A program made the position numbers and the translations under genes. Below the pieces are notes generated by a model. It made no database searches. It was not told the origin of the DNA and saw only the letters and a program-made list of their open reading frames with translations. From Rhizobium sp. AC27/96 (GTDB taxonomy: Bacteria > Pseudomonadota > Alphaproteobacteria > Rhizobiales > Rhizobiaceae): 64,000 nt of DNA. Of the stretch, positions 1 to 64,000 are shown piece by piece (the stretch's first letter is position 1; each line of letters starts with the position of its first letter). The stretch is from NCBI RefSeq assembly GCF_001692325.1, contig NZ_LXKN01000018.1, positions 682,001 through 746,000 of the forward strand. The letters are read 5' to 3'.

Positions 1-1320
1 AAGGCCGCAAAGGCTGCCTTCGCCGAATGGGCCGCCATGCCCGGCGACGCCCGCAAGAAGCTCCTGCACAAAATAGCAGACGCTATCGTTGCGCGCGCCG
101 AAGAGATCGCCTTCGTAGAATGCATGGACACCGGGCAATCCATGAAATTCATGGCGAAAGCCGCCCTTCGCGGCGCCGAGAACTTCCGCTTCTTCGCCGA
201 CCGCGCACCGGAAGCCCGTGACGGCAAGACGCTGCGCGCCGAAGGCCAGGTGAACCTGACGACGCGCGTGCCGATCGGCCCGGTCGGCATTATCACGCCC
301 TGGAATACGCCCTTCATGCTGTCGACCTGGAAGATCGCGCCGGCTCTCGCCGCCGGCTGCACCATCGTCCACAAGCCGGCTGAATTCTCGCCGCTGACCG
401 CGCGTCTGCTGGTCGAGATTGCCGAAGATGCCGGCCTGCCGAAGGGCGTCTGGAATCTCGTCAACGGTTTTGGAGAGGATGCCGGCAAGGCTCTGACGGA
501 ACATCCCCTGATCAAGGCCATCGGCTTCGTCGGCGAAAGCCGCACTGGTTCGATGATTATGAAGCAGGGTGCCGACACGCTGAAGCGGGTTCACTTCGAG
601 CTCGGCGGCAAGAACCCGGTCATTGTCTTCGCCGATGCCGATCTTGAGCGCGCGGCTGACGCCGCCGTCTTCATGATCTATTCTTTGAATGGCGAGCGCT
701 GCACGTCCTCTTCGCGCCTGCTGGTCGAGGAAAGCGTCTACGACAAATTCACCGCCATCGTTGCCGAGAAGGCGAAACGCATCAAGGTCGGCCATCCGCT
801 TGATCCGGAAACCGTCGTCGGCCCACTCGTTCATCCTGTGCATGAGAAGAAGGTACTGGAATACATTCAGATCGGCCGTTCGGAGGGGGCCACGCTTGCC
901 GCCGGCGGCGAGAAGGTCAACGGCCCGGGCGGCGGTTGCTACGTCTCCCCCACGCTGTTTACCGGCGCCAACAACCAGATGCGCATCGCCCAGGAGGAAA
1001 TCTTCGGGCCGGTGCTGACGGCCATCCCCTTCAAGGACGAAGCCGATGCGCTCGCCCTTGCCAACGACGTCCAGTACGGCCTGACGGGCTATCTCTGGAC
1101 TTCCGACGTGACGCGCGCCTTCCGTTTCACCGATCATCTCGAAGCCGGCATGATCTGGGTAAATTCGGAAAATGTGCGCCACCTGCCGACCCCCTTCGGT
1201 GGGGTCAAGAGCTCCGGCATCGGCCGCGACGGCGGCGACTGGTCTTTCGATTTCTACATGGAAACCAAGAACGTCGCCTTCGCCACCAAGCCGCACGCCA
1301 TCCAGAAACTCGGCGGCTGA
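1..1320 (+). CDS. hpaE: 5-carboxymethyl-2-hydroxymuconate semialdehyde dehydrogenase, 5' truncated
   Basis: NAD-dependent aldehyde dehydrogenase that oxidises the ring-cleavage product of homoprotocatechuate in the cytoplasm. The reading frame is open from the first base, so the true start lies upstream of the window; the ATG at 37 is internal. The catalytic Glu codon is at 598-600 (FELGGK context) and the catalytic Cys codon at 700-702 within NGERCTSSSR, which matches the HpaE subgroup closely. The C-terminus is complete. The gene ends 43 bp before hpaD and heads the visible part of a co-directional hpa operon. The annotation rests on family resemblance plus the neighbouring hpaD, hpaG, hpaH and hpaI genes. 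Confidence 0.9.
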   Translation, partial: KAAKAAFAEWAAMPGDARKKLLHKIADAIVARAEEIAFVECMDTGQSMKFMAKAALRGAENFRFFADRAPEARDGKTLRAEGQVNLTTRVPIGPVGIITPWNTPFMLSTWKIAPALAAGCTIVHKPAEFSPLTARLLVEIAEDAGLPKGVWNLVNGFGEDAGKALTEHPLIKAIGFVGESRTGSMIMKQGADTLKRVHFELGGKNPVIVFADADLERAADAAVFMIYSLNGERCTSSSRLLVEESVYDKFTAIVAEKAKRIKVGHPLDPETVVGPLVHPVHEKKVLEYIQIGRSEGATLAAGGEKVNGPGGGCYVSPTLFTGANNQMRIAQEEIFGPVLTAIPFKDEADALALANDVQYGLTGYLWTSDVTRAFRFTDHLEAGMIWVNSENVRHLPTPFGGVKSSGIGRDGGDWSFDFYMETKNVAFATKPHAIQKLGG

Positions 1321-1363
1321 GCTGCCAATACACACAATAAGTACGCATAAAGAGGAGGAACAA

Positions 1364-2344
1364 ATGCCCCTGCCGAAACCCAATCTCTATCCGCCCTTCA
1401 ACATCGTGCGCCTCAGCCATGTCGAATTCGGTGTCACCGATCTTGCCAAGTCCCGCGCCTTCTATGTCGACACGCTTGGCCTGCAGGTAACGGACGAGAC
1501 GACCGATACAATCTACCTGCGGGCAATGGAGGAGCGCGGTCATCACTGCATCGTGCTCAAGAAATCCGACAAGGCCGAAGCTCGCGATCTCGGCTTCAAG
1601 GTCTTCAGCGACGAGGACCTCGACAAGGCAGCGCATTTCTTCAAGGGCAAGGACCTGCCGGTGAAATGGGTCGAGCGTCCGTATCAGGCGCGGACCTTCC
1701 GCACCCGCGACCCGCACGGCATCCCGCTTGAATTCTATTCGAAGATGGACCGCTTGCCGCCGATCCATCAGAAATACGCCCTCTACAAGGGCGTGAAGCC
1801 TCTGCGCATCGACCACTTCAACTGCTTCTCGACCAATGTCGACGAGAGCGTTGCCTTCTACAACGAGCTCGGCTTCCGCGTCACCGAATACACGGCGGAC
1901 GAAGAAACCGGACGTCTCTGGGCTGCCTGGACCCACCGCAAGGGCGGCGTCCACGACATCGCCTTCACCAATGGTCGCGGCCCGCGCCTGCACCACACCG
2001 CTTTCTGGGTGCCGACACCGCTCAACATCATCGACCTGCTAGACCTGATGGCGACCACCGGCTGGGTCGCCAATATCGAGCGCGGACCGGGGCGCCACGG
2101 CATCTCCAACGCCTTCTTCCTCTATATCCTCGATCCGGACGGCCATCGCATCGAGATCTATTGCTCTGACTACCAGACGGTCGATCCAGATCTTGAGCCG
2201 ATCAAGTGGGATCTGAAGGATCCCCAGCGCCAGACGCTTTGGGGCGCACCGGCTCCCAAATCCTGGTTCGAACATGGTAGCCTGTTTGCCGGTGCGGAAG
2301 TGGCAGAGCCCGATCTGAAGGCGCAGCCGATTATCGCTCCTTAA
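1364..2344 (+). CDS. hpaD: 3,4-dihydroxyphenylacetate (homoprotocatechuate) 2,3-dioxygenase
   Basis: Extradiol ring-cleavage dioxygenase of the vicinal oxygen chelate (glyoxalase) fold, 326 aa. It opens homoprotocatechuate next to its hydroxyls. Two glyoxalase-like repeats are visible: residues about 17-125 and 148-268. Likely Fe/Mn ligands are His151 (RIDHFN), His210 or His211 (RLHHTAFW) and Glu264 (HRIEIY), with an outer-sphere His near 197. This pattern fits the Brevibacterium/Arthrobacter-type enzymes rather than the unrelated LigB-type HpaD of E. coli. The ATG at 1364 follows a strong ribosome site (AGAGGAGG); an upstream in-frame ATG at 1172 lies inside hpaE and was rejected. Confidence 0.92.
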   Translation: MPLPKPNLYPPFNIVRLSHVEFGVTDLAKSRAFYVDTLGLQVTDETTDTIYLRAMEERGHHCIVLKKSDKAEARDLGFKVFSDEDLDKAAHFFKGKDLPVKWVERPYQARTFRTRDPHGIPLEFYSKMDRLPPIHQKYALYKGVKPLRIDHFNCFSTNVDESVAFYNELGFRVTEYTADEETGRLWAAWTHRKGGVHDIAFTNGRGPRLHHTAFWVPTPLNIIDLLDLMATTGWVANIERGPGRHGISNAFFLYILDPDGHRIEIYCSDYQTVDPDLEPIKWDLKDPQRQTLWGAPAPKSWFEHGSLFAGAEVAEPDLKAQPIIAP

Positions 2345-2413
2345 GCGTTACCCTTGAGAGCGGGTGAAAAACGCCCGCTCCTCATCAACGTTCGCAAGCG
2401 CGAGGAGGCAGTC

Positions 2414-3868
2414 ATGAATTTGAAAGACGCAACATTGTTCCGGCAGGCGGCATTGGTCGGTGGCGATTGGATCGAAGCCGATCCTTCCAATGCGATCAAG
2501 GTCGACAATCCGGCAAATGGCGAGATCATTGGGATCGTTCCCAATCTGGGTGCTGCCGAGACCAAGAAGGCAATCGCCGCAGCCGAAGTTGCTCAAAGGG
2601 AATGGGCCGCCCGCACCGCCAAGGAGCGTTCCGGCATCCTGAAGCGCTGGTTCGAGCTGATGATGGAAAACCAGGACGATCTTGGACGCATCCTGACTGC
2701 CGAACAGGGCAAGCCGCTGCCGGAAGCCAAGGGCGAAATCGCCTATGGCGCCAGCTTCGTCGAATGGTTTGCCGAAGAAGCCCGCCGAGTCTATGGCGAC
2801 ATCATTCCCGGCCACCAGAAGGACAAGCGCATTCTGGTCATGAAGCAGCCGATCGGCGTCGTCGCGGCCATTACACCCTGGAACTTCCCGAATGCCATGA
2901 TCACCCGCAAGGCCGGGCCTGCCTTTGCCGCCGGCTGCGCCATGGTGCTGAAGCCGGCCTCGCAGACGCCGTTCTCGGCCATTGCCATCGCCATCCTTGC
3001 CGAACGTGCCGGTCTTCCCAAGGGTCTGTTCAGCGTGATCACCGGCTCCGCCCGCCAGATCGGCGCGGAGATGACCGCAAGCCCGGTCGTGCGCAAGCTC
3101 ACCTTCACCGGTTCGACCGAAGTCGGCGCCGAGCTTTACAAGCAGAGCGCGCCGACCATCAAGAAGCTTGGGCTGGAGCTCGGCGGCAACGCGCCTTTCA
3201 TCGTCTTTGACGATGCCGATCTCGATGCTGCCGTCGAAGGTGCGCTGATCGCAAAATTCCGCAACAACGGCCAGACCTGCGTCTGCGCCAACCGCCTCTA
3301 TGTGCAGGACGGTGTCTATGATGCCTTTACCGAGAAGCTGGCCAAGGCCGTCGGCTCGCTCAAGACCGGCAACGGCTTTGACGAGGGCATCAATCTCGGG
3401 CCGCTGATCGACGAGGCGGCCCTTGCCAAGGTCGAGGAGCATGTCACCGATGCGCTGTCCAAGGGTGGCCGTGTCATTGCCGGCGGTCATCGCCACCAGC
3501 TTGGCGGACGCTTCTATGAGGCGACCGTGCTGGCCGATGTCACGCCGGCCATGGCCGTTGCCAAGGAAGAGACTTTCGGTCCCGTCGCTCCGCTCTTCCG
3601 TTTCAAGGATGAGGCCGATGTCATCGCCCAGGCCAACGACACCGAGTTCGGTCTTGCCTCTTATTTCTACGCCAAGGACCTCGCCCGCGTCTTCCGGGTC
3701 GCCGAGGCGCTGGAATACGGCATGGTCGGCGTCAATACCGGTCTGATCTCCACGGCCGAAGCACCGTTCGGCGGCGTTAAGCTTTCCGGCCTTGGCCGCG
3801 AGGGCTCGCGCTACGGCATCGAGGAATTCACCGAAATCAAATATGTCTGCCTCGGCGGGATAGCCTGA
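2414..3868 (+). CDS. gabD: NAD(P)-dependent succinate-semialdehyde dehydrogenase of the hpa operon
   Basis: Aldehyde dehydrogenase of 484 aa that converts succinate semialdehyde, the last product of the Hpa pathway, to succinate. Visible motifs are the TPWNFP cofactor segment (154-159), FTGST (231-235), catalytic Glu255 in LELGG and Cys289 in NNGQTC, all typical of GabD. The start at 2414 is preceded by GCGAGGAGG. It sits between hpaD and hpaG, 69 bp after hpaD, which supports a pathway-dedicated role rather than GABA degradation. The symbol describes the family; in an hpa context it may be named differently. Confidence 0.9.
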   Translation: MNLKDATLFRQAALVGGDWIEADPSNAIKVDNPANGEIIGIVPNLGAAETKKAIAAAEVAQREWAARTAKERSGILKRWFELMMENQDDLGRILTAEQGKPLPEAKGEIAYGASFVEWFAEEARRVYGDIIPGHQKDKRILVMKQPIGVVAAITPWNFPNAMITRKAGPAFAAGCAMVLKPASQTPFSAIAIAILAERAGLPKGLFSVITGSARQIGAEMTASPVVRKLTFTGSTEVGAELYKQSAPTIKKLGLELGGNAPFIVFDDADLDAAVEGALIAKFRNNGQTCVCANRLYVQDGVYDAFTEKLAKAVGSLKTGNGFDEGINLGPLIDEAALAKVEEHVTDALSKGGRVIAGGHRHQLGGRFYEATVLADVTPAMAVAKEETFGPVAPLFRFKDEADVIAQANDTEFGLASYFYAKDLARVFRVAEALEYGMVGVNTGLISTAEAPFGGVKLSGLGREGSRYGIEEFTEIKYVCLGGIA

Positions 3869-3891
3869 GGTCAAAACAAGGCCATGAAAGC

Positions 3892-4764
3892 ATGACGCAT
3901 CCAAGATTCCTGTCTTTTTCCAGAAACGGCCGTCATGGCTACGGGCTTGAGGTCGACGGCGGTGTCGTCGACCTCTCGGCCCGCCATGGCGCGACATGGC
4001 CCACCCTGCGCGAGGTAATCGAGGCGGGTCGCCTCCTTCAGCTCGCAGAGGAGGGCAAGACTTTGAAGCCGGATTTCACGCTCGACGACATCCGCTTCGA
4101 GATTCCCATTCCGTCGCCGGAAAAGATCATTTGCGTCGGGGTCAATTTCCCCGACCGCAACGAGGAATACAAGGATGGGCAGGCTGCCCCCTCCAACCCC
4201 TCGCTGTTCATCCGCTTTCCGCGGTCGTTCACGGGGCACGAACAGCCCCTGATCCGGCCGCCGGAAAGCCCGCAGCTCGATTATGAAGGCGAGGTCGTCA
4301 TCGTCATCGGCAAAGGCGGGCGCAGGATCGCCGAGGTGGACGCCTTCTCCCATATAGCGGCTTTGTCGCTCTGCAATGAAGGCACGATCCGCGACTGGGT
4401 GCGCCATGCGAAGTTCAACGTGACCCAGGGCAAGAACTTCGACAATACCGGCTCGATCGGTCCCTGGCTGGTCCCGTTTACCGATGCAGCCCAGCTCGAA
4501 GACATAGCGCTGACGACCCGCGTCAACGGCGAGGTGCGCCAGAGCGACCGCAGCAGCCGGATGATCTTCTCCTTCCGCAAGATCATCAACTACATCTCCA
4601 CCTTCACTACGCTCGTTCCCGGCGACGTCATCGTGACCGGCACGCCGACCGGCGCCGGCGCCCGCTTCGATCCGCCGATCTGGCTGAAGCCAGGTGACGT
4701 CGTCGAAGTCGAGGCCGATGGAATCGGCATCCTGAAAAACACCATCGCCGATGAGGTGCGCTGA
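3892..4764 (+). CDS. hpaG: fumarylacetoacetate hydrolase family protein, HpaG-like decarboxylase/isomerase
   Basis: Single-domain FAH-family enzyme of 290 aa, expected to decarboxylate 5-oxo-pent-3-ene-1,2,5-tricarboxylate and isomerise the product. The E. coli HpaG is a tandem double-domain protein of about 430 aa; here only one FAH domain is present. The metal-site Glu pair is Glu132/Glu134 (DYEGEVV) and the third position is Glu163 (CNEGTIRDW) where many FAH proteins have Asp. GKNFDNTGSIGPW is the usual substrate-loop region. The stop codon overlaps the hpaH start by one base (TGATG), so translation is probably coupled. Confidence 0.82.
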   Translation: MTHPRFLSFSRNGRHGYGLEVDGGVVDLSARHGATWPTLREVIEAGRLLQLAEEGKTLKPDFTLDDIRFEIPIPSPEKIICVGVNFPDRNEEYKDGQAAPSNPSLFIRFPRSFTGHEQPLIRPPESPQLDYEGEVVIVIGKGGRRIAEVDAFSHIAALSLCNEGTIRDWVRHAKFNVTQGKNFDNTGSIGPWLVPFTDAAQLEDIALTTRVNGEVRQSDRSSRMIFSFRKIINYISTFTTLVPGDVIVTGTPTGAGARFDPPIWLKPGDVVEVEADGIGILKNTIADEVR

Positions 4765-5567
4765 TGCTGTCGCATGATGAAATCCAGGCAGCGGCCGAGA
4801 GCCTCGACCAGGCTGAACGGACGCGCGTCCAGACCGGGCTCCTCTCGCTCAAGCACCCGCAGATGACCATGGACGATTCCTACGCCATCCAGAGCGCCTG
4901 GGTGCAGAAGAAGATCGCCGGGGGACGCAAGCCGATCGGCTGGAAGATCGGGCTGACATCGAAGGCGATGCAATATGCCCTCAACATCAACATTCCGGAT
5001 TCCGGCGTGCTTTTCGATGACATGGTCTTCGAGGATGGCGCCACCGTGCCGGCCGATCGTTTCATCCAGCCTCGCATCGAGGCCGAAATCGCCTTCGTCA
5101 TGAAGGCACCGCTCAAGGGCCCGAACGTCTCGATCTTCGATGTGCTGAATGCCACCGATTACGTGACGCCGGCCCTCGAAATCCTCGATACCCGTATCCT
5201 CCGGGTCGATCCTGACACGAAAAAAGCACGCACCATCGTCGACACCATCTCCGACAATGCCGCCAATGCCGGCATCGTCACCGGCGGCCGCGCTGTGCGG
5301 CCCGACCAGATCGACATGCGCTGGATGGGAGCCGTCGTCAGCCGCAATGCCGAAGTCGAGGAAACGGGCCTTGGCGCCGGCGTGCTCAACCAGCCCGCCC
5401 GCGGCGTTGCTTGGCTCGCCAATCGCCTGTCGCAATATGGCGACGGCATCGAGGCCGGTCAGATCGTGCTCGCCGGCTCATTCATCCGGCCGATCGAGAC
5501 GCGGCACGGCGACACGATCAATGCCGATTTCGGCCCCTATGGATCGGTCAGCCTCTATTTTGCATGA
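4764..5567 (+). CDS. hpaH: 2-oxo-hepta-3-ene-1,7-dioate hydratase
   Basis: Hydratase of 267 aa that adds water to 2-oxo-hept-3-ene-1,7-dioate, making the substrate for HpaI. It belongs to the hydratase/decarboxylase branch of the FAH superfamily. Characteristic stretches are [12 protein letters not shown] (about 53-64), [12 protein letters not shown] and [10 protein letters not shown], which match HpaH and MhpD-type enzymes closely, and length matches E. coli HpaH. It overlaps hpaG by one base and is followed by hpaI after 11 bp. Confidence 0.93.
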
Positions 5568-5578
5568 AGGAGTGAACC

Positions 5579-6385
5579 ATGCCGGCGCCCAAGAACCTCT
5601 TTAAACAGGCACTGAAGGAAGGGCGGGCGCAGATCGGCCTTTGGCAGGCGCTCGCCAATCCCTACACCGTCGAAATCTGCTCCGGCGCCGGTTATGACTG
5701 GCTGCTGCTCGACGCCGAGCATGCGCCGAACGACGTGCCGCTTCTCGCCTCGCAACTGCAGGCGATGAAGGGCACGACAAGCCATGCGGTCATCCGCCCA
5801 CCGATCGGCGAGACCTGGATCATCAAGCAGATGCTCGATATCGGCGCTCAGACCCTGCTGATCCCGATGGTCGACAGCAAGGAGATGGCCGAGACCATGG
5901 TCAAGGCGGTTCGCTACCCGCCGCATGGTGTGCGGGGTGTCGGCGCAGCCCTTGCCCGCGCCTCGGCTTTCAACCGCATACCCGACTATCTGCCGACGGC
6001 CAATGACGAGATCTGCCTGCTCCTGCAGGTGGAAAGCCGTGCGGGGCTTGCAGCACTCGACGCCATCGCCTCAACCGACGGCGTCGACGGCGTCTTCATC
6101 GGCCCGGCCGATCTTGCGGCCGACATGGGCTATCTCGGCAAGCCCGGTGCACCTGAGGTTCAAGCCGAAGTCGAGAAGGCGCTCGCCAAAATTCAATCTC
6201 ACGGCAAGGCAGCCGGAATCCTGATCGGCGATCTCTCGCTTGCGAAACGCTATCTCGAGCTTGGCGCGACTTTCGTCGCCATCGGCAACGACGTCACCTT
6301 GCTTGCCAATGCCACGACCAAGCTGCTGGACGATTTCAAGAAGGCGGAGGCTGCCAAGCCGGCGGCAGAGACCAAAGTCTACTGA
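5579..6385 (+). CDS. hpaI: 4-hydroxy-2-oxo-heptane-1,7-dioate aldolase
   Basis: Class II, metal-dependent aldolase of 268 aa that splits 4-hydroxy-2-oxoheptanedioate into pyruvate and succinate semialdehyde. Residues that line up with the E. coli HpaI active site are His48 (DAEHAP), Arg73, Glu152 (QVESR) and Asp178 (GPADL). Length and the closing RYLELGATFVAIGND segment are family-typical. The gene closes the compact hpa block; a 166-bp gap with a small GC-rich hairpin follows. Confidence 0.93.
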   Translation: MPAPKNLFKQALKEGRAQIGLWQALANPYTVEICSGAGYDWLLLDAEHAPNDVPLLASQLQAMKGTTSHAVIRPPIGETWIIKQMLDIGAQTLLIPMVDSKEMAETMVKAVRYPPHGVRGVGAALARASAFNRIPDYLPTANDEICLLLQVESRAGLAALDAIASTDGVDGVFIGPADLAADMGYLGKPGAPEVQAEVEKALAKIQSHGKAAGILIGDLSLAKRYLELGATFVAIGNDVTLLANATTKLLDDFKKAEAAKPAAETKVY

Positions 6386-6390
6386 TCGCT

Positions 6391-6411
6391 GACGCCACCC
6401 TCCCCGGCGTC
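6391..6411 (+). terminator. GC-rich hairpin after hpaI
   Basis: GACGCC (6391-6396) and GGCGTC (6406-6411) can pair around a 9-nt loop just after the hpaI stop. No U tract follows, so this may only slow or protect the transcript; the next gene begins 140 bp later. Confidence 0.3.
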
Positions 6412-6551
6412 GTGTGACCCTGCGTTTCGTCACGCAAATTTTCGGCATGAGGCACGCGTTGTGCACGCTCAGTCAAAACCGACTGCACAGCTGGACGCGA
6501 CGCCTCTGCAAGCATCGGTCATGATGAACCCGAAAGCCAAGAGGAGGAAAC

Positions 6552-7340
6552 ATGCGTTTCAAGAACAAGACCGCCCTGATCACCGGCGGCGGTACGGGCA
6601 TCGGCGCGGCGGTTGCGCGCCGCATCCGGCAGGAGGGCGGCAATGTCGCGCTCGTCGGGCGCCGTCCCGAGCCGCTGAGAAGTGTTGCCGATGAAATCGG
6701 CGCGACCATCGTCGCGGCCGATGCTGCCGATGGTGCGGCGATGAGGGCTGCTGTCGAGAAGGTGGTCGAGACCCATGGCGGCCTCGATATCCTGATTGCC
6801 AATGCCGGCGGCCATGGCGTCGGGCCGACGGTCAGCATGTCGGACGAGACCTGGGATCTCGCCGTCCGCCTCAACCTCAACACCGCCTTCGTCAGCGCCC
6901 GCGAATCCCTGCCGCATCTCATCAAGAACCAGGGCAATATCGTCGTCCTCGCCTCGATCGCCGGGCTTTTTGCCGGGCCGGATGCGGCGGGCTACGTCAC
7001 CATGAAGCATGGCTGCATCGGCCTCGCGAAATCGCTCGCCCGCGACTACGGCCGCAAGGGCGTGCGCACCAATACCGTCTGCCCCGGCTGGGTCACGACT
7101 GCCATGGCCGATGAGCAGATGGAATTCATCGTCGAGAAATACAAGCTGAACAGCATCGAGGAGGCATATGCGCTCGTCACCAAGGACGTGCCGCTCGGCC
7201 GCCCGGCAACCGCCGAAGACGTCGCCAATGCCGTCTGCTTCCTCGCTTCGGGCGAGGCATCGATGATCAATGGCGCAGTGCTCACCGTCGACGGCGGTGC
7301 CGGCACCGTCGATCTGCCGACTCTGGCTTTTGTAGAATAA
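6552..7340 (+). CDS. short-chain dehydrogenase/reductase, role unknown
   Basis: Classical SDR of 262 aa. The Rossmann nucleotide motif TGGGTGIG is at 11-18, NAGG at 84-87, and the catalytic triad is Ser135, Tyr148 and Lys152 (YVTMK). The substrate cannot be read from sequence. The gene follows hpaI after 166 bp and is preceded by AGAGGAGG. It sits 16 bp before the MoaF-like gene, so SDR, MoaF-like and SnoaL-like genes form a tight three-gene unit that accompanies the hpa operon. A role in reducing or oxidising a side-chain alcohol or ketone of an aromatic substrate is inference only. Confidence 0.82.
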   Translation: MRFKNKTALITGGGTGIGAAVARRIRQEGGNVALVGRRPEPLRSVADEIGATIVAADAADGAAMRAAVEKVVETHGGLDILIANAGGHGVGPTVSMSDETWDLAVRLNLNTAFVSARESLPHLIKNQGNIVVLASIAGLFAGPDAAGYVTMKHGCIGLAKSLARDYGRKGVRTNTVCPGWVTTAMADEQMEFIVEKYKLNSIEEAYALVTKDVPLGRPATAEDVANAVCFLASGEASMINGAVLTVDGGAGTVDLPTLAFVE

Positions 7341-7356
7341 GGGAGAGGAAATACCG

Positions 7357-8136
7357 ATGAACCAGAATCCCAAGGACTGGAAAACCTACGACGAATTCGC
7401 CTATGGCATCGACACCAACCGTCTGCCCGCCACTGAAGCCCTGACCGGCTCGTCGCACAAGATCGCCTTCGACGACGGTCGCACGCTGGAGCTTGCCTTT
7501 ACCAAGGGCGAGGCCAAATGGTCCGACGGCAAGGACAGCGGCACCGACTTGTCCGAGGTGATCGAAGTCGCGCCGAAGACCTATTTCGTCGAGATCATCT
7601 TTGCCGGCCGCCCCAAGGAAGCGGAGACGCTGATCCTCAACACCGAAACGCGCCGGGTGCTTTCCATCTACTCGGTCGTTCGCGAGGTCAAGGATTCCGT
7701 CGGCGAGCCGCAGGTCACGCAGATCTTCCGGCCGGGCGTCATCGAAGGTGGCGCCGCGAGCGGACCGGTGCCGCATGAAAGCCGCGATCTGATCGGACTT
7801 CGGGCACACTTCACCTACAGCCCCAACCACGTCTACGAGCACACCTATCTCTCGTCGCAGCGCTATGCCTGGCAATGCCTTGTCGGCGTGCAGCGCGGCC
7901 ATGGCGATGTCGATCTGACCACGACCTACAAGTTCGACGACAATCTCTACATCTTCACTTTCCGCGAGTTCAAGATCGCGGTCGCATCGACCTTCTTCTA
8001 CAATTTCAACGACATGCGTTCGACAGGCAAATTCCTAGGCATCACAGGTGACGGGCGCATCCAGAACAGTCCGGCCGGCGCCTTCATCCGCAAAGCTTCG
8101 ATGACCTATTACCTGCCCGGCCAGGAACCAGTGTGA
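7357..8136 (+). CDS. MoaF-like protein
   Basis: Protein of 259 aa resembling the MoaF family (separate N- and C-terminal MoaF domains, calycin-like beta barrels). The N-terminal half contains DWKTYDEFAYGIDTNRLP (about 6-23), and the C-terminal half contains YSPNHVYEHTYLSSQRYAWQ (about 153-172). No signal peptide or membrane segment is evident. Despite the family name, no molybdenum cofactor gene is nearby; it lies between an SDR and a SnoaL-like gene in an aromatic catabolic region. A small-molecule binding or enzymatic role on a catabolic intermediate is more plausible here, but this is inference. Confidence 0.75.
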   Translation: MNQNPKDWKTYDEFAYGIDTNRLPATEALTGSSHKIAFDDGRTLELAFTKGEAKWSDGKDSGTDLSEVIEVAPKTYFVEIIFAGRPKEAETLILNTETRRVLSIYSVVREVKDSVGEPQVTQIFRPGVIEGGAASGPVPHESRDLIGLRAHFTYSPNHVYEHTYLSSQRYAWQCLVGVQRGHGDVDLTTTYKFDDNLYIFTFREFKIAVASTFFYNFNDMRSTGKFLGITGDGRIQNSPAGAFIRKASMTYYLPGQEPV

Positions 8137-8143
8137 GGACGCC

Positions 8144-8533
8144 ATGCGCACAGCATTCGATATCGTAAAGGCGCATTACGACGCCAACGACCGCCGCGAC
8201 ATGGACGGCATGCTCGCCGACATCGCTCCCGATTGCCGCTGGACCGAGATGGATGGCTTTCCCTGCGCCGGCACCTATGTCGGCCCGCAGGAAATCGTCA
8301 AGAACGTCTTCCAGGCGCTTGGACAGGCCTTCGACGGATACACCTTCAAGCTCGAACGCCTGCTCGACGCCGGCGACGAGGTTGTTGGCGTCGGCGACTA
8401 CAGCGGCACCAACAAGCAAACCGGCAAAGCGTTCAAGGCTCGCGTCGTTCACGTCTGGGGCGTGGCGGGAGACAAGATCCGGTGTTTCGAGCAGTTCACG
8501 GACACGCTGAGAGTGGCTGAATCCATGAAATAA
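8144..8533 (+). CDS. SnoaL/NTF2-like protein
   Basis: Small protein of 129 aa with the cone-shaped alpha+beta barrel pattern of SnoaL-like and ketosteroid isomerase-like polyketide cyclases: an N-terminal helix with YDANDRRDMDGMLADIAPD (about 15-33) followed by strands containing W27-region aromatic residues and ending RCFEQFTDTLRV. Such proteins often act as isomerases, hydrolases or dehydratases. It starts 7 bp after the MoaF-like gene with GAGG upstream, so it is almost certainly co-transcribed. Substrate unknown. Confidence 0.75.
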   Translation: MRTAFDIVKAHYDANDRRDMDGMLADIAPDCRWTEMDGFPCAGTYVGPQEIVKNVFQALGQAFDGYTFKLERLLDAGDEVVGVGDYSGTNKQTGKAFKARVVHVWGVAGDKIRCFEQFTDTLRVAESMK

Positions 8534-8540
8534 GAAACGG

Positions 8541-8566
8541 GGCGGCTCGGCTCCGGCAGGGCCGCC
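8541..8566. terminator. hairpin between convergent genes
   Basis: GGCGGC (8541-8546) and GCCGCC (8561-8566) flank a 14-nt loop in the 41-bp gap between the convergent SnoaL-like gene and the AraC regulator; TTGT follows on the + strand. Confidence 0.4.
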
Positions 8567-8574
8567 TTGTACCA

Positions 8575-9519
8575 CTAGGACATATTCGCTTTGCGCCATT
8601 GCGACGGTGAAACGCCATAACGATGGCGGAAGGCGCGGGAAAAATGCGCGCTGGAGGAAAAACCGAGCGCAAAGGCGATCTCGGATATTTCTCCGGCGTA
8701 GCCGCCGGCATCCCGCAACCGTGTCGCGGCTTTCTGCACACGCAGATCCCAGATGTAATCGGAAGGCGTCAGGCACTCGGCTTCGAATGCGCGATAGACG
8801 TAACGCACCGAGCAGCCCATGCGCCGCGCGATCATGGTAACAGTCAGATCCGGCCGTTCGAGATTGATATCGATGAAATCCGTGATCCGCTGCAGCAGAG
8901 TGTAAAGCGGGTTTGCGACCGGTATTGCCTGCTGCAGGTCTGCGCCAATCATGGTGCGCACGAGCTCGATCATGGTCTGGCCAACACTTGCGCGCCTGGC
9001 CTCGTCAAGATGATCGATCTCATGAATGGTCGAATCCATCAGCGACAGAAGGATCCGGCACATGCCATCCTTATCGGCATGTGCCGTGAAGGGTTGCGAC
9101 AATCGCTCCACAGCCGTCGCGGGCAGGCTATGGCGCGGCAATTGCAGCAGCAACTGGCGAACCGGCGTGCTGTTCGTCAGCATGTAGGGACGGCTGGGAT
9201 CGTAGATGACAAGCGCATTTCGCGAGACGGGCGCATGCAATCCGCCCTGCATGAGCGAAGCACTGCCTTCCGTCTGCACGATCAGTTTGATCGCGTCCGG
9301 ATCATCCGGTGCTGCCATGACATGATCGCCGAAGACGACGTGTCGGTCCGCCTCCAGTCGCGTCAGCCGGCAAGCGCCCAGCATGGCGGATGTCATGCGG
9401 CTCTTTTGTTCGTCCGCAGCGCCGAAATCGAGCCGGACATTACCGAAAAGATTGCGCGCCAACCCCGCGAACTCCCGGCCGCTGGCGCTTTCGACATGCC
9501 GATGAAGTGCTACAGCCAC
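8575..9519 (-). CDS. AraC-family transcriptional regulator, FeaR-like, last gene of the operon
   Basis: Regulator of 314 aa. An N-terminal AraC_binding_2-type sensor region is followed by two helix-turn-helix motifs at the C-terminus (VTMIARRMGCSVRYVYRAFE and ISEIAFALGFSSSAHFSRAF). The GTG at 9519 was chosen because GAGGG lies eight bases upstream; this leaves 11 bp from the stop of the preceding SDR gene. A TTG overlapping the SDR stop (TTGA) is an alternative. FeaR-type regulators control aromatic amine oxidation in enteric bacteria, which fits the surrounding dehydrogenase genes; the effector is unknown. Confidence 0.85.
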   Translation of the reverse strand: MAVALHRHVESASGREFAGLARNLFGNVRLDFGAADEQKSRMTSAMLGACRLTRLEADRHVVFGDHVMAAPDDPDAIKLIVQTEGSASLMQGGLHAPVSRNALVIYDPSRPYMLTNSTPVRQLLLQLPRHSLPATAVERLSQPFTAHADKDGMCRILLSLMDSTIHEIDHLDEARRASVGQTMIELVRTMIGADLQQAIPVANPLYTLLQRITDFIDINLERPDLTVTMIARRMGCSVRYVYRAFEAECLTPSDYIWDLRVQKAATRLRDAGGYAGEISEIAFALGFSSSAHFSRAFRHRYGVSPSQWRKANMS

Positions 9520-9530
9520 GATCGATACCC

Positions 9531-10247
9531 TCAAGAGGTGAGATAACCGCCATCGACCGGCAGGCAGGCGCCGGTGATATAGCGCGCCGCGTCGGACGAC
9601 AGGAAGACGATCGCATCGGCGACTTCTTCGGAAGCACCCCAGCGGCCAGCCGGGATGCGTCGGAGGATCGGCGTCGAGGCCCCTTCGTCGGCAAACAGTG
9701 CGCGGCTCAAGGGCGTGACGATCCAGCCGGGCGCCACCGCATTCACGCGGATATCGGCTTGTGCATATTCCTGGGCGAGCGATTTTGTGAGCTGCACGAT
9801 CGCGCCCTTGCTTGCGGCATAGGCCGGACGATCGGCGGCGCCGAAGGTCGAATACATCGAAGCTATGTTGACGATCGCCGATCCCGTCCGCATGTGCGGA
9901 CGGGCCAGCCGGCAGCAATCCATCACCGATGTCAGATTGATCGCCATCACCTCATCAAATACGCCCTTCTCCCACTCGCCCCGATCGCGGCTAACGCCGG
10001 TGCAATTGACGAGAATGTCGACCGCATCGACCGAAGAGAAGAAGGCTTCCAGCGCACCGGGCTTCAACACATCGATCTCGTGATGTTCGATCCGGCTGCT
10101 TGCCGGCGCCTTTGAAGCACCGAGCCCGAAACTCAGCACACGGGCGCCGAGATCGGCAAAGCGCTGCGCGGTCGCCGCGCCTATGCCCGATGTACCACCG
10201 GCTATGACGATCGTTCGCCCGGCAAAAAGATCAACAAAAAATGTCAT
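9531..10247 (-). CDS. short-chain dehydrogenase/reductase of the Liv-type operon
   Basis: SDR of 238 aa with AGGTSGIG at 16-23, catalytic Ser130, Tyr143 and Lys147 (YAASK), and a C-terminal DGGYLTS end typical of classical SDRs. It lies 15 bp downstream of the LivF-type ATPase gene and just before the AraC regulator in the same operon, so its substrate is probably the imported compound or a derivative. Specific activity cannot be assigned. Confidence 0.85.
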   Translation of the reverse strand: MTFFVDLFAGRTIVIAGGTSGIGAATAQRFADLGARVLSFGLGASKAPASSRIEHHEIDVLKPGALEAFFSSVDAVDILVNCTGVSRDRGEWEKGVFDEVMAINLTSVMDCCRLARPHMRTGSAIVNIASMYSTFGAADRPAYAASKGAIVQLTKSLAQEYAQADIRVNAVAPGWIVTPLSRALFADEGASTPILRRIPAGRWGASEEVADAIVFLSSDAARYITGACLPVDGGYLTS

Positions 10248-10262
10248 GAAGGCTCCCTCGAT

Positions 10263-10979
10263 TCAGCTTGCCAGATAGGCGACGTGAAGAATGTCCGGCT
10301 GGGCTTTGAGCGTGGCGGCCGTGCCTGAAAAGACGAGGCGCCCACGCTCCAGAACAAGAGCCTGGTCGGCGAGATCGAGCGCGAGATTGGCGAACTGCTC
10401 GATCAGCAAGACACCGATGCCACGGGTGGCCGCAATCTTCAGGGCTTCCGCCAGACGCTTGACGACGGCAGGGGCGAGGCCAAGCGACAGCTCATCGACG
10501 ATCATGAAATGAGGCTTGGCGACGAAGGCCTGCGCCATCGCCACCATCTGCTTCTGACCGCCGGAAAGATTCGATGCCGATTGGCGTCTTCGTTCGGCGA
10601 GTTCTGGAAAGATCTCATAGGCATGTGCGAGACCTTGCCGCCGCACGGCCGCCGATCCCTCGAGAGCCGCAACGAGAATATTATCCTCGACGGAAAGCTG
10701 CCCGAGCACGCGATGCCCTTCCGGCACCAGCGCAAGACCGGCCCGGCGGATGCGATCAGGCGGGAACCCTTCGAGCATCGTATCCCCCAGGCGCACCGAG
10801 CCGCCACGGGGCAAAACGCCCGCCATCGCCATGACCGTGCTCGACTTGCCGGCGCCGTTGGCACCAAGCAACGTCGTGATCTTGCCGGCCGCTACTGTGA
10901 AGGAGATATCATGGATGACGCGCTTGCCGCCGCGCTCGACGGTGAGGCCTTCGACACGGATTTCCGATGTCTCGCTCAT
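10263..10979 (-). CDS. livF: branched-chain-type ABC transporter ATPase, LivF-like
   Basis: Nucleotide-binding subunit of 238 aa of a HAAT-family importer. Walker A is GANGAGKSS, the signature is LSGGQKQM and Walker B is HFMIVDELSLGLAP. The ATG at 10979 is preferred over a GTG-free upstream extension because a GGGGGAG site precedes it by 7 nt and it starts one base after the livG stop. The operon context (oxidoreductases, AraC regulators) indicates that an aromatic or related catabolite is imported rather than leucine. Confidence 0.9.
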   Translation of the reverse strand: MSETSEIRVEGLTVERGGKRVIHDISFTVAAGKITTLLGANGAGKSSTVMAMAGVLPRGGSVRLGDTMLEGFPPDRIRRAGLALVPEGHRVLGQLSVEDNILVAALEGSAAVRRQGLAHAYEIFPELAERRRQSASNLSGGQKQMVAMAQAFVAKPHFMIVDELSLGLAPAVVKRLAEALKIAATRGIGVLLIEQFANLALDLADQALVLERGRLVFSGTAATLKAQPDILHVAYLAS

Positions 10980-10980
10980 G

Positions 10981-11685
10981 TCAAAACTCCCCCAGATAGG
11001 CGCGCCGCACATTGGGATCGGCAAGCACCGAATGCGTCGGGCCGAGCGCCAGCAGCTTGCCGTAATCGAGCACCATGGTTTCGCTGCACATGGAGCGGAT
11101 CAGATCGACATCATGGTCGATGACCAGAACCTGTGCGCGGAATTCCGCCGGGATACGCAGCACCAGCTCGCGAAATGCCTTGCCTTCTTCTTCCGTGAGG
11201 CCCGCTGCCGGTTCATCGAGCAGAATGAGCTTCGGCTCTCCCACGACGCATTTTGCCAGCTCGACAAGACGGCGCTGAAATAGATTGAGGGATTGGCCGA
11301 GCCGATCAGCGACATCAGTCAGGCCAACGAAGGCGAGAGCCAGTTCGACGGCTACGGCACGGTGTCCGGCTACGACGACATGGTCCGCGATTGCTGTGAT
11401 GTTGCCGGCAACCGTCAAGTCTTCGACGACCTGCTCAGTCTGGAATGAACGGCGCAAGCCCGCACGCACGCGCTGCAGCGGCGACATAGAAAGCAACGCT
11501 TGCTCACCAAGCGAGACCGTCCCCTGCACCGGCTTGACGAAGCCGGAGAGCACGTTGAGCAGCGTTGTCTTGCCCGCGCCATTCGGGCCGATAAGGCCGG
11601 CGACCGGGGCTTTCAGCACGGCGCTGAGCTCATTGATCGGCCTAATACCACCGAACTGCACGACGAGATTGTCGATCTTGATCAT
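10981..11685 (-). CDS. livG: branched-chain-type ABC transporter ATPase, LivG-like
   Basis: Second ATPase subunit, 234 aa. Walker A GPNGAGKTT is near residues 33-41. The ABC signature is degenerate: where LSxGQ is expected the sequence reads LNLFQRRLVELAKC, a variation often seen in LivG-type subunits. Walker B is KLILLDEPAAGL. It overlaps the LivM-type permease gene by four bases and is followed by livF after one base, showing tight coupling. Confidence 0.9.
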   Translation of the reverse strand: MIKIDNLVVQFGGIRPINELSAVLKAPVAGLIGPNGAGKTTLLNVLSGFVKPVQGTVSLGEQALLSMSPLQRVRAGLRRSFQTEQVVEDLTVAGNITAIADHVVVAGHRAVAVELALAFVGLTDVADRLGQSLNLFQRRLVELAKCVVGEPKLILLDEPAAGLTEEEGKAFRELVLRIPAEFRAQVLVIDHDVDLIRSMCSETMVLDYGKLLALGPTHSVLADPNVRRAYLGEF

Positions 11686-12719
11686 CGCCCCTTTCCTCCG
11701 GAAAACCTGTTGCCCAGCCAGGCGATGAGAGCCGATATCTGACCGGAAATACCAGTCGGGGCCGTTGCTAGGGCATGGAACAGCGCCATGCCGAAAATGC
11801 CGATGGTGACATAGCCGTCGATGCCGAGATCGGTGAGCAGCGCCGGCACGGCGCGTAGCAAAAGGCCGGCGATCAATGCGCCATACCAGTTGAAAACGCC
11901 ACCGACGATGGCAAGCGCAAAGAGATTGAGGCTGTCGAAGGCACCGAAGGCGCGGCCGTCAAGCTGGCCGACATTGCCGGCCAGCAGCCCCCCGGCAAGA
12001 CCGGCGAGAAAACCGCTCAGCGCGAAGGCCCAGGCCTTGTACATCAGGACGTTGACGCCGCTTGCGATCGCAACGGTCTCGCCCTTGCGGATCAGCGCCC
12101 AGGCCCGGCCGGGACGCGCAAGCTTGTGCCACTGCGCGATCAGCAGACCGATCGCCGCCGCTGCGCAGACATAGAGGAAATAGGCCACTTCGCTATCGGC
12201 TATGACAGGCCTTGCCAGCATCTCGCGACCGACACCATCGGCTCGCCCGAGGAAACCCGGGCCGCCATCGGGAAAGCCCCAAGCGCTGATGATGATCTGG
12301 AAGGCGCCTGCGAGCATCAACGTCACGAGCGCCAGATAGAGGCCGCGCAGACGCAGTGCGGGTAAGCCGAATGCCAATCCCACGACCGAAGCGACGATAC
12401 CGCCGGCGAGCAGGCTGACTTCGAAGGGTGGATGAAAGGCATGGCCGACCCGAAGGGTTACCCAGCCGCCGACACCGACGAGCGCAAATTGGCAAAGCGA
12501 CACCAGACCCAGCTGACCGTAGAGAATGGCAAGCCCGGCGATCGAGAGCGACAGAGCGACGGCTGACGTTGCGGCCGAGAGCCAGAAGGAATTGGCAAGC
12601 AAGGCGACGATGATCGAGAAGATCGCCATCGTCACCGGAACATGCAGAAGCTGCTTGGGCAGACGCACCATCGAGAGGCCTTCGGCGTTGGAGGCGATTG
12701 TTTGATCCTGAACGGTCAT
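11682..12719 (-). CDS. livM: branched-chain-type ABC permease, LivM-like
   Basis: Inner-membrane permease of 345 aa with about eight to ten hydrophobic segments and the LivM-type EAA-like region (KAWAFALSGFLAGLAGGLLA). The ATG at 12719 overlaps the livH stop as ATGA; a longer frame reaching 12878 is a shadow within livH. It pairs with LivH to form the channel of the importer. Confidence 0.9.
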   Translation of the reverse strand: MTVQDQTIASNAEGLSMVRLPKQLLHVPVTMAIFSIIVALLANSFWLSAATSAVALSLSIAGLAILYGQLGLVSLCQFALVGVGGWVTLRVGHAFHPPFEVSLLAGGIVASVVGLAFGLPALRLRGLYLALVTLMLAGAFQIIISAWGFPDGGPGFLGRADGVGREMLARPVIADSEVAYFLYVCAAAAIGLLIAQWHKLARPGRAWALIRKGETVAIASGVNVLMYKAWAFALSGFLAGLAGGLLAGNVGQLDGRAFGAFDSLNLFALAIVGGVFNWYGALIAGLLLRAVPALLTDLGIDGYVTIGIFGMALFHALATAPTGISGQISALIAWLGNRFSGGKGR

Positions 12720-13582
12720 CGGTCTTTCAACGCGGCTCTCGCCGTGCCTCCGAGGATGGTGACGGCAACAAGCGCGATGACGAAAGGTGCGGCGGCGCGA
12801 TAGGGCGATATCCAGGCAATCGGCGTCAGCACGGCTTCGGCGATACCGATCAATATGCCGGCCACAGCCGTCTCCCAAAGCGAGCGCAACTGGCCAAGGA
12901 TCGCCGCGGCAATCGCAGGGATGACCAAGAGCGTCAGAAATGTTCCCTGCAGACGCACGAGATCGGCGAGCAGCAGGCCGGCAAGCCCCGAAAAAATACC
13001 TGTCATGATCCAGGCGGCGGTTTCCGTGTAGAGGATGCGCACGCCGAGGACTGCGCTGAGATCGCGATCATTGGCAAGCGCCCGCATATCGAGCCCAAGC
13101 CGTGTGCGGTTCAGCAGCAGCGTGATGACGACGACCATGAGAATGGCCAGGATAATGGCGATGATGCGCGTGAAGGTGAGGCGCACCGCAAAGATGGAGA
13201 CGAACATCTGGTCGGTCGGGAACTGCAGCCGGCGCGGCAGCTCGCCCCATATGACACCCATGATCGCGATCAGGATCAGCGCAGGTGCAAGAGTACCGAC
13301 GGCACGCACGACGACATCACGATGCGACAGCATGGGTGCGAAGACCCGGCCATAGAGAAAGCTGATCGCCGTCGAGACCGCGACGGCTGCAAGGATGGCA
13401 ACGGCGAGCGGCATCTTCCACTCAAGCAATTGCCAGGCGCAATGTGCACCGATTGCGCCGAAAGCACCGAAGGCGAAATTGAGAACGCCGGTCGCTCGAA
13501 ACAGAACGACGAGACCGACGCCGGACAGCGCGTAGACTGCGCCGATCCCGAGTCCGGAAATGACGAAGGGTAGAAGGTTCAT
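12716..13582 (-). CDS. livH: branched-chain-type ABC permease, LivH-like
   Basis: Permease of 288 aa, opening with a hydrophobic segment (LLPFVISGLGIGAVYALSGV) and the GVLNFAFGAFGAIGA motif common to LivH proteins. About eight membrane segments are evident. It follows the binding-protein gene after 170 bp that contain a double palindrome, an arrangement that often lets the binding protein be made in excess of the membrane subunits. Confidence 0.9.
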   Translation of the reverse strand: MNLLPFVISGLGIGAVYALSGVGLVVLFRATGVLNFAFGAFGAIGAHCAWQLLEWKMPLAVAILAAVAVSTAISFLYGRVFAPMLSHRDVVVRAVGTLAPALILIAIMGVIWGELPRRLQFPTDQMFVSIFAVRLTFTRIIAIILAILMVVVITLLLNRTRLGLDMRALANDRDLSAVLGVRILYTETAAWIMTGIFSGLAGLLLADLVRLQGTFLTLLVIPAIAAAILGQLRSLWETAVAGILIGIAEAVLTPIAWISPYRAAAPFVIALVAVTILGGTARAALKDR

Positions 13583-13648
13583 GGATCGATCCTCTACGGC
13601 GCAGCGCGTCCTTCAGACGCGCAAGGGACGCCGTAATATTTTAGATCA

Positions 13649-13735
13649 ACGCATCGAGCCTTCCGAAAATCGATCCCGATTTTCGGGCCGATGCGTGTGG
13701 TCGTTCGGTTCCGCGGCCTCTAAGCCGCGAAACCG
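13649..13735. repeat. double palindrome resembling a rhizobial intergenic mosaic element (RIME)
   Basis: Two adjacent palindromes. The first has an outer stem ACGCATCG/CGATGCGT (13649-13656, 13689-13696) enclosing a perfect inner stem CCGAAAATCG/CGATTTTCGG (13663-13672, 13677-13686). The second pairs CGGTT and CGCGGC with GCCGCG and AACCG (13706-13717, 13724-13735) around a 6-nt loop. Two large palindromes in about 90 bp between genes is the architecture described for RIME-type elements in Rhizobium. It separates the binding-protein and livH genes and could also act as an attenuating or mRNA-stabilising structure. Confidence 0.65.
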
Positions 13736-13752
13736 ATGGCAAACGTCTGGGC

Positions 13753-15006
13753 TCAGTTGATGCCCGCCGATTTTTCGAAGGCGCGGATATCCTTCAGTTC
13801 CGGATCCGGCGACGGTGCGCAGTCGGAGACGACCTTCCACTTTCCACCCTCGCTGACGGCCATGCGCGTCGTCGAGTTGGCGTTGTGACGCGTCTGACCA
13901 TCGCCGAAGTACCAGGGCGTGCAGAAGATATCGCTCTTGAAGTCCTTGATCCCACGCACGGCAGCGGAAGCCGTCTCGCGGTTGATCTTGGCCGGATCGA
14001 GCGTCATCAGCGCTTTTTCGGCAATGCGCGCAGCCAGATAGCCGGCCTGGGCGAAGGTGTCGCGCGGGTCGGACTTCTGGCCGTACTGATCCATCACCGC
14101 GAGCCAGTTCTGATTGTCCGGGGTCTGCGCATTTAGGTCGTTGAATTCCATGTTGACATAGAATTTGTCATCCCAGCCCGAGCCGATGGTCGAGGGAACC
14201 GAGAGATCATAGGCCGAGGCAGCACTCAGGAAGGTGATCGACTGGTTGAGCCCCTGTTCTTCGGCGGCCGTCAGCAGCGGCACGGCGACACCCTTGGACA
14301 GACCGAGGACGATGACGTCGGGCTTGCTCGCCGCCGCCTGCAGGATGATGGACGTGGCATCGGCAGAGCCGGGGTCCATCAGGATCGTCTGCGCGGCAAA
14401 GCCCTTTTCCTTGGCAAGCAACATCACACCGTCGCAGGACCATGTGCCGACATTCGGAATATTCGGGCTGATGCAGACGACCGACTTGGCGTTGAGCTTG
14501 TCGAGCGCATAGCCCATCGCACCCAGCATGGAGACGCGTGGCCCAGCATTCGTCGGGGCGATATTGTCGGCGAAGAAGCATTCGCGCGGCACGCCGACAC
14601 CGGCCAGCACCAGGATGCCTGTCTTCTTGTAGAGCTCGGCATTGGCGCCGCATTCGACATAGCTGGAATTGCCGACCATCAGCACGGCTTTCTCGTCATT
14701 GACGAGCTTGGCGGCCAGCTGCGCGGCGATTTCCGGGTTCCACTGGTCGTCCTCGACCAGATATTTGACTGGCCGACCCTTGATGCCGCCATTGGCATTG
14801 AGGCAATCGAAATAGGCCTTTGCCGCCTTGGTCGAATTCGAGAAGTCGTCAGGACCGGTCTTGCCGGTGATGGCGCCGATGATGATCGGCTCGCCGGTTG
14901 CCGGCTTGCCGCTATTGTCGCCGCAGGATGCGGCCGCGTTTGCGCTGAACGCCGAAACGAGCGTCAGGAAAAGGCCGATTGCCAGCCCTCTGAGATTGAT
15001 AGGCAT
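13753..15006 (-). CDS. periplasmic substrate-binding protein, branched-chain-type
   Basis: Solute-binding protein of 417 aa (Peripla_BP_6 / LivK type). The N-terminus is a signal peptide, MPINLRGLAIGLFLTLVSAF followed by a likely cleavage after the SANAA stretch. The body begins EPIIIGAITGKTGPDD, the usual first strand of these receptors. A ribosome site GGAGGAG precedes the ATG. It is the recognition component of the LivHMGF importer encoded directly downstream. Its ligand is unknown; aromatic ligands are common among catabolic members of this family. Confidence 0.88.
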   Translation of the reverse strand: MPINLRGLAIGLFLTLVSAFSANAAASCGDNSGKPATGEPIIIGAITGKTGPDDFSNSTKAAKAYFDCLNANGGIKGRPVKYLVEDDQWNPEIAAQLAAKLVNDEKAVLMVGNSSYVECGANAELYKKTGILVLAGVGVPRECFFADNIAPTNAGPRVSMLGAMGYALDKLNAKSVVCISPNIPNVGTWSCDGVMLLAKEKGFAAQTILMDPGSADATSIILQAAASKPDVIVLGLSKGVAVPLLTAAEEQGLNQSITFLSAASAYDLSVPSTIGSGWDDKFYVNMEFNDLNAQTPDNQNWLAVMDQYGQKSDPRDTFAQAGYLAARIAEKALMTLDPAKINRETASAAVRGIKDFKSDIFCTPWYFGDGQTRHNANSTTRMAVSEGGKWKVVSDCAPSPDPELKDIRAFEKSAGIN

Positions 15007-15065
15007 AGTCTCCTCCAGTTTGTTGTCCCGCTCCCCACGGGATCTTTGCTTCGATGATCTCCGGC

Positions 15066-16661
15066 TCAGCCGGAAATCGCCTTTCCAGTCATGAAGGCAG
15101 CGGCTTTTGCCGCAATCATCATCGTTGGCGCGTTGGTATTGCCGGATACCAGCGTCGGCATGACGGAGGCGTCGCAGATGCGCAGCCCCTCGATCCCCCG
15201 CACTTTCAAATCCGGTCCGACGACCGCCATGCGATCGTCAGCGCGACCCATGCGGGCCGTTCCTGCCGGATGGAACACGGTCTTGCAGGATTGGCGGATG
15301 TAATCGCGCAAAGCTTCGGGATCTTTCTCAACACCCGGCTTCGGCAGCACCCGGCGCTTGACCAGCTTGGCAAGCGCCGGCGCATCGAGAATACGGATCG
15401 CCGTCTCGACGCCGCGCACCAAGGTCTCGATATCGGCCGGATCGGACAACAGGTTGGCGTTGAAATCCGTCTGCTCTGCCGGATTGGCGCTCTTGAGCCG
15501 TATCCAGCCGCGCGACCTCGGCCGCAGATAGCATGGGCCGATGCTGAGCCCATGGCCAGGTTCCGGTTCGCGATCGACGAAGCCGATCAGGCACGGCAGG
15601 ACGTGGAACTGTACATCGGGTTGCCCCGTGCCCGAGGTGTCGACAAAGCCGCCGCACTCGACGACGTTGGACGTTAGCAGGCCGCGATGCGAGGTCAGAT
15701 AGCGCAGCATATGGCCGGCCGCCCGCAGCCCCTTGTCATGTCCGAGGATCGAGATCGGCTCGCGCGTCTCGCCCTGCACCGGCACTTCCAGATGGTCCTG
15801 ATAATTGCTGCCGACCCCCGGCAGGTCGGCGACGACCTTGATGCCGAGCGAGGCGAGATGCTCGCCATCGCCAATACCGGAAAGCTGCAGGATCTTCGGC
15901 GTGGCGATGGCACCGGCGGTCAGCGCAATCTCGCGGGATGCCTTGAATATCGTGCCGTCGAGCAGCTCGACACCAACGGCTTTCTGTCCCTCGAACAGGA
16001 TACGTGCGACCTTGCGCTCCGTCAGCACGGTCAGGTTCGGCCGCTTCTCCGCCTCGCGCAGGAAGGCCTGCGCCGAACTCCAGCGACGGCCGCCATAGGT
16101 CGTGCTCTGATAGAAGCCGACCCCTGCCTGATTCTCGCCGTTGAAATCGTCATTATGGGGAATGCCGATTTCAGTCGCCGCCTTGATGAAGGCCTCGCTC
16201 AATGGATGGCGGTGACGAGGGTCGGAGACGCGCAGCCCGCCCTTTTTGCCGTGGAAATGGCCGTTCAGCCGCTCGTTATTCTCAAGCGAGCGGAAGGCCG
16301 GCAGCACGTCATCATAGGACCAGCCCTGGCAGCCCATTTGCGACCAGGTGTCGTAATCGTTGCGATGGCCGCGAACGTAGATCATCGCATTGACCGAGCT
16401 GCCGCCGCCCAAAACATTGCCCTGCGGCACGATGCTCGGCCGCCCGTTCAAGCCCTTGTCAGGGTTCGAGGCATAGGGATGGATGTCGATCCCCTTGCCC
16501 AGCACCTTGAAAAAGGTCGCGGGGATATGAATCCAGGGATCGGCATCCCGGCGACCGGACTCGATCAGCAAGACCTTATGCGCCGGGTTTTCGGAAAGCC
16601 GGTTCGCCAACACGCAACCCGAGGAGCCGCCACCGACGATGATATAGTCGTAACTCGTCAT
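15066..16661 (-). CDS. GMC-family FAD-dependent alcohol dehydrogenase
   Basis: Glucose-methanol-choline oxidoreductase of 531 aa, close to choline dehydrogenase-like enzymes. The FAD dinucleotide motif is GGGSSG at 10-15, the second GMC signature is GNVLGGGSSVNAM (about 80-92), and the catalytic pair is His464 (FHPAGTARMG) and Asn508 (SGNTNAP), 44 residues apart as in choline oxidase. It begins two bases after the aldehyde dehydrogenase stop, so alcohol and aldehyde oxidation are likely consecutive steps. Choline itself is possible but the operon setting beside hpa genes suggests an aromatic alcohol. Confidence 0.87.
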   Translation of the reverse strand: MTSYDYIIVGGGSSGCVLANRLSENPAHKVLLIESGRRDADPWIHIPATFFKVLGKGIDIHPYASNPDKGLNGRPSIVPQGNVLGGGSSVNAMIYVRGHRNDYDTWSQMGCQGWSYDDVLPAFRSLENNERLNGHFHGKKGGLRVSDPRHRHPLSEAFIKAATEIGIPHNDDFNGENQAGVGFYQSTTYGGRRWSSAQAFLREAEKRPNLTVLTERKVARILFEGQKAVGVELLDGTIFKASREIALTAGAIATPKILQLSGIGDGEHLASLGIKVVADLPGVGSNYQDHLEVPVQGETREPISILGHDKGLRAAGHMLRYLTSHRGLLTSNVVECGGFVDTSGTGQPDVQFHVLPCLIGFVDREPEPGHGLSIGPCYLRPRSRGWIRLKSANPAEQTDFNANLLSDPADIETLVRGVETAIRILDAPALAKLVKRRVLPKPGVEKDPEALRDYIRQSCKTVFHPAGTARMGRADDRMAVVGPDLKVRGIEGLRICDASVMPTLVSGNTNAPTMMIAAKAAAFMTGKAISG

Positions 16662-16663
16662 GG

Positions 16664-18070
16664 TCAGCTCAACACCGTCTGGATCGTCGTGAATTCCTTC
16701 AGTCCTTCGGCGCCGAACTCGACGCCGATACCGGACTGCTTCACCCCACCGAAAGGCGCATTAGGTTGGATAGTGCCGTGCTTGTTGATCCAGACGGAAC
16801 CGCATTCGAGCTGCATCGCATAATGCTTGGCCTTCTCGACATCGGCGGACCAGACCGAGCCGCCAAGACCTGCCGGGTTCTGATTGGCGCGCGCAATCAC
16901 CTCATCGATATCGCTGTAGCGGATGATCGGCAGGGCGGGACCGAACTGTTCCTCATCGACCAGACGCACGCCATGGTCGACATCGGCAACAAGCGTAATC
17001 GGGTAGAAATAACCAGGCCGATCCATCGGTGCTCCGCCGGTCAGGATACGGCCGCCATGGGCGCGCGCATCGTCGACAAGTTCCTGCACCTTGTTGAACT
17101 GCATCTCGTTCTGCACCGGGCCAAGGATGCTTGCGTCATCCAAACCATCGCCGACGACGATCTTGGCGGCGTAGTCGGCAAGGCCCTGGCAAACCTCTTC
17201 ATAAATGCTGTCGTGCACATAGAGACGTTTCAGCGCCGCGCAGGTCTGGCCGTTGTTGATGAAGGCACCCCAGAACAGGCCTTCGACGATCGCCTTCGGA
17301 TCGACATCGGGCAGAACGATGCCCGCATCGTTGCCGCCAAGTTCCAGTGTCAAGCGCTTCAAGGTCGCGACTGCGGAGGCCATGACCTTCTTGCCGGTTT
17401 CCGTCGAACCGGTGAAGGTCATCTTGGCGATGCCCGGATGGGCCGACAGGGCAGCGCCGATGCTGTTTTCGCCAGTGATAACGTTGACGACGCCCGCTGG
17501 CAGAACCTCGTTCATGATCTCGACAAGGCGGATGGTCGAAAGCGGCGTCAAAGGAGATGGCTTGATGACGACGGTGTTTCCGGCGCGCACTGCTGGTACG
17601 ATATGCCAGCAGGCGATCATGACAGGCCAATTCCACGGCGTGATCGAGCCGACGACGCCGACAGGCTTGCGGTGCAACTCGACCCGGCCTTCACTATCGT
17701 CCTGCAGGATTTCGACGGGCAGATCGAGTTCGGCGGTATGGCGCGTCCAGGCGAGCGCGGCGCCGATCTCGAAACGGGAGCCAAGGCCGTTGAGCGGCTT
17801 GCCCTGCTCCCGCGTCAGAATCTGGGCTAGTTCCTCGGCATATTCATTGATCTTTTCGGCCATGGCACGGCAAGCGCTGGCGCGCTCCTCGTTCGAAACC
17901 TGCGACCAGGTCTTGAAGGCCTTGGCGGCAGCGGCGACCGCTTGATCGAGGTCTGCTTCCGAGCCGAGCGGCATATAGCCGACAGTGTCACCATTCGACG
18001 GATTTGCAACCGGTGCATGATGGGACGTGGCGACAGGCTCGCCGCCGATAAGCAGGGTATACTGCTTCAC
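16664..18070 (-). CDS. NAD-dependent aldehyde dehydrogenase
   Basis: Aldehyde dehydrogenase of 468 aa. TPWNWP (144-149), FTGST (219-223), Glu243 in LELGG and catalytic Cys277 in NNGQTC are all present. The start is a GTG at 18070 preceded by GGGAGGAG. It is the first enzyme gene of the nine-gene minus-strand operon and is followed immediately by the GMC alcohol dehydrogenase. Oxidation of an aldehyde such as an arylacetaldehyde to the acid would link this operon with the Hpa pathway; that assignment is inference. Confidence 0.88.
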   Translation of the reverse strand: MKQYTLLIGGEPVATSHHAPVANPSNGDTVGYMPLGSEADLDQAVAAAAKAFKTWSQVSNEERASACRAMAEKINEYAEELAQILTREQGKPLNGLGSRFEIGAALAWTRHTAELDLPVEILQDDSEGRVELHRKPVGVVGSITPWNWPVMIACWHIVPAVRAGNTVVIKPSPLTPLSTIRLVEIMNEVLPAGVVNVITGENSIGAALSAHPGIAKMTFTGSTETGKKVMASAVATLKRLTLELGGNDAGIVLPDVDPKAIVEGLFWGAFINNGQTCAALKRLYVHDSIYEEVCQGLADYAAKIVVGDGLDDASILGPVQNEMQFNKVQELVDDARAHGGRILTGGAPMDRPGYFYPITLVADVDHGVRLVDEEQFGPALPIIRYSDIDEVIARANQNPAGLGGSVWSADVEKAKHYAMQLECGSVWINKHGTIQPNAPFGGVKQSGIGVEFGAEGLKEFTTIQTVLS

Positions 18071-18172
18071 GATATTCTCCTCCCGTGACTTATGGGAGGA
18101 CTATGACTTTTGCCGGAAGACCCGTCTTGGGGAGAAACGCGCCTCGTCTTGGACTGGAGCGCAGACTGCGCG

Positions 18173-19159
18173 TCAGCCTGCTTTATGTGCCGGCTCGGTG
18201 GGGCGAAGCAGCTCGCTCGGTGCGCAATCGAACAGCTCCTTGAAGCTGCGATTGAAATAGGAGATGTCGTTGAAACCGGCCGAATAGGCGACTTCGGCGA
18301 TGGTCGTCGGATTGCGTTGCTCTTTAAGCTGCTCGATCTTCTCGCGTGCCAAGCGCAGGCGCTTGTCGCGAATGACGGTCGTGCAGGTCATGCCCATGCC
18401 CTGAAAATCCTGCTGCAGAGTGCGGATCGACACACCCAGCCGCGTCGCCAGCCACTTGGCATTGAGATCGGTATCCGTCAGATGCCTGTCGATCAGGATA
18501 TCGACCATCTGCATGCGCTTGCTCGCGCTGTCGTGCAGTGAATTCAGACTTGCCGTCTGCATGCCGGTCGACAGAAACGCCTGGCGCGTCGTATCGAACA
18601 TCAGCTGACGAAGGAATGGCGAGGCCGCTTCGCTGTCCGGCGTCGTCATCATCTTGGCGATCAGCGCCCGCAGCATCATCGCCATCGGATCGCTGGCGAC
18701 AAGCTTGCGCGCCACATCGAAATCCATCCTGCTATCGGAATACATCAGCTGACGCGGCAGATGCAGCGACAGATGGTTGGAGAAGTGGCCCCGGAAATAG
18801 AAGGTGGTCGGGCGCGTGGAGTCCACGAGAATGCATTCGCCGACATCAAGAATGTTCTGCTGGCCGGAATGTTCGACCCCGCAGACGCCCTCGAGCTGAA
18901 GGATCAGGAACAGGTGCTCATTGGCATCGCGGCGGATGTCGTCCCAATCGCGGTGAACATAATCGAGATCGTTGGAGACATGGGCAAACTCCATGCCACA
19001 CACGTCGATGCGACTGGCGGTCCCGATCACGCTATCGCCGCGTTTCACCGTATGAGGATTGAAATTTCCGCAAATACCTTGGAGATCGTCCACCCATTGA
19101 TCATAGGGTGTCGGCGACCAGGTTCGATCCACGAGGCTGCGGTTCTGCAATAGATCCAA
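18173..19159 (-). CDS. AraC-family transcriptional regulator, FeaR-like
   Basis: Regulator of 328 aa with an AraC_binding_2-like N-terminal half and paired C-terminal helix-turn-helix motifs (NAKWLATRLGVSIRTLQQDF and IAEVAYSAGFNDISYFNRSF). It lies 102 bp upstream of the aldehyde dehydrogenase gene in the same direction and is the most likely direct activator of that operon. The 98-bp region upstream carries AT-rich palindromes. With the second AraC gene at the operon end, the pathway has two related regulators. Confidence 0.87.
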   Translation of the reverse strand: MDLLQNRSLVDRTWSPTPYDQWVDDLQGICGNFNPHTVKRGDSVIGTASRIDVCGMEFAHVSNDLDYVHRDWDDIRRDANEHLFLILQLEGVCGVEHSGQQNILDVGECILVDSTRPTTFYFRGHFSNHLSLHLPRQLMYSDSRMDFDVARKLVASDPMAMMLRALIAKMMTTPDSEAASPFLRQLMFDTTRQAFLSTGMQTASLNSLHDSASKRMQMVDILIDRHLTDTDLNAKWLATRLGVSIRTLQQDFQGMGMTCTTVIRDKRLRLAREKIEQLKEQRNPTTIAEVAYSAGFNDISYFNRSFKELFDCAPSELLRPTEPAHKAG

Positions 19160-19219
19160 CTCTGCCTCCCAACAGTGTCAGCACTGCCGAAGACTGCTAC
19201 AGATCCCCTCGTCCGTCAA

Positions 19220-19243
19220 TTAAATATTTAACACATTAATTAA
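19220..19243. promoter_or_regulatory. AT-rich palindromes upstream of the AraC gene
   Basis: TTAAATATTTAA (19220-19231) and TTAATTAA (19236-19243) are both perfect palindromes, 60-85 bp upstream of the AraC start and directly after the MarR/HpaR-like stop codon. MarR-family operators are often AT-rich dyads of this kind, so the adjacent HpaR-like protein is a candidate ligand. Confidence 0.35.
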
Positions 19244-19257
19244 ATTGAAATGCGACC

Positions 19258-19812
19258 TTACTCATCACCGACCGAGCCGTTATCCAGCTTCAGCGCCGCC
19301 AATTCCTCCAGCATGTCGAGAAGCTGGTCCACGCGTTCCGCACCAAAGCGAACACCGATGTCGGCATAGACCTTCAGGCTCTCCGGCATGACGTCTTCGA
19401 CGATCGCCTCTCCCGCCGGCGTGATCTGCAAAAGCACCCTTCTGCCATCCGCCTCATCCTTGTGCTTGGTGATGAAGCCGCGCTCCTCAAGCGACCGGAT
19501 CATCCGCGTCAGGCTTGGAGCCAGAATGGATGCCTTGTCGGCCAGTTCCGTTGCATCGAGCTGACCGGCCTCGGAGAGCACACGAATGACCCGCCATTGC
19601 TGTTCGGTGACATCATGCGCGACCAGGATCGGCCGGAAATGGCTCATAACCGCCTCGCGGGCACGCAAGAGCCCTATTGCCAGGGAACGGCGGCGATCGC
19701 GCAGCGGCCGTTTGGACTTTGTCTTATCGGCATCGAATCCCGATGGCTGCCTGGCGTCGCTATCTATTTTATCTGGCATGTTTCGCATGTTCGCTGAGAT
19801 CACTCTTCTCAT
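19258..19812 (-). CDS. hpaR: MarR-family regulator, HpaR-like
   Basis: Regulator of 184 aa with a winged-helix MarR core (about 45-165): EQQWRVIRVLSEAGQLDATE, then LAPSLTRMIRSLEERGFI as recognition helix and KDEADGRRVLLQITPAG as the wing. This sequence type and the proximity to hpa genes indicate HpaR, the repressor of homoprotocatechuate degradation. The N-terminus carries a basic extension; start codons at 19812, 19788 and 19779 are all in frame, none with a convincing ribosome site, so the start is uncertain. A gapped inverted repeat TGATT/AATCA overlaps the region just upstream of the first start. Confidence 0.75.
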   Translation of the reverse strand: MRRVISANMRNMPDKIDSDARQPSGFDADKTKSKRPLRDRRRSLAIGLLRAREAVMSHFRPILVAHDVTEQQWRVIRVLSEAGQLDATELADKASILAPSLTRMIRSLEERGFITKHKDEADGRRVLLQITPAGEAIVEDVMPESLKVYADIGVRFGAERVDQLLDMLEELAALKLDNGSVGDE

Positions 19813-19911
19813 TGATTAACATGAGAATCATACAGTGCAAGACGATCACAAAATCTCAAACAAGCGCCCACAGCAAAGGCATGGCCCTGTGCCCACTTTC
19901 CAGTCATAGTT

Positions 19912-20619
19912 TTATGGTGTTTGCACGATGCGACCGCTGCCCCGGATCTGCGAACGACGCAGCACCGGATGCCCGAACAACTCGACATTGCCGCTCCCGG
20001 AAATCGACACGTCAGCATCCGCCTGCGCGGTCATCTGTGCGTCGCCGCTGCCGCGAATATCGATCTGCACGGACTTGGCTGTGAGTTCCTGGAGACGCGC
20101 CGCGCCCGAACCTGAGATGTCGAGGCCGACAGTATCGGCAGCTCCGCTCGCAGCCACACTGCCGCTACCCTTGATGCTCACCCGCAACTGCGGCTGATTG
20201 ATCTGCGACAGAGTAAGGTCACCACTGCCGAGCAGTTTCCAATTCGATATTACCGGTCCCGAGAGGCTGACATCGACCCGGGCTTCACCCCAGCCCGGAT
20301 CGCAGTCCAGGCTTAGTCTGCCACCTGCGATCCGCACGTGATCGAGAAGGGCCGGATCGCCGGTCACCACGGCTTCTGCCTTGTCTCCCGGCTGATATCG
20401 AACGGAGGCCGGCAGATCGACCACCATAGTGTCGGTCGCGGTAAATGGCAGCGTCACCTGCTCGCGTGTTGGTGCCGTGGGTTCGCAGGAGGATCGCATT
20501 GTGCCCCACAAATGCATGGCGTCGACCCGATCGCGCCCGGAAAGCCCGATACCCAGCGATAGGAGAACAACTGCGCCGATCGTTCCGGCTATTGCGACGA
20601 GTGCTAACCTTCCAATCAT
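19912..20619 (-). CDS. GIN-domain (DUF2807) exported or anchored protein
   Basis: Protein of 235 aa with a hydrophobic N-terminal segment (residues 4-27: signal anchor) and a right-handed beta-solenoid of the GIN/DUF2807 type. Six GSG motifs occur at residues 131, 151, 170, 190, 208 and 227, spaced 18-20 residues, marking successive coils. It lies downstream of DUF1700 and PadR genes in the same direction (34 bp after the DUF1700 gene), forming a PadR-controlled envelope module. Function is unknown; such proteins are proposed to sit on the cell surface or periplasmic side. Confidence 0.8.
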   Translation of the reverse strand: MIGRLALVAIAGTIGAVVLLSLGIGLSGRDRVDAMHLWGTMRSSCEPTAPTREQVTLPFTATDTMVVDLPASVRYQPGDKAEAVVTGDPALLDHVRIAGGRLSLDCDPGWGEARVDVSLSGPVISNWKLLGSGDLTLSQINQPQLRVSIKGSGSVAASGAADTVGLDISGSGAARLQELTAKSVQIDIRGSGDAQMTAQADADVSISGSGNVELFGHPVLRRSQIRGSGRIVQTP

Positions 20620-20653
20620 TGTCCTGCTCCTTCAACGCAGCGTGACGAAAGCT

Positions 20654-21226
20654 TCAAGCCCGCTCATGTTCGGGTTGAGCCAAGCGGAAATGCAGGCGGG
20701 CGTAGTGGCCGAGCATGCGGGTGCCCGCGCCCAGAGCCATGAGCAGCAAGGCGCCGCCGCCGATGAGGCAGCTTACGAGCCCGGCGCCGATGAGCAGGCG
20801 CGCCAATATCCCGATGATAGGTCCGCCGATGTGAAACAGCAGGGTTGTCAGGATGATCTTCAAACCGACCACACCGATCACGACAAGCCCGATCGCAACG
20901 CCTAAGGTGACAAACATCGTGACGATCAGCAGCGGCAGCAAAAAGAGAATGTCGACGATGGCAAGGCCCCCCAGTGCCATCATGGCGGCTAGGAGGTTCG
21001 ACACGCTCCAATGCGCCTCGAAGCGACGCAGCCCGGCATCGGCGCGCAACTCCCTGGCAATTCTGGCCGGATCGCCCAATGCCGCCGCAACATCGGCTTC
21101 GCTGCGTCCCGAAGCCTCGGATTCCGCAAAATGGCCGGCATAGTCGGCGACGATATCCTCGATCTCCTGAGGCGGCAGGCCGGCAAGCCCCAGTCTCAGC
21201 GTGCGCAAGAAGGCGTCCCTGGTCAT
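20654..21226 (-). CDS. DUF1700 (HAAS) membrane protein
   Basis: Protein of 190 aa. The first 70 residues form the helical HAAS region (TRDAFLRTLRLGLAGLPPQE then IVADYAGHFAE), followed by about three hydrophobic segments between residues 80 and 175. HAAS domains in other bacteria are linked with PadR regulators and envelope signalling. Its start overlaps the PadR stop by four bases (ATGA), so the two are translated together. Confidence 0.8.
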   Translation of the reverse strand: MTRDAFLRTLRLGLAGLPPQEIEDIVADYAGHFAESEASGRSEADVAAALGDPARIARELRADAGLRRFEAHWSVSNLLAAMMALGGLAIVDILFLLPLLIVTMFVTLGVAIGLVVIGVVGLKIILTTLLFHIGGPIIGILARLLIGAGLVSCLIGGGALLLMALGAGTRMLGHYARLHFRLAQPEHERA

Positions 21227-21549
21227 GGCAAATCCTCAAGAAGTTTATCGACAGCGTCAGCAAAGGAACGCCAGTCACGGCGATGAGCTTCAAAAACCGT
21301 CTGGCCGAGCGGCGTGAGCCGGTAATATTTACGCGGCGGTCCGTTGGCAGACTCGACGATGCGCGTTGCCACCAGACCGTCATTCTGCATCCGCCGCATC
21401 AGCGGGTATATCGTACCTTCCCCCATGCCGACTGCCGCGACCAGGGTGCTGGCGATCTCATAACCATAGCTTTCGCCCCGCGACAGCACGGCCAGGACGC
21501 ACAGATCGAGGGCGCCTTTACGCAGTTGAACTTGGATCGAGTCGGTCAT
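21223..21549 (-). CDS. PadR-family transcriptional regulator
   Basis: Winged-helix regulator of 108 aa. QLRKGALDLCVLAVLSRGES begins the PadR fold, GEGTIYPLMRRMQNDGLV is the recognition helix region and PRKYYRLTPLGQ forms the wing. The ATG at 21549 is chosen because GAGG lies 6 bases upstream; an in-frame start at 21582 lacks a ribosome site. PadR proteins usually repress their own operon in response to envelope or phenolic stress; here the operon is PadR, DUF1700 and GIN-domain protein. Confidence 0.85.
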   Translation of the reverse strand: MTDSIQVQLRKGALDLCVLAVLSRGESYGYEIASTLVAAVGMGEGTIYPLMRRMQNDGLVATRIVESANGPPRKYYRLTPLGQTVFEAHRRDWRSFADAVDKLLEDLP

Positions 21550-21724
21550 GAAAGCCTCGGGTTTACAAAATACATATAACAAGCTATCTGTTTATGCAAG
21601 GTACTGGCTATTCAGGGGCGGAGCCACATCATCCAGTCGGGACAATGATGGCTCAAGGCTTCCTCGTGATGCATGCGCACCGCCCGCTTTCGGGCCCCCA
21701 CCTCTCAATAAAGGAGCTGTTGCA

Positions 21725-22696
21725 ATGACCCGCCTTGGCTTCATTCTTGCCGCTTCCCTGTCCCTCGCGACCTCGATGGCACATGCCGCCGGCTTCCAAC
21801 TGATCGAGGTGGCGGGCGAAGGCTCCCTTCCGGCGATCAAGGGAGGTGTCTGGTATCCGTGCGCCCGGCCGGTCGGCGACATCAAGGTCGGCCCCTTCAC
21901 CATGGCCGCGACAAAGGATTGCCCGGTCAAAGGAGAGAAGCTGCCGCTTGTCATCATCTCGCATGGCAGAGGCGGCACGTTCATCGGTCACCATGACACG
22001 GCGGAGACACCGGCGAATGCAGGCTTTGTCGTCGTCGCCATCAGTCACCCCGGTGACAACGCCCTGGACAAGAGCCGCATCGACTATCCCTCGGTCTTCG
22101 TCGAGCGGCCAGCCGACATCAAGCGGACACTCGACTTCATGCTCGGCTCATGGCCGGATGCGGCCAAGATCGATGCCGCGCACGTTGGATTTTTCGGCTT
22201 TTCGCGTGGCGGATATACCGGCCTCGTCGCCATCGGTGCCAACCCGCATTTCGGCAAGCGCCTGAGAGCGTGCGAGGGTAACGACAGTGCACTTTGCGAT
22301 CAGATCCACAAAGGCACGCTTCCGGAACTGACCCATGATCCACGCATCAAGGCCGCTGTGATTGCCGACCCACTCAGTGTCTTTTTCACGCCGGATAGCT
22401 TCAACGCGGTGAAGGTGCCCGTGCAGCTCTGGGGGTCGGAACGCGGCGGCGATGGCGTGACGCCGGAAAGTGTCGTGGCGATAGCCAGTCAGCTACCGGA
22501 AAAGCCCGAATTTCACGCCGTGCCCAACTCGCAGCATTTCGACTTCCTGCCTCCCTGCCCTGACGAACTGGCAAAGACCGCATCGGTCATCTGCGCAGAC
22601 CCACCGAATTTCGACCGGGTAGCATTTCATCGGGAATTGAATGCCGCGACACTTGCCTTCTTCCGCAAACATCTGGTGGATGAAAAACAGCCCTGA
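21725..22696 (+). CDS. exported alpha/beta hydrolase (dienelactone hydrolase-like)
   Basis: Hydrolase of 323 aa. A signal peptide is clear (TRLGFILAASLSLATSMAHA, cleavage after AHA). The nucleophile elbow is GFSRGG (Ser within FFGFSRGGYTG), an HGRGG oxyanion-hole motif lies upstream (SHGRGGT), and a C-terminal His occurs in NSQHFDF. The ATG at 21725 follows AAAGGAG; an upstream start at 21548 has none. The enzyme probably acts in the periplasm on an ester or lactone. It is alone in its direction, 29 bp before nothing related. Confidence 0.82.
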   Translation: MTRLGFILAASLSLATSMAHAAGFQLIEVAGEGSLPAIKGGVWYPCARPVGDIKVGPFTMAATKDCPVKGEKLPLVIISHGRGGTFIGHHDTAETPANAGFVVVAISHPGDNALDKSRIDYPSVFVERPADIKRTLDFMLGSWPDAAKIDAAHVGFFGFSRGGYTGLVAIGANPHFGKRLRACEGNDSALCDQIHKGTLPELTHDPRIKAAVIADPLSVFFTPDSFNAVKVPVQLWGSERGGDGVTPESVVAIASQLPEKPEFHAVPNSQHFDFLPPCPDELAKTASVICADPPNFDRVAFHRELNAATLAFFRKHLVDEKQP

Positions 22697-22751
22697 CGGA
22701 GAAGGCAGCCACACAGTTGAAACCCCGCCGCGAATCCGATCAGATTGACGC

Positions 22752-23150
22752 ATGGCGAAAACGATACGGATAGCCGCGGCGCTGCTATTGCGCCCCGACG
22801 GAGATACGCTGCTTGTGCGCAAGCGCGGCACCACGGCCTTCATGCAGCCGGGTGGCAAGATCGAGCCGCAGGAAGCACTCGAACAGGCTCTCGCCAGAGA
22901 GCTTTTCGAGGAGTTGGGGCTCGCCGTGGAAACGGAAGCTCTGACATTCCTCGGCAAGTTCCAGGCACCAGCAGCCAATGAGCCTGACCATATCGTCGTT
23001 GCGGATGTCTTCCGGCTTGAGGTCGGCGATATCGAGATCAGGGCGACGGCGGAGATCGAGGAAATCCGCTGGGTCTCTCCCCTCCGTCCCGGCAATTTGC
23101 CAATGGCGCCGCTGACCGAGCACCATATCCTGCCGTTCCATCGGCAATGA
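22752..23150 (+). CDS. Nudix hydrolase
   Basis: Protein of 132 aa with a complete Nudix box: GGKIEPQEALEQALARELFE then ELGL, fitting Gx5Ex7REUxEExGU. It hydrolyses a nucleoside diphosphate linked to another moiety; the substrate is not predictable. It lies 55 bp downstream of the exported hydrolase gene and ends 30 bp before the convergent GtrA gene. Confidence 0.88.
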   Translation: MAKTIRIAAALLLRPDGDTLLVRKRGTTAFMQPGGKIEPQEALEQALARELFEELGLAVETEALTFLGKFQAPAANEPDHIVVADVFRLEVGDIEIRATAEIEEIRWVSPLRPGNLPMAPLTEHHILPFHRQ

Positions 23151-23180
23151 GGCAACCCGCATCGGAACAGGCTGTGTCGG

Positions 23181-23591
23181 CTAACGCCGCCGGAAGACGA
23201 TGAGGGAATTCATCGAAAAATTGGCGATGAAGGCAATTCCGATCCCGATGATTTTTGCAAGGACCGGCCAGAGTCCATAGGCGGAGAGATAAAACGTGAT
23301 CGACACGTTGATCGACAGGCCGATAAGGGCCGCGGCCAGGAAGGACAGAGCGCGTGTCGCCGAGCGCCAGTTCGCCGCGAAGACGAAGATCGATGACGCG
23401 ATGTAATTGAAGAGGCAGGCAACGACAAAGCCTATTGTCGCGGCCGCGAGCACTCCGAACTGGAGGCTGTTGAAGTAGGAAAACACCGACACGTCGATTA
23501 TGGCGGCAAACCCGCCGGTTATGAGATAGCGCGCAAAGGTCGACCGGATTTCAGCCGAAAACAGGGATTGCTTCATCAGGCGGGAAATCAT
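23181..23591 (-). CDS. GtrA-family membrane protein
   Basis: Small integral membrane protein of about 136 aa with four hydrophobic segments and the GtrA pattern (RYLITGGFAAIIDVSVFSYF near the start, FNYIASSIFVF in the middle, NFSMNSLIVFRRR at the end). GtrA proteins are thought to help move lipid-linked sugars across the membrane or to serve in polysaccharide synthesis. The start is uncertain: ATG at 23591, ATG at 23576 and GTG at 23651 are in frame and none has a clear ribosome site. Confidence 0.78.
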   Translation of the reverse strand: MISRLMKQSLFSAEIRSTFARYLITGGFAAIIDVSVFSYFNSLQFGVLAAATIGFVVACLFNYIASSIFVFAANWRSATRALSFLAAALIGLSINVSITFYLSAYGLWPVLAKIIGIGIAFIANFSMNSLIVFRRR

Positions 23592-23651
23592 CGGCGGGCC
23601 TAGAACTCGATATTTGCGATGCAGACTGTCCTTCGAAATTATGCACGCCAC

Positions 23652-24069
23652 TTGTGCAAGAAATCTTTAAGCGCACTCACAGCGATGCGCTGCAAGCGAC
23701 GTGTCGATCCTGGAATGGCGGAGATATGCCCCTATCGGGCCTCGCAGACAGTCCGCCAGCCACGGGACAGCTTGCGGCTGGTCCTCCACTACCACTTGGC
23801 CAATGGTGAAAGCACCGAAATTCGTCCCGGCAAAACTATTCGCTATCTTTTCCACACCGGAAAGCCGCGTACTGCTTGCATGGTCCACAATACAAAAATT
23901 TGAGCCTAATATATTCCATCGTAATATAAATAATTCCGTATTATCGATGCTGCGCATTTATTGAGGAATCGATTTCGCCATCATAAAAACATTTTGTGTA
24001 CTAAGTTTTTTATTTTATCGCGAGCAGCATTAGTTATAATGACGCGCAGATAGTATAGGGCGTTGGAAA
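23652..24069. promoter_or_regulatory. AT-rich divergent intergenic region upstream of the MucR-like gene
   Basis: This gap separates the divergent GtrA and MucR-like genes. I see no coding sequence in it. From about 23890 to 24060 it is markedly AT-rich with many T-A steps, unlike the flanking genes, and TTATAAT (24033 region) could be the -10 element of the MucR-like gene. MucR/Ros proteins bind AT-rich DNA and usually repress themselves, so autoregulation here is plausible. Confidence 0.45.
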
Positions 24070-24531
24070 ATGGAAAAAGAGCATACCGCAGACAATAAAA
24101 TCTTTGTTGAACTCACCAGCATGATTGTTTCTGCATATATTGCACACAATGTGACTGCGCCGGAAGATTTGCCCAGGCTCATTCTCGAGACTCACGCGGC
24201 ATTAACAGGATCGTTTACCCCCGCCATGTCGGAATCGGAAAAGACCCTGAAGCCAGCCGTCCCGATCAAGAAATCCATCACCGAAGAATATCTGATCTGT
24301 TTGGAAGATGGCGGGAAATTCAAGTCGCTGAAACGGCATCTGAACACGAAATACGGGCTTTCGCCTGACGAATATCGGAAGAAATGGGGATTGCCTGCGG
24401 ATTATCCGATGGTTGCGGCATCCTATGCCGCCACAAGGTCGACGCTGGCCAAGAAGGCCTTGCTGGGCCACTCGAAACCTGCCCAGAGCCCGGACGAGGC
24501 TCCGGCGCGGCGGCGGCGAAAAGCCGGCTGA
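24070..24531 (+). CDS. MucR/Ros-family transcriptional regulator with an altered zinc finger
   Basis: Regulator of 153 aa. The N-terminal half (5-45) is the helical oligomerisation region; the C-terminal half carries the prokaryotic zinc-finger domain, LICLEDGGKFKSLKRHLNTK. Cys77, Asp80 and His90 occupy the first three metal positions, but the fourth, normally His, is Lys94 followed by Tyr95. GLSPDEYRKKWGLPADYPMVA after it is family-typical. MucR proteins silence AT-rich and symbiosis or exopolysaccharide genes in rhizobia. The loss of the fourth ligand suggests either a three-ligand site or a metal-free fold. Confidence 0.85.
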   Translation: MEKEHTADNKIFVELTSMIVSAYIAHNVTAPEDLPRLILETHAALTGSFTPAMSESEKTLKPAVPIKKSITEEYLICLEDGGKFKSLKRHLNTKYGLSPDEYRKKWGLPADYPMVAASYAATRSTLAKKALLGHSKPAQSPDEAPARRRRKAG

Positions 24532-24546
24532 AATTCGGCCGGCTTT
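24520..24546 (+). terminator. rho-independent terminator overlapping the MucR-like stop
   Basis: AAAGCCGGC (24520-24528) pairs with GCCGGCTTT (24538-24546) around a 9-nt loop containing the TGA stop; the descending arm ends in T residues. Confidence 0.65.
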
Positions 24547-24669
24547 ATCTCAGCAACTCCCGACGCTGGGACCAGTGCCATTAACACCGATTGAGCGGCG
24601 CCTTGCCGGCGTCGCTCCGCCTCCCGGCGGCGCGTCTGGGGCAGTTCCTTCGATGATGGCCGACCGAAA

Positions 24670-25941
24670 CTATGGCGTTTCGACCGTCTTGGCATTGACC
24701 GAAATCGCGCGCCCGGCAAACCAGCCGCTAATGGCGGCACCCAGGCCGAGCAGGACGAACAGAACCGAGCTCCAGGCAAAGCTGCCCGTCCAGCCATGGA
24801 TCATCCCGACGACGAGCGGGCCGATTGCGGCCAGCAGATAACCGACAAACTGCGCCATACCGGAAAGATGCGCGGCAACATGCGCGTCAGGCGAGCGTAG
24901 CACGATGACTGTTAGCGCTACCGCGATCAATCCTCCCTGTCCTATGCCTTGCAGCACGGCCCAGAACCACACGGTCCAAAGCGGCGCGAAGAGAAGGCCC
25001 AGCAAGGCCACGACGGCAATCACGCAAAGACTGACATTGATGGCGCGCTGATCCCGACCCTTGACGGCTATATGAGGTGCCACCAGGCAGGAAGCTGCCT
25101 GCACCATGACCGAGACCGATACGATCGCACCCGCCGTCACGCCGTCGAGCCCGCGCTCGCGCAGAATCGGAACGAGCCAGCCGAAGATGCAGTAGGCGAG
25201 CGCCGATTGCAGCCCCATGAACAGCGTCACCTGCCAGGCGATCGGATCGGTCCAGAGCCCGGTGACGCGAAAACCGCTGCGGCGGGTCTGGCTGCGCGTC
25301 CCGATGACCTGCGGCAGCCATAAAAGCCCGACCACCAGGGCCGGCAGCGCCCAGGCAGCGAGCGCGCCGCCAAGCGATCCACCAAGGGCATGCTCGATCG
25401 GCAAGGTCAGTCCGGCCGCACTCGCCGCGCCGGCACATAGCGCCATCGTATAGCAACCCGTCATCAGCGCCGCCTTGTCCGGGAAATCGCGCTTGACGAC
25501 CCCAGGCAGGAGCACATTGCCAACGGCGATGCAGGCGCCGGCTATCGCGGTTCCCAGGAACAGCATGGAAATCGAGGAAAAGCCGCGCAGCGCCGTTCCG
25601 AGCGCAAGCAGAAGGATCAGGCCCAGCAAGACGCGCTCGGTTCCCACACGCTGTGCAAGCCTCGGTGCGAACGGCGAAAACAATCCCATGCAGACAACGG
25701 GCAGCGTCGTCAGGATGCTGGCGCCGAAGGAGGACAGATCGAGCCCGGTTCTGATCTCAGGCAAAAGCGCCGACGCGCTCGAAAAGACCGGCCTGAGATT
25801 GAAAGCGATCAGCACCAGGCTTGCGCCTAGAACAAACCGGCCAATGGGCGATTTGCCCCTGTGCGGCTGTGGCGGGGGCAGCTCATCGGCTTCGGCATCG
25901 ATCAAATCGAGCGAGGAGGCATTCTGCGAAGGCATGGTCAT
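24670..25941 (-). CDS. MFS transporter, CynX/NimT type
   Basis: Major facilitator transporter of 423 aa with about twelve membrane segments. An acidic, Pro-rich N-terminal tail (about 40 residues) precedes segment 1 (GRFVLGASLVLIAFNLRPVF), a start that is typical of cyanate/nitroimidazole-type (CynX/NimT) transporters: the NLRP motif is characteristic. It overlaps the upstream GntR gene by four bases and is presumably its target. Substrate unknown. Confidence 0.85.
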   Translation of the reverse strand: MTMPSQNASSLDLIDAEADELPPPQPHRGKSPIGRFVLGASLVLIAFNLRPVFSSASALLPEIRTGLDLSSFGASILTTLPVVCMGLFSPFAPRLAQRVGTERVLLGLILLLALGTALRGFSSISMLFLGTAIAGACIAVGNVLLPGVVKRDFPDKAALMTGCYTMALCAGAASAAGLTLPIEHALGGSLGGALAAWALPALVVGLLWLPQVIGTRSQTRRSGFRVTGLWTDPIAWQVTLFMGLQSALAYCIFGWLVPILRERGLDGVTAGAIVSVSVMVQAASCLVAPHIAVKGRDQRAINVSLCVIAVVALLGLLFAPLWTVWFWAVLQGIGQGGLIAVALTVIVLRSPDAHVAAHLSGMAQFVGYLLAAIGPLVVGMIHGWTGSFAWSSVLFVLLGLGAAISGWFAGRAISVNAKTVETP

Positions 25942-26615
25942 GACATCAGCAACCGATCAAGAGCAGCGATAACGGGAGCCATGAAGCGGCGCACGGCAAA
26001 ACCGGTCGCTTCCTGATCACCGGATTCAATGGCATCGACGATCGCGACATGCGCCTGCATATCCGGCTCCGGAATATCCGCGCCAAGCGTCGCCTCGATG
26101 GTGTCGGCAATCGATAGAGAGAAGAACTCGTAGATCTCCACCATCGCTCTGTTCTGCGAAGCGGCGATGACAGCCTTGTGGAAGGCAAGGTCGCGTTCGA
26201 TGAAGGCGGCCTTGCCTCCCCCCTCGTAATTTCCGCGCGCAACGAGCAACGCTCGTAACTGGGATATCACCTCTGGCGTACGACGCAGTGCGGCGAGCCG
26301 TGCCGCCTCGATCTCAAGGGCCAGCCGGGTTTCGAACTGATCTCTCAAGCCGGCGCGGCGGGCCATGTCGAGGGGACGCCCGAAATCCGCTGTCGAGCGC
26401 ACATAGGTGCCAGACCCCTGGCGTGTCTCCAGATAGCCTTGCGAGGCCAGGACCCGTACGGCTTCGCGGATCGTGCCGCGACTGACCGACAGCATCGAGG
26501 AGAGTGAGGCTTCATTGGGGAGCTTCTCACCAACAAGCCAGCGTCGAGCGAGGATTTCGCTGCGAATGGCCTCCACGGCAGTATCCGCAAGGGTGGTTTT
26601 GGTCAGGGCGCGCAT
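25938..26615 (-). CDS. GntR-family regulator with FCD domain
   Basis: Regulator of 225 aa: winged helix at about 8-75 (LPNEASLSSMLSVSRGTIRE) and an all-helical FCD effector domain at about 85-215 with the metal-binding pattern residues ERDLAFHKAV (Asp and His) and later His in MQAHVAIVDAI. The start at 26615 lies 15 bp from a perfect 17-bp palindrome, so it probably represses itself and the coupled CynX-type transporter gene. Confidence 0.87.
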   Translation of the reverse strand: MRALTKTTLADTAVEAIRSEILARRWLVGEKLPNEASLSSMLSVSRGTIREAVRVLASQGYLETRQGSGTYVRSTADFGRPLDMARRAGLRDQFETRLALEIEAARLAALRRTPEVISQLRALLVARGNYEGGGKAAFIERDLAFHKAVIAASQNRAMVEIYEFFSLSIADTIEATLGADIPEPDMQAHVAIVDAIESGDQEATGFAVRRFMAPVIAALDRLLMS

Positions 26616-26629
26616 GGCTCAACCTTGTC

Positions 26630-26646
26630 AAGTCATCAGATGACTT
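26630..26646. promoter_or_regulatory. 17-bp palindromic operator for the GntR regulator
   Basis: AAGTCATCAGATGACTT is a perfect 8-1-8 inverted repeat immediately upstream of the GntR start. Size and position fit an FCD-type GntR operator overlapping the promoter. Confidence 0.65.
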
Positions 26647-26766
26647 TATGATTAGTTGAAAGGTGCGCCTCCGTCAACACGTGTTCGCGCCCATGCCGGA
26701 TCGCCGGACGAGGATCGTATTTCTCTACCTGTGCCGTCTGACGCCAGCGCAGTAGAGCAGAATGGC

Positions 26767-26794
26767 AAGGCCCGGTGGTCGGACGAAGGGCCTT
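26767..26794. terminator. possible terminator of the MFS gene
   Basis: AAGGCCC (26767-26773) and GGGCCTT (26788-26794) form a 7-bp stem around a 14-nt loop, downstream of the minus-strand MFS gene that ends at 26859. Confidence 0.3.
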
Positions 26795-26858
26795 TAACAG
26801 GTTTGGGATGATCCGAAAGCCGCCCAATGCGAAATATTAAACTACCGGCCGGCGGCGC

Positions 26859-28082
26859 TTATCGGATGACGCCGCGCCTCGCCATGACGGCCAGACCGAT
26901 AACCGCCACCAGTGAGAACGCCGCGGGAATGTAGAAGACATTGGGAAGGCCGAGATAGGCAACACCGACGCCTCCGATCCCGCCGCCAAGCGCACTCGCC
27001 AGCGCCGACGAGCTCATGAAAATTGCCGAAGCGGTTGCCACGGCATTCGGAAGAAGTCGTTGGGCAACGATCAGGCCGAGAACCATGTACAAGCCCCAGA
27101 CACCGCCCATCAGAACCTGTCCGGCAAACATGCCGATGGCGCTTGGCCACATGGCAAAACACAAATTGGCGACGACGCCGAATGCTGCCGCGATGCACAT
27201 GAGCCAGAGCGTTCCGATCCGTCGCGCGAGCATGACGCTGAAGGGCATCAGAAGCAGTTCGATCAAGGGCTGCGTTCCGATGACGGCACCCCGGACGCCC
27301 GGGTCGATCCCGAGGTGCTCCTCCATGTAAAGCAGAAGGAAGCCATACTTGATCGGCTCACCGGCATAGACGAGAACGTAAAGGCCGGTAAACGCCAACA
27401 GAGGCAGCATCTCGGACCAGCGCGTCGAGCTACCCATGCCAGTTGCTTGGCTTGCTCGCGGCCTGGGATTGGCCGAGACGCGCAAGGTTCCGAGCGGGAT
27501 GATCTGCGCCAGAAAACAGATCGACGTTGCCCAGAACATGGCACGCAGGCTCGTTTCCGCGGCAACCCAGGTGCCGAGAAACGGGCCGACCACCCAGCCT
27601 GCCGTCAATGCTATCCGAACGATCGCCACCACGCTCTCGTTTGCTCCCGACGTGTTTCTGCTCAGATCGTCATGGATGGCGGTAAAGAGCTGAGATGTGG
27701 CCGACCCGGAAAAGCCGAGCACGACGGCACCGATGACGAAGGGTATCCAGGGCGCGTTGGAAACCGCAAATCCGGCCCACCCAAGAGCCCCGGCCATAGC
27801 ACACAGCCGGAAGAGACCGAGGCGATGACCGGTCCTGTCGGAGTAATTGCCGACCAGATAACCGGCGACCGGTGCTGCAAGGCCCGTGAGATAGTAGAGC
27901 CCCGCAACCGGCAGGGATGTTCCGAGTTCCTTTACGAGGAACACGACGATTTGCGGCAATGAAGCCGAGACCCCCACCCCCGAAAGAAACAGAGCAAGCG
28001 TCGCGCCGCGATATAGCGGCGAGGCCCATACCTGTTGAAGCGCCGTGGCCTTGCTGGAGGCCGCCAGGAATTGTGTGTCCAT
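26859..28082 (-). CDS. MFS transporter, sugar-efflux (SET)-like
   Basis: Transporter of about 407 aa with twelve predicted segments. LGIDPGVRGAVIGTQPLIEL (about 245-264) and the following LMPFSVMLARRIG resemble the SetA/SetB sugar-efflux group. The ATG at 28082 begins MDTQFLAASS; an in-frame ATG six codons upstream is equally possible. It lies 228 bp downstream of the FCD-type GntR gene at 28311-29057 in the same direction and may be regulated by it. Substrate unknown. Confidence 0.78.
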   Translation of the reverse strand: MDTQFLAASSKATALQQVWASPLYRGATLALFLSGVGVSASLPQIVVFLVKELGTSLPVAGLYYLTGLAAPVAGYLVGNYSDRTGHRLGLFRLCAMAGALGWAGFAVSNAPWIPFVIGAVVLGFSGSATSQLFTAIHDDLSRNTSGANESVVAIVRIALTAGWVVGPFLGTWVAAETSLRAMFWATSICFLAQIIPLGTLRVSANPRPRASQATGMGSSTRWSEMLPLLAFTGLYVLVYAGEPIKYGFLLLYMEEHLGIDPGVRGAVIGTQPLIELLLMPFSVMLARRIGTLWLMCIAAAFGVVANLCFAMWPSAIGMFAGQVLMGGVWGLYMVLGLIVAQRLLPNAVATASAIFMSSSALASALGGGIGGVGVAYLGLPNVFYIPAAFSLVAVIGLAVMARRGVIR

Positions 28083-28310
28083 AAGCTCATCGCCCGTCAT
28101 AATCGGTTGCCGAAATGTCAGCTCCGGCTAAACGCCACACGATTATCCCGATCGATTGCAGCCAAACCGCTGTTTGCTGCCGATGGAAATCACGCCTTCA
28201 TCCGGGGTGCCGCATACCCTTCCGCCAAAGCAGATCGGGACGCAAACGGTTGCATCGCGCTTTGCCCCATCCAGCACGGATTGTCCACATCATTCATCAC
28301 ACCAATGGCA

Positions 28311-29057
28311 TCAACCGGGCATGGCCCGTGAATAAGCGGCCAGGATGAAGCGCTCCGCCTGATACAAATACTTCTCCAGCGCCTCGGCCGCCGTCGACGT
28401 CGCACCCTCCTCGAGATGAGCGAGGATGGTGGCGTTTTGCCCTACATAGGGAGCATGCAGATATTCCGGATCTCGTATCAAGCCGAAGACAAGACGCAGT
28501 TCCAGCGATATCTGCGCATAGAATGCGGAGAGCCGGGGGCTATCAGCAAGCTCGACAATGGCAGCATGAAAGGCAATATCCGCGCTGCCGACGCTGAGCC
28601 ATTCGCCCGCATCACGATGCCGGATCGCGGCATCGATGGCCGCCCGCATCTTGCCGACGCTCGGATGGCGATGATGCGCGCCGGCAAGTGCGGAGCACTC
28701 GATCAGCCGGCGAATATGGAAGATGTCTATGATCGTCGATATGCTCGGCGTGGTGACGAAAACGCCGCGATTGGCCTCGTGGCGCAGCACACCCTCCGTC
28801 GTCAGCAGCCGAAAGACCTCCCGCAGCGTATTGCGCGAAATCTGCAATTCCTCACACAGAGCCGCCTCGGAGAGATGGCTGCCCGGCGACAGGGTTCCGC
28901 TGATCACGCGCTCCCTAATCCGCGCCGCCGTCAGTTCCGTTACCGTCTGACCCGTTTCCGCAGCAGCCGCAGTCGGCTCGATACTCGCAAGATTTGTCTG
29001 CTTCATTTGCTCCCCTGGCGCTTGCGATAAATCGGACTGCGGGTACCTGCTCAACAT
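28311..29057 (-). CDS. GntR-family regulator with FCD domain, divergent from the peptide ABC operon
   Basis: Regulator of about 248 aa. Winged helix: LSEAALCEELQISRNTLREV; FCD domain follows (ADIAFHAAIVELADSP contains the usual Asp/His metal residues). The ATG at 29057 has GGAGG six bases upstream and was chosen; the ATG at 29006 has a GGGGAG site placed too close. It faces away from the ABC/M14 operon that starts near 29321, and an inverted repeat in the shared 264-bp upstream region is a candidate operator. Confidence 0.85.
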   Translation of the reverse strand: MLSRYPQSDLSQAPGEQMKQTNLASIEPTAAAAETGQTVTELTAARIRERVISGTLSPGSHLSEAALCEELQISRNTLREVFRLLTTEGVLRHEANRGVFVTTPSISTIIDIFHIRRLIECSALAGAHHRHPSVGKMRAAIDAAIRHRDAGEWLSVGSADIAFHAAIVELADSPRLSAFYAQISLELRLVFGLIRDPEYLHAPYVGQNATILAHLEEGATSTAAEALEKYLYQAERFILAAYSRAMPG

Positions 29058-29187
29058 CTCTATCCTCCGCCAAGCTACGCATCGCCACAAAGGCTCACAA
29101 GCAATCGGATTTCTGATCACAGATATTGGATTGGCTCCTCAACGGCGCCGGTCCGTTGGACGATTTCTCGCAAGTTCCTCCCATTAT

Positions 29188-29218
29188 TTGACACGCACCG
29201 CTAAAATTGTTCAACAAT
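29188..29218. promoter_or_regulatory. promoter element and inverted repeat between GntR and the ABC operon
   Basis: TTGACA (29188-29193) is a consensus -35 element reading toward the ABC operon. ATTGTTCAACAAT (29206-29218) is a perfect 6-1-6 inverted repeat placed where the -10 region would lie, and the half site recurs as ATTGTTG about 12 bp further on. A GntR protein bound here would block RNA polymerase. The remaining bases of the 29058-29320 gap show no gene. Confidence 0.5.
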
Positions 29219-29320
29219 GTAGACCAGATTGTTGTTTGATGCTATCTCGTGTTTCAAGAAATATAATGGGAACGCGGATACAGATGACCATCAGCCGTCT
29301 GATTTGGAGGAGAATATCGC

Positions 29321-29484
29321 TTGATTTTCCAGGATCGAATGATTGCAGGCATCAACGCACTAGTATCCAATCCTAGCGGTGATCTCGGCGAGGCAACAGC
29401 GAAAATGCAAACACAGGTCACGCGCATCGATCCGCAGAACTCCGGAAGCTCCAGGGCCTGCATTCCCAATACCGAGGTGAGCGC

Positions 29485-29488
<4 letters not shown>
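29321..29488 (+). CDS. possible short leader peptide coupled to the ABC ATPase gene
   Basis: A 55-codon frame begins with TTG at 29321 (or ATG at 29339, 49 codons). A strong ribosome site GGAGGAG lies ten bases upstream of the TTG. The frame ends in TGA overlapping the ATG of the ATPase gene (ATGA at 29485-29488), the hallmark of translational coupling. The peptide (start [20 protein letters not shown]) has no recognised domain, no signal peptide and contains one Cys. It may be a genuine small protein, a regulatory leader, or chance; the coupling argues for translation. Confidence 0.4.
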
Positions 29489-31311
<1,823 letters not shown>

Positions 31312-31354
31312 ACAGTTTGAGCCACAGCAACGATCTGAAGAGGAAACAGATTCA

Positions 31355-32890
31355 ATGAAAAAAATGAAATGGGGACTGAAAGCCGCCCTGACGGCGCTTG
31401 CCTTGTCGAGCGTTGCCATCAACGCCGCGCCGGCACTCGCAGCCGGCAAACTGACGGTTTCGTCATCGCAAGATCCCGGCAGCTGGGACCCGATTGACAC
31501 GTTTCTTGTCGCATGGGCTGCCGTATCGACCAATATCTTCGACGGCCTGACCTATCGCGGTCCCGACCTCAAGCTGGTGCCGGGCCTTGCCGAATCCTGG
31601 GAAGAGCTGGATCAGGGCAAGCGCATCCGCTTCAAGCTGCGCCACAATGTCAAATTCCATGACGGCGAGCCTTTCAATGCCGACGCGGTGAAATTCACCT
31701 TCGATCGCCTGCTCGGCGAGCAGGGCGCCAAGGGGCCACAGCGCTCCAACTACACCGCGATCGACAGCGTCGAGGTCATCGACGATTACACGGTCGACAT
31801 GAAGCTGAAGACGCCTGATCCGGTGCTGCTGACCAAGCTTGCCGGCTATGGCGCCATGATCGTTCCGCCGAAATACATCAAGGAAAAGGGCGAGGACTTT
31901 TTCAATCTCAACCCGGTCGGCACCGGCGCCTTTAAGTTCGTCTCCTATTCGCCGAAGGTGAACATCAAACTCGAAGCCAATCCTGATTACTGGGGCGGCG
32001 CGCCGAAGATTTCCGAGCTCGAATATCGCTTCATCAGCGAGCCGGCGACAGCTGTTGCCGAGCTTCAGGCCGGCCGCGTCGATCTCGTCATCCCGCCGAC
32101 CATTCCGATCGGCATGCTTCCAGTCATCCAGGGCGACTCCAAGCTGGAAATTGCCAGCGTTCCCGGCCCAACCGTGGACTCGCTGCGCTTCAACACCCGC
32201 GATGGCATAACGGCCGATCCGCGTGTGCGCAAAGCCATCATCATGGCCGTCGATCGCGACACAATCGTCAAATCGATCCTCGCAGGCCAGGGAACCGAGA
32301 TCGTCAGCTTCCAGAACTCCCTGTCCTTCGGCTACGACCCGGACTTGAAGCCAATCCCCTTTGATCCCGCAGGTGCCAAGAAGCTGCTGACCGAGGCAGG
32401 CGTTAAGCCTGGCGCCCCCATCCAGATCGACATTCGCGGCAATGACGCGACCATGAACGAAGTGGCGCAGGTCGTAGCAAGCTATCTGCAGATGGTCGGC
32501 CTCACCGCTACCATCAAGCCCTATGAGACCAATGTTTTGCTCAACGACATCATCCCGCAGGGCAAGACCGGCGCGATGTTCCAGCAGAAATGGGGTGGCT
32601 GGACCTTCGATTACGACAACACGGCCTATTCGATGTACCACTCCGGCGAAAAGTGGAATCCTTATGAAAAGGACACGACGCTGGACAAACTGCTGGAATC
32701 CCAGCGTCCGCTCACCGATCGCGCCGCGCGCGAAAAGATCCTCAAGGACATCGGCAAGTATGTCGCCGACAAGGCGCTCGAACTGCCGCTCTACAACTCC
32801 AATGCGATCTACGGCGTCAGCAAGCGGGTGAAGGGCTTCGTGCCTGCACCGGATACCCGCATCAAGCTGAACGAAGTCACCGTCGAGTAG
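31355..32890 (+). CDS. periplasmic peptide-type substrate-binding protein (SBP_bac_5)
   Basis: Binding protein of 511 aa, DppA/OppA family. Signal peptide: MKKMKWGLKAALTALALSSV followed by a cleavage near ALAAG. Family hallmarks include FKLRHNVKFHDGEPFNADAV (about 92-111) and DYWGGAPKISELEYR. It is the receptor of the ABC system. The closing M14 peptidase gene suggests that the ligand is a peptide or an amide-linked amino acid conjugate that is hydrolysed after import. Confidence 0.9.
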   Translation: MKKMKWGLKAALTALALSSVAINAAPALAAGKLTVSSSQDPGSWDPIDTFLVAWAAVSTNIFDGLTYRGPDLKLVPGLAESWEELDQGKRIRFKLRHNVKFHDGEPFNADAVKFTFDRLLGEQGAKGPQRSNYTAIDSVEVIDDYTVDMKLKTPDPVLLTKLAGYGAMIVPPKYIKEKGEDFFNLNPVGTGAFKFVSYSPKVNIKLEANPDYWGGAPKISELEYRFISEPATAVAELQAGRVDLVIPPTIPIGMLPVIQGDSKLEIASVPGPTVDSLRFNTRDGITADPRVRKAIIMAVDRDTIVKSILAGQGTEIVSFQNSLSFGYDPDLKPIPFDPAGAKKLLTEAGVKPGAPIQIDIRGNDATMNEVAQVVASYLQMVGLTATIKPYETNVLLNDIIPQGKTGAMFQQKWGGWTFDYDNTAYSMYHSGEKWNPYEKDTTLDKLLESQRPLTDRAAREKILKDIGKYVADKALELPLYNSNAIYGVSKRVKGFVPAPDTRIKLNEVTVE

Positions 32891-32901
32891 TCGTCAAACG
32901 T

Positions 32902-32928
32902 GACGCCGCCGGCAGAACCGGCGGCGTC
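32902..32928 (+). terminator. strong hairpin after the binding-protein gene
   Basis: GACGCCGCCGG (32902-32912) and CCGGCGGCGTC (32918-32928) form a perfect 11-bp stem with a 5-nt loop. No U tract follows. Structures at this position commonly protect the binding-protein mRNA end or partly terminate so that permease is made in lower amount. Confidence 0.6.
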
Positions 32929-32954
32929 CCTCCAGAAACTTTCGGGAAAAGAAC

Positions 32955-33878
32955 GTGGCCGGTTTTCTCATCAAGCGATTGCTGCAGGCGATTTTCGTCG
33001 TGATCGTCATCACACTGCTCGTCTCCTTCGCCATCCGCCTCACCGGCGATCCCGCCGTGACGATGTTTCAGGGCGGTGGCAGCATGACGGAAGACGATCT
33101 GGCACGCATCCGCACGGCGCTCGGTACCGACCGGCCGTTCATCGTGCAATATCTGACCTTCATGAAGGGGCTGCTGACGCTGGACCTTGGCCGCAGCTTC
33201 ACTGGCGGAACGCCGGTTTCGCGGCTTATCGCCGATGCCCTGCCCGCCACCTTGTTGCTTGCCTTCATCTCGATGGTCGTCTCGATCGCGGTATCCATTC
33301 CGCTTGGCATCAAAGCCGCGACCGCACGCGGCAAGACCGCAGACCAGATCATCCGCATTCTCTCCCTGCTCGGTCTATCGTTTCCGAACTTCTGGCTGGC
33401 GCTGATGATGGTGCTGCTGTTTTCCATCACGCTTGGCTGGCTGCCGCCGAGCGGCATGGTCGGCATTTCGAGCTATGTCATGCCGGCTTTGACGATGGGG
33501 GTGATCCTGACGGCCACCAACGTCCGGCTGGTGCGCACGGCCATGCTGGAGACGCTGCAATCGCAATACATCATGGTCGCGCGTGCCAAGGGCCTGAGCG
33601 AGACCAAGGTGCTCTACAAGCATGCGCTGCGCAATTGCGCTATTCCGCTGATCACCTATTTCGGCATCCAGTTCGGTGGGCTGCTCGGCGGCATCGTCGT
33701 CATCGAGCGCGTCTTCAATTGGCCCGGCCTCGGAACCCTGGCGTTCGACGCCGTCGGCGCGCGCGACTATCCAGTATTGCAGGGTGTCATCACCGTGCTC
33801 GCTCTCTTCATCATCGGCGTCAATCTGCTGGTCGACATCGCCTACGGGCTCGTCGATCCCCGTATCCGCACGGAGTAA
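32955..33878 (+). CDS. peptide-type ABC permease, DppB-like
   Basis: Permease of 307 aa starting at GTG 32955. About six membrane segments; the first (LIKRLLQAIFVVIVITLLVS) and the EAA loop region (RAKGLSETKVLYKHALRNCA) are typical of DppB/OppB. It contributes half of the membrane channel and is followed five bases later by the DppC-like gene. Confidence 0.92.
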   Translation: MAGFLIKRLLQAIFVVIVITLLVSFAIRLTGDPAVTMFQGGGSMTEDDLARIRTALGTDRPFIVQYLTFMKGLLTLDLGRSFTGGTPVSRLIADALPATLLLAFISMVVSIAVSIPLGIKAATARGKTADQIIRILSLLGLSFPNFWLALMMVLLFSITLGWLPPSGMVGISSYVMPALTMGVILTATNVRLVRTAMLETLQSQYIMVARAKGLSETKVLYKHALRNCAIPLITYFGIQFGGLLGGIVVIERVFNWPGLGTLAFDAVGARDYPVLQGVITVLALFIIGVNLLVDIAYGLVDPRIRTE

Positions 33879-33883
33879 CCGCC

Positions 33884-34732
33884 ATGGCCACCAGCACCTC
33901 CAGCCGTTCGCGCCTCTCCAGCTTCGAATTCCTGTTCGGCGCAACGCTTACCATCGTCATATGCCTTGCCGCGGTTTTCTCGGATATGCTCTTTCCGGGC
34001 GGCGCGGAGAAGATCGATCTGATGGCCCGTCTGGCAAGACCCTTTGCCAGCCTTGCCCATCCCTTCGGCACCGATCCGCTCGGGCGCGACGTGCTTGCTC
34101 GCGTCGTGGCCGGCGGCCGGATATCGCTGCTGGTCGGTTTCACCTCGGTGATCGGCGGTGTCGTTCTTGGCGTGCTGGTTGGCCTTGCAGCCGGCTATTA
34201 TCGCGGCATCTGGGATATGATCCTCATGCGCTTTGCCGATATTCAGCTCGCCATGCCTTTCATCCTGCTGGCGATCACCTTCATCGCCATCGTCGGAGGC
34301 AGCCTTACCAACACCATCATCCTGCTGATCGTGTCGCAATGGGTGCAATATGCCCGCCTCGTGCGCGGCTCGGTGCTGAGCCTGCGGGAGCGCGAATTCA
34401 TCCTGTCGGCGCGGGCCATCGGCGTGAAAGACTGGCGCATCATCTTCCAGCATCTGCTACCGAACCTCATTGGCCCGGTGATCGTGCTGATGACGCTGAA
34501 CATCGCCACCAACATCCTGCTGGAAAGCAGCCTGACATTCCTCGGGCTCGGCGTCGATCCGACCATCCCGAGCTGGGGCGGCATGCTGGCGGACGGGCGC
34601 ACCTATCTGCAGACGGCATGGTGGGTCAGCCTTTTCCCGGGCCTTGCCATCCTGCTCACCGTGCTTGGCCTCAATCTACTTGGCGACTGGCTGCGCGACA
34701 GCCTCGACCCGACAGGCAGAACCACAAGGTAA
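33884..34732 (+). CDS. peptide-type ABC permease, DppC-like
   Basis: Permease of 282 aa. GTDPLGRDVLARVVAGGRIS is the DppC/OppC N-terminal signature, and the EAA loop reads ARAIGVKDWRIIFQHLLPN. About six membrane segments. The ATG at 33884 is used; the frame stays open further upstream only as a shadow of DppB. It is followed by the M14 peptidase gene after six bases. Confidence 0.92.
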   Translation: MATSTSSRSRLSSFEFLFGATLTIVICLAAVFSDMLFPGGAEKIDLMARLARPFASLAHPFGTDPLGRDVLARVVAGGRISLLVGFTSVIGGVVLGVLVGLAAGYYRGIWDMILMRFADIQLAMPFILLAITFIAIVGGSLTNTIILLIVSQWVQYARLVRGSVLSLREREFILSARAIGVKDWRIIFQHLLPNLIGPVIVLMTLNIATNILLESSLTFLGLGVDPTIPSWGGMLADGRTYLQTAWWVSLFPGLAILLTVLGLNLLGDWLRDSLDPTGRTTR

Positions 34733-34738
34733 GATATC

Positions 34739-36469
34739 ATGACGCTGATTTTCGAAAAAGGCTTTGAGCGCACACTCTTGCAGCTCGTCGGGCAAGCAAA
34801 ACCGGGTCAGAATATCGAGGCATGGACCTTCGACGACCGCCAGAGCCGTCGTGAGGCGGAACTCAAGCTTGGCGAGAAGGGCATACGAGCGCGCATCCGC
34901 AGCGCTTACAAGCCGCTGGTCAATGCCTTCCTCGAAGAGATCGACCTTGAGGGCGTGGAAGCGATCGAGATCCGCTATCCCGTACACCCGAATGCACCGG
35001 ATAATCGCTTCCGGCTGGAGGCCTATCCTCTTGCTGCGATGGTCGGCGATCGCAAGATCGATTTTTTCGCCCGCCGCGACAGCGAATTTCACTATGATGT
35101 CTTGCTGAAATCCGCCGCAGCAGGCGAGCGCCTTGTGAAGGTTTTAGCACCAAACCGCATCCACATCGATGCGGCAGGTGAGACGAGCGTCTCCCCGACC
35201 GGCTGTCTGGTTACCGAGAGTGGCACGGCCGGCATACGCCTCCCCTCGGATTACGAAACGCTGTTCGAAGATGCCATTGCTGCGGTGACCGGCCACGACT
35301 GGGGCACCACCGAACCCTATTTCGGTGAACTCAACATCCGCGTCACCCTACCGGCGGCCGATGAAGCCCTGCCCGTCGGCGACGAGGTCATGAGCCTCAG
35401 GGAAGCGCTGCATGAGGATTTCTATTTTTCGCTGCTCGAATTCTTCCAGAAGAAATCCGGGCGACCGCTCGGCGATCGCGGATTGAAGCCCGGCCAGATC
35501 GTTCCGGAAATCGTTCAATCCGAGGGGGACATCTCGGTACGGATCGAAACCAGACCCCTTTCAACCGGTTTCTCCGATGGCCCACAGCAACAGATTGACG
35601 TTGCCGAAGAGCCTTTGGCCGCAGAACAGATCGAAGCCGAACTCGATGCCATCGGCGGCGTGCCGTTTGAGGCCACCACGCGCTCCGGCCGTACGGTGAG
35701 AGCACGTTATATCAAGGGCAGAGACGCAGCCGTCATGATCAGCGGCGGCCAGCATGCCAATGAGACGACCGGCGGAGCCGGCGCATTGCGCGCGGCGCGG
35801 CGGCTGGCTGCGCTCGACGGCGCCCATTTCACCATCTCGCCACTCGAAAACCCCGATGGTTACGCCCTTCACCAGCGCCTGCGCAAAGGCAGCCCGCGCC
35901 ACATGTATCATGCCGCCCGCTATACGGCGTTGGGCGATGATCTCGAATACCGCACCGAGGAAAACTCCGGTGCCTATCTCTGCGAAAAGAAGATCCGCAT
36001 TCAGGCGGAGACGCTGAGCGGCGCGCAACTGCACGTCAACCTGCATGGTTATCCCGCCCATGAATGGACGCGTCCTCTCTCCGGCTATGTCCCGCGCAAT
36101 TTCGCCATGTGGACGCTGCCGAAGGGCTTTTTCCTGATTGCCCGCTATCATTCCGGTTGGGCAACCCAAGCCGAGCAACTGCTGGACAAGGTGACCAGGC
36201 ATCTTGGCGCCATTCCCGGGCTGCTGGACTATAACAACAGGCAGATCGCACTCTACGAAACACATGCCGGTGAAACGGGTTTCCGCATCATCAACGGCTT
36301 CCCCTGCCTTGCCGACATTGACGATCGTCACAGCGTGCCGATGACACTGATCACCGAATATCCGGACGAGACCATTTACGGCCCAGAATTTGTCGCCGGC
36401 CACACCGCGCAGATGGAAACCGTACTCTCCGCGTATGCCGCCTGGCAAAAGATCATGGCTTTGAGCTAA
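34739..36469 (+). CDS. M14-family zinc carboxypeptidase-like protein
   Basis: Protein of 576 aa. The N-terminal 330 residues have no domain I recognise; the C-terminal part holds the M14 metallopeptidase motifs: GGQHANET with the HxxE zinc ligands (His and Glu), ENPDG, a third His in HVNLHGYPAHEW, and TEYPDE near the end where the catalytic Glu is expected. No signal peptide is visible, so it should act in the cytoplasm on the compound delivered by the ABC transporter. It overlaps the convergent LysR gene by 17 bp at the 3' ends. Confidence 0.8.
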   Translation: MTLIFEKGFERTLLQLVGQAKPGQNIEAWTFDDRQSRREAELKLGEKGIRARIRSAYKPLVNAFLEEIDLEGVEAIEIRYPVHPNAPDNRFRLEAYPLAAMVGDRKIDFFARRDSEFHYDVLLKSAAAGERLVKVLAPNRIHIDAAGETSVSPTGCLVTESGTAGIRLPSDYETLFEDAIAAVTGHDWGTTEPYFGELNIRVTLPAADEALPVGDEVMSLREALHEDFYFSLLEFFQKKSGRPLGDRGLKPGQIVPEIVQSEGDISVRIETRPLSTGFSDGPQQQIDVAEEPLAAEQIEAELDAIGGVPFEATTRSGRTVRARYIKGRDAAVMISGGQHANETTGGAGALRAARRLAALDGAHFTISPLENPDGYALHQRLRKGSPRHMYHAARYTALGDDLEYRTEENSGAYLCEKKIRIQAETLSGAQLHVNLHGYPAHEWTRPLSGYVPRNFAMWTLPKGFFLIARYHSGWATQAEQLLDKVTRHLGAIPGLLDYNNRQIALYETHAGETGFRIINGFPCLADIDDRHSVPMTLITEYPDETIYGPEFVAGHTAQMETVLSAYAAWQKIMALS

Positions 36470-37346
36470 GCGATCCTGTCACAGATTTTGGTCGCACCAT
36501 GTCGAGAAGTGCGGTCATGGCGCTTGATGTGTAGGCATCCGAGCGGCGCACGAACAGCGTGTCCACCAGCGATCGCTCCGGCGGGAGTTCGTGGACCGCA
36601 ACCCGGCCGTCCTGCCAGGCTGCGGCAACAACGCCTTTCGGAAGAAGGGCGATACCGACGCCTGCCGAGACGCAGCTGATGATGGCATCGAGCGAGCCGA
36701 ACTCCAGCGGTTTTGCAGTGACGATGCCCATTTCGGCCAGAAGGGTTTCCAGCCGCTGGCGATAGGAGCATCCGATCTGGAAAACGATGGTCCTGAGGTC
36801 GTTGATTTTTGCGAGCTCATCCATCGAATGGATCGAGCGGGAGGTGATCAGAACGAGCTCCTCCTGGAATACCACCTCCTGATCAAGATCGGGATGGCTG
36901 ACCGGCCCGGCGACGAAGGCCCCTTCGAGCCGGCATTCGATCACCTCGTCAAGAAGCTTGCGCGTCGTTCCGGTGGTGACGACGAGGCGGACATCCGGAT
37001 AGGCCTTGGCAAAATCGCTGAGCAGCGGAGACAGTCTCAATGCCGTTGTTGTCTCCAGGCTGCCGAGAAGAAGCGCGCCGCTCGGTGAACCATCGTCCTG
37101 CGCGGCTGCGCGCGCATCGGCCAGAAGTTTGGTGATGCGCCCAACGAACGGCAGGATGCGCTTTCCGGCCGGCGTGGTCGAAACGCCGCGAGCGTGTCGT
37201 TGAAAGAGGCTGACACCCAATTCCTCTTCGAGCACCCGGATGCGCGCCGTCACATTCGACTGCACCGTATGCAGCTCCTGCGCAGCGCGGTTCATGCTGC
37301 CGTGCCGGGAAACCGCTTCGAAGAATCTGAGATCGGATATATTCAT
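36453..37346 (-). CDS. LysR-family transcriptional regulator
   Basis: Regulator of 297 aa: winged HTH at 1-60 (FFEAVSRHGSMNRAAQELHT, then QSNVTARIRVLEEELGVSLF) and a LysR substrate-binding domain from about 90. It is divergent from the MFS gene at 37451, and a T-N11-A dyad lies ten bases upstream of its start. The partner MFS transporter is the probable target. Its stop lies inside the 3' end of the M14 peptidase gene. Confidence 0.9.
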   Translation of the reverse strand: MNISDLRFFEAVSRHGSMNRAAQELHTVQSNVTARIRVLEEELGVSLFQRHARGVSTTPAGKRILPFVGRITKLLADARAAAQDDGSPSGALLLGSLETTTALRLSPLLSDFAKAYPDVRLVVTTGTTRKLLDEVIECRLEGAFVAGPVSHPDLDQEVVFQEELVLITSRSIHSMDELAKINDLRTIVFQIGCSYRQRLETLLAEMGIVTAKPLEFGSLDAIISCVSAGVGIALLPKGVVAAAWQDGRVAVHELPPERSLVDTLFVRRSDAYTSSAMTALLDMVRPKSVTGSLSSKP

Positions 37347-37355
37347 GCCTCACCT

Positions 37356-37370
37356 ATCTCCAATAGAGAT
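37356..37370. promoter_or_regulatory. LysR-type binding box
   Basis: ATCTCCAATAGAGAT is a perfect 5-5-5 inverted repeat that contains the T-N11-A pattern of LysR boxes. It lies between the divergent LysR and MFS genes; a related sequence (ATCTC..GATAG) recurs about 60 bp further toward the MFS start. Confidence 0.6.
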
Positions 37371-37450
37371 AACTATTCTCATAATAAATCAATTTTAATG
37401 ATATAGCGAGCGGCCTACTATCTCAAGCACTGATAGCTGAGAGAGTTCCT

Positions 37451-38713
37451 ATGACGGGCACCGCCATACATGAAGCCGAGAGAAGCCATTCCAACGCAAG
37501 ACTTGCCCGGCGCGCCGTTCTATCGGCGTTCTGCGCCAGCTTGATCGGCATCGGGCTGGCGCGTTTCGCCTATACGCCGCTTCTGCCGGCCATCGTCGAC
37601 GCACATTGGTTCGAAGCATCGGCCGCAGCCTATCTCGGAGCCGCAAACCTCACGGGCTATCTGGCCGGCGCACTGCTCGGACGTCCCGTCGCGGCGCGCA
37701 TCTCCATTGTCCCTACGCTCCGGATCATGATGCTCGCAGCCACCGCAGCTTTCTTTGCCTGCGCCTTCCCCATCGGCTTTGCCTGGTTCTTTATCTGGCG
37801 CTTCGCAGCCGGCTTTGCTGGCGGGGCTTTGATGGTATTGGCGGCGACGACCGTCTTGCCGCTGGTTGCGCCTTCCCGCCGCGGTCTTGCGGGCGGCGTG
37901 ATCTTCATGGGCATTGGCGCGGGCATCGCCTTGTCTGGCACGCTGGTGCCGCTGCTGCTTCAGCAGGGCCTGCGCGACACATGGCTCGGCCTCGGCGCAC
38001 TTTCCCTGCTGCTGACCGTTATTGCCTGGGCCGGATGGCCGCAGGAGAGTGGAGCAAGCCCTTCTCCGCAGCATACCACTCATGCGCCGGCGCGCGGAAT
38101 GCTGCGCGCCCTCTACGTCGAATATGCTTTGAATGCCGCCGGCTGGGTTCCCCACATGATTTTCCTCGTCGATTTCGTCGCGCGAGGGATGGGAAAAGGT
38201 CTGCAGGTGGGTGCGGAATATTGGGTGCTGTTCGGGATCGGCGCGACACTCGGGCCCATCCTTGCCGGCCATCTCGCGGATCGTACCGGCTTCGGTGCCG
38301 CCATGCGTTTCGCTTTCCTGCTCGAAGCGGTTGCGGTCGCCATTCCCGCCTTTAGCCTCGGGCAGGCATGGCTCATCGCCTCGAGCCTTTTAGTCGGCGC
38401 ATTCGTGACCGGAACCGTGCCCCTGATGCTCGGGCGGATCGCCGAGTTGCTGCCGCATCACCCGGCACAGCAGAAAGCGGCCTGGAGCGTGGCAACGGTA
38501 TTCTTTGCCCTGTTCCAGGCGGCGGCGGCCTACGGGCTTTCCTTCGCCTTCGCCCGCAGCGGGGGAAACTACCAGCTGCTCTTTTTCATCGGGACGGCGG
38601 CGATGGTCCTTGCGCTGACAATCGATCTTGCCGCCGCAGTGTTCTTCCGCACTCCACGGCAGGAACGCAAGAAACTGAATCCGGCGCAGCATGGCTCGAC
38701 TGCTACGGAGTGA
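37451..38713 (+). CDS. MFS transporter, YbfB-like
   Basis: Transporter of 420 aa with twelve predicted segments. The first segment RRAVLSAFCASLIGIGLARF and the following AYTPLLPAIV match the YbfB/YjiJ family of MFS proteins. It is divergent from the LysR gene and is preceded by GAGAGAG-type purine sequence. Substrate unknown. Confidence 0.82.
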   Translation: MTGTAIHEAERSHSNARLARRAVLSAFCASLIGIGLARFAYTPLLPAIVDAHWFEASAAAYLGAANLTGYLAGALLGRPVAARISIVPTLRIMMLAATAAFFACAFPIGFAWFFIWRFAAGFAGGALMVLAATTVLPLVAPSRRGLAGGVIFMGIGAGIALSGTLVPLLLQQGLRDTWLGLGALSLLLTVIAWAGWPQESGASPSPQHTTHAPARGMLRALYVEYALNAAGWVPHMIFLVDFVARGMGKGLQVGAEYWVLFGIGATLGPILAGHLADRTGFGAAMRFAFLLEAVAVAIPAFSLGQAWLIASSLLVGAFVTGTVPLMLGRIAELLPHHPAQQKAAWSVATVFFALFQAAAAYGLSFAFARSGGNYQLLFFIGTAAMVLALTIDLAAAVFFRTPRQERKKLNPAQHGSTATE

Positions 38714-38815
38714 TGCCGCGACACCAATCCCGGATATTCGCAGCCGTCGCAAGTTTTTACTCCCCGCGTTCCATCATGCCCACATGGCGCCAAAGTTTAA
38801 AGCGACTGGAGGTTC

Positions 38816-40081
38816 ATGAGGCATTTTCTGCTGTTGCTAGTCAGCCTGTCCGCCATCTCCATGATGTGGCTCGTGTCTCCGTTGCATGCGCAAGGATTTG
38901 TGCGTGCCGACCACAAGCAGATCATCGATGCCAAGGGCAATCCGCTTATCTTGCGTGGCCTAGGCCTCGGAGGCTGGATGGTTCAGGAAGGCTATATGAT
39001 GGGCCTGCCCAACCTGAAGGCGCAGCGCGTCATTCGCCACCGTATTTCCGAAATCATCGGCGAGACGAAGACAGAGCAATTCTATCGGGCTTGGCGGGAC
39101 AATGCCGTAACAAAGGTCGATATCGATGCAATGGGCAAATGGGGCTTCAACAGCGTTCGCCTGCCGATGCATTGGAACCTGTTCATCAAGGATATGCCCG
39201 GCAAGGATGCCGGCAACCGGATCGTCTGGAACGAAGAAGGGTTCCGCCGCGTCGATGCGCTGATCGAGTGGCTTAAAGCCAACCATATGTATCTGATCCT
39301 CGACATGCATGCCGCGCCGGGCGGCCAGGGGCACGACATTGCTATTTCGGACCGTGACCCGAACAGCCCCTCGCTCTGGGACAGTGGCGAGCACCAAGCG
39401 ACGATGATCGCGCTCTGGAGCGAGATCGCCCGGCGTTACAAGGACGAGCCGACGATTGCCGGCTACGATCTGCTTAACGAACCAAACTGGGGCTTTCAGG
39501 ACGCAGAAGACAAAGGCGGTTGCCGCGAAACAGCGAACCAGCCGTTGCACGATCTCTATGAGCGTACCATCAGCGCGATCCGCGCGATCGACACCAATCA
39601 CATGCTGATCATCGAGGGCAATTGCTGGGGCAACAACTACGCCGGCGTGCTGCCCGTTGCCGATCGCAACACGGTGCTGAGCTTTCACAAATACTGGACC
39701 CCGACCACGCAAGAGTCGATCGAGCCTTTCCTCAAGCTGCGCGAGCAATATGACATGCCGCTATGGAACGGCGAATCCGGCGAGAATACCAACGACTGGT
39801 ACACCCGCGCCGTCGCACTACAGGAGAAGAACGGCATCGGCTGGTCATGGTGGCCGCTGAAGAAGATCGGTCGAGGCAATCCGCTTGAAATCCAGGCGAA
39901 CGCGAACTATCGCCGCCTGACGGCCTATCTCCGCGGAGAAGGCAAGAAGCCCTCGGCTAAAGACGCCTTCGCGGGATTGATGCAACTGGCGAAAGACAGC
40001 GGTTTCGACAGGAATATCCACCATCAAGCTACCATCGACGCATTGCTTGGGCCTGCGCGCAATTCAGGAAATCCGGAGTAG
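38816..40081 (+). CDS. secreted glycoside hydrolase family 5 (cellulase-type)
   Basis: Enzyme of 421 aa. Signal peptide residues 1-23 (RHFLLLLVSLSAISMMWLVS, cleavage near LHA). GH5 motifs: RGLGLGGWM near the start, NSVRLPMHW, DMHAAPGG, the acid/base Glu in YDLLNEPNW and the nucleophile Glu in LWNGESGEN. The substrate is likely a beta-glucan or surface polysaccharide. It lies convergent to a GT2 glycosyltransferase gene (28 bp apart), a pairing that hints at cell-surface polysaccharide handling. Confidence 0.87.
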   Translation: MRHFLLLLVSLSAISMMWLVSPLHAQGFVRADHKQIIDAKGNPLILRGLGLGGWMVQEGYMMGLPNLKAQRVIRHRISEIIGETKTEQFYRAWRDNAVTKVDIDAMGKWGFNSVRLPMHWNLFIKDMPGKDAGNRIVWNEEGFRRVDALIEWLKANHMYLILDMHAAPGGQGHDIAISDRDPNSPSLWDSGEHQATMIALWSEIARRYKDEPTIAGYDLLNEPNWGFQDAEDKGGCRETANQPLHDLYERTISAIRAIDTNHMLIIEGNCWGNNYAGVLPVADRNTVLSFHKYWTPTTQESIEPFLKLREQYDMPLWNGESGENTNDWYTRAVALQEKNGIGWSWWPLKKIGRGNPLEIQANANYRRLTAYLRGEGKKPSAKDAFAGLMQLAKDSGFDRNIHHQATIDALLGPARNSGNPE

Positions 40082-40108
40082 GAGAGCCTCGCCAATTCAG
40101 AGGCGACC

Positions 40109-41173
40109 CTACCCGACGGCATGCCGAATGGCCTTCGAAAGGCGCAGGAGGAATTGCGGTCTTGACGATGCGACGAGCTTCCATGACAAAACAGCTTTCG
40201 CCATGCGACGTGGAAGGACGCCGACCGACAGGAACCAGGCCGCCAGCATTGCACGGCGTCTTCGGGATGCATTCATTTCCAGACTGGCAACAGCGCCGGC
40301 GGCGGCAAGCGAAAGCCTGGAATCGCTGGCGACCGGATGCCGCGCCCTGTCGATGCAAAGCGATGCCAGACGCTCCTCGATATGCACGGGGTCATGGAGC
40401 CCGGCATCATCAGGAACTTCCAGACCGACCTCCGTTGCCTGACCCGACAGCGCTTCCAGCCGGCGAAAATCGTGCTCGATACGCCAGCGCGCCCGTTGAC
40501 CGAGTTTGTCCGCAAACATGGAGTGGTTGGCGCCATGAATGCGGTAGGCGCCGAGGCATTCCTCGATGGAGGTGACCTCGCCATGCAGCGGAGCAATCGT
40601 CGCCAGATATCCATCGGCGCCCTGACGAAAGTCCTGTTCGGGGACAGGCATGACCGAATTAAGAACCGAGCGCTTGAATGCCAGACCGCTTGTTACCGTT
40701 GTCTGATAGCGCCCCTTTCGCAGCAGTTTCGATGTAACGTCGCCGGAATCGAATGGCAATTCTGCAGGCGGAAATACATCCTTTACATGCATATGCTCGT
40801 CAACGATATGCAGCCTGAACTGCACTTGTGCCGTATTCTCCTCCCATGCATCGACAACATCGGATACTGCATTCGGATAAAGATAATCATCCGCATCGAG
40901 AAACAGAACGATCTCCCCGCTGCTCGATGCGAAGCCTGTGTTGAATGCGGCAGCATGTCCACCATTCACCTCTCGCAGACACGGCTTTATCCGTGAGCCA
41001 TAGGAAGCAATGATATCAGCTGTCCCATCGGTTGACGCATCGTCGACAACAATAACCTCTGCATCGTCGTAGGTCTGCTCAAGCGCACTGTCGATGCTGC
41101 GCCGAAGAAAGTGTGCGTAGTTGTAGTTCGCGATAACAATGGAAACGGGAACATGGTCTTGGATGGAATACAT
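40109..41173 (-). CDS. family 2 glycosyltransferase
   Basis: GT-A fold glycosyltransferase of 354 aa. N-terminal domain: VSIVIANYNYAHFLRRSIDS, VDDASTDGT and the metal-binding LFLDADDYLYP. No membrane segments are evident, so it is cytoplasmic. The C-terminal 100 residues are basic and unassigned. The ATG at 41173 has GAGG nine bases upstream and begins MYSIQDHV. The acceptor is unknown. Confidence 0.87.
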   Translation of the reverse strand: MYSIQDHVPVSIVIANYNYAHFLRRSIDSALEQTYDDAEVIVVDDASTDGTADIIASYGSRIKPCLREVNGGHAAAFNTGFASSSGEIVLFLDADDYLYPNAVSDVVDAWEENTAQVQFRLHIVDEHMHVKDVFPPAELPFDSGDVTSKLLRKGRYQTTVTSGLAFKRSVLNSVMPVPEQDFRQGADGYLATIAPLHGEVTSIEECLGAYRIHGANHSMFADKLGQRARWRIEHDFRRLEALSGQATEVGLEVPDDAGLHDPVHIEERLASLCIDRARHPVASDSRLSLAAAGAVASLEMNASRRRRAMLAAWFLSVGVLPRRMAKAVLSWKLVASSRPQFLLRLSKAIRHAVG

Positions 41174-41364
41174 CGCATTGAACCTCGCAATTCTGCTGTG
41201 GTCGCGGCGAACCTTCTCACTCAGGTCCTGATGGCCAAATCGCCTGTCGCCCAGGCTTGGCCTTAGAGGCACATGTGGCACCTCGGAAATATATCAAGCA
41301 CAATTGTGTGGATCATATTGATCCGCTTTGTCTTCTTGAGGTTCTTCTATTTCAGGGCTGCCGA

Positions 41365-41395
41365 TGATCGGCACTCGTTATCGGAGTGCCGATCA
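41365..41395. terminator. hairpin downstream of the SDR gene
   Basis: GATCGGCACTC (41366-41376) pairs with GAGTGCCGATC (41384-41394), extended by one T-A pair, around a 7-nt loop. It lies about 80 bp after the minus-strand SDR stop and before the GT2 promoter. The rest of the 301-bp gap (41174-41474) shows no gene. Confidence 0.55.
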
Positions 41396-41474
41396 ACTCT
41401 TCTACCAGGATGGAATGATTTGCATCTCAACCAACCGTAGTGGCTGGGACGCATTGCTCATCCGAGCAACTACT

Positions 41475-42272
41475 TCACTTCACCTTATAGCGCGAGGCCG
41501 GCACGGTGCGGGACAGATTAGGCATCAATGCCTGTCGTGCATCTTCATAGGCCTTCTGCAACCCGGCATCCTCGAGCGCCGGGATCGTCACCAACTCACC
41601 CTCATCAAATCCAACCAGCGAAGCATCGACCATATCCTCGGCGGACATCACGATCTCAGAAGGAAGGTGCTCGATAGGCACACCCGCGACGGCCCAGAAT
41701 TCCGTAGCCGTTGCACCGGGCAGAACAGCCTGCACACGAATGTTCTTGTCGGCGAGCTCATGCTTCAGCGATTGGCTGAAGGCCAGCACGAAGGCCTTCG
41801 TGCCGCCATAGACGCCGTTCAGCAATTCCGGCGCAATCGCCACAATCGAGGCGACGTTGATGATGGAGCCACCGCCGCGCTTTACGAAGCCTGGTACGGC
41901 AGCATAGGTCAGCCTCATTAGCGCCGTGACGTTCAACTCGATCATCTGCTGCATCTTGTCGACGTCAGCTTCGAGCGATGTCGCACCGCCGCCAAAACCG
42001 GCATTGTTGACGAGCAACGTGATGGCCTCATCCGTCTTCAACACCTGCTCGATGCGATGCTGGTCACTTGCCACACCAAGATCGGCGGCGATGACTTCGA
42101 CGTTTCGGCCAGTTTCCGCGCGCAACCGATCGGCAATCGCCAAAAGACGCTCCTTGTTGCGCGCAACCAGAATGAGATCGAAACCCCGCTTTGCGAGCCG
42201 ATGTGCGTAAACAGCACCAATGCCCGATGAGGCGCCTGTTACCAATGCTTTTCCTAGAGATGAATTTGTCAT
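41475..42272 (-). CDS. short-chain dehydrogenase/reductase
   Basis: SDR of 265 aa: TGASSGIG at 12-19, NNAG at 89-92, Ser142, Tyr155 and Lys159. The sequence type (ALVTGASSGIGAVYAHRLAK) is that of the broad YqjQ/DltE-like SDR group with unknown substrates. The ATG at 42272 follows AAAGGA. It is divergent from a GlxA-type AraC regulator, which probably controls it. Confidence 0.88.
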   Translation of the reverse strand: MTNSSLGKALVTGASSGIGAVYAHRLAKRGFDLILVARNKERLLAIADRLRAETGRNVEVIAADLGVASDQHRIEQVLKTDEAITLLVNNAGFGGGATSLEADVDKMQQMIELNVTALMRLTYAAVPGFVKRGGGSIINVASIVAIAPELLNGVYGGTKAFVLAFSQSLKHELADKNIRVQAVLPGATATEFWAVAGVPIEHLPSEIVMSAEDMVDASLVGFDEGELVTIPALEDAGLQKAYEDARQALMPNLSRTVPASRYKVK

Positions 42273-42476
42273 CGTATGTCCTTTTCTCGCGGGGGAGGTC
42301 CTATCCGCATGACAAGACATTACGCCTGAAAGCTAACGTCCCAAATGTCATATTCACCACGTTTTCAGCCATTCCACGCGATCCACCAATGCGATTGAGT
42401 GGGGAACCACGGTTATTTGACAGGATCGGCTGTCCGGTAAATACTATAAGCACCTTTTTCAGCCGCGAGTGCCGTC

Positions 42477-43415
42477 ATGCATACCATTGGATTTCTCGTC
42501 TTCCCCGACTTCCAGATCATGGGCTTCACCGCCATTACCGCCTTCGAGGTTGCAAACCTGGCGAGCGAAAGGGAACTCTATCGCGTGACGCTCTTGTCGG
42601 AGGCAGGTGGGCTCGTGCGCTCCTCGGCGGGGTTCAGTGTCGAAACGGAGCCCTTTGGCAACAGTTCGTTTGATTCCCTCTTCATAGGCGCAGCCACACA
42701 AGTCTCCTCCATGTCACCGGCGACCCTCGACTATATCCGTCAGTCGGCGAAAGTCTGCCGGCGTGTCGCGGCCCCCTGCACGGGCGCGTTCACCTTGGCG
42801 GAAGCCGGCCTGCTCGATGGGCGCCGCGCCACGACACATTGGGTCTACGCGCGTGAATTGCGCGATCGTTTCCCCGCTTTGAAAGTCGACGAGGACAAGA
42901 TCTTCATCATCGACGGATCTATCTGGACATCCGCAGGCATGACCGCCACCATCGATCTCGCCCTTGCGATGATCGAGAAAGACCACGGCGAGGAACTGGC
43001 CCGCGCCGTTGCAAAGAAGCTGGTCGTCTATCATCGCCGCGCCGGCGGCCAGTCGCAATTCTCAACCCTTCTGGAACTGGAGCCGAAATCGGACCGGGTT
43101 CAACGCGCCCTCGATTTTGCAGGACGAAACCTGCGCAAGATCGTCTCGGTTGAGGAACTGGCGGAAGCGGCCAGCCTCAGCCCTCGCCAGTTCAACCGCG
43201 TCTTTCGCAGCGAGACCGGGCAGTCGCCGGCAAAGGCGATCGAGAACATGCGGGTCGAGGCAGCCCGGCTGATGATCGAGGACGGCCGCCATTCGATGGA
43301 CGAGATCGCCATCGAAGTCGGCTTTGCCGATCGTGAACGCATGCGGCGAGCCTTCCTGCGCGTGCTCGGCCAGCCGCCTCAGACAATCCGCCGCAATGTT
43401 CGCGCTGTCGCTTGA
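42477..43415 (+). CDS. GlxA-type AraC regulator with DJ-1/PfpI domain
   Basis: Regulator of 312 aa. N-terminal DJ-1/PfpI-like domain (1-170) with Cys in RVAAPCTGAFTLAEAG at the nucleophile-elbow position, then two HTH motifs (VEELAEAASLSPRQFNRVFR and MDEIAIEVGFADRERMRRAF). Such proteins sense small molecules rather than act as proteases. It is divergent from the SDR gene, with 204 bp between. Confidence 0.88.
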   Translation: MHTIGFLVFPDFQIMGFTAITAFEVANLASERELYRVTLLSEAGGLVRSSAGFSVETEPFGNSSFDSLFIGAATQVSSMSPATLDYIRQSAKVCRRVAAPCTGAFTLAEAGLLDGRRATTHWVYARELRDRFPALKVDEDKIFIIDGSIWTSAGMTATIDLALAMIEKDHGEELARAVAKKLVVYHRRAGGQSQFSTLLELEPKSDRVQRALDFAGRNLRKIVSVEELAEAASLSPRQFNRVFRSETGQSPAKAIENMRVEAARLMIEDGRHSMDEIAIEVGFADRERMRRAFLRVLGQPPQTIRRNVRAVA

Positions 43416-43533
43416 GTTTCGAGATCAGGCTTGGGCTGAAGCGCGATGACCTGTGCATTCGCTAATTTATGTCACAAGCTCGTAACAACCTCTGATTAGG
43501 TCGATAGCGTTCAACCTTAACGCGGGGGCGTTT

Positions 43534-44136
43534 ATGAAAAAGCTTATCTCTGCCATTGCATTTGCCATGCTGTCCGGCACGGCTGCGTCGGCTTCCGATT
43601 ATGTATCCTATATCGATTACCCTCAGCCGAAAGACGAAAGCCGCGAATTCTATACGGCGATCGAGATCCCTGCCGGCAGCTTCACCAAATACGAGATCGA
43701 CGCCAAGACCGGTCACATCGTTGTCGACCGCTTCCAGTCCATGCCGGTCGCCTATCCGGCAAACTACGGCTCGATCACCAGCTCGCTCGGTGGTGACGGC
43801 GATCCGCTCGACGCCATCGTCTACTCGCGCGAGCCCATCGTTCCCGGCGCCATCATCCGCGTTCGGGCGATCGGCGTTCTGAAGATGATCGACGGCGGCG
43901 AGGTCGACAACAAGATCGTCGCCGTTCCGACGACGAAGATCGACCCGACCTATGACAACGTCAAGGAGATCTCCGATCTTCCAAAGCTGGAACAGGACCG
44001 CTTGCAGGCGTTCTTCCGCGTCTACAAGCAGCTTCCGGACGCCCGTAAGGTTGTCGAAGTCGGCGGCTTCGAGACGGCAGAAAACGCTCGCAACGAAGTC
44101 GCCGCTGCGATCAAGGCCTATAGCGAGAAAAAGTAA
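43534..44136 (+). CDS. inorganic pyrophosphatase, family I, with a signal peptide
   Basis: Pyrophosphatase of 200 aa that hydrolyses PPi to phosphate. The active-site set of family I enzymes is intact: Glu44, Lys52, Glu54, Arg66, Tyr78, Asp88, Asp90 and Asp93 (GDGDPLDAIV), Asp120, Asp125 and Lys127. Unusually, the protein begins with a clear signal peptide, KKLISAIAFAMLSGTAASA, likely cut after Ala20, so it should act in the periplasm. Cytoplasmic alphaproteobacterial Ppa is about 177 aa without a leader. No operon partner is evident. Confidence 0.87.
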   Translation: MKKLISAIAFAMLSGTAASASDYVSYIDYPQPKDESREFYTAIEIPAGSFTKYEIDAKTGHIVVDRFQSMPVAYPANYGSITSSLGGDGDPLDAIVYSREPIVPGAIIRVRAIGVLKMIDGGEVDNKIVAVPTTKIDPTYDNVKEISDLPKLEQDRLQAFFRVYKQLPDARKVVEVGGFETAENARNEVAAAIKAYSEKK

Positions 44137-44191
44137 AGCCAGCAGAAGGGAGCGGCATCAGCCACACCCTTTGAAACGCAGCCTTCTCAAA

Positions 44192-44223
44192 GCCGACCGA
44201 TCGCGCCCCCACGATCGGTCGGC
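44192..44223 (+). terminator. hairpin after the pyrophosphatase gene
   Basis: GCCGACCGATCG (44192-44203) and CGATCGGTCGGC (44212-44223) form a perfect 12-bp stem with an 8-nt loop. It lacks a long U run but is placed as the terminator. Confidence 0.6.
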
Positions 44224-44788
44224 AAATTCAACGAGAAGCGCTGGCCAATTCATTGACTTGCTCTAACCCGTAAGCGGCGGCATCCCCCTCAGCACGGCAG
44301 ACTGGATCTTGCTACGCGCGCTCCTACCGATATCAGGCGCCGATGTCTTCACGTCATCGGTGACAGAAGAGGTCTATAGGCTGCACATCAACTCATGGAA
44401 GTCTTCTCAATTGATGATGTGGGCTTGCTACATCCGCAGCCGTCAAACTACGATCTGCCTCTGCCCCGAAGACATTCTAGTCAATTGCGCTTCCAATACC
44501 GGTTATCAATAAAATGACTTGGCGAAAGCCGCGGCAATTGTGCCTATTATTGATGGATCTTGAATGTATAAATTGCTCCATTAATCAATTCGCACCACGA
44601 CGCTGAGCTGCCACGGATTGATGGTATCTGTATTATTTTGTACCGCGTTGATGCAAAATATCGTTTCAAGAAAGTTTTGCTTCGGCAATTGAGAAAACCT
44701 CCACCCACCCGCCTTCATATTGAAGGCAGTGTGGTGGATATGTGCGGGTGGGACGATGGTGAACTGGTTGATATCTGATGGATAAAAT

Positions 44789-44811
44789 AAAGCCCGCTCG
44801 AAGCGGGCTTT
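44789..44811 (-). terminator. rho-independent terminator of the tail-protein gene
   Basis: AAAGCCCGCT and AGCGGGCTTT form a perfect 10-bp stem with a 3-nt loop. Read on the minus strand the stem is followed by TTTATTTTATC, a canonical terminator five bases after the stop of the gene at 44816. Confidence 0.85.
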
Positions 44812-44815
44812 ATCC

Positions 44816-45469
44816 TTATTCTGCAGGTGCGTCGGCTTTTGATTTTCGGCCTCGTTTCGGTGCTGCAACCTCTGTCGCAGCAACAGCAGCCGGTTTGACC
44901 TTGGCGGCCTTTGGCGCCGGTTTGCTTGGGGCAGACTTCGCAGCAGCCGGCTTGGCTGCAACAGCTTTTGCTACGGCGGGCTTTGCTGCGGCGGGTTTTG
45001 TTACAGCGGCTTTGGTTGCAGCAGGTTTGGCGGCGGCAGGTCTAGCAGCAGCCGGCTTTGCCTTTGCCTTCGCAGCCGCCGCGCTTCCCTTTGCCTTGCC
45101 CGCATTCAACGACGCGACACGGCGCAAACGGTTTTTCTCAAGCGCCTGCTGGAAGCCAGTATCTTTCTCCGCGTGATGCGCGAGATCGTCAAGAAACTCC
45201 GACACCTGCTTGATGGATTCGACAACGATATAGTTCAGCCCCGCGCCTGCATTGATAGAGTCGCGACCGACCGTGACGCCGAAGCCGCCGGGAACACGCT
45301 GAAACCATGTGGAACGCCACTTCTTGAAGCCGGCGATGTCTCGCTCATACTCCTCAAGATATCCCTTCTGTTCTTCTACTCTAGCCCGAAAGGTATCAAC
45401 TACATTCCGCGCTCCAGCCTTCGGCTTTTCAGCCTTCTTTGAAGACCATTTCTCCAGAAAGTTTGCCAT
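44816..45469 (-). CDS. unrecognised protein with histone H1-like Lys/Ala/Pro tail
   Basis: Protein of 217 aa. Residues 1-120 are helical and charged with a Trp/Phe patch (FKKWRSTWFQRVPGGFGVTV); residues 123-217 form a low-complexity tail built from repeated Lys-Pro-Ala-Ala-Ala units and ending in KRGRKSK, which contains the RGR core of AT-hook motifs. No signal peptide. The tail resembles bacterial histone H1-like and AlgP-type DNA-binding tails, so a nucleoid role is plausible; a phasin-like helical protein is the alternative. The ATG at 45469 is used, GAAGGGA lies upstream. Confidence 0.7.
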   Translation of the reverse strand: MANFLEKWSSKKAEKPKAGARNVVDTFRARVEEQKGYLEEYERDIAGFKKWRSTWFQRVPGGFGVTVGRDSINAGAGLNYIVVESIKQVSEFLDDLAHHAEKDTGFQQALEKNRLRRVASLNAGKAKGSAAAAKAKAKPAAARPAAAKPAATKAAVTKPAAAKPAVAKAVAAKPAAAKSAPSKPAPKAAKVKPAAVAATEVAAPKRGRKSKADAPAE

Positions 45470-45984
45470 TGTGTGTTTCCCTTCAAGTTGGCGTTCCGTC
45501 CAAGCGGCCGTCTGCTTTGGAAAAGCGAAACGGTACTCCTCCACGTGGATAACGTGCTATATGTATAAGATACGTATATAATGGCAATATTGGTCGCCAT
45601 AATTGTCGGGTAACGGCTTTCCCGCGCAGGCAAGCTTTGGCCTTCCAATCGCGCTAACAAGGACGTCGATGTACATTCGACCGCTGATGATAGTATCTGG
45701 TTGATCTTTTGCTGGATGCTTTGCGGTGCTCTGTGACAATCACGAAGGCTGCCAAGCTCGCGCCTGGGTGCGAAATCCTCTTCTTCTACTGCATCCATAC
45801 TTCATGAGATCCGCTTAATGCAGCGACGTGACCTCGCATTGAAGTGGCGCGCATCTGTCAGTTCGTTGTTCGGCAAACTCATGACCGGCTGCTTGAAACG
45901 ACAGCGGGAACCGAGAGGTTCTCTCGGTTCCCGGCATCATGCTTGTCGATTGTCACTACATGACGATGCAGCGCTTCAGGCCGC
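45470..45984. other. intergenic region upstream of the tail-protein gene
   Basis: No gene supported. Near 45542-45580 there are two dyads in the promoter zone of the minus-strand gene: CACGT/ACGTG separated by five bases (45542-45556), and an AT-rich imperfect palindrome containing TATATGTAT and ATACGTATATA (45558-45580). The far end holds the fdhA terminator hairpin. Confidence 0.4.
45905..45933 (-). terminator. terminator hairpin of fdhA
   Basis: CGGGAACCGAGAG (45905-45917) and CTCTCGGTTCCCG (45921-45933) form a perfect 13-bp stem with a 3-nt loop, 52 bp after the fdhA stop. Confidence 0.7.
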
Positions 45985-47175
45985 TCAAGCAGCCTTCAGC
46001 AGATCGCCATGCGGATCGAGGACGAACTTCGTCGCGGCACCCTGATCGAAGCTCTCATAGCCTTGGGCGGCATCATCAAGCGAAATGATCTTGGCGTTGA
46101 CGATATCGGCAATCGGCAACCGATCATGCAGGATCGCCTGCATGAGCTGCCGATTGTACTTGATAACAGGCGTCTGGCCCGTGTGGAACGACTGCGCCTT
46201 CGCCCAGCCCAGACCAAAGCGCAGCGACAGGCTGCCCTGCTTGGCCGCAGCCTCGGCGGCACCCGGATCTTCGGTGACGTAAAGGCCGGGAATGCCGATC
46301 GAACCGGCCGCGCGCGTAATCTCCATCATCTGATTGAGCACGATCGCCGGTTGTTCGCCGCCCGCATGACCGCGCGCCTCGAAACCAACGGCGTCGATGG
46401 CACTGTCCACCTCGTTGACGCCGACGACTTGCGCGATCATGTCGCCAAGGCGATCGCTCTTGGAGAGATCAATCGGCTCGAAGCCGACATTGGCCGCATG
46501 TGCAAGCCGATCCTTGTTGAAGTCGCCGATCATGACGACAGCAGCACCCAGGATGCGGGCGGAAGCAGCGGCAGCGAGACCAACCGGACCGGCACCCGCG
46601 ACATAGACCGTCGACCCTACGCCGACGCCGGCGCGAACAGCACCGTGAAAGCCGGTCGGCAGGATATCGGACAGCATCGTGAGATCGCGGATCTTCGCCA
46701 GGGCCTGATCGCGGTCGGGGAATTTCAACAGGTTGAAATCCGCGTAAGGCACCGTGACGTAGCGCGCCTGACCGCCGATCCAGCCGCCCATATCGACGTA
46801 GCCATAGGCGCCGCCGGCGCGCGCCGGATTCACCGTCAGGCAAACCCCGGTATCCTGCGATTTGCAGCAACGGCAACGGCCGCATGCCACGTTGAACGGC
46901 ACGGAGACGATATCGCCGATCTCGAGCATCTCGACATCGATGCCCTTTTCGATGACCTGGCCGGTGATTTCATGCCCGAGTATCAGGCCGGGCATGGCCG
47001 TGGTGCGTCCGCGCACCATGTGCTGGTCCGATCCGCAGATATTCGTGGAGATCACCTTCAGGATCACGCCATGCTCGATGCGGCGGCCATCCGGCGCCTC
47101 CAGTTTCGGGTCGTCGATATCGCGAACCTCGACTTTGCCGGGCCGCATATAGACCACGCCTCTGTTCCCAGTCAT
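45985..47175 (-). CDS. fdhA: glutathione-independent formaldehyde dehydrogenase
   Basis: Zinc-dependent medium-chain dehydrogenase of 396 aa that oxidises formaldehyde to formate with tightly bound NAD, as in Pseudomonas putida FdhA (about 398 aa). The catalytic zinc region is TNICGSDQHMVRGRT with GHEITG downstream; the structural zinc cysteines are in CGRCRCCKSQDTGVC; the Rossmann motif is VAGAGPVGLAAA. The ATG at 47175 follows AGGAGG. A cobalamin riboswitch lies about 240 nt upstream on the same strand, with no other intact gene between. Confidence 0.9.
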   Translation of the reverse strand: MTGNRGVVYMRPGKVEVRDIDDPKLEAPDGRRIEHGVILKVISTNICGSDQHMVRGRTTAMPGLILGHEITGQVIEKGIDVEMLEIGDIVSVPFNVACGRCRCCKSQDTGVCLTVNPARAGGAYGYVDMGGWIGGQARYVTVPYADFNLLKFPDRDQALAKIRDLTMLSDILPTGFHGAVRAGVGVGSTVYVAGAGPVGLAAAASARILGAAVVMIGDFNKDRLAHAANVGFEPIDLSKSDRLGDMIAQVVGVNEVDSAIDAVGFEARGHAGGEQPAIVLNQMMEITRAAGSIGIPGLYVTEDPGAAEAAAKQGSLSLRFGLGWAKAQSFHTGQTPVIKYNRQLMQAILHDRLPIADIVNAKIISLDDAAQGYESFDQGAATKFVLDPHGDLLKAA

Positions 47176-47415
47176 GCCATCTCCTCCTTGGTTTAACGCT
47201 TGATCATCATTGCCCACAATTCCTCATGGGCATGTTCGGATCGGCCCGCTCCTCAACGGGCTGAACAACAGCAAATCGGTCACGGCGACCGCATCGGCGG
47301 CGCCCTGTCCGGCACGTCCATGACTGATGCGATATGGCGAGACGTGAACGGAGTGATCTTGCGGCCCCTCCCTTCGCCTCCCGATCGCCCTCCGCGATCA
47401 ATCGAGTCTGTCGTC

Positions 47416-47590
47416 AAGGCTGGTTTCCGGGCTTCGGACCTATCCCTCTGGATGGCCTCGACACCTTCCCGGTCAAGAGACCAGTGGCATTGGTCGAGAC
47501 TTTCGGTCCGCTACCGTTGCGGGGGCAGCACAGGCCTATGACCGGTTTCCCAATTATCCATCCGGACTCTATCCGGATGGCACCTTGAAC
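47416..47590 (-). ncRNA. cobalamin (B12) riboswitch
   Basis: Read on the minus strand the element shows, in order, the conserved blocks of the cobalamin riboswitch: AAGGTGCC (P1/P2 entry), GGGAAACCGGT, the core GCTGCCCCCGCAACGGTAGC, the B12 box GCCACTGG, CGGGAAGGTG and the closing CCGGAAACCAGCC. All blocks are present with normal spacing, so the aptamer looks intact. It would control transcription or translation toward lower coordinates, where the next intact gene is fdhA. Between 47176 and 47415 I see only short broken frames and one hairpin (GCCCG/CGGGC near 47252), so the original target may have been lost. Confidence 0.9.
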
Positions 47591-47717
47591 ATGTCCAGAA
47601 GATCACGCCCGGTGATGTGGCGCGCACAGGAAAACGACATCAGCGCCCTGTAGGACGACATGAAGCGTTTTCGTCTCGCATTGCCGTCCCAGCCGGATTT
47701 TGGCCCTGAACGGACTC

Positions 47718-48722
<1,005 letters not shown>

Positions 48723-48767
48723 GGGGTACTCCACTTCGGAATTTTATGAGGATGATGATGCGGGATG

Positions 48768-49652
48768 CTATTTGCCGACACCCTGGCTCAGGCCCTTGAT
48801 GAACTGCCGCGAGAAGATCACGTAGAGCAGGATCAAAGGCACCGCGCCGAGCGTCAGCGCCGCAAGCAGCGCCGGATAGTCGCTCAGAAATTGCCCAACG
48901 AACTGCTGGACGCCGAGGGTAACGGTCTGATTGCTTTTGCTGGGCGCCAGCACGAGCGGGAACCACAGATCGTTCCAGACAGGCAGCATCGTCAGCGTCG
49001 CCACCGCGGCAAGGCCTGGCTTGACGACGGGGAGTGCGATCAGAAAAGTGCGGAATTCGCCAGCGCCATCGATACGCGCCGCTTCCTTCAGTTCGGTGGG
49101 AACCGTGCGAAAATAGGCAACCATCAAGGTGACCGCGATCGGGATGCTCATCGCGGTATAAACGAGGATCAGCGCGGTCAACGTGTCGATCAGGTTCCAC
49201 GAGATCATGATCTCAAGGATCGGCACGGTGCCAAGGCGTATCGGCAACATGATGCCGACGATGAAAAGGCCGGCAAGTATAGGCGCGAGCCGCACCTTGT
49301 ATTCCACAAGGCCGTAGGCTGCGAGTGTCGCGGTGACGATCGTGAGTACGATCGTAACGACAGTGACAATCAGGCTGTTCTGATAGTTCAGAAGAAAATT
49401 GCCGCGCGTGAAGACGCGCAGATAGCCATCGATGCCGAATGTCTTGGTCGTCGGCAGGTCAAACGGACCGCCGAAGATCGCCGGCGTCGTCTTGAACGAA
49501 TTCATGATGACGAGAAGGATCGGGCCGATGGCGAGCAGGACAAAGAAGATCAGCAGCGCATGCACGACGATGCGGTCGGCGGTCCATGCCCGCCCATCTT
49601 TGCTTTTGCGTGCGGTGTGCACGGCCTTATCGTCGGATAATGTCATGGTCAT
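48768..49652 (-). CDS. sugar ABC permease, MalG-like
   Basis: Permease of 294 aa with about six membrane segments and a CUT1-type EAA loop (ELKEAARIDGAGEFRTFLIA). A GAGGAGG ribosome site precedes the ATG. It follows the MalF-like gene by 12 bp. Confidence 0.92.
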   Translation of the reverse strand: MTMTLSDDKAVHTARKSKDGRAWTADRIVVHALLIFFVLLAIGPILLVIMNSFKTTPAIFGGPFDLPTTKTFGIDGYLRVFTRGNFLLNYQNSLIVTVVTIVLTIVTATLAAYGLVEYKVRLAPILAGLFIVGIMLPIRLGTVPILEIMISWNLIDTLTALILVYTAMSIPIAVTLMVAYFRTVPTELKEAARIDGAGEFRTFLIALPVVKPGLAAVATLTMLPVWNDLWFPLVLAPSKSNQTVTLGVQQFVGQFLSDYPALLAALTLGAVPLILLYVIFSRQFIKGLSQGVGK

Positions 49653-49664
49653 GCCTGATCCTCC

Positions 49665-50606
49665 TCAGATCTGGTGGGGCTTCAGGCGGCGCTGGACGAG
49701 CCAGAAATAGATCGCAGTCACGACGAGGATGATCAGGAAGATCACCGTCGCAACCGTTGCACCGAGGTCGATATCGGCGACCTGCCCACTCGACCCGAAG
49801 AAGGTGCGATAGAACAGCGTGCCGAGAATATCGGTGCTGTAGTTCGGGCCGGGTGCTGCGCCATTCAATGCGAAGACGAGGTCGAAGCCGTTGAACGTCC
49901 AGATATAGGTCAGGATGACGATCAACCCGAATTGTGGTGCGATCAGCGGAAACTTGATACCCCAGAAAATGCGCCAGTTGCTGGCACCATCGATGCGGGC
50001 GGCCTCGACGATATCCTCGGGCACCGCAAGCAAGGCGCTGTAGAGAAAGATCATCGGAATGCCGACATATTGCCAGACCGACATCAGCGAGATCGTCGGC
50101 AGCGCCGTCAGTTCATTGCCGAGCAATGGAAAATGCACGAGACCCCAGAGCGGATTGATGATCAACCGCCAGATAAAGCCGACAATGACGACGGAGAGGG
50201 TGGCCGGAATGAAGAGCAGCGTGCGATAGACGCCTTCGGAACGGCGCAGCAGACCCGAGGTCAATAGTGCGGCCATCAACAGGCCGATCGGCACCTCAAC
50301 GATCAGGTGGATCGCGAAATATTCGATATTGTTCAGCAGCGCATTCCAGAAGCGAGCACTCGTGACGGGATGCGTGAACAGATAATAGTAATTCTGCAGT
50401 CCGACAAAGATACGCCCCGCAGAGCTTTTGGTATCGAAGAAGCTCATCAGGATGGAAAGAGCCAGCGGCAACACGGCAAAGGCGACATAGATCGTCAGAG
50501 CCGGCAAAACGAACAGCACCAAGCTGATGCGCGCGGTTGTTGGGCGTATCACTCGGAAGGCCTCCCATTCCTGTATGAACGTCGTAGATGCGAAGAGGGC
50601 CCGCAT
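49665..50606 (-). CDS. sugar ABC permease, MalF/UgpA-like
   Basis: Permease of 313 aa with about six membrane segments; EAA loop DIVEAARIDGASNWRIFWGI. It pairs with the MalG-like subunit and is separated from the binding-protein gene by 37 bp. Confidence 0.92.
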   Translation of the reverse strand: MRALFASTTFIQEWEAFRVIRPTTARISLVLFVLPALTIYVAFAVLPLALSILMSFFDTKSSAGRIFVGLQNYYYLFTHPVTSARFWNALLNNIEYFAIHLIVEVPIGLLMAALLTSGLLRRSEGVYRTLLFIPATLSVVIVGFIWRLIINPLWGLVHFPLLGNELTALPTISLMSVWQYVGIPMIFLYSALLAVPEDIVEAARIDGASNWRIFWGIKFPLIAPQFGLIVILTYIWTFNGFDLVFALNGAAPGPNYSTDILGTLFYRTFFGSSGQVADIDLGATVATVIFLIILVVTAIYFWLVQRRLKPHQI

Positions 50607-50643
50607 GTCTTCCCGCGAAGGACAACACGCAGGCCCAAGAGAT

Positions 50644-51909
50644 TTACTTCTGTGGCTTGTACCAGGAGTCGAGGCCCTTCTGCAGCTCGGCGGTGGCGGT
50701 ATCGGGCGTCAGCTTGTCGCTGGTCATCATCACCTGCAGCACACGCCAGATCTCGTCGTCGAGCGGAGGGTTGCCGGCACTCAGGCGATCGAGAGCGAGA
50801 CGCGGCGTAAGCTCGGCACCCTTCTTCAGATCGGCGAATTTCTGCGCCAATTCGTTCTTGTAGGTGACCGGCTTTGAGCCCATGGCGAAGAAACCAGGCG
50901 CCTCATTGACATAGAGCTCCTGAAACGCGGGGCTGGCGAGCCAGGTCAGGAATACCTTGGCGGCATCCTTATGCTTGCCGGCGGCATTGAGGCCGATTGC
51001 CATGTCAGGCATTTCCTGCAGATAGCGCTTGCCACCGGCAGTCGCCGTCGGCGGACCGAAGACGCCGACATTGAGGCCGGTTGCCGTCACCTGATTGATG
51101 TTCCAGGAACCATCAGGCAGGATCGCCGCGCGACCGATCGTGAACAGCTGCGTCATGTCGGCATATTGCAGGCTGGCCTGGCCATCGGGCATGAACGGAC
51201 GCCAAGAAGCGAAGGCCTTGAAGGCAGCAACAAAATCCGGATCCGTCAGCTTTTTCGTGCCGTTGATCAGACCCTGGCGGCCCTCCTCGCCCTTCCAATA
51301 GGAAGGACCGATATTGTAGAGGCCGTTATAGGCAAGCTGCCAGCTTTCGGCCGAGCCATAGGCGAGCGGCGTGTATTTGCCGTTGTCCTTGATCTTCTGA
51401 AGGACTGCGGTGAATTCATCCGCCGTCTTTGGCGGCTCAATGCCCAACTCCTTGAAGATATCGACATTGTAGTAGAAGCCGGCGAGGACCGCGGCAATCG
51501 GCAGGCAAAAGGGCTCGCCCTTGGCATCAGCCCAGGCCGCCTTCGATGTATCGCTGAAATCCTTGATCGGAGCAAAATCCTTCAGCGGCTCGAAATAGCC
51601 GCGACGGATCCATTCGCGGTTCACGTCGAATGGCCGGCAGGTCATCAGATCCGGACCAGCGCCGGCGTCGATCTGCGACTGGATGGCGGCATTGTATTCA
51701 TTGGTATTGATCGGAGCGAACTCGACCTTGATCTCCGGATGCTCCTTTTCGAAGGCCGGGAGCAGCTTGTCCTGCCAGACGGCAATGTCTTCCGTGCGCC
51801 AGCTTCCCAATTTGATCGTCACGGGATCCGCGGCAAGCGCGCTGCCGGCCATAAGTGCCAGGCCCAGCGACGCGACGGCGCCCTTGATGCATGCATGCTT
51901 CGAACGCAT
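50644..51909 (-). CDS. sugar ABC binding protein (SBP_bac_1)
   Basis: Periplasmic receptor of 421 aa. Signal peptide residues 1-27 (KGAVASLGLALMAGSALAA); the mature protein opens ADPVTIKLGSW. Family features include NTNEYNAAIQSQIDAGAGPD. The ATG at 51909 follows GAGGGGAG; the longer frame to 51966 lacks one. Divergent from the Gfo/Idh operon. A sugar or amino-sugar ligand is inferred from the kinase and SIS genes across the divergent promoter. Confidence 0.92.
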   Translation of the reverse strand: MRSKHACIKGAVASLGLALMAGSALAADPVTIKLGSWRTEDIAVWQDKLLPAFEKEHPEIKVEFAPINTNEYNAAIQSQIDAGAGPDLMTCRPFDVNREWIRRGYFEPLKDFAPIKDFSDTSKAAWADAKGEPFCLPIAAVLAGFYYNVDIFKELGIEPPKTADEFTAVLQKIKDNGKYTPLAYGSAESWQLAYNGLYNIGPSYWKGEEGRQGLINGTKKLTDPDFVAAFKAFASWRPFMPDGQASLQYADMTQLFTIGRAAILPDGSWNINQVTATGLNVGVFGPPTATAGGKRYLQEMPDMAIGLNAAGKHKDAAKVFLTWLASPAFQELYVNEAPGFFAMGSKPVTYKNELAQKFADLKKGAELTPRLALDRLSAGNPPLDDEIWRVLQVMMTSDKLTPDTATAELQKGLDSWYKPQK

Positions 51910-51997
51910 CTGAAATGCTCCCCTCTTTTTGTGCTTGGATTGCGTAGCGCCGATTGGCACTCGCAATGAACGACAAAAAGATACATCTCAATACAAT

Positions 51998-52060
51998 ATG
52001 TGACAAGAAGTTTTTTCTCTTCCCATTTTTGTCTTATGTGGTATTCATTTGTCGCATGTG
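51998..52060. promoter_or_regulatory. repeated motif in the divergent sugar-locus promoter
   Basis: TTTGTC-N2-ATGTG occurs twice as direct repeats 20 bp apart (52028-52040 and 52048-52060), and ATGTGACAA at 51998-52006 supplies the core on the other side. The 187-bp divergent region between the binding-protein and Gfo/Idh genes is otherwise AT-rich. The GntR-UTRA regulator encoded two genes downstream is the likely ligand. Confidence 0.45.
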
Positions 52061-52096
52061 ACGGTTGGCGATATTGGTGTCCAGGGGGTAGTTTTT

Positions 52097-53134
52097 ATGA
52101 TTGGCGTTGGGATCTTGGGGTCGGGCTTCATCAGCGATTGCTATGCGGATGCGCTTCTCGACGTGCGCAATGGCCAGCTGGTGGCCTGCTATTCGCGCAA
52201 TGGCGAGCGCGCCGCCGAGCTTGCCAGGAAATGGGGACCTGGCGTTACGGCCTATCAGGATATGGATGCGCTCTGCGCCGATCCGGCCGTACAGCTTGTG
52301 GTGATCGCGCTGCCGAACGAAGTGCATCTCGAAGCCGTCAAGATCGTCGCCCGTCACGGCAAGGCCGTGGTCTGCACCAAGCCGCTGGCGCGCACCGAAA
52401 AGGAAGCCGCCGAAATGCTGAAGGTGGTGATCGACGCCGGCATCTGGCATGGCTACGCCGAAAGCTCGGTTTTCTCGCCCAATATCGCCAAGGCCTATCA
52501 GATGGTGCAGGCCGGCGGCATTGGCGATCTGCTGACCATGCGGGCGCGCGAGGCCCATTCGGGACCGCATGCCCCGCATTTCTGGGACGCCGAGACGGCC
52601 GGCGGCGGCGCTCTGCTCGACATGGGATGCCATACGGTCGAATCGGCGCGGCATTTCTTCGGCAAGGACAATCCGGTCGTCGAGGTTATGGCCTGGGGCG
52701 CAACGCTTGCCCATTCCGACAAGACGACCGGGGAAGACACCGCGATTGCGCTTTTGAAATTCGCAGGCGGCCAGCTTGCGACAATCGAATCCTCCTGGAT
52801 CGAAAAAGGCGGCATGCAATTGCGCCACGAACTTGTGGGATCGGCCGGCCGCATCGTCACCGACAGCTCCGTCGGCCCGGTCTGGGGTTTCATTGAGAAG
52901 CCGGTCGGATATCTTGTGGAAAAGGCGAATGCCGATACCGGCTGGGTCTATCCCGTTCCCGAGGAAACGCGTGCTTATGGATTCTCGCAGCAGATGCGCC
53001 ACTTTGTTGATTGCTTTGCCGCTGGAACTCAGCCAGTGGAAACCTTCGAGGACGGCGTCGTGGTCAACCGCATCCTGGACGCCTGCTACCGTTCGATGCG
53101 GACGAAAATGTGGGAAAAGGTGACGATAAGCTGA
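52097..53134 (+). CDS. Gfo/Idh/MocA-family oxidoreductase
   Basis: NAD(P)-dependent sugar oxidoreductase of 345 aa. N-terminal Rossmann motif GVGILGSGFIS; the EKP-type motif reads CTKPLA (about 93-98), and the C-terminal domain begins near 125. The ATG at 52097 is preceded by AGGGGG. It likely oxidises the imported sugar or a derivative. The stop overlaps the next start by one base (TGATG). Confidence 0.88.
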   Translation: MIGVGILGSGFISDCYADALLDVRNGQLVACYSRNGERAAELARKWGPGVTAYQDMDALCADPAVQLVVIALPNEVHLEAVKIVARHGKAVVCTKPLARTEKEAAEMLKVVIDAGIWHGYAESSVFSPNIAKAYQMVQAGGIGDLLTMRAREAHSGPHAPHFWDAETAGGGALLDMGCHTVESARHFFGKDNPVVEVMAWGATLAHSDKTTGEDTAIALLKFAGGQLATIESSWIEKGGMQLRHELVGSAGRIVTDSSVGPVWGFIEKPVGYLVEKANADTGWVYPVPEETRAYGFSQQMRHFVDCFAAGTQPVETFEDGVVVNRILDACYRSMRTKMWEKVTIS

Positions 53135-53898
53135 TGGTCAGGATGGACGGCGCAGTCGCCCCACTTCAATCGGACTCCCCCGAACCGCTCTGGCAGCAGG
53201 CTGCCAAGGCGATTACCCGAGAGATCACAGCCGGGAAACTTTCGCCGGGCAGCCGCCTGCCGCCGGAACGCGATCTGATCGACCGGCTGGCGATCAGCCG
53301 CGTAACACTGCGGCGCGCCTTGCAGAGCCTGGTCAGCAGCGGTGTGCTGGTGTCCTCTCATGGCCGCGGCTGGTATGTGGCGACCGAGGCTCATCAGGAA
53401 TTCCCGCAGACGCTGGAGTCCTTCAGCGAGACCGCAGCCCGGCTCGGCCTCAAGTCATCGTCGGAAGTCCTGAGGGCCGAGGAAGCCTCGGCCACGCTCG
53501 ATCAGGCGGAGGAGCTTTCGATCGCCCCGGGCTCAAGGCTGTTTCACCTCGTGCGTATCCGTAAGCTCGACGGCGTACCCGTTGCTGTCGACAGCTCCTA
53601 TTTCCCAGCCCTGAGCGAATTGAACCTTTCGTCAGCGGATTTCGGCTCGGCCTCACTCTTTCGCCTGATGAGTGACGCCGGCATCGAACTCAGCCGGGCA
53701 GAATCGACGATCGAAGCGCAGGAGGCGGATCTGGTGACCGCCAAGCATCTGGGGATCGAGGCCGGAATGCCGATCCTCACCATGTATCAGCTCATCGAAG
53801 ATAGCGCCGGAAAGCCGCTGATATCCTCGACCATACGCTATGCCGGCGATCGATATCGCCTTCGGACCTCCTTCAGCCGCGTCAAGACAGGCGGATAG
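53134..53898 (+). CDS. GntR-family regulator with UTRA domain
   Basis: Regulator of 254 aa: winged helix at about 20-85 (LPPERDLIDRLAISRVTLRR) and a UTRA effector domain at about 105-250 (ISSTIRYAGDRYRLRTSF end). UTRA regulators of this group often sense amino-sugar phosphates. The one-base overlap with the Gfo/Idh gene indicates coupling; it should control both halves of the divergent locus. Confidence 0.88.
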   Translation: MVRMDGAVAPLQSDSPEPLWQQAAKAITREITAGKLSPGSRLPPERDLIDRLAISRVTLRRALQSLVSSGVLVSSHGRGWYVATEAHQEFPQTLESFSETAARLGLKSSSEVLRAEEASATLDQAEELSIAPGSRLFHLVRIRKLDGVPVAVDSSYFPALSELNLSSADFGSASLFRLMSDAGIELSRAESTIEAQEADLVTAKHLGIEAGMPILTMYQLIEDSAGKPLISSTIRYAGDRYRLRTSFSRVKTGG

Positions 53899-54026
53899 GC
53901 TGGGGGAAGGAAGGATCAAAACCATGGCAGGGTGAAGCCTGCCTTCGCAACAATCGACGACGGATTGCCGCTGGCGCCTTGCGCCTGCGGAAGGCCTCGT
54001 TTTGTCTATAAGCAAGGAGAGACCAG

Positions 54027-55031
54027 TTGCCCAAAGGATATATCCCGCTCGCAGAAGCCCGCGCCGCACAGGCCGACGCTCTGGCCAAAGCCATCGCTGC
54101 GATTTCAGCAGATATTGAGCTTTTGCAAGGTCGCGGCGTCCTTGAAGGCGCAGGCCCCATATTTCTCGGCATCGGCGCAAGCTTTGCCGCGAGTGCGGCT
54201 GCCGTGTGGACGCTGAGGAGCCGTGGTATTCACAGCTGGCGTCTCAATGCCGGCGAACATCCGCTTCCCTTCCCTGCCACTTCCCATCCGCTGATCGGCG
54301 TTTCGCAGAGCGGCAAGAGTTCGGAAACGCTGGCGACACTGAATACGGTCGAACAGCGGCTGCGCTTCTCCGTCGTCAATGCCAAGAACTCTCCGATCGA
54401 GGAAACCTCTGCTGTCAGCATATCGCTGGGCAATATCCCGGACAGCTATGCCTCCACCATCGGTTATACCGCGACGATCGCTGCTCTCGGCATGATCGCC
54501 GAAGCCTGGGACGGCGGCTCGATCGATGCCAGCTGGCCGGCGGTTTCCGATGCCCTTCGCGCTGCGGAGAAAAACCTCGCGAGCCGGGTAGCCAGCCTGA
54601 TCGCCCCGCTGCAAACAGCCCAATATGTCGATTGCGTCGGAGCCGCGCCTTCGGTGGGCTCGGCTGAGGTCGGCTCTCTGTTGCTGCGCGAGATCGCGCG
54701 CATCCCGTCGACAGGCATGTCCACACGCCAATATCTGCATGGCGCGATGGAATCGGCCGGCCAGGGCGTTCACATCATCTTCGGCGAGGAGCGCGAACTA
54801 CAGCTTGCCCAGAAGCTCGCCCGCGCCGGTCACGACGTTATTCTCGTAAGCCCGCTCGATATCGATGAGGAAAACCACCTGGCGCATATCGCCATCCCCT
54901 CCCTCACGCCGGCGCAACGCCCTATTATCGAGGCATTGGTCATGCAGACCATTGCGGTCGAGACCGCGATCGCACGAGGGCTCGATCCCGACGCTTTCGT
55001 GTTCGAAAACAACGATACCAAAGTCGCCTGA
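54027..55031 (+). CDS. SIS-domain sugar isomerase/deaminase-like protein
   Basis: Protein of 334 aa with two SIS domains, resembling the isomerase half of GlmS and AgaS/FrlB-type deglycases. The substrate-loop motif is LIGVSQSGKSSETLATL (about 90-106), and the second domain has SAEVGSLLLREIARI. The start is a TTG at 54027, supported by AAGGAGA seven bases upstream; no ATG fits. It probably isomerises or deaminates an amino-sugar phosphate made by the adjacent kinase. Confidence 0.85.
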   Translation: MPKGYIPLAEARAAQADALAKAIAAISADIELLQGRGVLEGAGPIFLGIGASFAASAAAVWTLRSRGIHSWRLNAGEHPLPFPATSHPLIGVSQSGKSSETLATLNTVEQRLRFSVVNAKNSPIEETSAVSISLGNIPDSYASTIGYTATIAALGMIAEAWDGGSIDASWPAVSDALRAAEKNLASRVASLIAPLQTAQYVDCVGAAPSVGSAEVGSLLLREIARIPSTGMSTRQYLHGAMESAGQGVHIIFGEERELQLAQKLARAGHDVILVSPLDIDEENHLAHIAIPSLTPAQRPIIEALVMQTIAVETAIARGLDPDAFVFENNDTKVA

Positions 55032-55043
55032 AGGGGCTCGGAT

Positions 55044-55943
55044 ATGACGGATTGCCTGCTTGCGCTCGATATCGGCGGCACCAAGACCCATCTGGTCATC
55101 GAGGATATCCACGGTGCGCGTCTCCTCGACACCGTCCTGCACAGCCGTGAATGGGATGCCGAGCCGGCGGACCTTGCCGCTGAATGGATTGCGGAGCGTA
55201 TCACGCCGCATATCCCGGCAGGCGCACGCGTCGCCGCCATGGCCTTCGGCGCCCAGGGCATCAACCGGGCCGAGACGGCAGAGGACCTGCAAAAGGCCCT
55301 TGCCGCTCATGGCCTGCGCGCAAGTATCGTCAACGACGCCTCCCTGATCGCGCTGGCCGCCGGCTTTCCCGACGGCATCGGCATCATCGCCGGAACCGGC
55401 GCGATTGGCGTCGGAAAAGACGCCTCCGGGGCGCATCTGGCAACCGGCGGCTGGGGGCCGGTGATCGGCGATGAAGGTGGTGCCGCAGCCTTGGTGCGCG
55501 AGGCCACCCGCGCGGCACTCCGCGCCCTTGATGAGGGCAAGCCCGACGACGGTTTGCTCGGCGCGCTGATCGGCGACTTCGGAGTTGCCGATGCCGAACG
55601 GCTGACACGCAAGGTCAATGACGAGCCGACATCGGAGAATTGGGCGCCGCATTGCCCGGCCATCTTCGCCGCCGCCGCCGCCGGTTCGGCGCTGGCCGCT
55701 AGCGTCATCGATGAAGGCGCGCAATATCTGGCAGCGTTGGTTGATCAGCTACTGGCGCGAGGTGCTGTTGGAACAGATGTCGTTGTCGCCGGCAGCGTCA
55801 TCGTCAATCAACCGCCGCTCTTCGAAGCTTTCAAGCATCACGTATCCGCGCGGCATAACCATCTGCGTATCCACAAGCTGACGATCCCACCTGTCGAGGG
55901 TGCAGTGTTCCTCGCACGTCGGGCGTTTGAGGAGGTTAAATAA
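55044..55943 (+). CDS. BadF/BadG-type sugar kinase (N-acetylglucosamine kinase-like)
   Basis: ASKHA-fold kinase of 299 aa: phosphate-binding DIGGTKTHL at 9-17, a second loop GIIAGTGAIGVG (about 113-124) and GGWGPVIGDEGGAA (about 134-147) as in N-acetylglucosamine and glucosamine kinases. It follows the SIS gene after 12 bp. Kinase, SIS protein, UTRA regulator and CUT1 transporter together suggest amino-sugar use; the precise sugar is not known. Confidence 0.85.
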   Translation: MTDCLLALDIGGTKTHLVIEDIHGARLLDTVLHSREWDAEPADLAAEWIAERITPHIPAGARVAAMAFGAQGINRAETAEDLQKALAAHGLRASIVNDASLIALAAGFPDGIGIIAGTGAIGVGKDASGAHLATGGWGPVIGDEGGAAALVREATRAALRALDEGKPDDGLLGALIGDFGVADAERLTRKVNDEPTSENWAPHCPAIFAAAAAGSALAASVIDEGAQYLAALVDQLLARGAVGTDVVVAGSVIVNQPPLFEAFKHHVSARHNHLRIHKLTIPPVEGAVFLARRAFEEVK

Positions 55944-56050
55944 AGGCGAGGCTCAGCGCAGCTTCGCCTGCCGATTTGGCGAACAGAAATGGTCTTCTGC
56001 CATGATTTTTTGGGCGGACGTGAATTTCCCACTTGAGCCGAACCTAACGT

Positions 56051-56061
56051 CATACCGTATG
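56051..56061 (+). promoter_or_regulatory. MerR-type promoter dyad
   Basis: CATACCGTATG is a perfect 5-1-5 palindrome 24 bp upstream of the MerR start. A TTGAGC at 56033-56038 and TATGGA at 56058-56063 would be -35 and -10 elements 19 bp apart, the long spacing typical of MerR-controlled promoters. This suggests autoregulation. Confidence 0.45.
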
Positions 56062-56084
56062 GAAAAGTCCCGAAGGAGTTTTCG

Positions 56085-57167
56085 ATGCCAGGTTGCACCC
56101 AGGATGAGGTTCTGATCACCGCTCTCGAATGCGCTGAACGCATTGGAATCACAATCCGGGCGCTGCGACTTTATGAGCAGCACGGATTGATTTCGCCGCG
56201 CCGTACCTCCAAGCAATGGCGGCTCTACGGTCGCAACGAAATGGCCCGCTTGAACGAAATTCTAGCGCTCAAGACCCTCGGGCTCAGTTTGCGCGATATC
56301 GCAAAGCTTCTTCGAAAACAGCCCACCGATCTGGTCCAGATGCTCGCTCTGCAGCGTGATGGGCTTGAAGACACGCGCAGACGCGCCGAACGAGGATTGC
56401 AGGTCATCGAGGCCTTGCAGTCCAAAGTTCGATCCGGAGCTGTAGCGTCGATCGATGACCTCACAACCCTAGCAAGGGAAACGAAGATGACCGAACCATC
56501 AAAAGATATACGCGCATGGCGTCAATATGAGCAGATGCGCCCGAGAACCGAAATAGCCGTCGATGCCGCCTTGCTTGCCGACTATGCAGGCGCCTATGCC
56601 ACCGAGGACGGCACGATTTCCGTTGTTTCCGACCGCGATGGCAAGCTCTTCTATAGGATTGTCGGGCAGGCGGACATCGAGATATTTCCCGAAAGCAGCA
56701 GGCGGTTCTTCATGAAAGCGTTGCCTGTGCAGATCTCCTTCGAGCGCGATGCGAATGGCCAGGTGACGAGCCTGGTCCATCACCAGAACGGCTGCGAGGA
56801 TCGCGCCGAAAAGATGGATTTGTCGCAGGCCTTGCGCGTAGAGCAAGAAGTGACAAAGCGCATGCAGGACCAGAAGCCGATGCCTGACGGCGATCGCATC
56901 CTGCGGCGCGTCATTGGGGAGCATCTGCGCGGCGAGCCCGACACCGGCTCCATGTCTCCGTCATTGGCAGCGCTTGTGGAGGAGCAAAAGGATATCATTC
57001 AGGACGAATTGGAAAAGGCCGGCGCGCTCACGCGCGTAGCGTTCAAGGGCGTATCACAAGGTCTCGACATCTATGAGGTCGAGTTTGAAAAGACCAAAAT
57101 GGAATGGGGAATCGCACTGACGTTTAGGGGGAAGATCAGCCACCTTTATCTGCGGCCGACCTTTTAG
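56085..57167 (+). CDS. MerR-family regulator fused to a DUF3471-like domain
   Basis: Protein of 360 aa, much longer than simple MerR proteins. Residues 9-78 are the winged helix (AERIGITIRALRLYEQHGLI), 79-120 a dimerisation coiled coil. Residues about 160-235 (LLADYAGAYATEDGTISVVS and following) resemble the DUF3471 beta domain found after beta-lactamase-type serine hydrolases. The last 80 residues are unassigned and end as a beta-rich segment. MerR regulators normally carry ligand-binding domains here, so the DUF3471-like part may be a sensor. It stands alone, convergent with the aminotransferase gene. Confidence 0.78.
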   Translation: MPGCTQDEVLITALECAERIGITIRALRLYEQHGLISPRRTSKQWRLYGRNEMARLNEILALKTLGLSLRDIAKLLRKQPTDLVQMLALQRDGLEDTRRRAERGLQVIEALQSKVRSGAVASIDDLTTLARETKMTEPSKDIRAWRQYEQMRPRTEIAVDAALLADYAGAYATEDGTISVVSDRDGKLFYRIVGQADIEIFPESSRRFFMKALPVQISFERDANGQVTSLVHHQNGCEDRAEKMDLSQALRVEQEVTKRMQDQKPMPDGDRILRRVIGEHLRGEPDTGSMSPSLAALVEEQKDIIQDELEKAGALTRVAFKGVSQGLDIYEVEFEKTKMEWGIALTFRGKISHLYLRPTF

Positions 57168-57201
57168 ACACAGGCATGAGCCAAGCTTTGCCAGACACAA
57201 C

Positions 57202-57228
57202 CTGGCCGGCACCTTTCGCGCCGGCCAG
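57202..57228. terminator. bidirectional terminator hairpin
   Basis: CTGGCCGGC (57202-57210) and GCCGGCCAG (57220-57228) form a 9-bp stem between the convergent MerR and aminotransferase genes. Confidence 0.6.
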
Positions 57229-57238
57229 ATCGCAAGTA

Positions 57239-58573
57239 TCAAGCGGCGCGTTTCAGGGCGTCGCCGAGCTTGGATACAATCGTCTCGATCTCGGCGCGTT
57301 CGATAATGAGCGGCGGCGACAGCGCGATGATATCGCCGGTTACGCGCACCAAGAGCCCCTTGTTGAAGCAATCGACGAAGATGTCATAGGCGCGCGTGCC
57401 AGGCGCGCCATCACGCGGAGTAAGCTCGATCGCGCCGACGAGGCCGAGATTGCGGATATCCACAACATGCGGCAGGCCCTTCAAGGAATGCAGCGCGTTC
57501 TGCCAGTCGCCCGCCAGTTCGCTGGCGCGGGTCAGCAGGCCTTCCTCCTCATAGATTTCCATCGTCGCAAGACCCGCGGCGCAAGCGACCGGATGGCCCG
57601 AATAGGTATAGCCATGGAAGAGCTCGATCTGGTTTTCCGGGCCGTTCATCAGGCCATCATAGACCTTACGGCTGGAGAAGACCGCACCCATCGGGATGGT
57701 GCCGTTGGTGATGCCCTTGGCGGTCGTGACGAGATCAGGGATGACGCCGAAATACTCGGTCGCGAACGGCGTGCCGAGACGGCCGAAGCCGGTGATCACC
57801 TCATCGAAGATCAGCAGGATGCCGTGTTTATCGGCGATCGCCCGCAGCCGATCAAGATAGCCCTTCGGCGGCAGAATGACGCCGGCGGAACCGGACATCG
57901 GCTCGACGATGACGGCAGCGATCGTCTCGGCACCATGCAGCGCAACCAGCCGCTCCAGATCTTCGGCAAGCTCGATGCCATGCGCCGGCAGTCCCTTGCT
58001 GAAAGCATTGCGTTCGACGTCGAGCGTGTGGCGCATGTGATCGGCCGGGATTTGTGGGAAGACGCGGCGATTGTTGACGAGGCCACCAACGGAAATGCCG
58101 CCGAAGCCGACGCCATGATAGCCCTTTTCACGGCCGATAATGCGGGTGCGGGTGCCCTGCCCGATGGCGCGTTGATAGGCGATGGCGATCTTGAGCGCGG
58201 TGTCGACGGATTCGGAACCAGACCCGGTGAAGAATACACGATCGAGCCCTGCCTCGGGGCCGCCCGGTGCGTGCGCTGCAAGCTTTGCGGCAAAATCGAA
58301 GGCGATCGGGTGCCCCATCTGGAAGGTCGGGGCGAAATCCATCGTCGCCAGCTGGCGCTCGACCGCCTGGGCGATCTTCTTGCGACCGTGGCCAGCATTC
58401 ACGCACCAGAGGCCGGCCGTGCCATCCAGCACCTTGTTGCCGTCGACATCGGTGTAATACATGCCATCGGCCGCAGCCAGCAGTCGCGGCGCCGCCTTGA
58501 ACTGGCGATTGGCCGTAAACGGCATCCAGAAATTGTCGAGAACCGGGGTATTGGGATGAGTGATCTTGTCCAT
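57239..58573 (-). CDS. class III PLP-dependent aminotransferase, beta-alanine/omega-amino acid:pyruvate type
   Basis: Aminotransferase of 444 aa that transfers an amino group from an omega-amino acid or amine to pyruvate. The PLP aspartate is in LLIFDEVITGFGRLG, the Schiff-base Lys in TTAKGITNGTIPMGAV, and GLWCVNAGHGRKKI near residue 60 is typical of the beta-alanine:pyruvate group. The ATG at 58573 is preceded by GGAGG; in-frame codons further upstream lack one. It is divergent from the PuuR-like regulator at 58714. Confidence 0.88.
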   Translation of the reverse strand: MDKITHPNTPVLDNFWMPFTANRQFKAAPRLLAAADGMYYTDVDGNKVLDGTAGLWCVNAGHGRKKIAQAVERQLATMDFAPTFQMGHPIAFDFAAKLAAHAPGGPEAGLDRVFFTGSGSESVDTALKIAIAYQRAIGQGTRTRIIGREKGYHGVGFGGISVGGLVNNRRVFPQIPADHMRHTLDVERNAFSKGLPAHGIELAEDLERLVALHGAETIAAVIVEPMSGSAGVILPPKGYLDRLRAIADKHGILLIFDEVITGFGRLGTPFATEYFGVIPDLVTTAKGITNGTIPMGAVFSSRKVYDGLMNGPENQIELFHGYTYSGHPVACAAGLATMEIYEEEGLLTRASELAGDWQNALHSLKGLPHVVDIRNLGLVGAIELTPRDGAPGTRAYDIFVDCFNKGLLVRVTGDIIALSPPLIIERAEIETIVSKLGDALKRAA

Positions 58574-58608
58574 GGTTGCCTCCATTACGCTGCCATTGAC
58601 ATCAGTGA

Positions 58609-58697
58609 TTTTCGTCTGTCGAACAAGTCCTTTTCTATGTGAATTTAACGCATTGATATTATTGGATTGCGGTGTAAAGTTTTCGATATTTCGAACA
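58609..58697. promoter_or_regulatory. paired motifs in the aminotransferase/PuuR-like divergent promoter
   Basis: Two similar sequences, 58609-58625 and 58680-58697, share TTTTCG at one end and CGAACA at the other. Their GAACA ends resemble what I recall of the E. coli PuuR site. Both lie in the 140-bp divergent region, one near each gene. Confidence 0.4.
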
Positions 58698-58713
58698 CCT
58701 GAAACCCGAGGCC

Positions 58714-59265
58714 ATGATGTCCGTCGATATCGGCAATCGCCTGCGTCACCTTCGCCTGGCGCACAACCTTTCCCAGCGCGAGCTTGCCAAGCGCGCGGGG
58801 GTGACCAATTCGACGATTTCGTTGATCGAGTCCAACTCATCCAACCCCTCGGTCGGGGCGCTGAAGCGCATTCTCGACGGCATTCCTATCGGCCTTGCCG
58901 AGTTCTTTGCGTTTGAGCCGGACACGCCGAAGAAAGCCTTCTACGCCGCCGAGGAACTGGTGGAGATCGGCAAGGGTCCGATTTCCTATCGCCAGATCGG
59001 CGAGAACCTCTTCGGCCGCAGCCTGCAGATCCTGAAGGAGTGCTACCAGCCGGGGGCCGATACCGGCAAAGTGCCGCTAGTACATGAGGGCGAAGAAGGC
59101 GGCATCGTTCTGTCAGGCCGCCTCGAAGTGACCGTCGATGATGAACGGCGCATCCTCGGGCCGGGCGACGCCTATTATTTCGAAAGTCGCCGGCCTCACC
59201 GCTTTCGCTGCGTTGGGCCGGTGCCATGTGAGGTCATCAGCGCCTGCACGCCGCCCAGCTTCTGA
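58714..59265 (+). CDS. XRE-family regulator with cupin domain, PuuR-like
   Basis: Regulator of 183 aa: helix-turn-helix at about 7-62 (LRHLRLAHNLSQRELAKRAG) and a C-terminal cupin barrel (about 110-180, HEGEEGGIVLSGRLEVTV then YYFESRRPHRF). The architecture and length match PuuR, which represses putrescine use genes. It is divergent from the omega-aminotransferase and probably represses it. Confidence 0.88.
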   Translation: MMSVDIGNRLRHLRLAHNLSQRELAKRAGVTNSTISLIESNSSNPSVGALKRILDGIPIGLAEFFAFEPDTPKKAFYAAEELVEIGKGPISYRQIGENLFGRSLQILKECYQPGADTGKVPLVHEGEEGGIVLSGRLEVTVDDERRILGPGDAYYFESRRPHRFRCVGPVPCEVISACTPPSF

Positions 59266-59296
59266 TGAGCGGCGTGCGAGACGCTGACGATCGCCG

Positions 59297-61153
59297 TCAG
59301 CCGAAGGTAAAGGCGTAGGCCTGAGCGCCGGGATCGAGGAACTTGATCTCGAACGTATGATCCGCGACAGCACCGCTGGTCCGGACTAGCTGGTAAAGCC
59401 TCTGTCCCGTCACCACCCCATTGCCATTCGCATCCGTGTCGACGCCGTGATTATCCCCGGGCGGCTTGCCGTCGATGGTAATCTGGAAGCGGATGGGCTT
59501 TCCATCGGCCGCCGGTCCAAGCACCAGATGCAGGTCGCGGGCGTGGAAATGATAATACAGGCTGGTATCCGCGCCGTTTGAAGTTGCCTGCTGTCCGCCA
59601 ACTGTCCAGTTGCCGGCAAGACCCCACTCGTTGAGTTTCGGCGTTGCCGTAACATAATCATGAGCGGCATCATTCACAGTGCCGGCATCATCAACGAAGT
59701 TCTGCGACCGCAGATAGCCGACATAGGTTTCCGGCGATTGGACATCGGCCTCGTTCGAAGCGGCGGCCTCGGCACCCGTTGCCTTTACGGCGACGATATC
59801 GCTGGAAACATTTGTCTTTCCGGCCTCGGCGAGCAGTTGCTGGATGACGCGTTCGGACTGATCGTAATCACCTTCGCCAAAGTGGTGGTGACGCACCTGA
59901 CCCTTGGCATCGATGAAGTAATGGGCCGGCCAGTACTCATTGTCGAAGGCACGCCAGATCGCATAGTTGTTGTCGATGGCAACCGGATAGGTGATGCCGA
60001 TATCCGCAATGGCCTTCTTGACGTTGTCGACATTCTTCTCGAAGGCGAATTCCGGTGCGTGTACGCCGATGACGACGAGGCCCTGGTCCTTATATTTCTG
60101 CGCCCAGGCTTCGACGTAAGGGATAGCACGCAGGCAGTTAATGCAGGAATAGGTCCAGAAGTCGACCAGAACGACCTTACCCTTCAACCCGGCTGCGGTC
60201 AGCGGCTCGGAGTTGAGCCATTGCACGGCGCCATCGAGCGACGGAGCGGCACGTTCGACAGGCAATTGCTCCACGGCAGGCTTCGCCGTCATCGCCATTG
60301 CCATGGAGCCTCCTGCCCCGGCTCCGGCATCGGGCTTGGCGCTCATCATCATGGCATTGGTGGCGCTCATCATCGCGCCGCCATCGCTCTTCATGACTAC
60401 GGATGAAGGCTTGTCTTGATTCAGCGGATGGAAGCGATCAACCAGGCCCTGCTCCAGCGAAGCGGTGCTGGCGAGTGAGGCCTGCGTCAAAAGACCCGTA
60501 TCGAGACCCATAGCAATCGCAACGACGGCGAACAGCACGGCGACACCAACGCCACGGCGCAGCCACTCGCCAACGCCGAGCGAGCGCTTCATGGCCTGAT
60601 AGACGCGGCCGCCGATGATGAGCGCAAGCGCAAGCGAGGTAGCAGCACCCAGCGCATAAGCCAGCAGCAGCAAGGTCGTGCCGACGCTTGCTCCCTGCAA
60701 GGCGGCACCCGTCAGGATAAGGCCGAGCACCGGACCCGCACACGGCGCCCATAGCAGCCCTGTGGCAACACCGAGCAGCAGCGAGGCTGCGATCGCCGAG
60801 CCACCGCTGCGGCTCGAACGATCCGCCGACTGCGACAGGCGTGCGCCGAGAGATACCAGCGGCCGTGTCAGATAATCCGAAAGCGATGGAAACAGAAGGA
60901 TGACGCCAAAGATCGCCAGCAATACCAGCGCCGCATAACGCCCATATTCATTGGCTTCGACCGCCCAGCCACCGCCGAGCGCAGCCAGTGTTGCGACGGC
61001 GGCGAAGGTCGCCGCCATGCCGATCAGCATCGGCAGCGTGCTACGCAGAAAGGGCTGGCCGGCCCGCGCAAACACGAACGGTAGGACCGGCAGGATGCAG
61101 GGGCTGACAATGGTCAGAACGCCGCCGAGATAGGCTAGGATAAACAGGATCAT
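59297..61153 (-). CDS. dipZ: DipZ-type fusion of CcdA-like membrane protein and thioredoxin
   Basis: Protein of 618 aa. The N-terminal half (1-240) is a CcdA/DsbD-like membrane domain with conserved cysteines in IVSPCILPVLPF and WAPCAGPVLG. A linker rich in Met, Ala and Ser (about 255-295) leads to a TlpA-like thioredoxin domain with FWTYSCINCLRAIPYVEAW (CxxC) and a C-terminal beta domain. It carries reducing power from the cytoplasm to the periplasm. The MsrB gene lies 17 bp upstream in the same direction and is a natural client. Confidence 0.9.
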   Translation of the reverse strand: MILFILAYLGGVLTIVSPCILPVLPFVFARAGQPFLRSTLPMLIGMAATFAAVATLAALGGGWAVEANEYGRYAALVLLAIFGVILLFPSLSDYLTRPLVSLGARLSQSADRSSRSGGSAIAASLLLGVATGLLWAPCAGPVLGLILTGAALQGASVGTTLLLLAYALGAATSLALALIIGGRVYQAMKRSLGVGEWLRRGVGVAVLFAVVAIAMGLDTGLLTQASLASTASLEQGLVDRFHPLNQDKPSSVVMKSDGGAMMSATNAMMMSAKPDAGAGAGGSMAMAMTAKPAVEQLPVERAAPSLDGAVQWLNSEPLTAAGLKGKVVLVDFWTYSCINCLRAIPYVEAWAQKYKDQGLVVIGVHAPEFAFEKNVDNVKKAIADIGITYPVAIDNNYAIWRAFDNEYWPAHYFIDAKGQVRHHHFGEGDYDQSERVIQQLLAEAGKTNVSSDIVAVKATGAEAAASNEADVQSPETYVGYLRSQNFVDDAGTVNDAAHDYVTATPKLNEWGLAGNWTVGGQQATSNGADTSLYYHFHARDLHLVLGPAADGKPIRFQITIDGKPPGDNHGVDTDANGNGVVTGQRLYQLVRTSGAVADHTFEIKFLDPGAQAYAFTFG

Positions 61154-61170
61154 TGGTCAGTCTCTGATCT

Positions 61171-61659
61171 TCAGGCCGAAGCCGGATGGAATTTCATGGC
61201 AACACCATTCATGCAGTAGCGCAGGCCGGTCGGTTTCGGCCCGTCGTCAAAGACATGGCCGAGATGGCTACCGCAACGACTGCAATGCACCTCGGTGCGC
61301 ACCATGCCGAAGGACGTGTCGCGCGACGATTCCAGAGCACCATCGATCGGCGCCCAGAAGCTCGGCCAACCCGTGCCGCTTTCGAATTTCGTGTTTGACG
61401 AGAACGCGTCCTGCTCGCAGCCAAGACAGGCAAAATTGCCCTTCCTATGCTCGTTCAGCAGTTCGCTGGTGTACGGAAGTTCGGTCCCTTCCTCCCTAAG
61501 CACGGCATATTGGTCTGATGTCAGCATCTTGTGCCACTCCGCATCGCTATGGGTAACAGCGAAACTCGTGGCAGCCTTAGCTGCCGTGCCGCCAATACCC
61601 AATCGCCAACCAACGGCACCAAGAGCAACGGTTAGAAGTAACAATCGTCTGTTCAGCAT
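61171..61659 (-). CDS. msrB: exported peptide-methionine (R)-S-oxide reductase
   Basis: MsrB of 162 aa. N-terminal leader LNRRLLLLTVALGAVGWRLG has a twin-arginine-like start and a cleavage near AKAA, so it should be exported. Zinc CxxC pairs are FACLGCEQ and HCSRCGSHLGH; the catalytic Cys is in RYCMNGVAMKF. The ATG at 61659 follows GGGAGAAGAG. It repairs oxidised methionine in the periplasm using electrons probably supplied by the adjacent DipZ. Confidence 0.9.
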   Translation of the reverse strand: MLNRRLLLLTVALGAVGWRLGIGGTAAKAATSFAVTHSDAEWHKMLTSDQYAVLREEGTELPYTSELLNEHRKGNFACLGCEQDAFSSNTKFESGTGWPSFWAPIDGALESSRDTSFGMVRTEVHCSRCGSHLGHVFDDGPKPTGLRYCMNGVAMKFHPASA

Positions 61660-61812
61660 CGCACTCTTCTCCCTGGGCGGATAGGCCGCCAACGCGCAGA
61701 ACGTCCAGCCGCTGTTCTTCGGCACCGCATACGTCCTGTCGTTATGAACTACGAGATACAACGCTATCTTGTTACACACATGCCAGTGAAAACACCGAAA
61801 CGTGATCAGCCG

Positions 61813-63051
61813 CTATTCCGCCACAGCCAGCGGCTGTGCAATCGCGGCTGCAAAACTGGCCAGACTTGCGGATCGCAGCGGCAGATAAGGTTTCTCATTT
61901 TCGCGGCAAAGACGCTTGACCATGTCGGCGGCCGAATGGCTGATGCAGTCGACCGGGAAAATCGCCCATGAGACCCGACCGACCATCGCCGGCAGCAGCG
62001 AGAGATTGTCCTCAACGCCACCATCGTGGAGCACAAGATCGATATTCCGGCTCTCGGCCAGTTTTCGCAGCCGGTAGAATAGGTTGGGACGACCGCCGAC
62101 ATAAAGAAGCGTTTGAGGCCCGCTCGAATGGATAGCGCCGGGCGTATCGGGCGCGGTCACGACAGATTCGAGTATATCCAGCTCACGCTGCAAAGCTTTG
62201 TTCTCCCCGGCAAGCGCACCCGCGCGCCGCTCAGCCTCGGCAAGCTGTGCTTCCAGCGCGATAAGGCGTCCGTCATATTCATCGGCGCGCTGATCGGCTG
62301 CCTGCAACCTTTGCAGCAATCTTGTTTCCTGCTGCTGATCCGCACCCATCGGTGCGGGCTCGCCGGCGACCGCCTGTTTCTTCAACAGACTTACTTCCAG
62401 CTCCTCGACGCGCTTCTGCAAAAGCGCATGATCCTTGGCCGCCGCCTGAAGCCGCGTCTCCTGGCGAGCGATCTTTTCATCCCTGGCTTCGATATCCAGC
62501 TGCAATTTGCGAAGGCGCGCCAGATCGAGCCGGCTGGAGCTGCCGACCAGATGCGAGAGCATATGCACCTCGCCGAAGACCTCATTGACAAGCGCGCGTT
62601 CGCTCGCCGGATGGCTCAGAACCGCCCAATAGGCCCCCGATATGTCCCCTTCATCAACTGCCTTGTTCCATTGCGCCTTGATTTCGGACGGAGTCGAAAG
62701 TTTCGAAAACTGCTTGAGAATGCGCTCATGGCGGCGATCAAGCGCCTTGTTCAGCAGCTTGCCGCTGATATCGCGCTGGCCGGCGGCCCTGACACCGCGG
62801 CTGTGCAGGGCATGATCTGTCGCGACCTTGGCATCGATATCTCCGACCTTGGCAAGGACTTGCCGCAGCTCTGAGGTCGTCAGACAGGTCCCAACGATCG
62901 AGCAATGGAACATCGGGGCCAGATCCCAGGTCTTCAGTCGCTGGCTCTTTGCCGCCACAGCCTGATCCGATGCCGGTTGCTGGTCCAGTCGCTTGGCAGC
63001 ATGCGGAAGTGCGAGTGGAAGCGGCTGTTTATGGTTGAGCAGAACTGACAT
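61813..63051 (-). CDS. DUF2325 domain protein with coiled coil
   Basis: Protein of 412 aa (420 if it begins at the GTG at 63075). A helical N-terminal region includes Cys-containing MFHCSIVGTCLTTSEL; residues about 185-295 form a long coiled coil (ARLRKLQLDIEARDEKIARQ onward); the C-terminal DUF2325 domain begins LLYVGGRPNLFYRLRKLAES and contains FPVDCISHSAADMVKR. Function unknown. A near-perfect 34-bp inverted repeat lies directly before the start, which favours ATG 63051. Confidence 0.78.
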   Translation of the reverse strand: MSVLLNHKQPLPLALPHAAKRLDQQPASDQAVAAKSQRLKTWDLAPMFHCSIVGTCLTTSELRQVLAKVGDIDAKVATDHALHSRGVRAAGQRDISGKLLNKALDRRHERILKQFSKLSTPSEIKAQWNKAVDEGDISGAYWAVLSHPASERALVNEVFGEVHMLSHLVGSSSRLDLARLRKLQLDIEARDEKIARQETRLQAAAKDHALLQKRVEELEVSLLKKQAVAGEPAPMGADQQQETRLLQRLQAADQRADEYDGRLIALEAQLAEAERRAGALAGENKALQRELDILESVVTAPDTPGAIHSSGPQTLLYVGGRPNLFYRLRKLAESRNIDLVLHDGGVEDNLSLLPAMVGRVSWAIFPVDCISHSAADMVKRLCRENEKPYLPLRSASLASFAAAIAQPLAVAE

Positions 63052-63057
63052 ATCCGC

Positions 63058-63091
63058 ACTAGCGTTATATTTCACTGAATATCACGCTAGT
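63058..63091. promoter_or_regulatory. 34-bp inverted repeat before the DUF2325 gene
   Basis: The arms ACTAGCGTTATATT (63058-63071) and AATATCACGCTAGT (63078-63091) match at 13 of 14 positions around a 6-nt centre. It lies 7 bp upstream of the ATG at 63051 on the minus strand and could be an operator or a 5' leader hairpin. Confidence 0.6.
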
Positions 63092-63121
63092 GCGTCTTCC
63101 CCTATCAGGCAAGCCCGCTTG

Positions 63122-63766
63122 TCAGGGCCAGAGCTGCTCCTTGATCCAGCCGGCCTTTTCGCGCTTATAGCGCAAACGATGATGGCGACGTTCGCTGTCG
63201 CCTTGCCAAAACTCGACGTCATGCGGCATGACGATGAAGAGCGCCCAGCTCGGTGAAACAAGGTCGGGCTCTTGCTGCAATCGGCGAGACTGGAGGGCGA
63301 GCGCATCGTGCAATTCTTGTCGGGATCCCATGACCTCGCTCTGCCTGCCGACCATGGCGACGGCTTTGGCGCCTGGCGCACGCGCGCGAAAGTCGGCGTC
63401 GCACTCGTGGACCTCGGCTTGCAGAGCCATCCCGCGCAGACGAACCTGCCGCCCGAGCGCCGGCCAATAAAAGGTCAAGGCGACTGTGGGGTTCTGGGCG
63501 ATCTGCCGCCCTTTCGGCCCGTTGCCCGTCGTTGCGAAATGCCAACCTCGGTGGTCAAGATTCTTCAGAATGAGCACACGCGCATCAGGTACGCCACTTT
63601 CATCGACGGTGGAAAGCACCATCGCATGCGGTTCCTTGATGCCGGCCGCGATCGCATCACGAAGCCAATCGGAGAACAGCTCGCGCGGCTCGTCAGGGGT
63701 AAGATCGACATCGAAGGCGGGAAACGGTCCCGCCAATGATGTCAGCAAGCGCAATTCATTCTTCAT
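63122..63766 (-). CDS. pdxH: pyridoxamine 5'-phosphate oxidase family protein (PdxH-like)
   Basis: FMN-dependent oxidase of 214 aa that makes pyridoxal 5'-phosphate, or a close paralogue. The FMN-binding region is SGVPDARVLILKNLDHRG and GNGPKGRQIAQNPTVALTFY; the C-terminal dimerisation segment is RRHHRLRYKREKAGWIKEQ ending LWP, as in PdxH. The ATG at 63766 has GAGG upstream. It begins eight bases after the methyltransferase stop in the same direction. A second PdxH elsewhere cannot be excluded. Confidence 0.82.
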   Translation of the reverse strand: MKNELRLLTSLAGPFPAFDVDLTPDEPRELFSDWLRDAIAAGIKEPHAMVLSTVDESGVPDARVLILKNLDHRGWHFATTGNGPKGRQIAQNPTVALTFYWPALGRQVRLRGMALQAEVHECDADFRARAPGAKAVAMVGRQSEVMGSRQELHDALALQSRRLQQEPDLVSPSWALFIVMPHDVEFWQGDSERRHHRLRYKREKAGWIKEQLWP

Positions 63767-63774
63767 CGCGCACC

Positions 63775-64000
63775 TCATGGTCTTGCGATAATGAGCCGCA
63801 GCGACCCTTCGAAGAAGGGCTGCGTGCGAAGCTCACCATAGCGGCGATCCCAGCTTCCATCCGCCAGATCGCGGCCTAACTCCGCAACGAAACGCTCGCC
63901 GACCGAAGGATCGACAAAACTCCAAGCCGAATTGGCCAGCCGCGCGCCGGGATCGAGCATCCGTTCGGGCCGACCGTAATAGGCCTCGCCAAAACCATCG
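63775..64000 (-). CDS. methyltransferase, C-terminal part (cut by window edge)
   Basis: The last 74 residues of a protein that continues beyond the window. The segment FGEAYYGRPERMLDPGARLA followed by SAWSFV and the end ELRTQPFFEGSLRLIIARP resembles the C-terminus of class I SAM-dependent methyltransferases, where the last strand often reads RLIIARP. The SAM-binding motifs are outside the window, so the family call is tentative. Confidence 0.6.
   Translation of the reverse strand, partial: DGFGEAYYGRPERMLDPGARLANSAWSFVDPSVGERFVAELGRDLADGSWDRRYGELRTQPFFEGSLRLIIARP

Follow-up and report, generated by a model that had tools for sequence, protein, structure and literature searches.

The formaldehyde dehydrogenase gene fdhA of the window (the whole 64 kb stretch of DNA analysed here, G000:C18:682001-746000, in a host genome of 7.29 Mb) is preceded by a cobalamin riboswitch, and a riboswitch of the same subtype precedes a gbcA-like gene elsewhere in that genome, whose product would demethylate a betaine without B12. 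We consider it probable that at low B12 betaine demethylation moves from a corrinoid to an oxygenase route, and that fdhA is turned on to clear the formaldehyde. The evidence is the structure of the element, the presence of the same element in front of the two genes, and its distribution among related genomes.

A cobalamin riboswitch upstream of fdhA

The element is a real cobalamin riboswitch. The initial annotation had read all of the conserved B12-riboswitch blocks on the minus strand between 47590 and 47416, and the Infernal run with the Rfam cobalamin model that it proposed bears this out: cmscan gives a full-length, slightly longer RF00174 (Cobalamin) match at 47401-47602 on the minus strand (model positions 1-189; 95.5 bits against a gathering threshold of 31.5, E 1.6e-22). 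RF00174 is the sole Rfam family that cmscan finds in the window at gathering thresholds. The features of the locus, in the direction of transcription, are as follows.

47718..48734, minus strand: upstream gene for a sugar-type ABC transporter ATPase (PF00005 and PF08402)
47401..47602, minus strand: cobalamin riboswitch aptamer RF00174 (cmscan; locus L006, 136.9 bits with subtype model R1, the window sequence being itself among the 22 R1 build members)
47513..47529, minus strand: conserved core GCTGCCCCCGCAACGGT, including L5 (read in the sequence)
47481..47488, minus strand: GCCACTGG block (sequence and alignment)
47418..47433, minus strand: B12 box of the subtype, AGCCCGGAAACCAGCC (the same in 22/22 aligned sequences)
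47383..47399, minus strand: P13 hairpin GATCGC-GGAGG-GCGATC (helix 10 of the alignment)
47373..47382, minus strand: conserved stretch GGGAGGCGAA after P13 (GRGAGGYGAA in 8/8 aligned fdhA leaders)
47244..47261, minus strand: hairpin-forming GCCCGTTGAGGAGCGGGC (GAGGAGC kept in 8/8 fdhA leaders)
47181..47189, minus strand: strong Shine-Dalgarno sequence AAGGAGGAG of fdhA (sequence and leader alignment)
45985..47175, minus strand: fdhA, glutathione-independent formaldehyde dehydrogenase, 396 aa (TIGR02819; PDB 1kol, 4jlw)

We aligned the window riboswitch with six other fdhA riboswitches and 15 from gbcA leaders (22 sequences in all). The core GCTGCCCCCGCAACGGT is unchanged in 21 of them, with a single change in the fdhA copy of G079. 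The consensus structure has 54 pairs, 19 of which show changes on both sides (the shuffled mean is 11.0, and none of 500 shuffles equals the observed number), and 98.4% of the alignment cells are paired as against 24-49% with slid partners, a control that favours the consensus structure because it was derived from that very alignment. The P13 hairpin, an addition to the blocks named in the initial annotation, lies beyond the RF00174 match and shows compensatory changes among the relatives; three of its seven pairs are changed on both sides and 99.4% of its cells are paired. Its loop is, by eye, partly complementary to L5, and the two are a candidate kissing loop. P4 of the window copy has one C-U mismatch, present in 1 of the 22 aligned sequences. 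The element shares with RF00174 the full-length match, the core, a B12 box and a P13 whose loop is partly complementary to L5; the window and gbcA copies differ from it in their variant box, AGCCCGGAAACCAGCC, and in having no insert after P4. The window leader is predicted to bind cobalamin.

The next intact gene is indeed fdhA, which had been placed about 240 nt downstream and begins 226 nt from the end of the aptamer. Its reading frame is intact from the ATG at 47175 to the stop at 45985, its product scores 716.7 bits against NCBIfam TIGR02819, above the cut-off of 636.95, and its structural matches are PDB 1kol and 4jlw (E about 1e-190).

B12 riboswitches and B12-linked enzymes of the host

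Cobalamin riboswitches control B12 supply and B12-independent isozymes. The host genome has six RF00174 matches above cut-off and two weaker ones. Behind the six lie metE, nrdI-nrdE, a GbcA-like Rieske oxygenase gene with that of a GbcB-like reductase, fdhA, and two transporter loci; one of the weaker matches has, by eye, cobU- and cobW-like genes behind it. The B12-dependent partners MetH (at C58:49476) and NrdJ (at C1:750596) are both present. There are also two MttB proteins, on contigs C58 and C75, which match PF06253 with 764.3 and 684.4 bits (gathering threshold 25). The structural matches of the C58 protein are 4yyc, 2qne and the glycine betaine methyltransferase 9yce, and separate corrinoid-, pterin- and homocysteine-binding modules (MtgC-, MtgD- and MtgE-like) are encoded within 14 kb of it. 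The C58 corrinoid protein is called MtgC-like here; NF047996 (MtgC) is its best family, at 212 bits and short of the cut-off of 370.

The oxygenase of contig C1 also misses the cut-off of the family it matches best, GbcA NF058607 (533.9 bits, cut-off 670), and we therefore name it GbcA-like. The reductase behind it has GbcB NF058606 as its best family and misses that cut-off as well (384.7 bits over a 362-aa stretch, cut-off 500); a GbcB-like gene lies behind gbcA in 74 of 80 loci from named genomes. The best solved relatives of the oxygenase include 3vca and 4qup (E about 1e-159), which we take to be stachydrine demethylases. In view of these relatives and of the missed cut-off, its substrate may be glycine betaine or a stachydrine-type betaine. 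Judged by its genes, then, the host genome appears to have both a corrinoid betaine system of the MtgBCDE type and an oxygen-dependent, GbcAB-like N-demethylase. If MttB and the gbcA-like product both act on one betaine, the gbcA-like gene would fit the class of B12-independent isozymes; FdhA itself is by annotation no isozyme of a B12 enzyme.

A riboswitch subtype shared by gbcA and fdhA

The gbcA and fdhA riboswitches belong to one subtype. Both carry AGCCCGGAAACCAGCC as their B12 box and have no insert after P4, and the host's other four copies above cut-off have the box AGCCAGGAGACCTGCC and the insert. Rescoring 8 of the 22 build members with model R1 yields 137-168 bits; the gbcA copy from G030, a sequence outside the build, reaches 167.6 bits, and the host's four other riboswitches above cut-off score 30-49 bits. 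S. medicae USDA1037 (L321) is one named genome with the switch at gbcA. In named genomes (587 gbcA-like loci were found and 80 of them kept, with possible overlap with the coded genomes used below) an R1 match stands just upstream of the gbcA-like gene in 71 of the 80 loci, 67 of these matches scoring over 100 bits and four 71-74 bits; at E 1e-9 the other nine have no R1 match, and one of the nine, L352, starts 41 nt before the gene.

The subtype is also seen before other genes. In G206:C23 (L266 4984-6204 and 6725-6872) a subtype riboswitch of 141.6 bits precedes a second Rieske oxygenase gene, whose product is about 33% identical to the GbcA-like enzyme and perhaps serves another N-methyl compound. 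In G204 and G206 (L234, L230; L265 near 5237 minus, L266 near 6725 minus) similar-looking ORFs of about 85-90 codons follow right after subtype riboswitches, as judged by eye. Weaker R1 matches (61-75 bits) are found in L267, L269, L271 and L272 before ribonucleotide reductase genes of another class; that of L267 encodes an NrdA-type, B12-free enzyme.

Co-occurrence with the corrinoid betaine enzyme

The genus sample comprises 100 genomes including the host, all with a GbcA-like gene. Riboswitch states were taken from leaders fetched per gene, and the gbcA leader is readable in 99 genomes (the contig of G003 ends there). It carries the riboswitch in 24 of the 99, at 107 bits or more by nhmmer in 23 and at 53 bits in G059. 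Strong MttB matches (762-777 bits) occur in 25 genomes, namely these 24 and G003, so that the gbcA riboswitch is present in 24/24 genomes with strong MttB and 0/75 without; if any PF06253 match is counted the figures become 24/26 and 0/73. The two additional genomes are G066 and G080, in which MttB is more distant (587 bits) and the gbcA leader keeps no more than a remnant of the switch. On a quick tree of gbcA DNA, with the distant MttB uncounted, riboswitch and MttB change three times and on the same branches: that of a 68-genome clade, that of the pair G036/G056, and that of the five genomes G004, G043, G066, G077 and G080. We read these coinciding changes as probable losses. A pair test on the gbcA tree gives p 0.5, with only 2-3 independent pairs, at which significance is unreachable. 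A B12-box remnant stands before gbcA in all five genomes of the last group, G066 and G080 have a remnant before fdhA too, and R1 finds a partial match at gbcA in G036 (21.8 bits) and a doubtful one in G056 (13.4 bits).

FdhA is encoded by 79 of the 100 genus genomes, and its loci (the window and 78 fetched ones) carry a full-strength switch in four cases, a weaker match (17-77 bits, E 0.011 or better) in 25 and none in 50. By motif search the core or the box of the weaker matches is altered or missing, and we therefore read them as apparently decayed remnants. The full-strength switch is present at fdhA in 4 of the 8 FdhA-encoding genomes with strong MttB and in none of the 71 without it (Fisher p 4.7e-5, which ignores kinship). 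The remaining 75 of the 79 are these 71 and four with MttB (G002, G017, G089 and G090), in which the switch at gbcA is still there. With 75 of 79 genes free of a full-strength switch, fdhA has uses outside B12 control; from this comparison, B12 control appears to be one state of fdhA among several, and its absence the common one. At the cut-off used, 17 of the 25 strong-MttB genomes have no FdhA, and in these formaldehyde must be removed otherwise. In L079, L086 and L090, from genomes without strong MttB, the riboswitch region before fdhA retains a hairpin-like piece, GGAGCCCGGAAACCAGCTCTTT, which may have gained another role.

The family sample comprises 151 genomes of 109 genera, two of which, G000 and G028, it shares with the genus sample. 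A GbcA-like gene at E 1e-160 or better is present in 54 of the 151, and among these 36 have both the gbcA riboswitch and MttB, one only the riboswitch, two only MttB and 15 neither (uncorrected for kinship). The genome with the riboswitch (74 bits) and no MttB is G192; those with MttB and no gbcA riboswitch are G188, whose enzyme is 57% identical, and G200. In the 37 genomes with the riboswitch it lies 104-196 nt from gbcA. MttB is found without a GbcA-like gene in 72 family genomes (110 minus 38). FdhA, here at a cut-off of E 1e-150, is encoded by 16 of the 151, and 15 of these 16 have a GbcA-like gene as against 39 of the 135 others (Fisher p values for this comparison ignore kinship). Four family genomes have both FdhA and MttB, and a riboswitch precedes fdhA in three of them, directly in G000 and G204 and via one gene in G161; G246 has none. 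No R1 match stands before fdhA in any of the 12 family genomes with FdhA and without MttB. In L290 (G192:C32), from the genome with a 74-bit gbcA riboswitch and no MttB, the fdhA matches fall in two reading frames, and this fdhA looks to be decaying.

A model for the control of betaine demethylation and formaldehyde removal

Cobalamin riboswitches are known to repress the downstream gene in the presence of B12. Ample B12 would bind the leader RNA, P13 and L5 would pair as a kissing loop, and fdhA expression would stay low; a shortage of B12 would allow FdhA to be made. At low B12 the corrinoid betaine route would stop, and the same-subtype riboswitch at gbcA would release the B12-free oxygenase. 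The GbcAB-like enzyme should free formaldehyde, as demethylation of a stachydrine-type substrate would too, a by-product that FdhA, through the window element, would remove; fdhA would join the switch where it is linked to the same B12 signal. Here we infer ligand binding, the direction of control (off with B12), the substrate of the oxygenase and the mode of control.

A more specific and rather unlikely version of this model is that the gbcA/fdhA subclass reads the corrinoid form on which the MtgC-type betaine system runs, for instance methylcobalamin instead of adenosylcobalamin. If so, the cell would gauge how much its corrinoid betaine route can handle and would switch the whole branch together with formaldehyde disposal, and the switch would decay wherever the corrinoid route is lost.

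The riboswitch-fdhA pair in other genomes

The initial annotation had offered two readings, a B12-controlled fdhA or an aptamer orphaned by loss of its cognate gene, and had proposed a comparison with related genomes for a gene between riboswitch and fdhA. That comparison, in which full-strength calls were made by R1 or the Rfam model, favours the first reading, through seven other loci and the covariation in P13, and makes the second less likely. The riboswitch lies directly before fdhA at further loci in G092, G019 and G079, of the window's genus, in G204, which belongs to another genus (118.8 bits, at 170 nt from fdhA), and in Shinella PSBB067, Shinella WSC3-e and Sinorhizobium RAC02, where the pairs sit on plasmids; Shinella WSD5-1 has a match identical to that of WSC3-e. 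Counted by genus code the pair is found in at least two genera, to which the named Shinella and Sinorhizobium records may add more. The upstream neighbours differ: a sugar ABC transporter gene in the window (by family), a beta-galactosidase-like gene in G092 and an aminotransferase-like gene in G019 and G079 (all three by eye), nrd genes in G204, and in RAC02 a binding protein gene behind sarcosine oxidase genes. An intervening gene of the kind envisaged does occur in G161 (L262 942-2000, contig C35), where a gene of the homocysteine S-methyltransferase family (PF02574) stands between a full-strength subtype riboswitch and fdhA; it possibly encodes a B12-free methionine or betaine step.

Other arrangements place fdhA near further B12- or betaine-linked genes. 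In S. zoogloeoides Teo12 fdhA lies behind a riboswitch-led nrd operon. In G204 (L261, G204:C1:62000-74000) one strand carries in succession the end of metE, a riboswitch (60 bits), nrd, a riboswitch, fdhA and a riboswitch match (46 bits). In Agrobacterium 1D1609 fdhA adjoins gbcA-gbcB-like genes, and in RAC02 a sarcosine oxidase gene is near it. A riboswitch-nrd-fdhA operon as a general rule was rejected, as only S. zoogloeoides shows one and fdhA of G204 is served by a separate switch; the 78 fetched genus fdhA loci contain no NrdE or NrdF match.

The neighbours of fdhA in G204 (where metE is also near) and in S. zoogloeoides, which are riboswitch-nrd and not gbcA, and the S-methyltransferase gene of G161 could also be accommodated by a link through folate, in which B12 shortage would upset the folate-methyl cycle, less tetrahydrofolate would capture formaldehyde and FdhA would be the outlet. 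We regard this as unlikely: the fdhA riboswitch is of the gbcA subtype and unlike those of metE and nrd, the full-strength fdhA switch of the genus is found only alongside strong MttB, and FdhA co-occurs with the GbcA-like enzyme.

Less probable still is an orphan aptamer that, its cognate gene lost, merely reads into fdhA without a selected function. The weaker matches before fdhA in 25 of 79 genus genomes, the intervening gene of G161 and the P4 mismatch of the window copy could all be taken in its favour, but the recurrence of the pair, directly linked at eight loci with differing upstream genes, makes it very unlikely. The conservation of P13 and the leader motifs, with covariation in P13, also argues against it, as does the fact that the four full-strength copies of the genus are in genomes that retain MttB and the gbcA switch.

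The fdhA leader and its mode of control

B12-dependent control of fdhA, the reading we prefer, would act through this leader, which has 226 nt between aptamer and gene. The stem of GCCCGTTGAGGAGCGGGC is visible by eye in 7 of the 8 aligned fdhA leaders, with a short form in L277 (G204), and this hairpin is possibly part of the expression platform. The fold of the leader as a whole (47150-47420) has ordinary stability (z -1.55, with 15 of 200 shuffles as good) and shows no clear platform. The initial annotation had raised the prospect of a transcription stop between 47175 and 47415; the one terminator-like site there, at 47291-47277, is weak and, by eye, not conserved in the aligned relatives, and an intrinsic terminator was therefore rejected as the expression platform. 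As neither the window scan nor inspection of the aligned fdhA leaders by eye found a conserved intrinsic terminator, control by translation or Rho is more likely. The idea of a small upstream ORF after P13 (an SD-like GAGG followed by ATG in G092, G019 and G079) was dropped because the window, Shinella and RAC02 leaders do not have that ATG.

That the riboswitch is active and serves a product of the spacer, with fdhA under its own promoter, is most improbable: the spacer does hold a 64-codon ORF with a TTG start (47207-47401), but its length varies among relatives, with many gaps, while P13, the GAGGAGC hairpin, the Shine-Dalgarno sequence and fdhA are kept, and a scan of 46900-47800 for sigma-70-like sites, the one promoter type it covered, found none. 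The upstream ABC transporter gene is judged to be outside the riboswitch-fdhA unit since, by eye, it is absent upstream of the pair in G092, G019 and G079. On the other side of fdhA, window positions 44816-45544 (minus strand) encode a protein of 242 aa that has a long tail rich in Ala, Lys and Pro and matches no Pfam family, and a similar gene follows fdhA in G019 (L126).

Relation to known systems and significance

The usual cases of isozyme control by B12 riboswitches are metE and nrd. The likeness to these is that a B12-free route would be on when B12 is short, and the host has riboswitches before both metE and nrd; fdhA differs in that it replaces no B12 enzyme and would instead clear the by-product that the replacement route generates. 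What seems to be new here, as far as gene content can tell, is that the target is not an isozyme but a safety step of the replacement pathway. Glycine betaine catabolism in Pseudomonas uses GbcAB-type demethylation and a glutathione-independent FdhA, the same pairing as here, and we know of no cobalamin riboswitch at the Pseudomonas betaine catabolic genes.

PMC3766115 treats isozymes of B12-dependent enzymes as an established category of riboswitch targets; the words 'betaine' and 'formaldehyde' are absent from its main text. MtgBCDE is described in PMC12478193 as a system for corrinoid glycine betaine demethylation in aerobic bacteria, and GbcAB as another betaine route, which yields formaldehyde; the host shares the make-up of the former in its MttB and MtgC-, MtgD- and MtgE-like modules within 14 kb. 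In the main text of that paper 'riboswitch' occurs a single time, within the title of a reference, and the passages covered show no B12 switching between the routes. The open PMC titles and starts of abstracts covered here mention no B12 riboswitch in front of gbcA or fdhA, and there is none in those parts of PMC12478193, PMC8123684, PMC3766115, PMC2573895, PMC12530212 and PMC12456013 that were covered. Table 3 of PMC2573895 does list, without interpretation, a cobalamin riboswitch before SMc00982 of S. meliloti, a gene that we would guess to be gbcA-like.

The switch in the window would control both the choice of pathway in osmolyte use and the detoxification that its fallback needs. Paired presence and decay of switch and corrinoid route would be a clear example of a riboswitch that disappears along with the pathway whose cofactor it senses. 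Rhizobia meet plant betaines, and the supply of cobalt and B12 in soil may vary, so the arrangement would bear on their C1 metabolism and perhaps on symbiosis.
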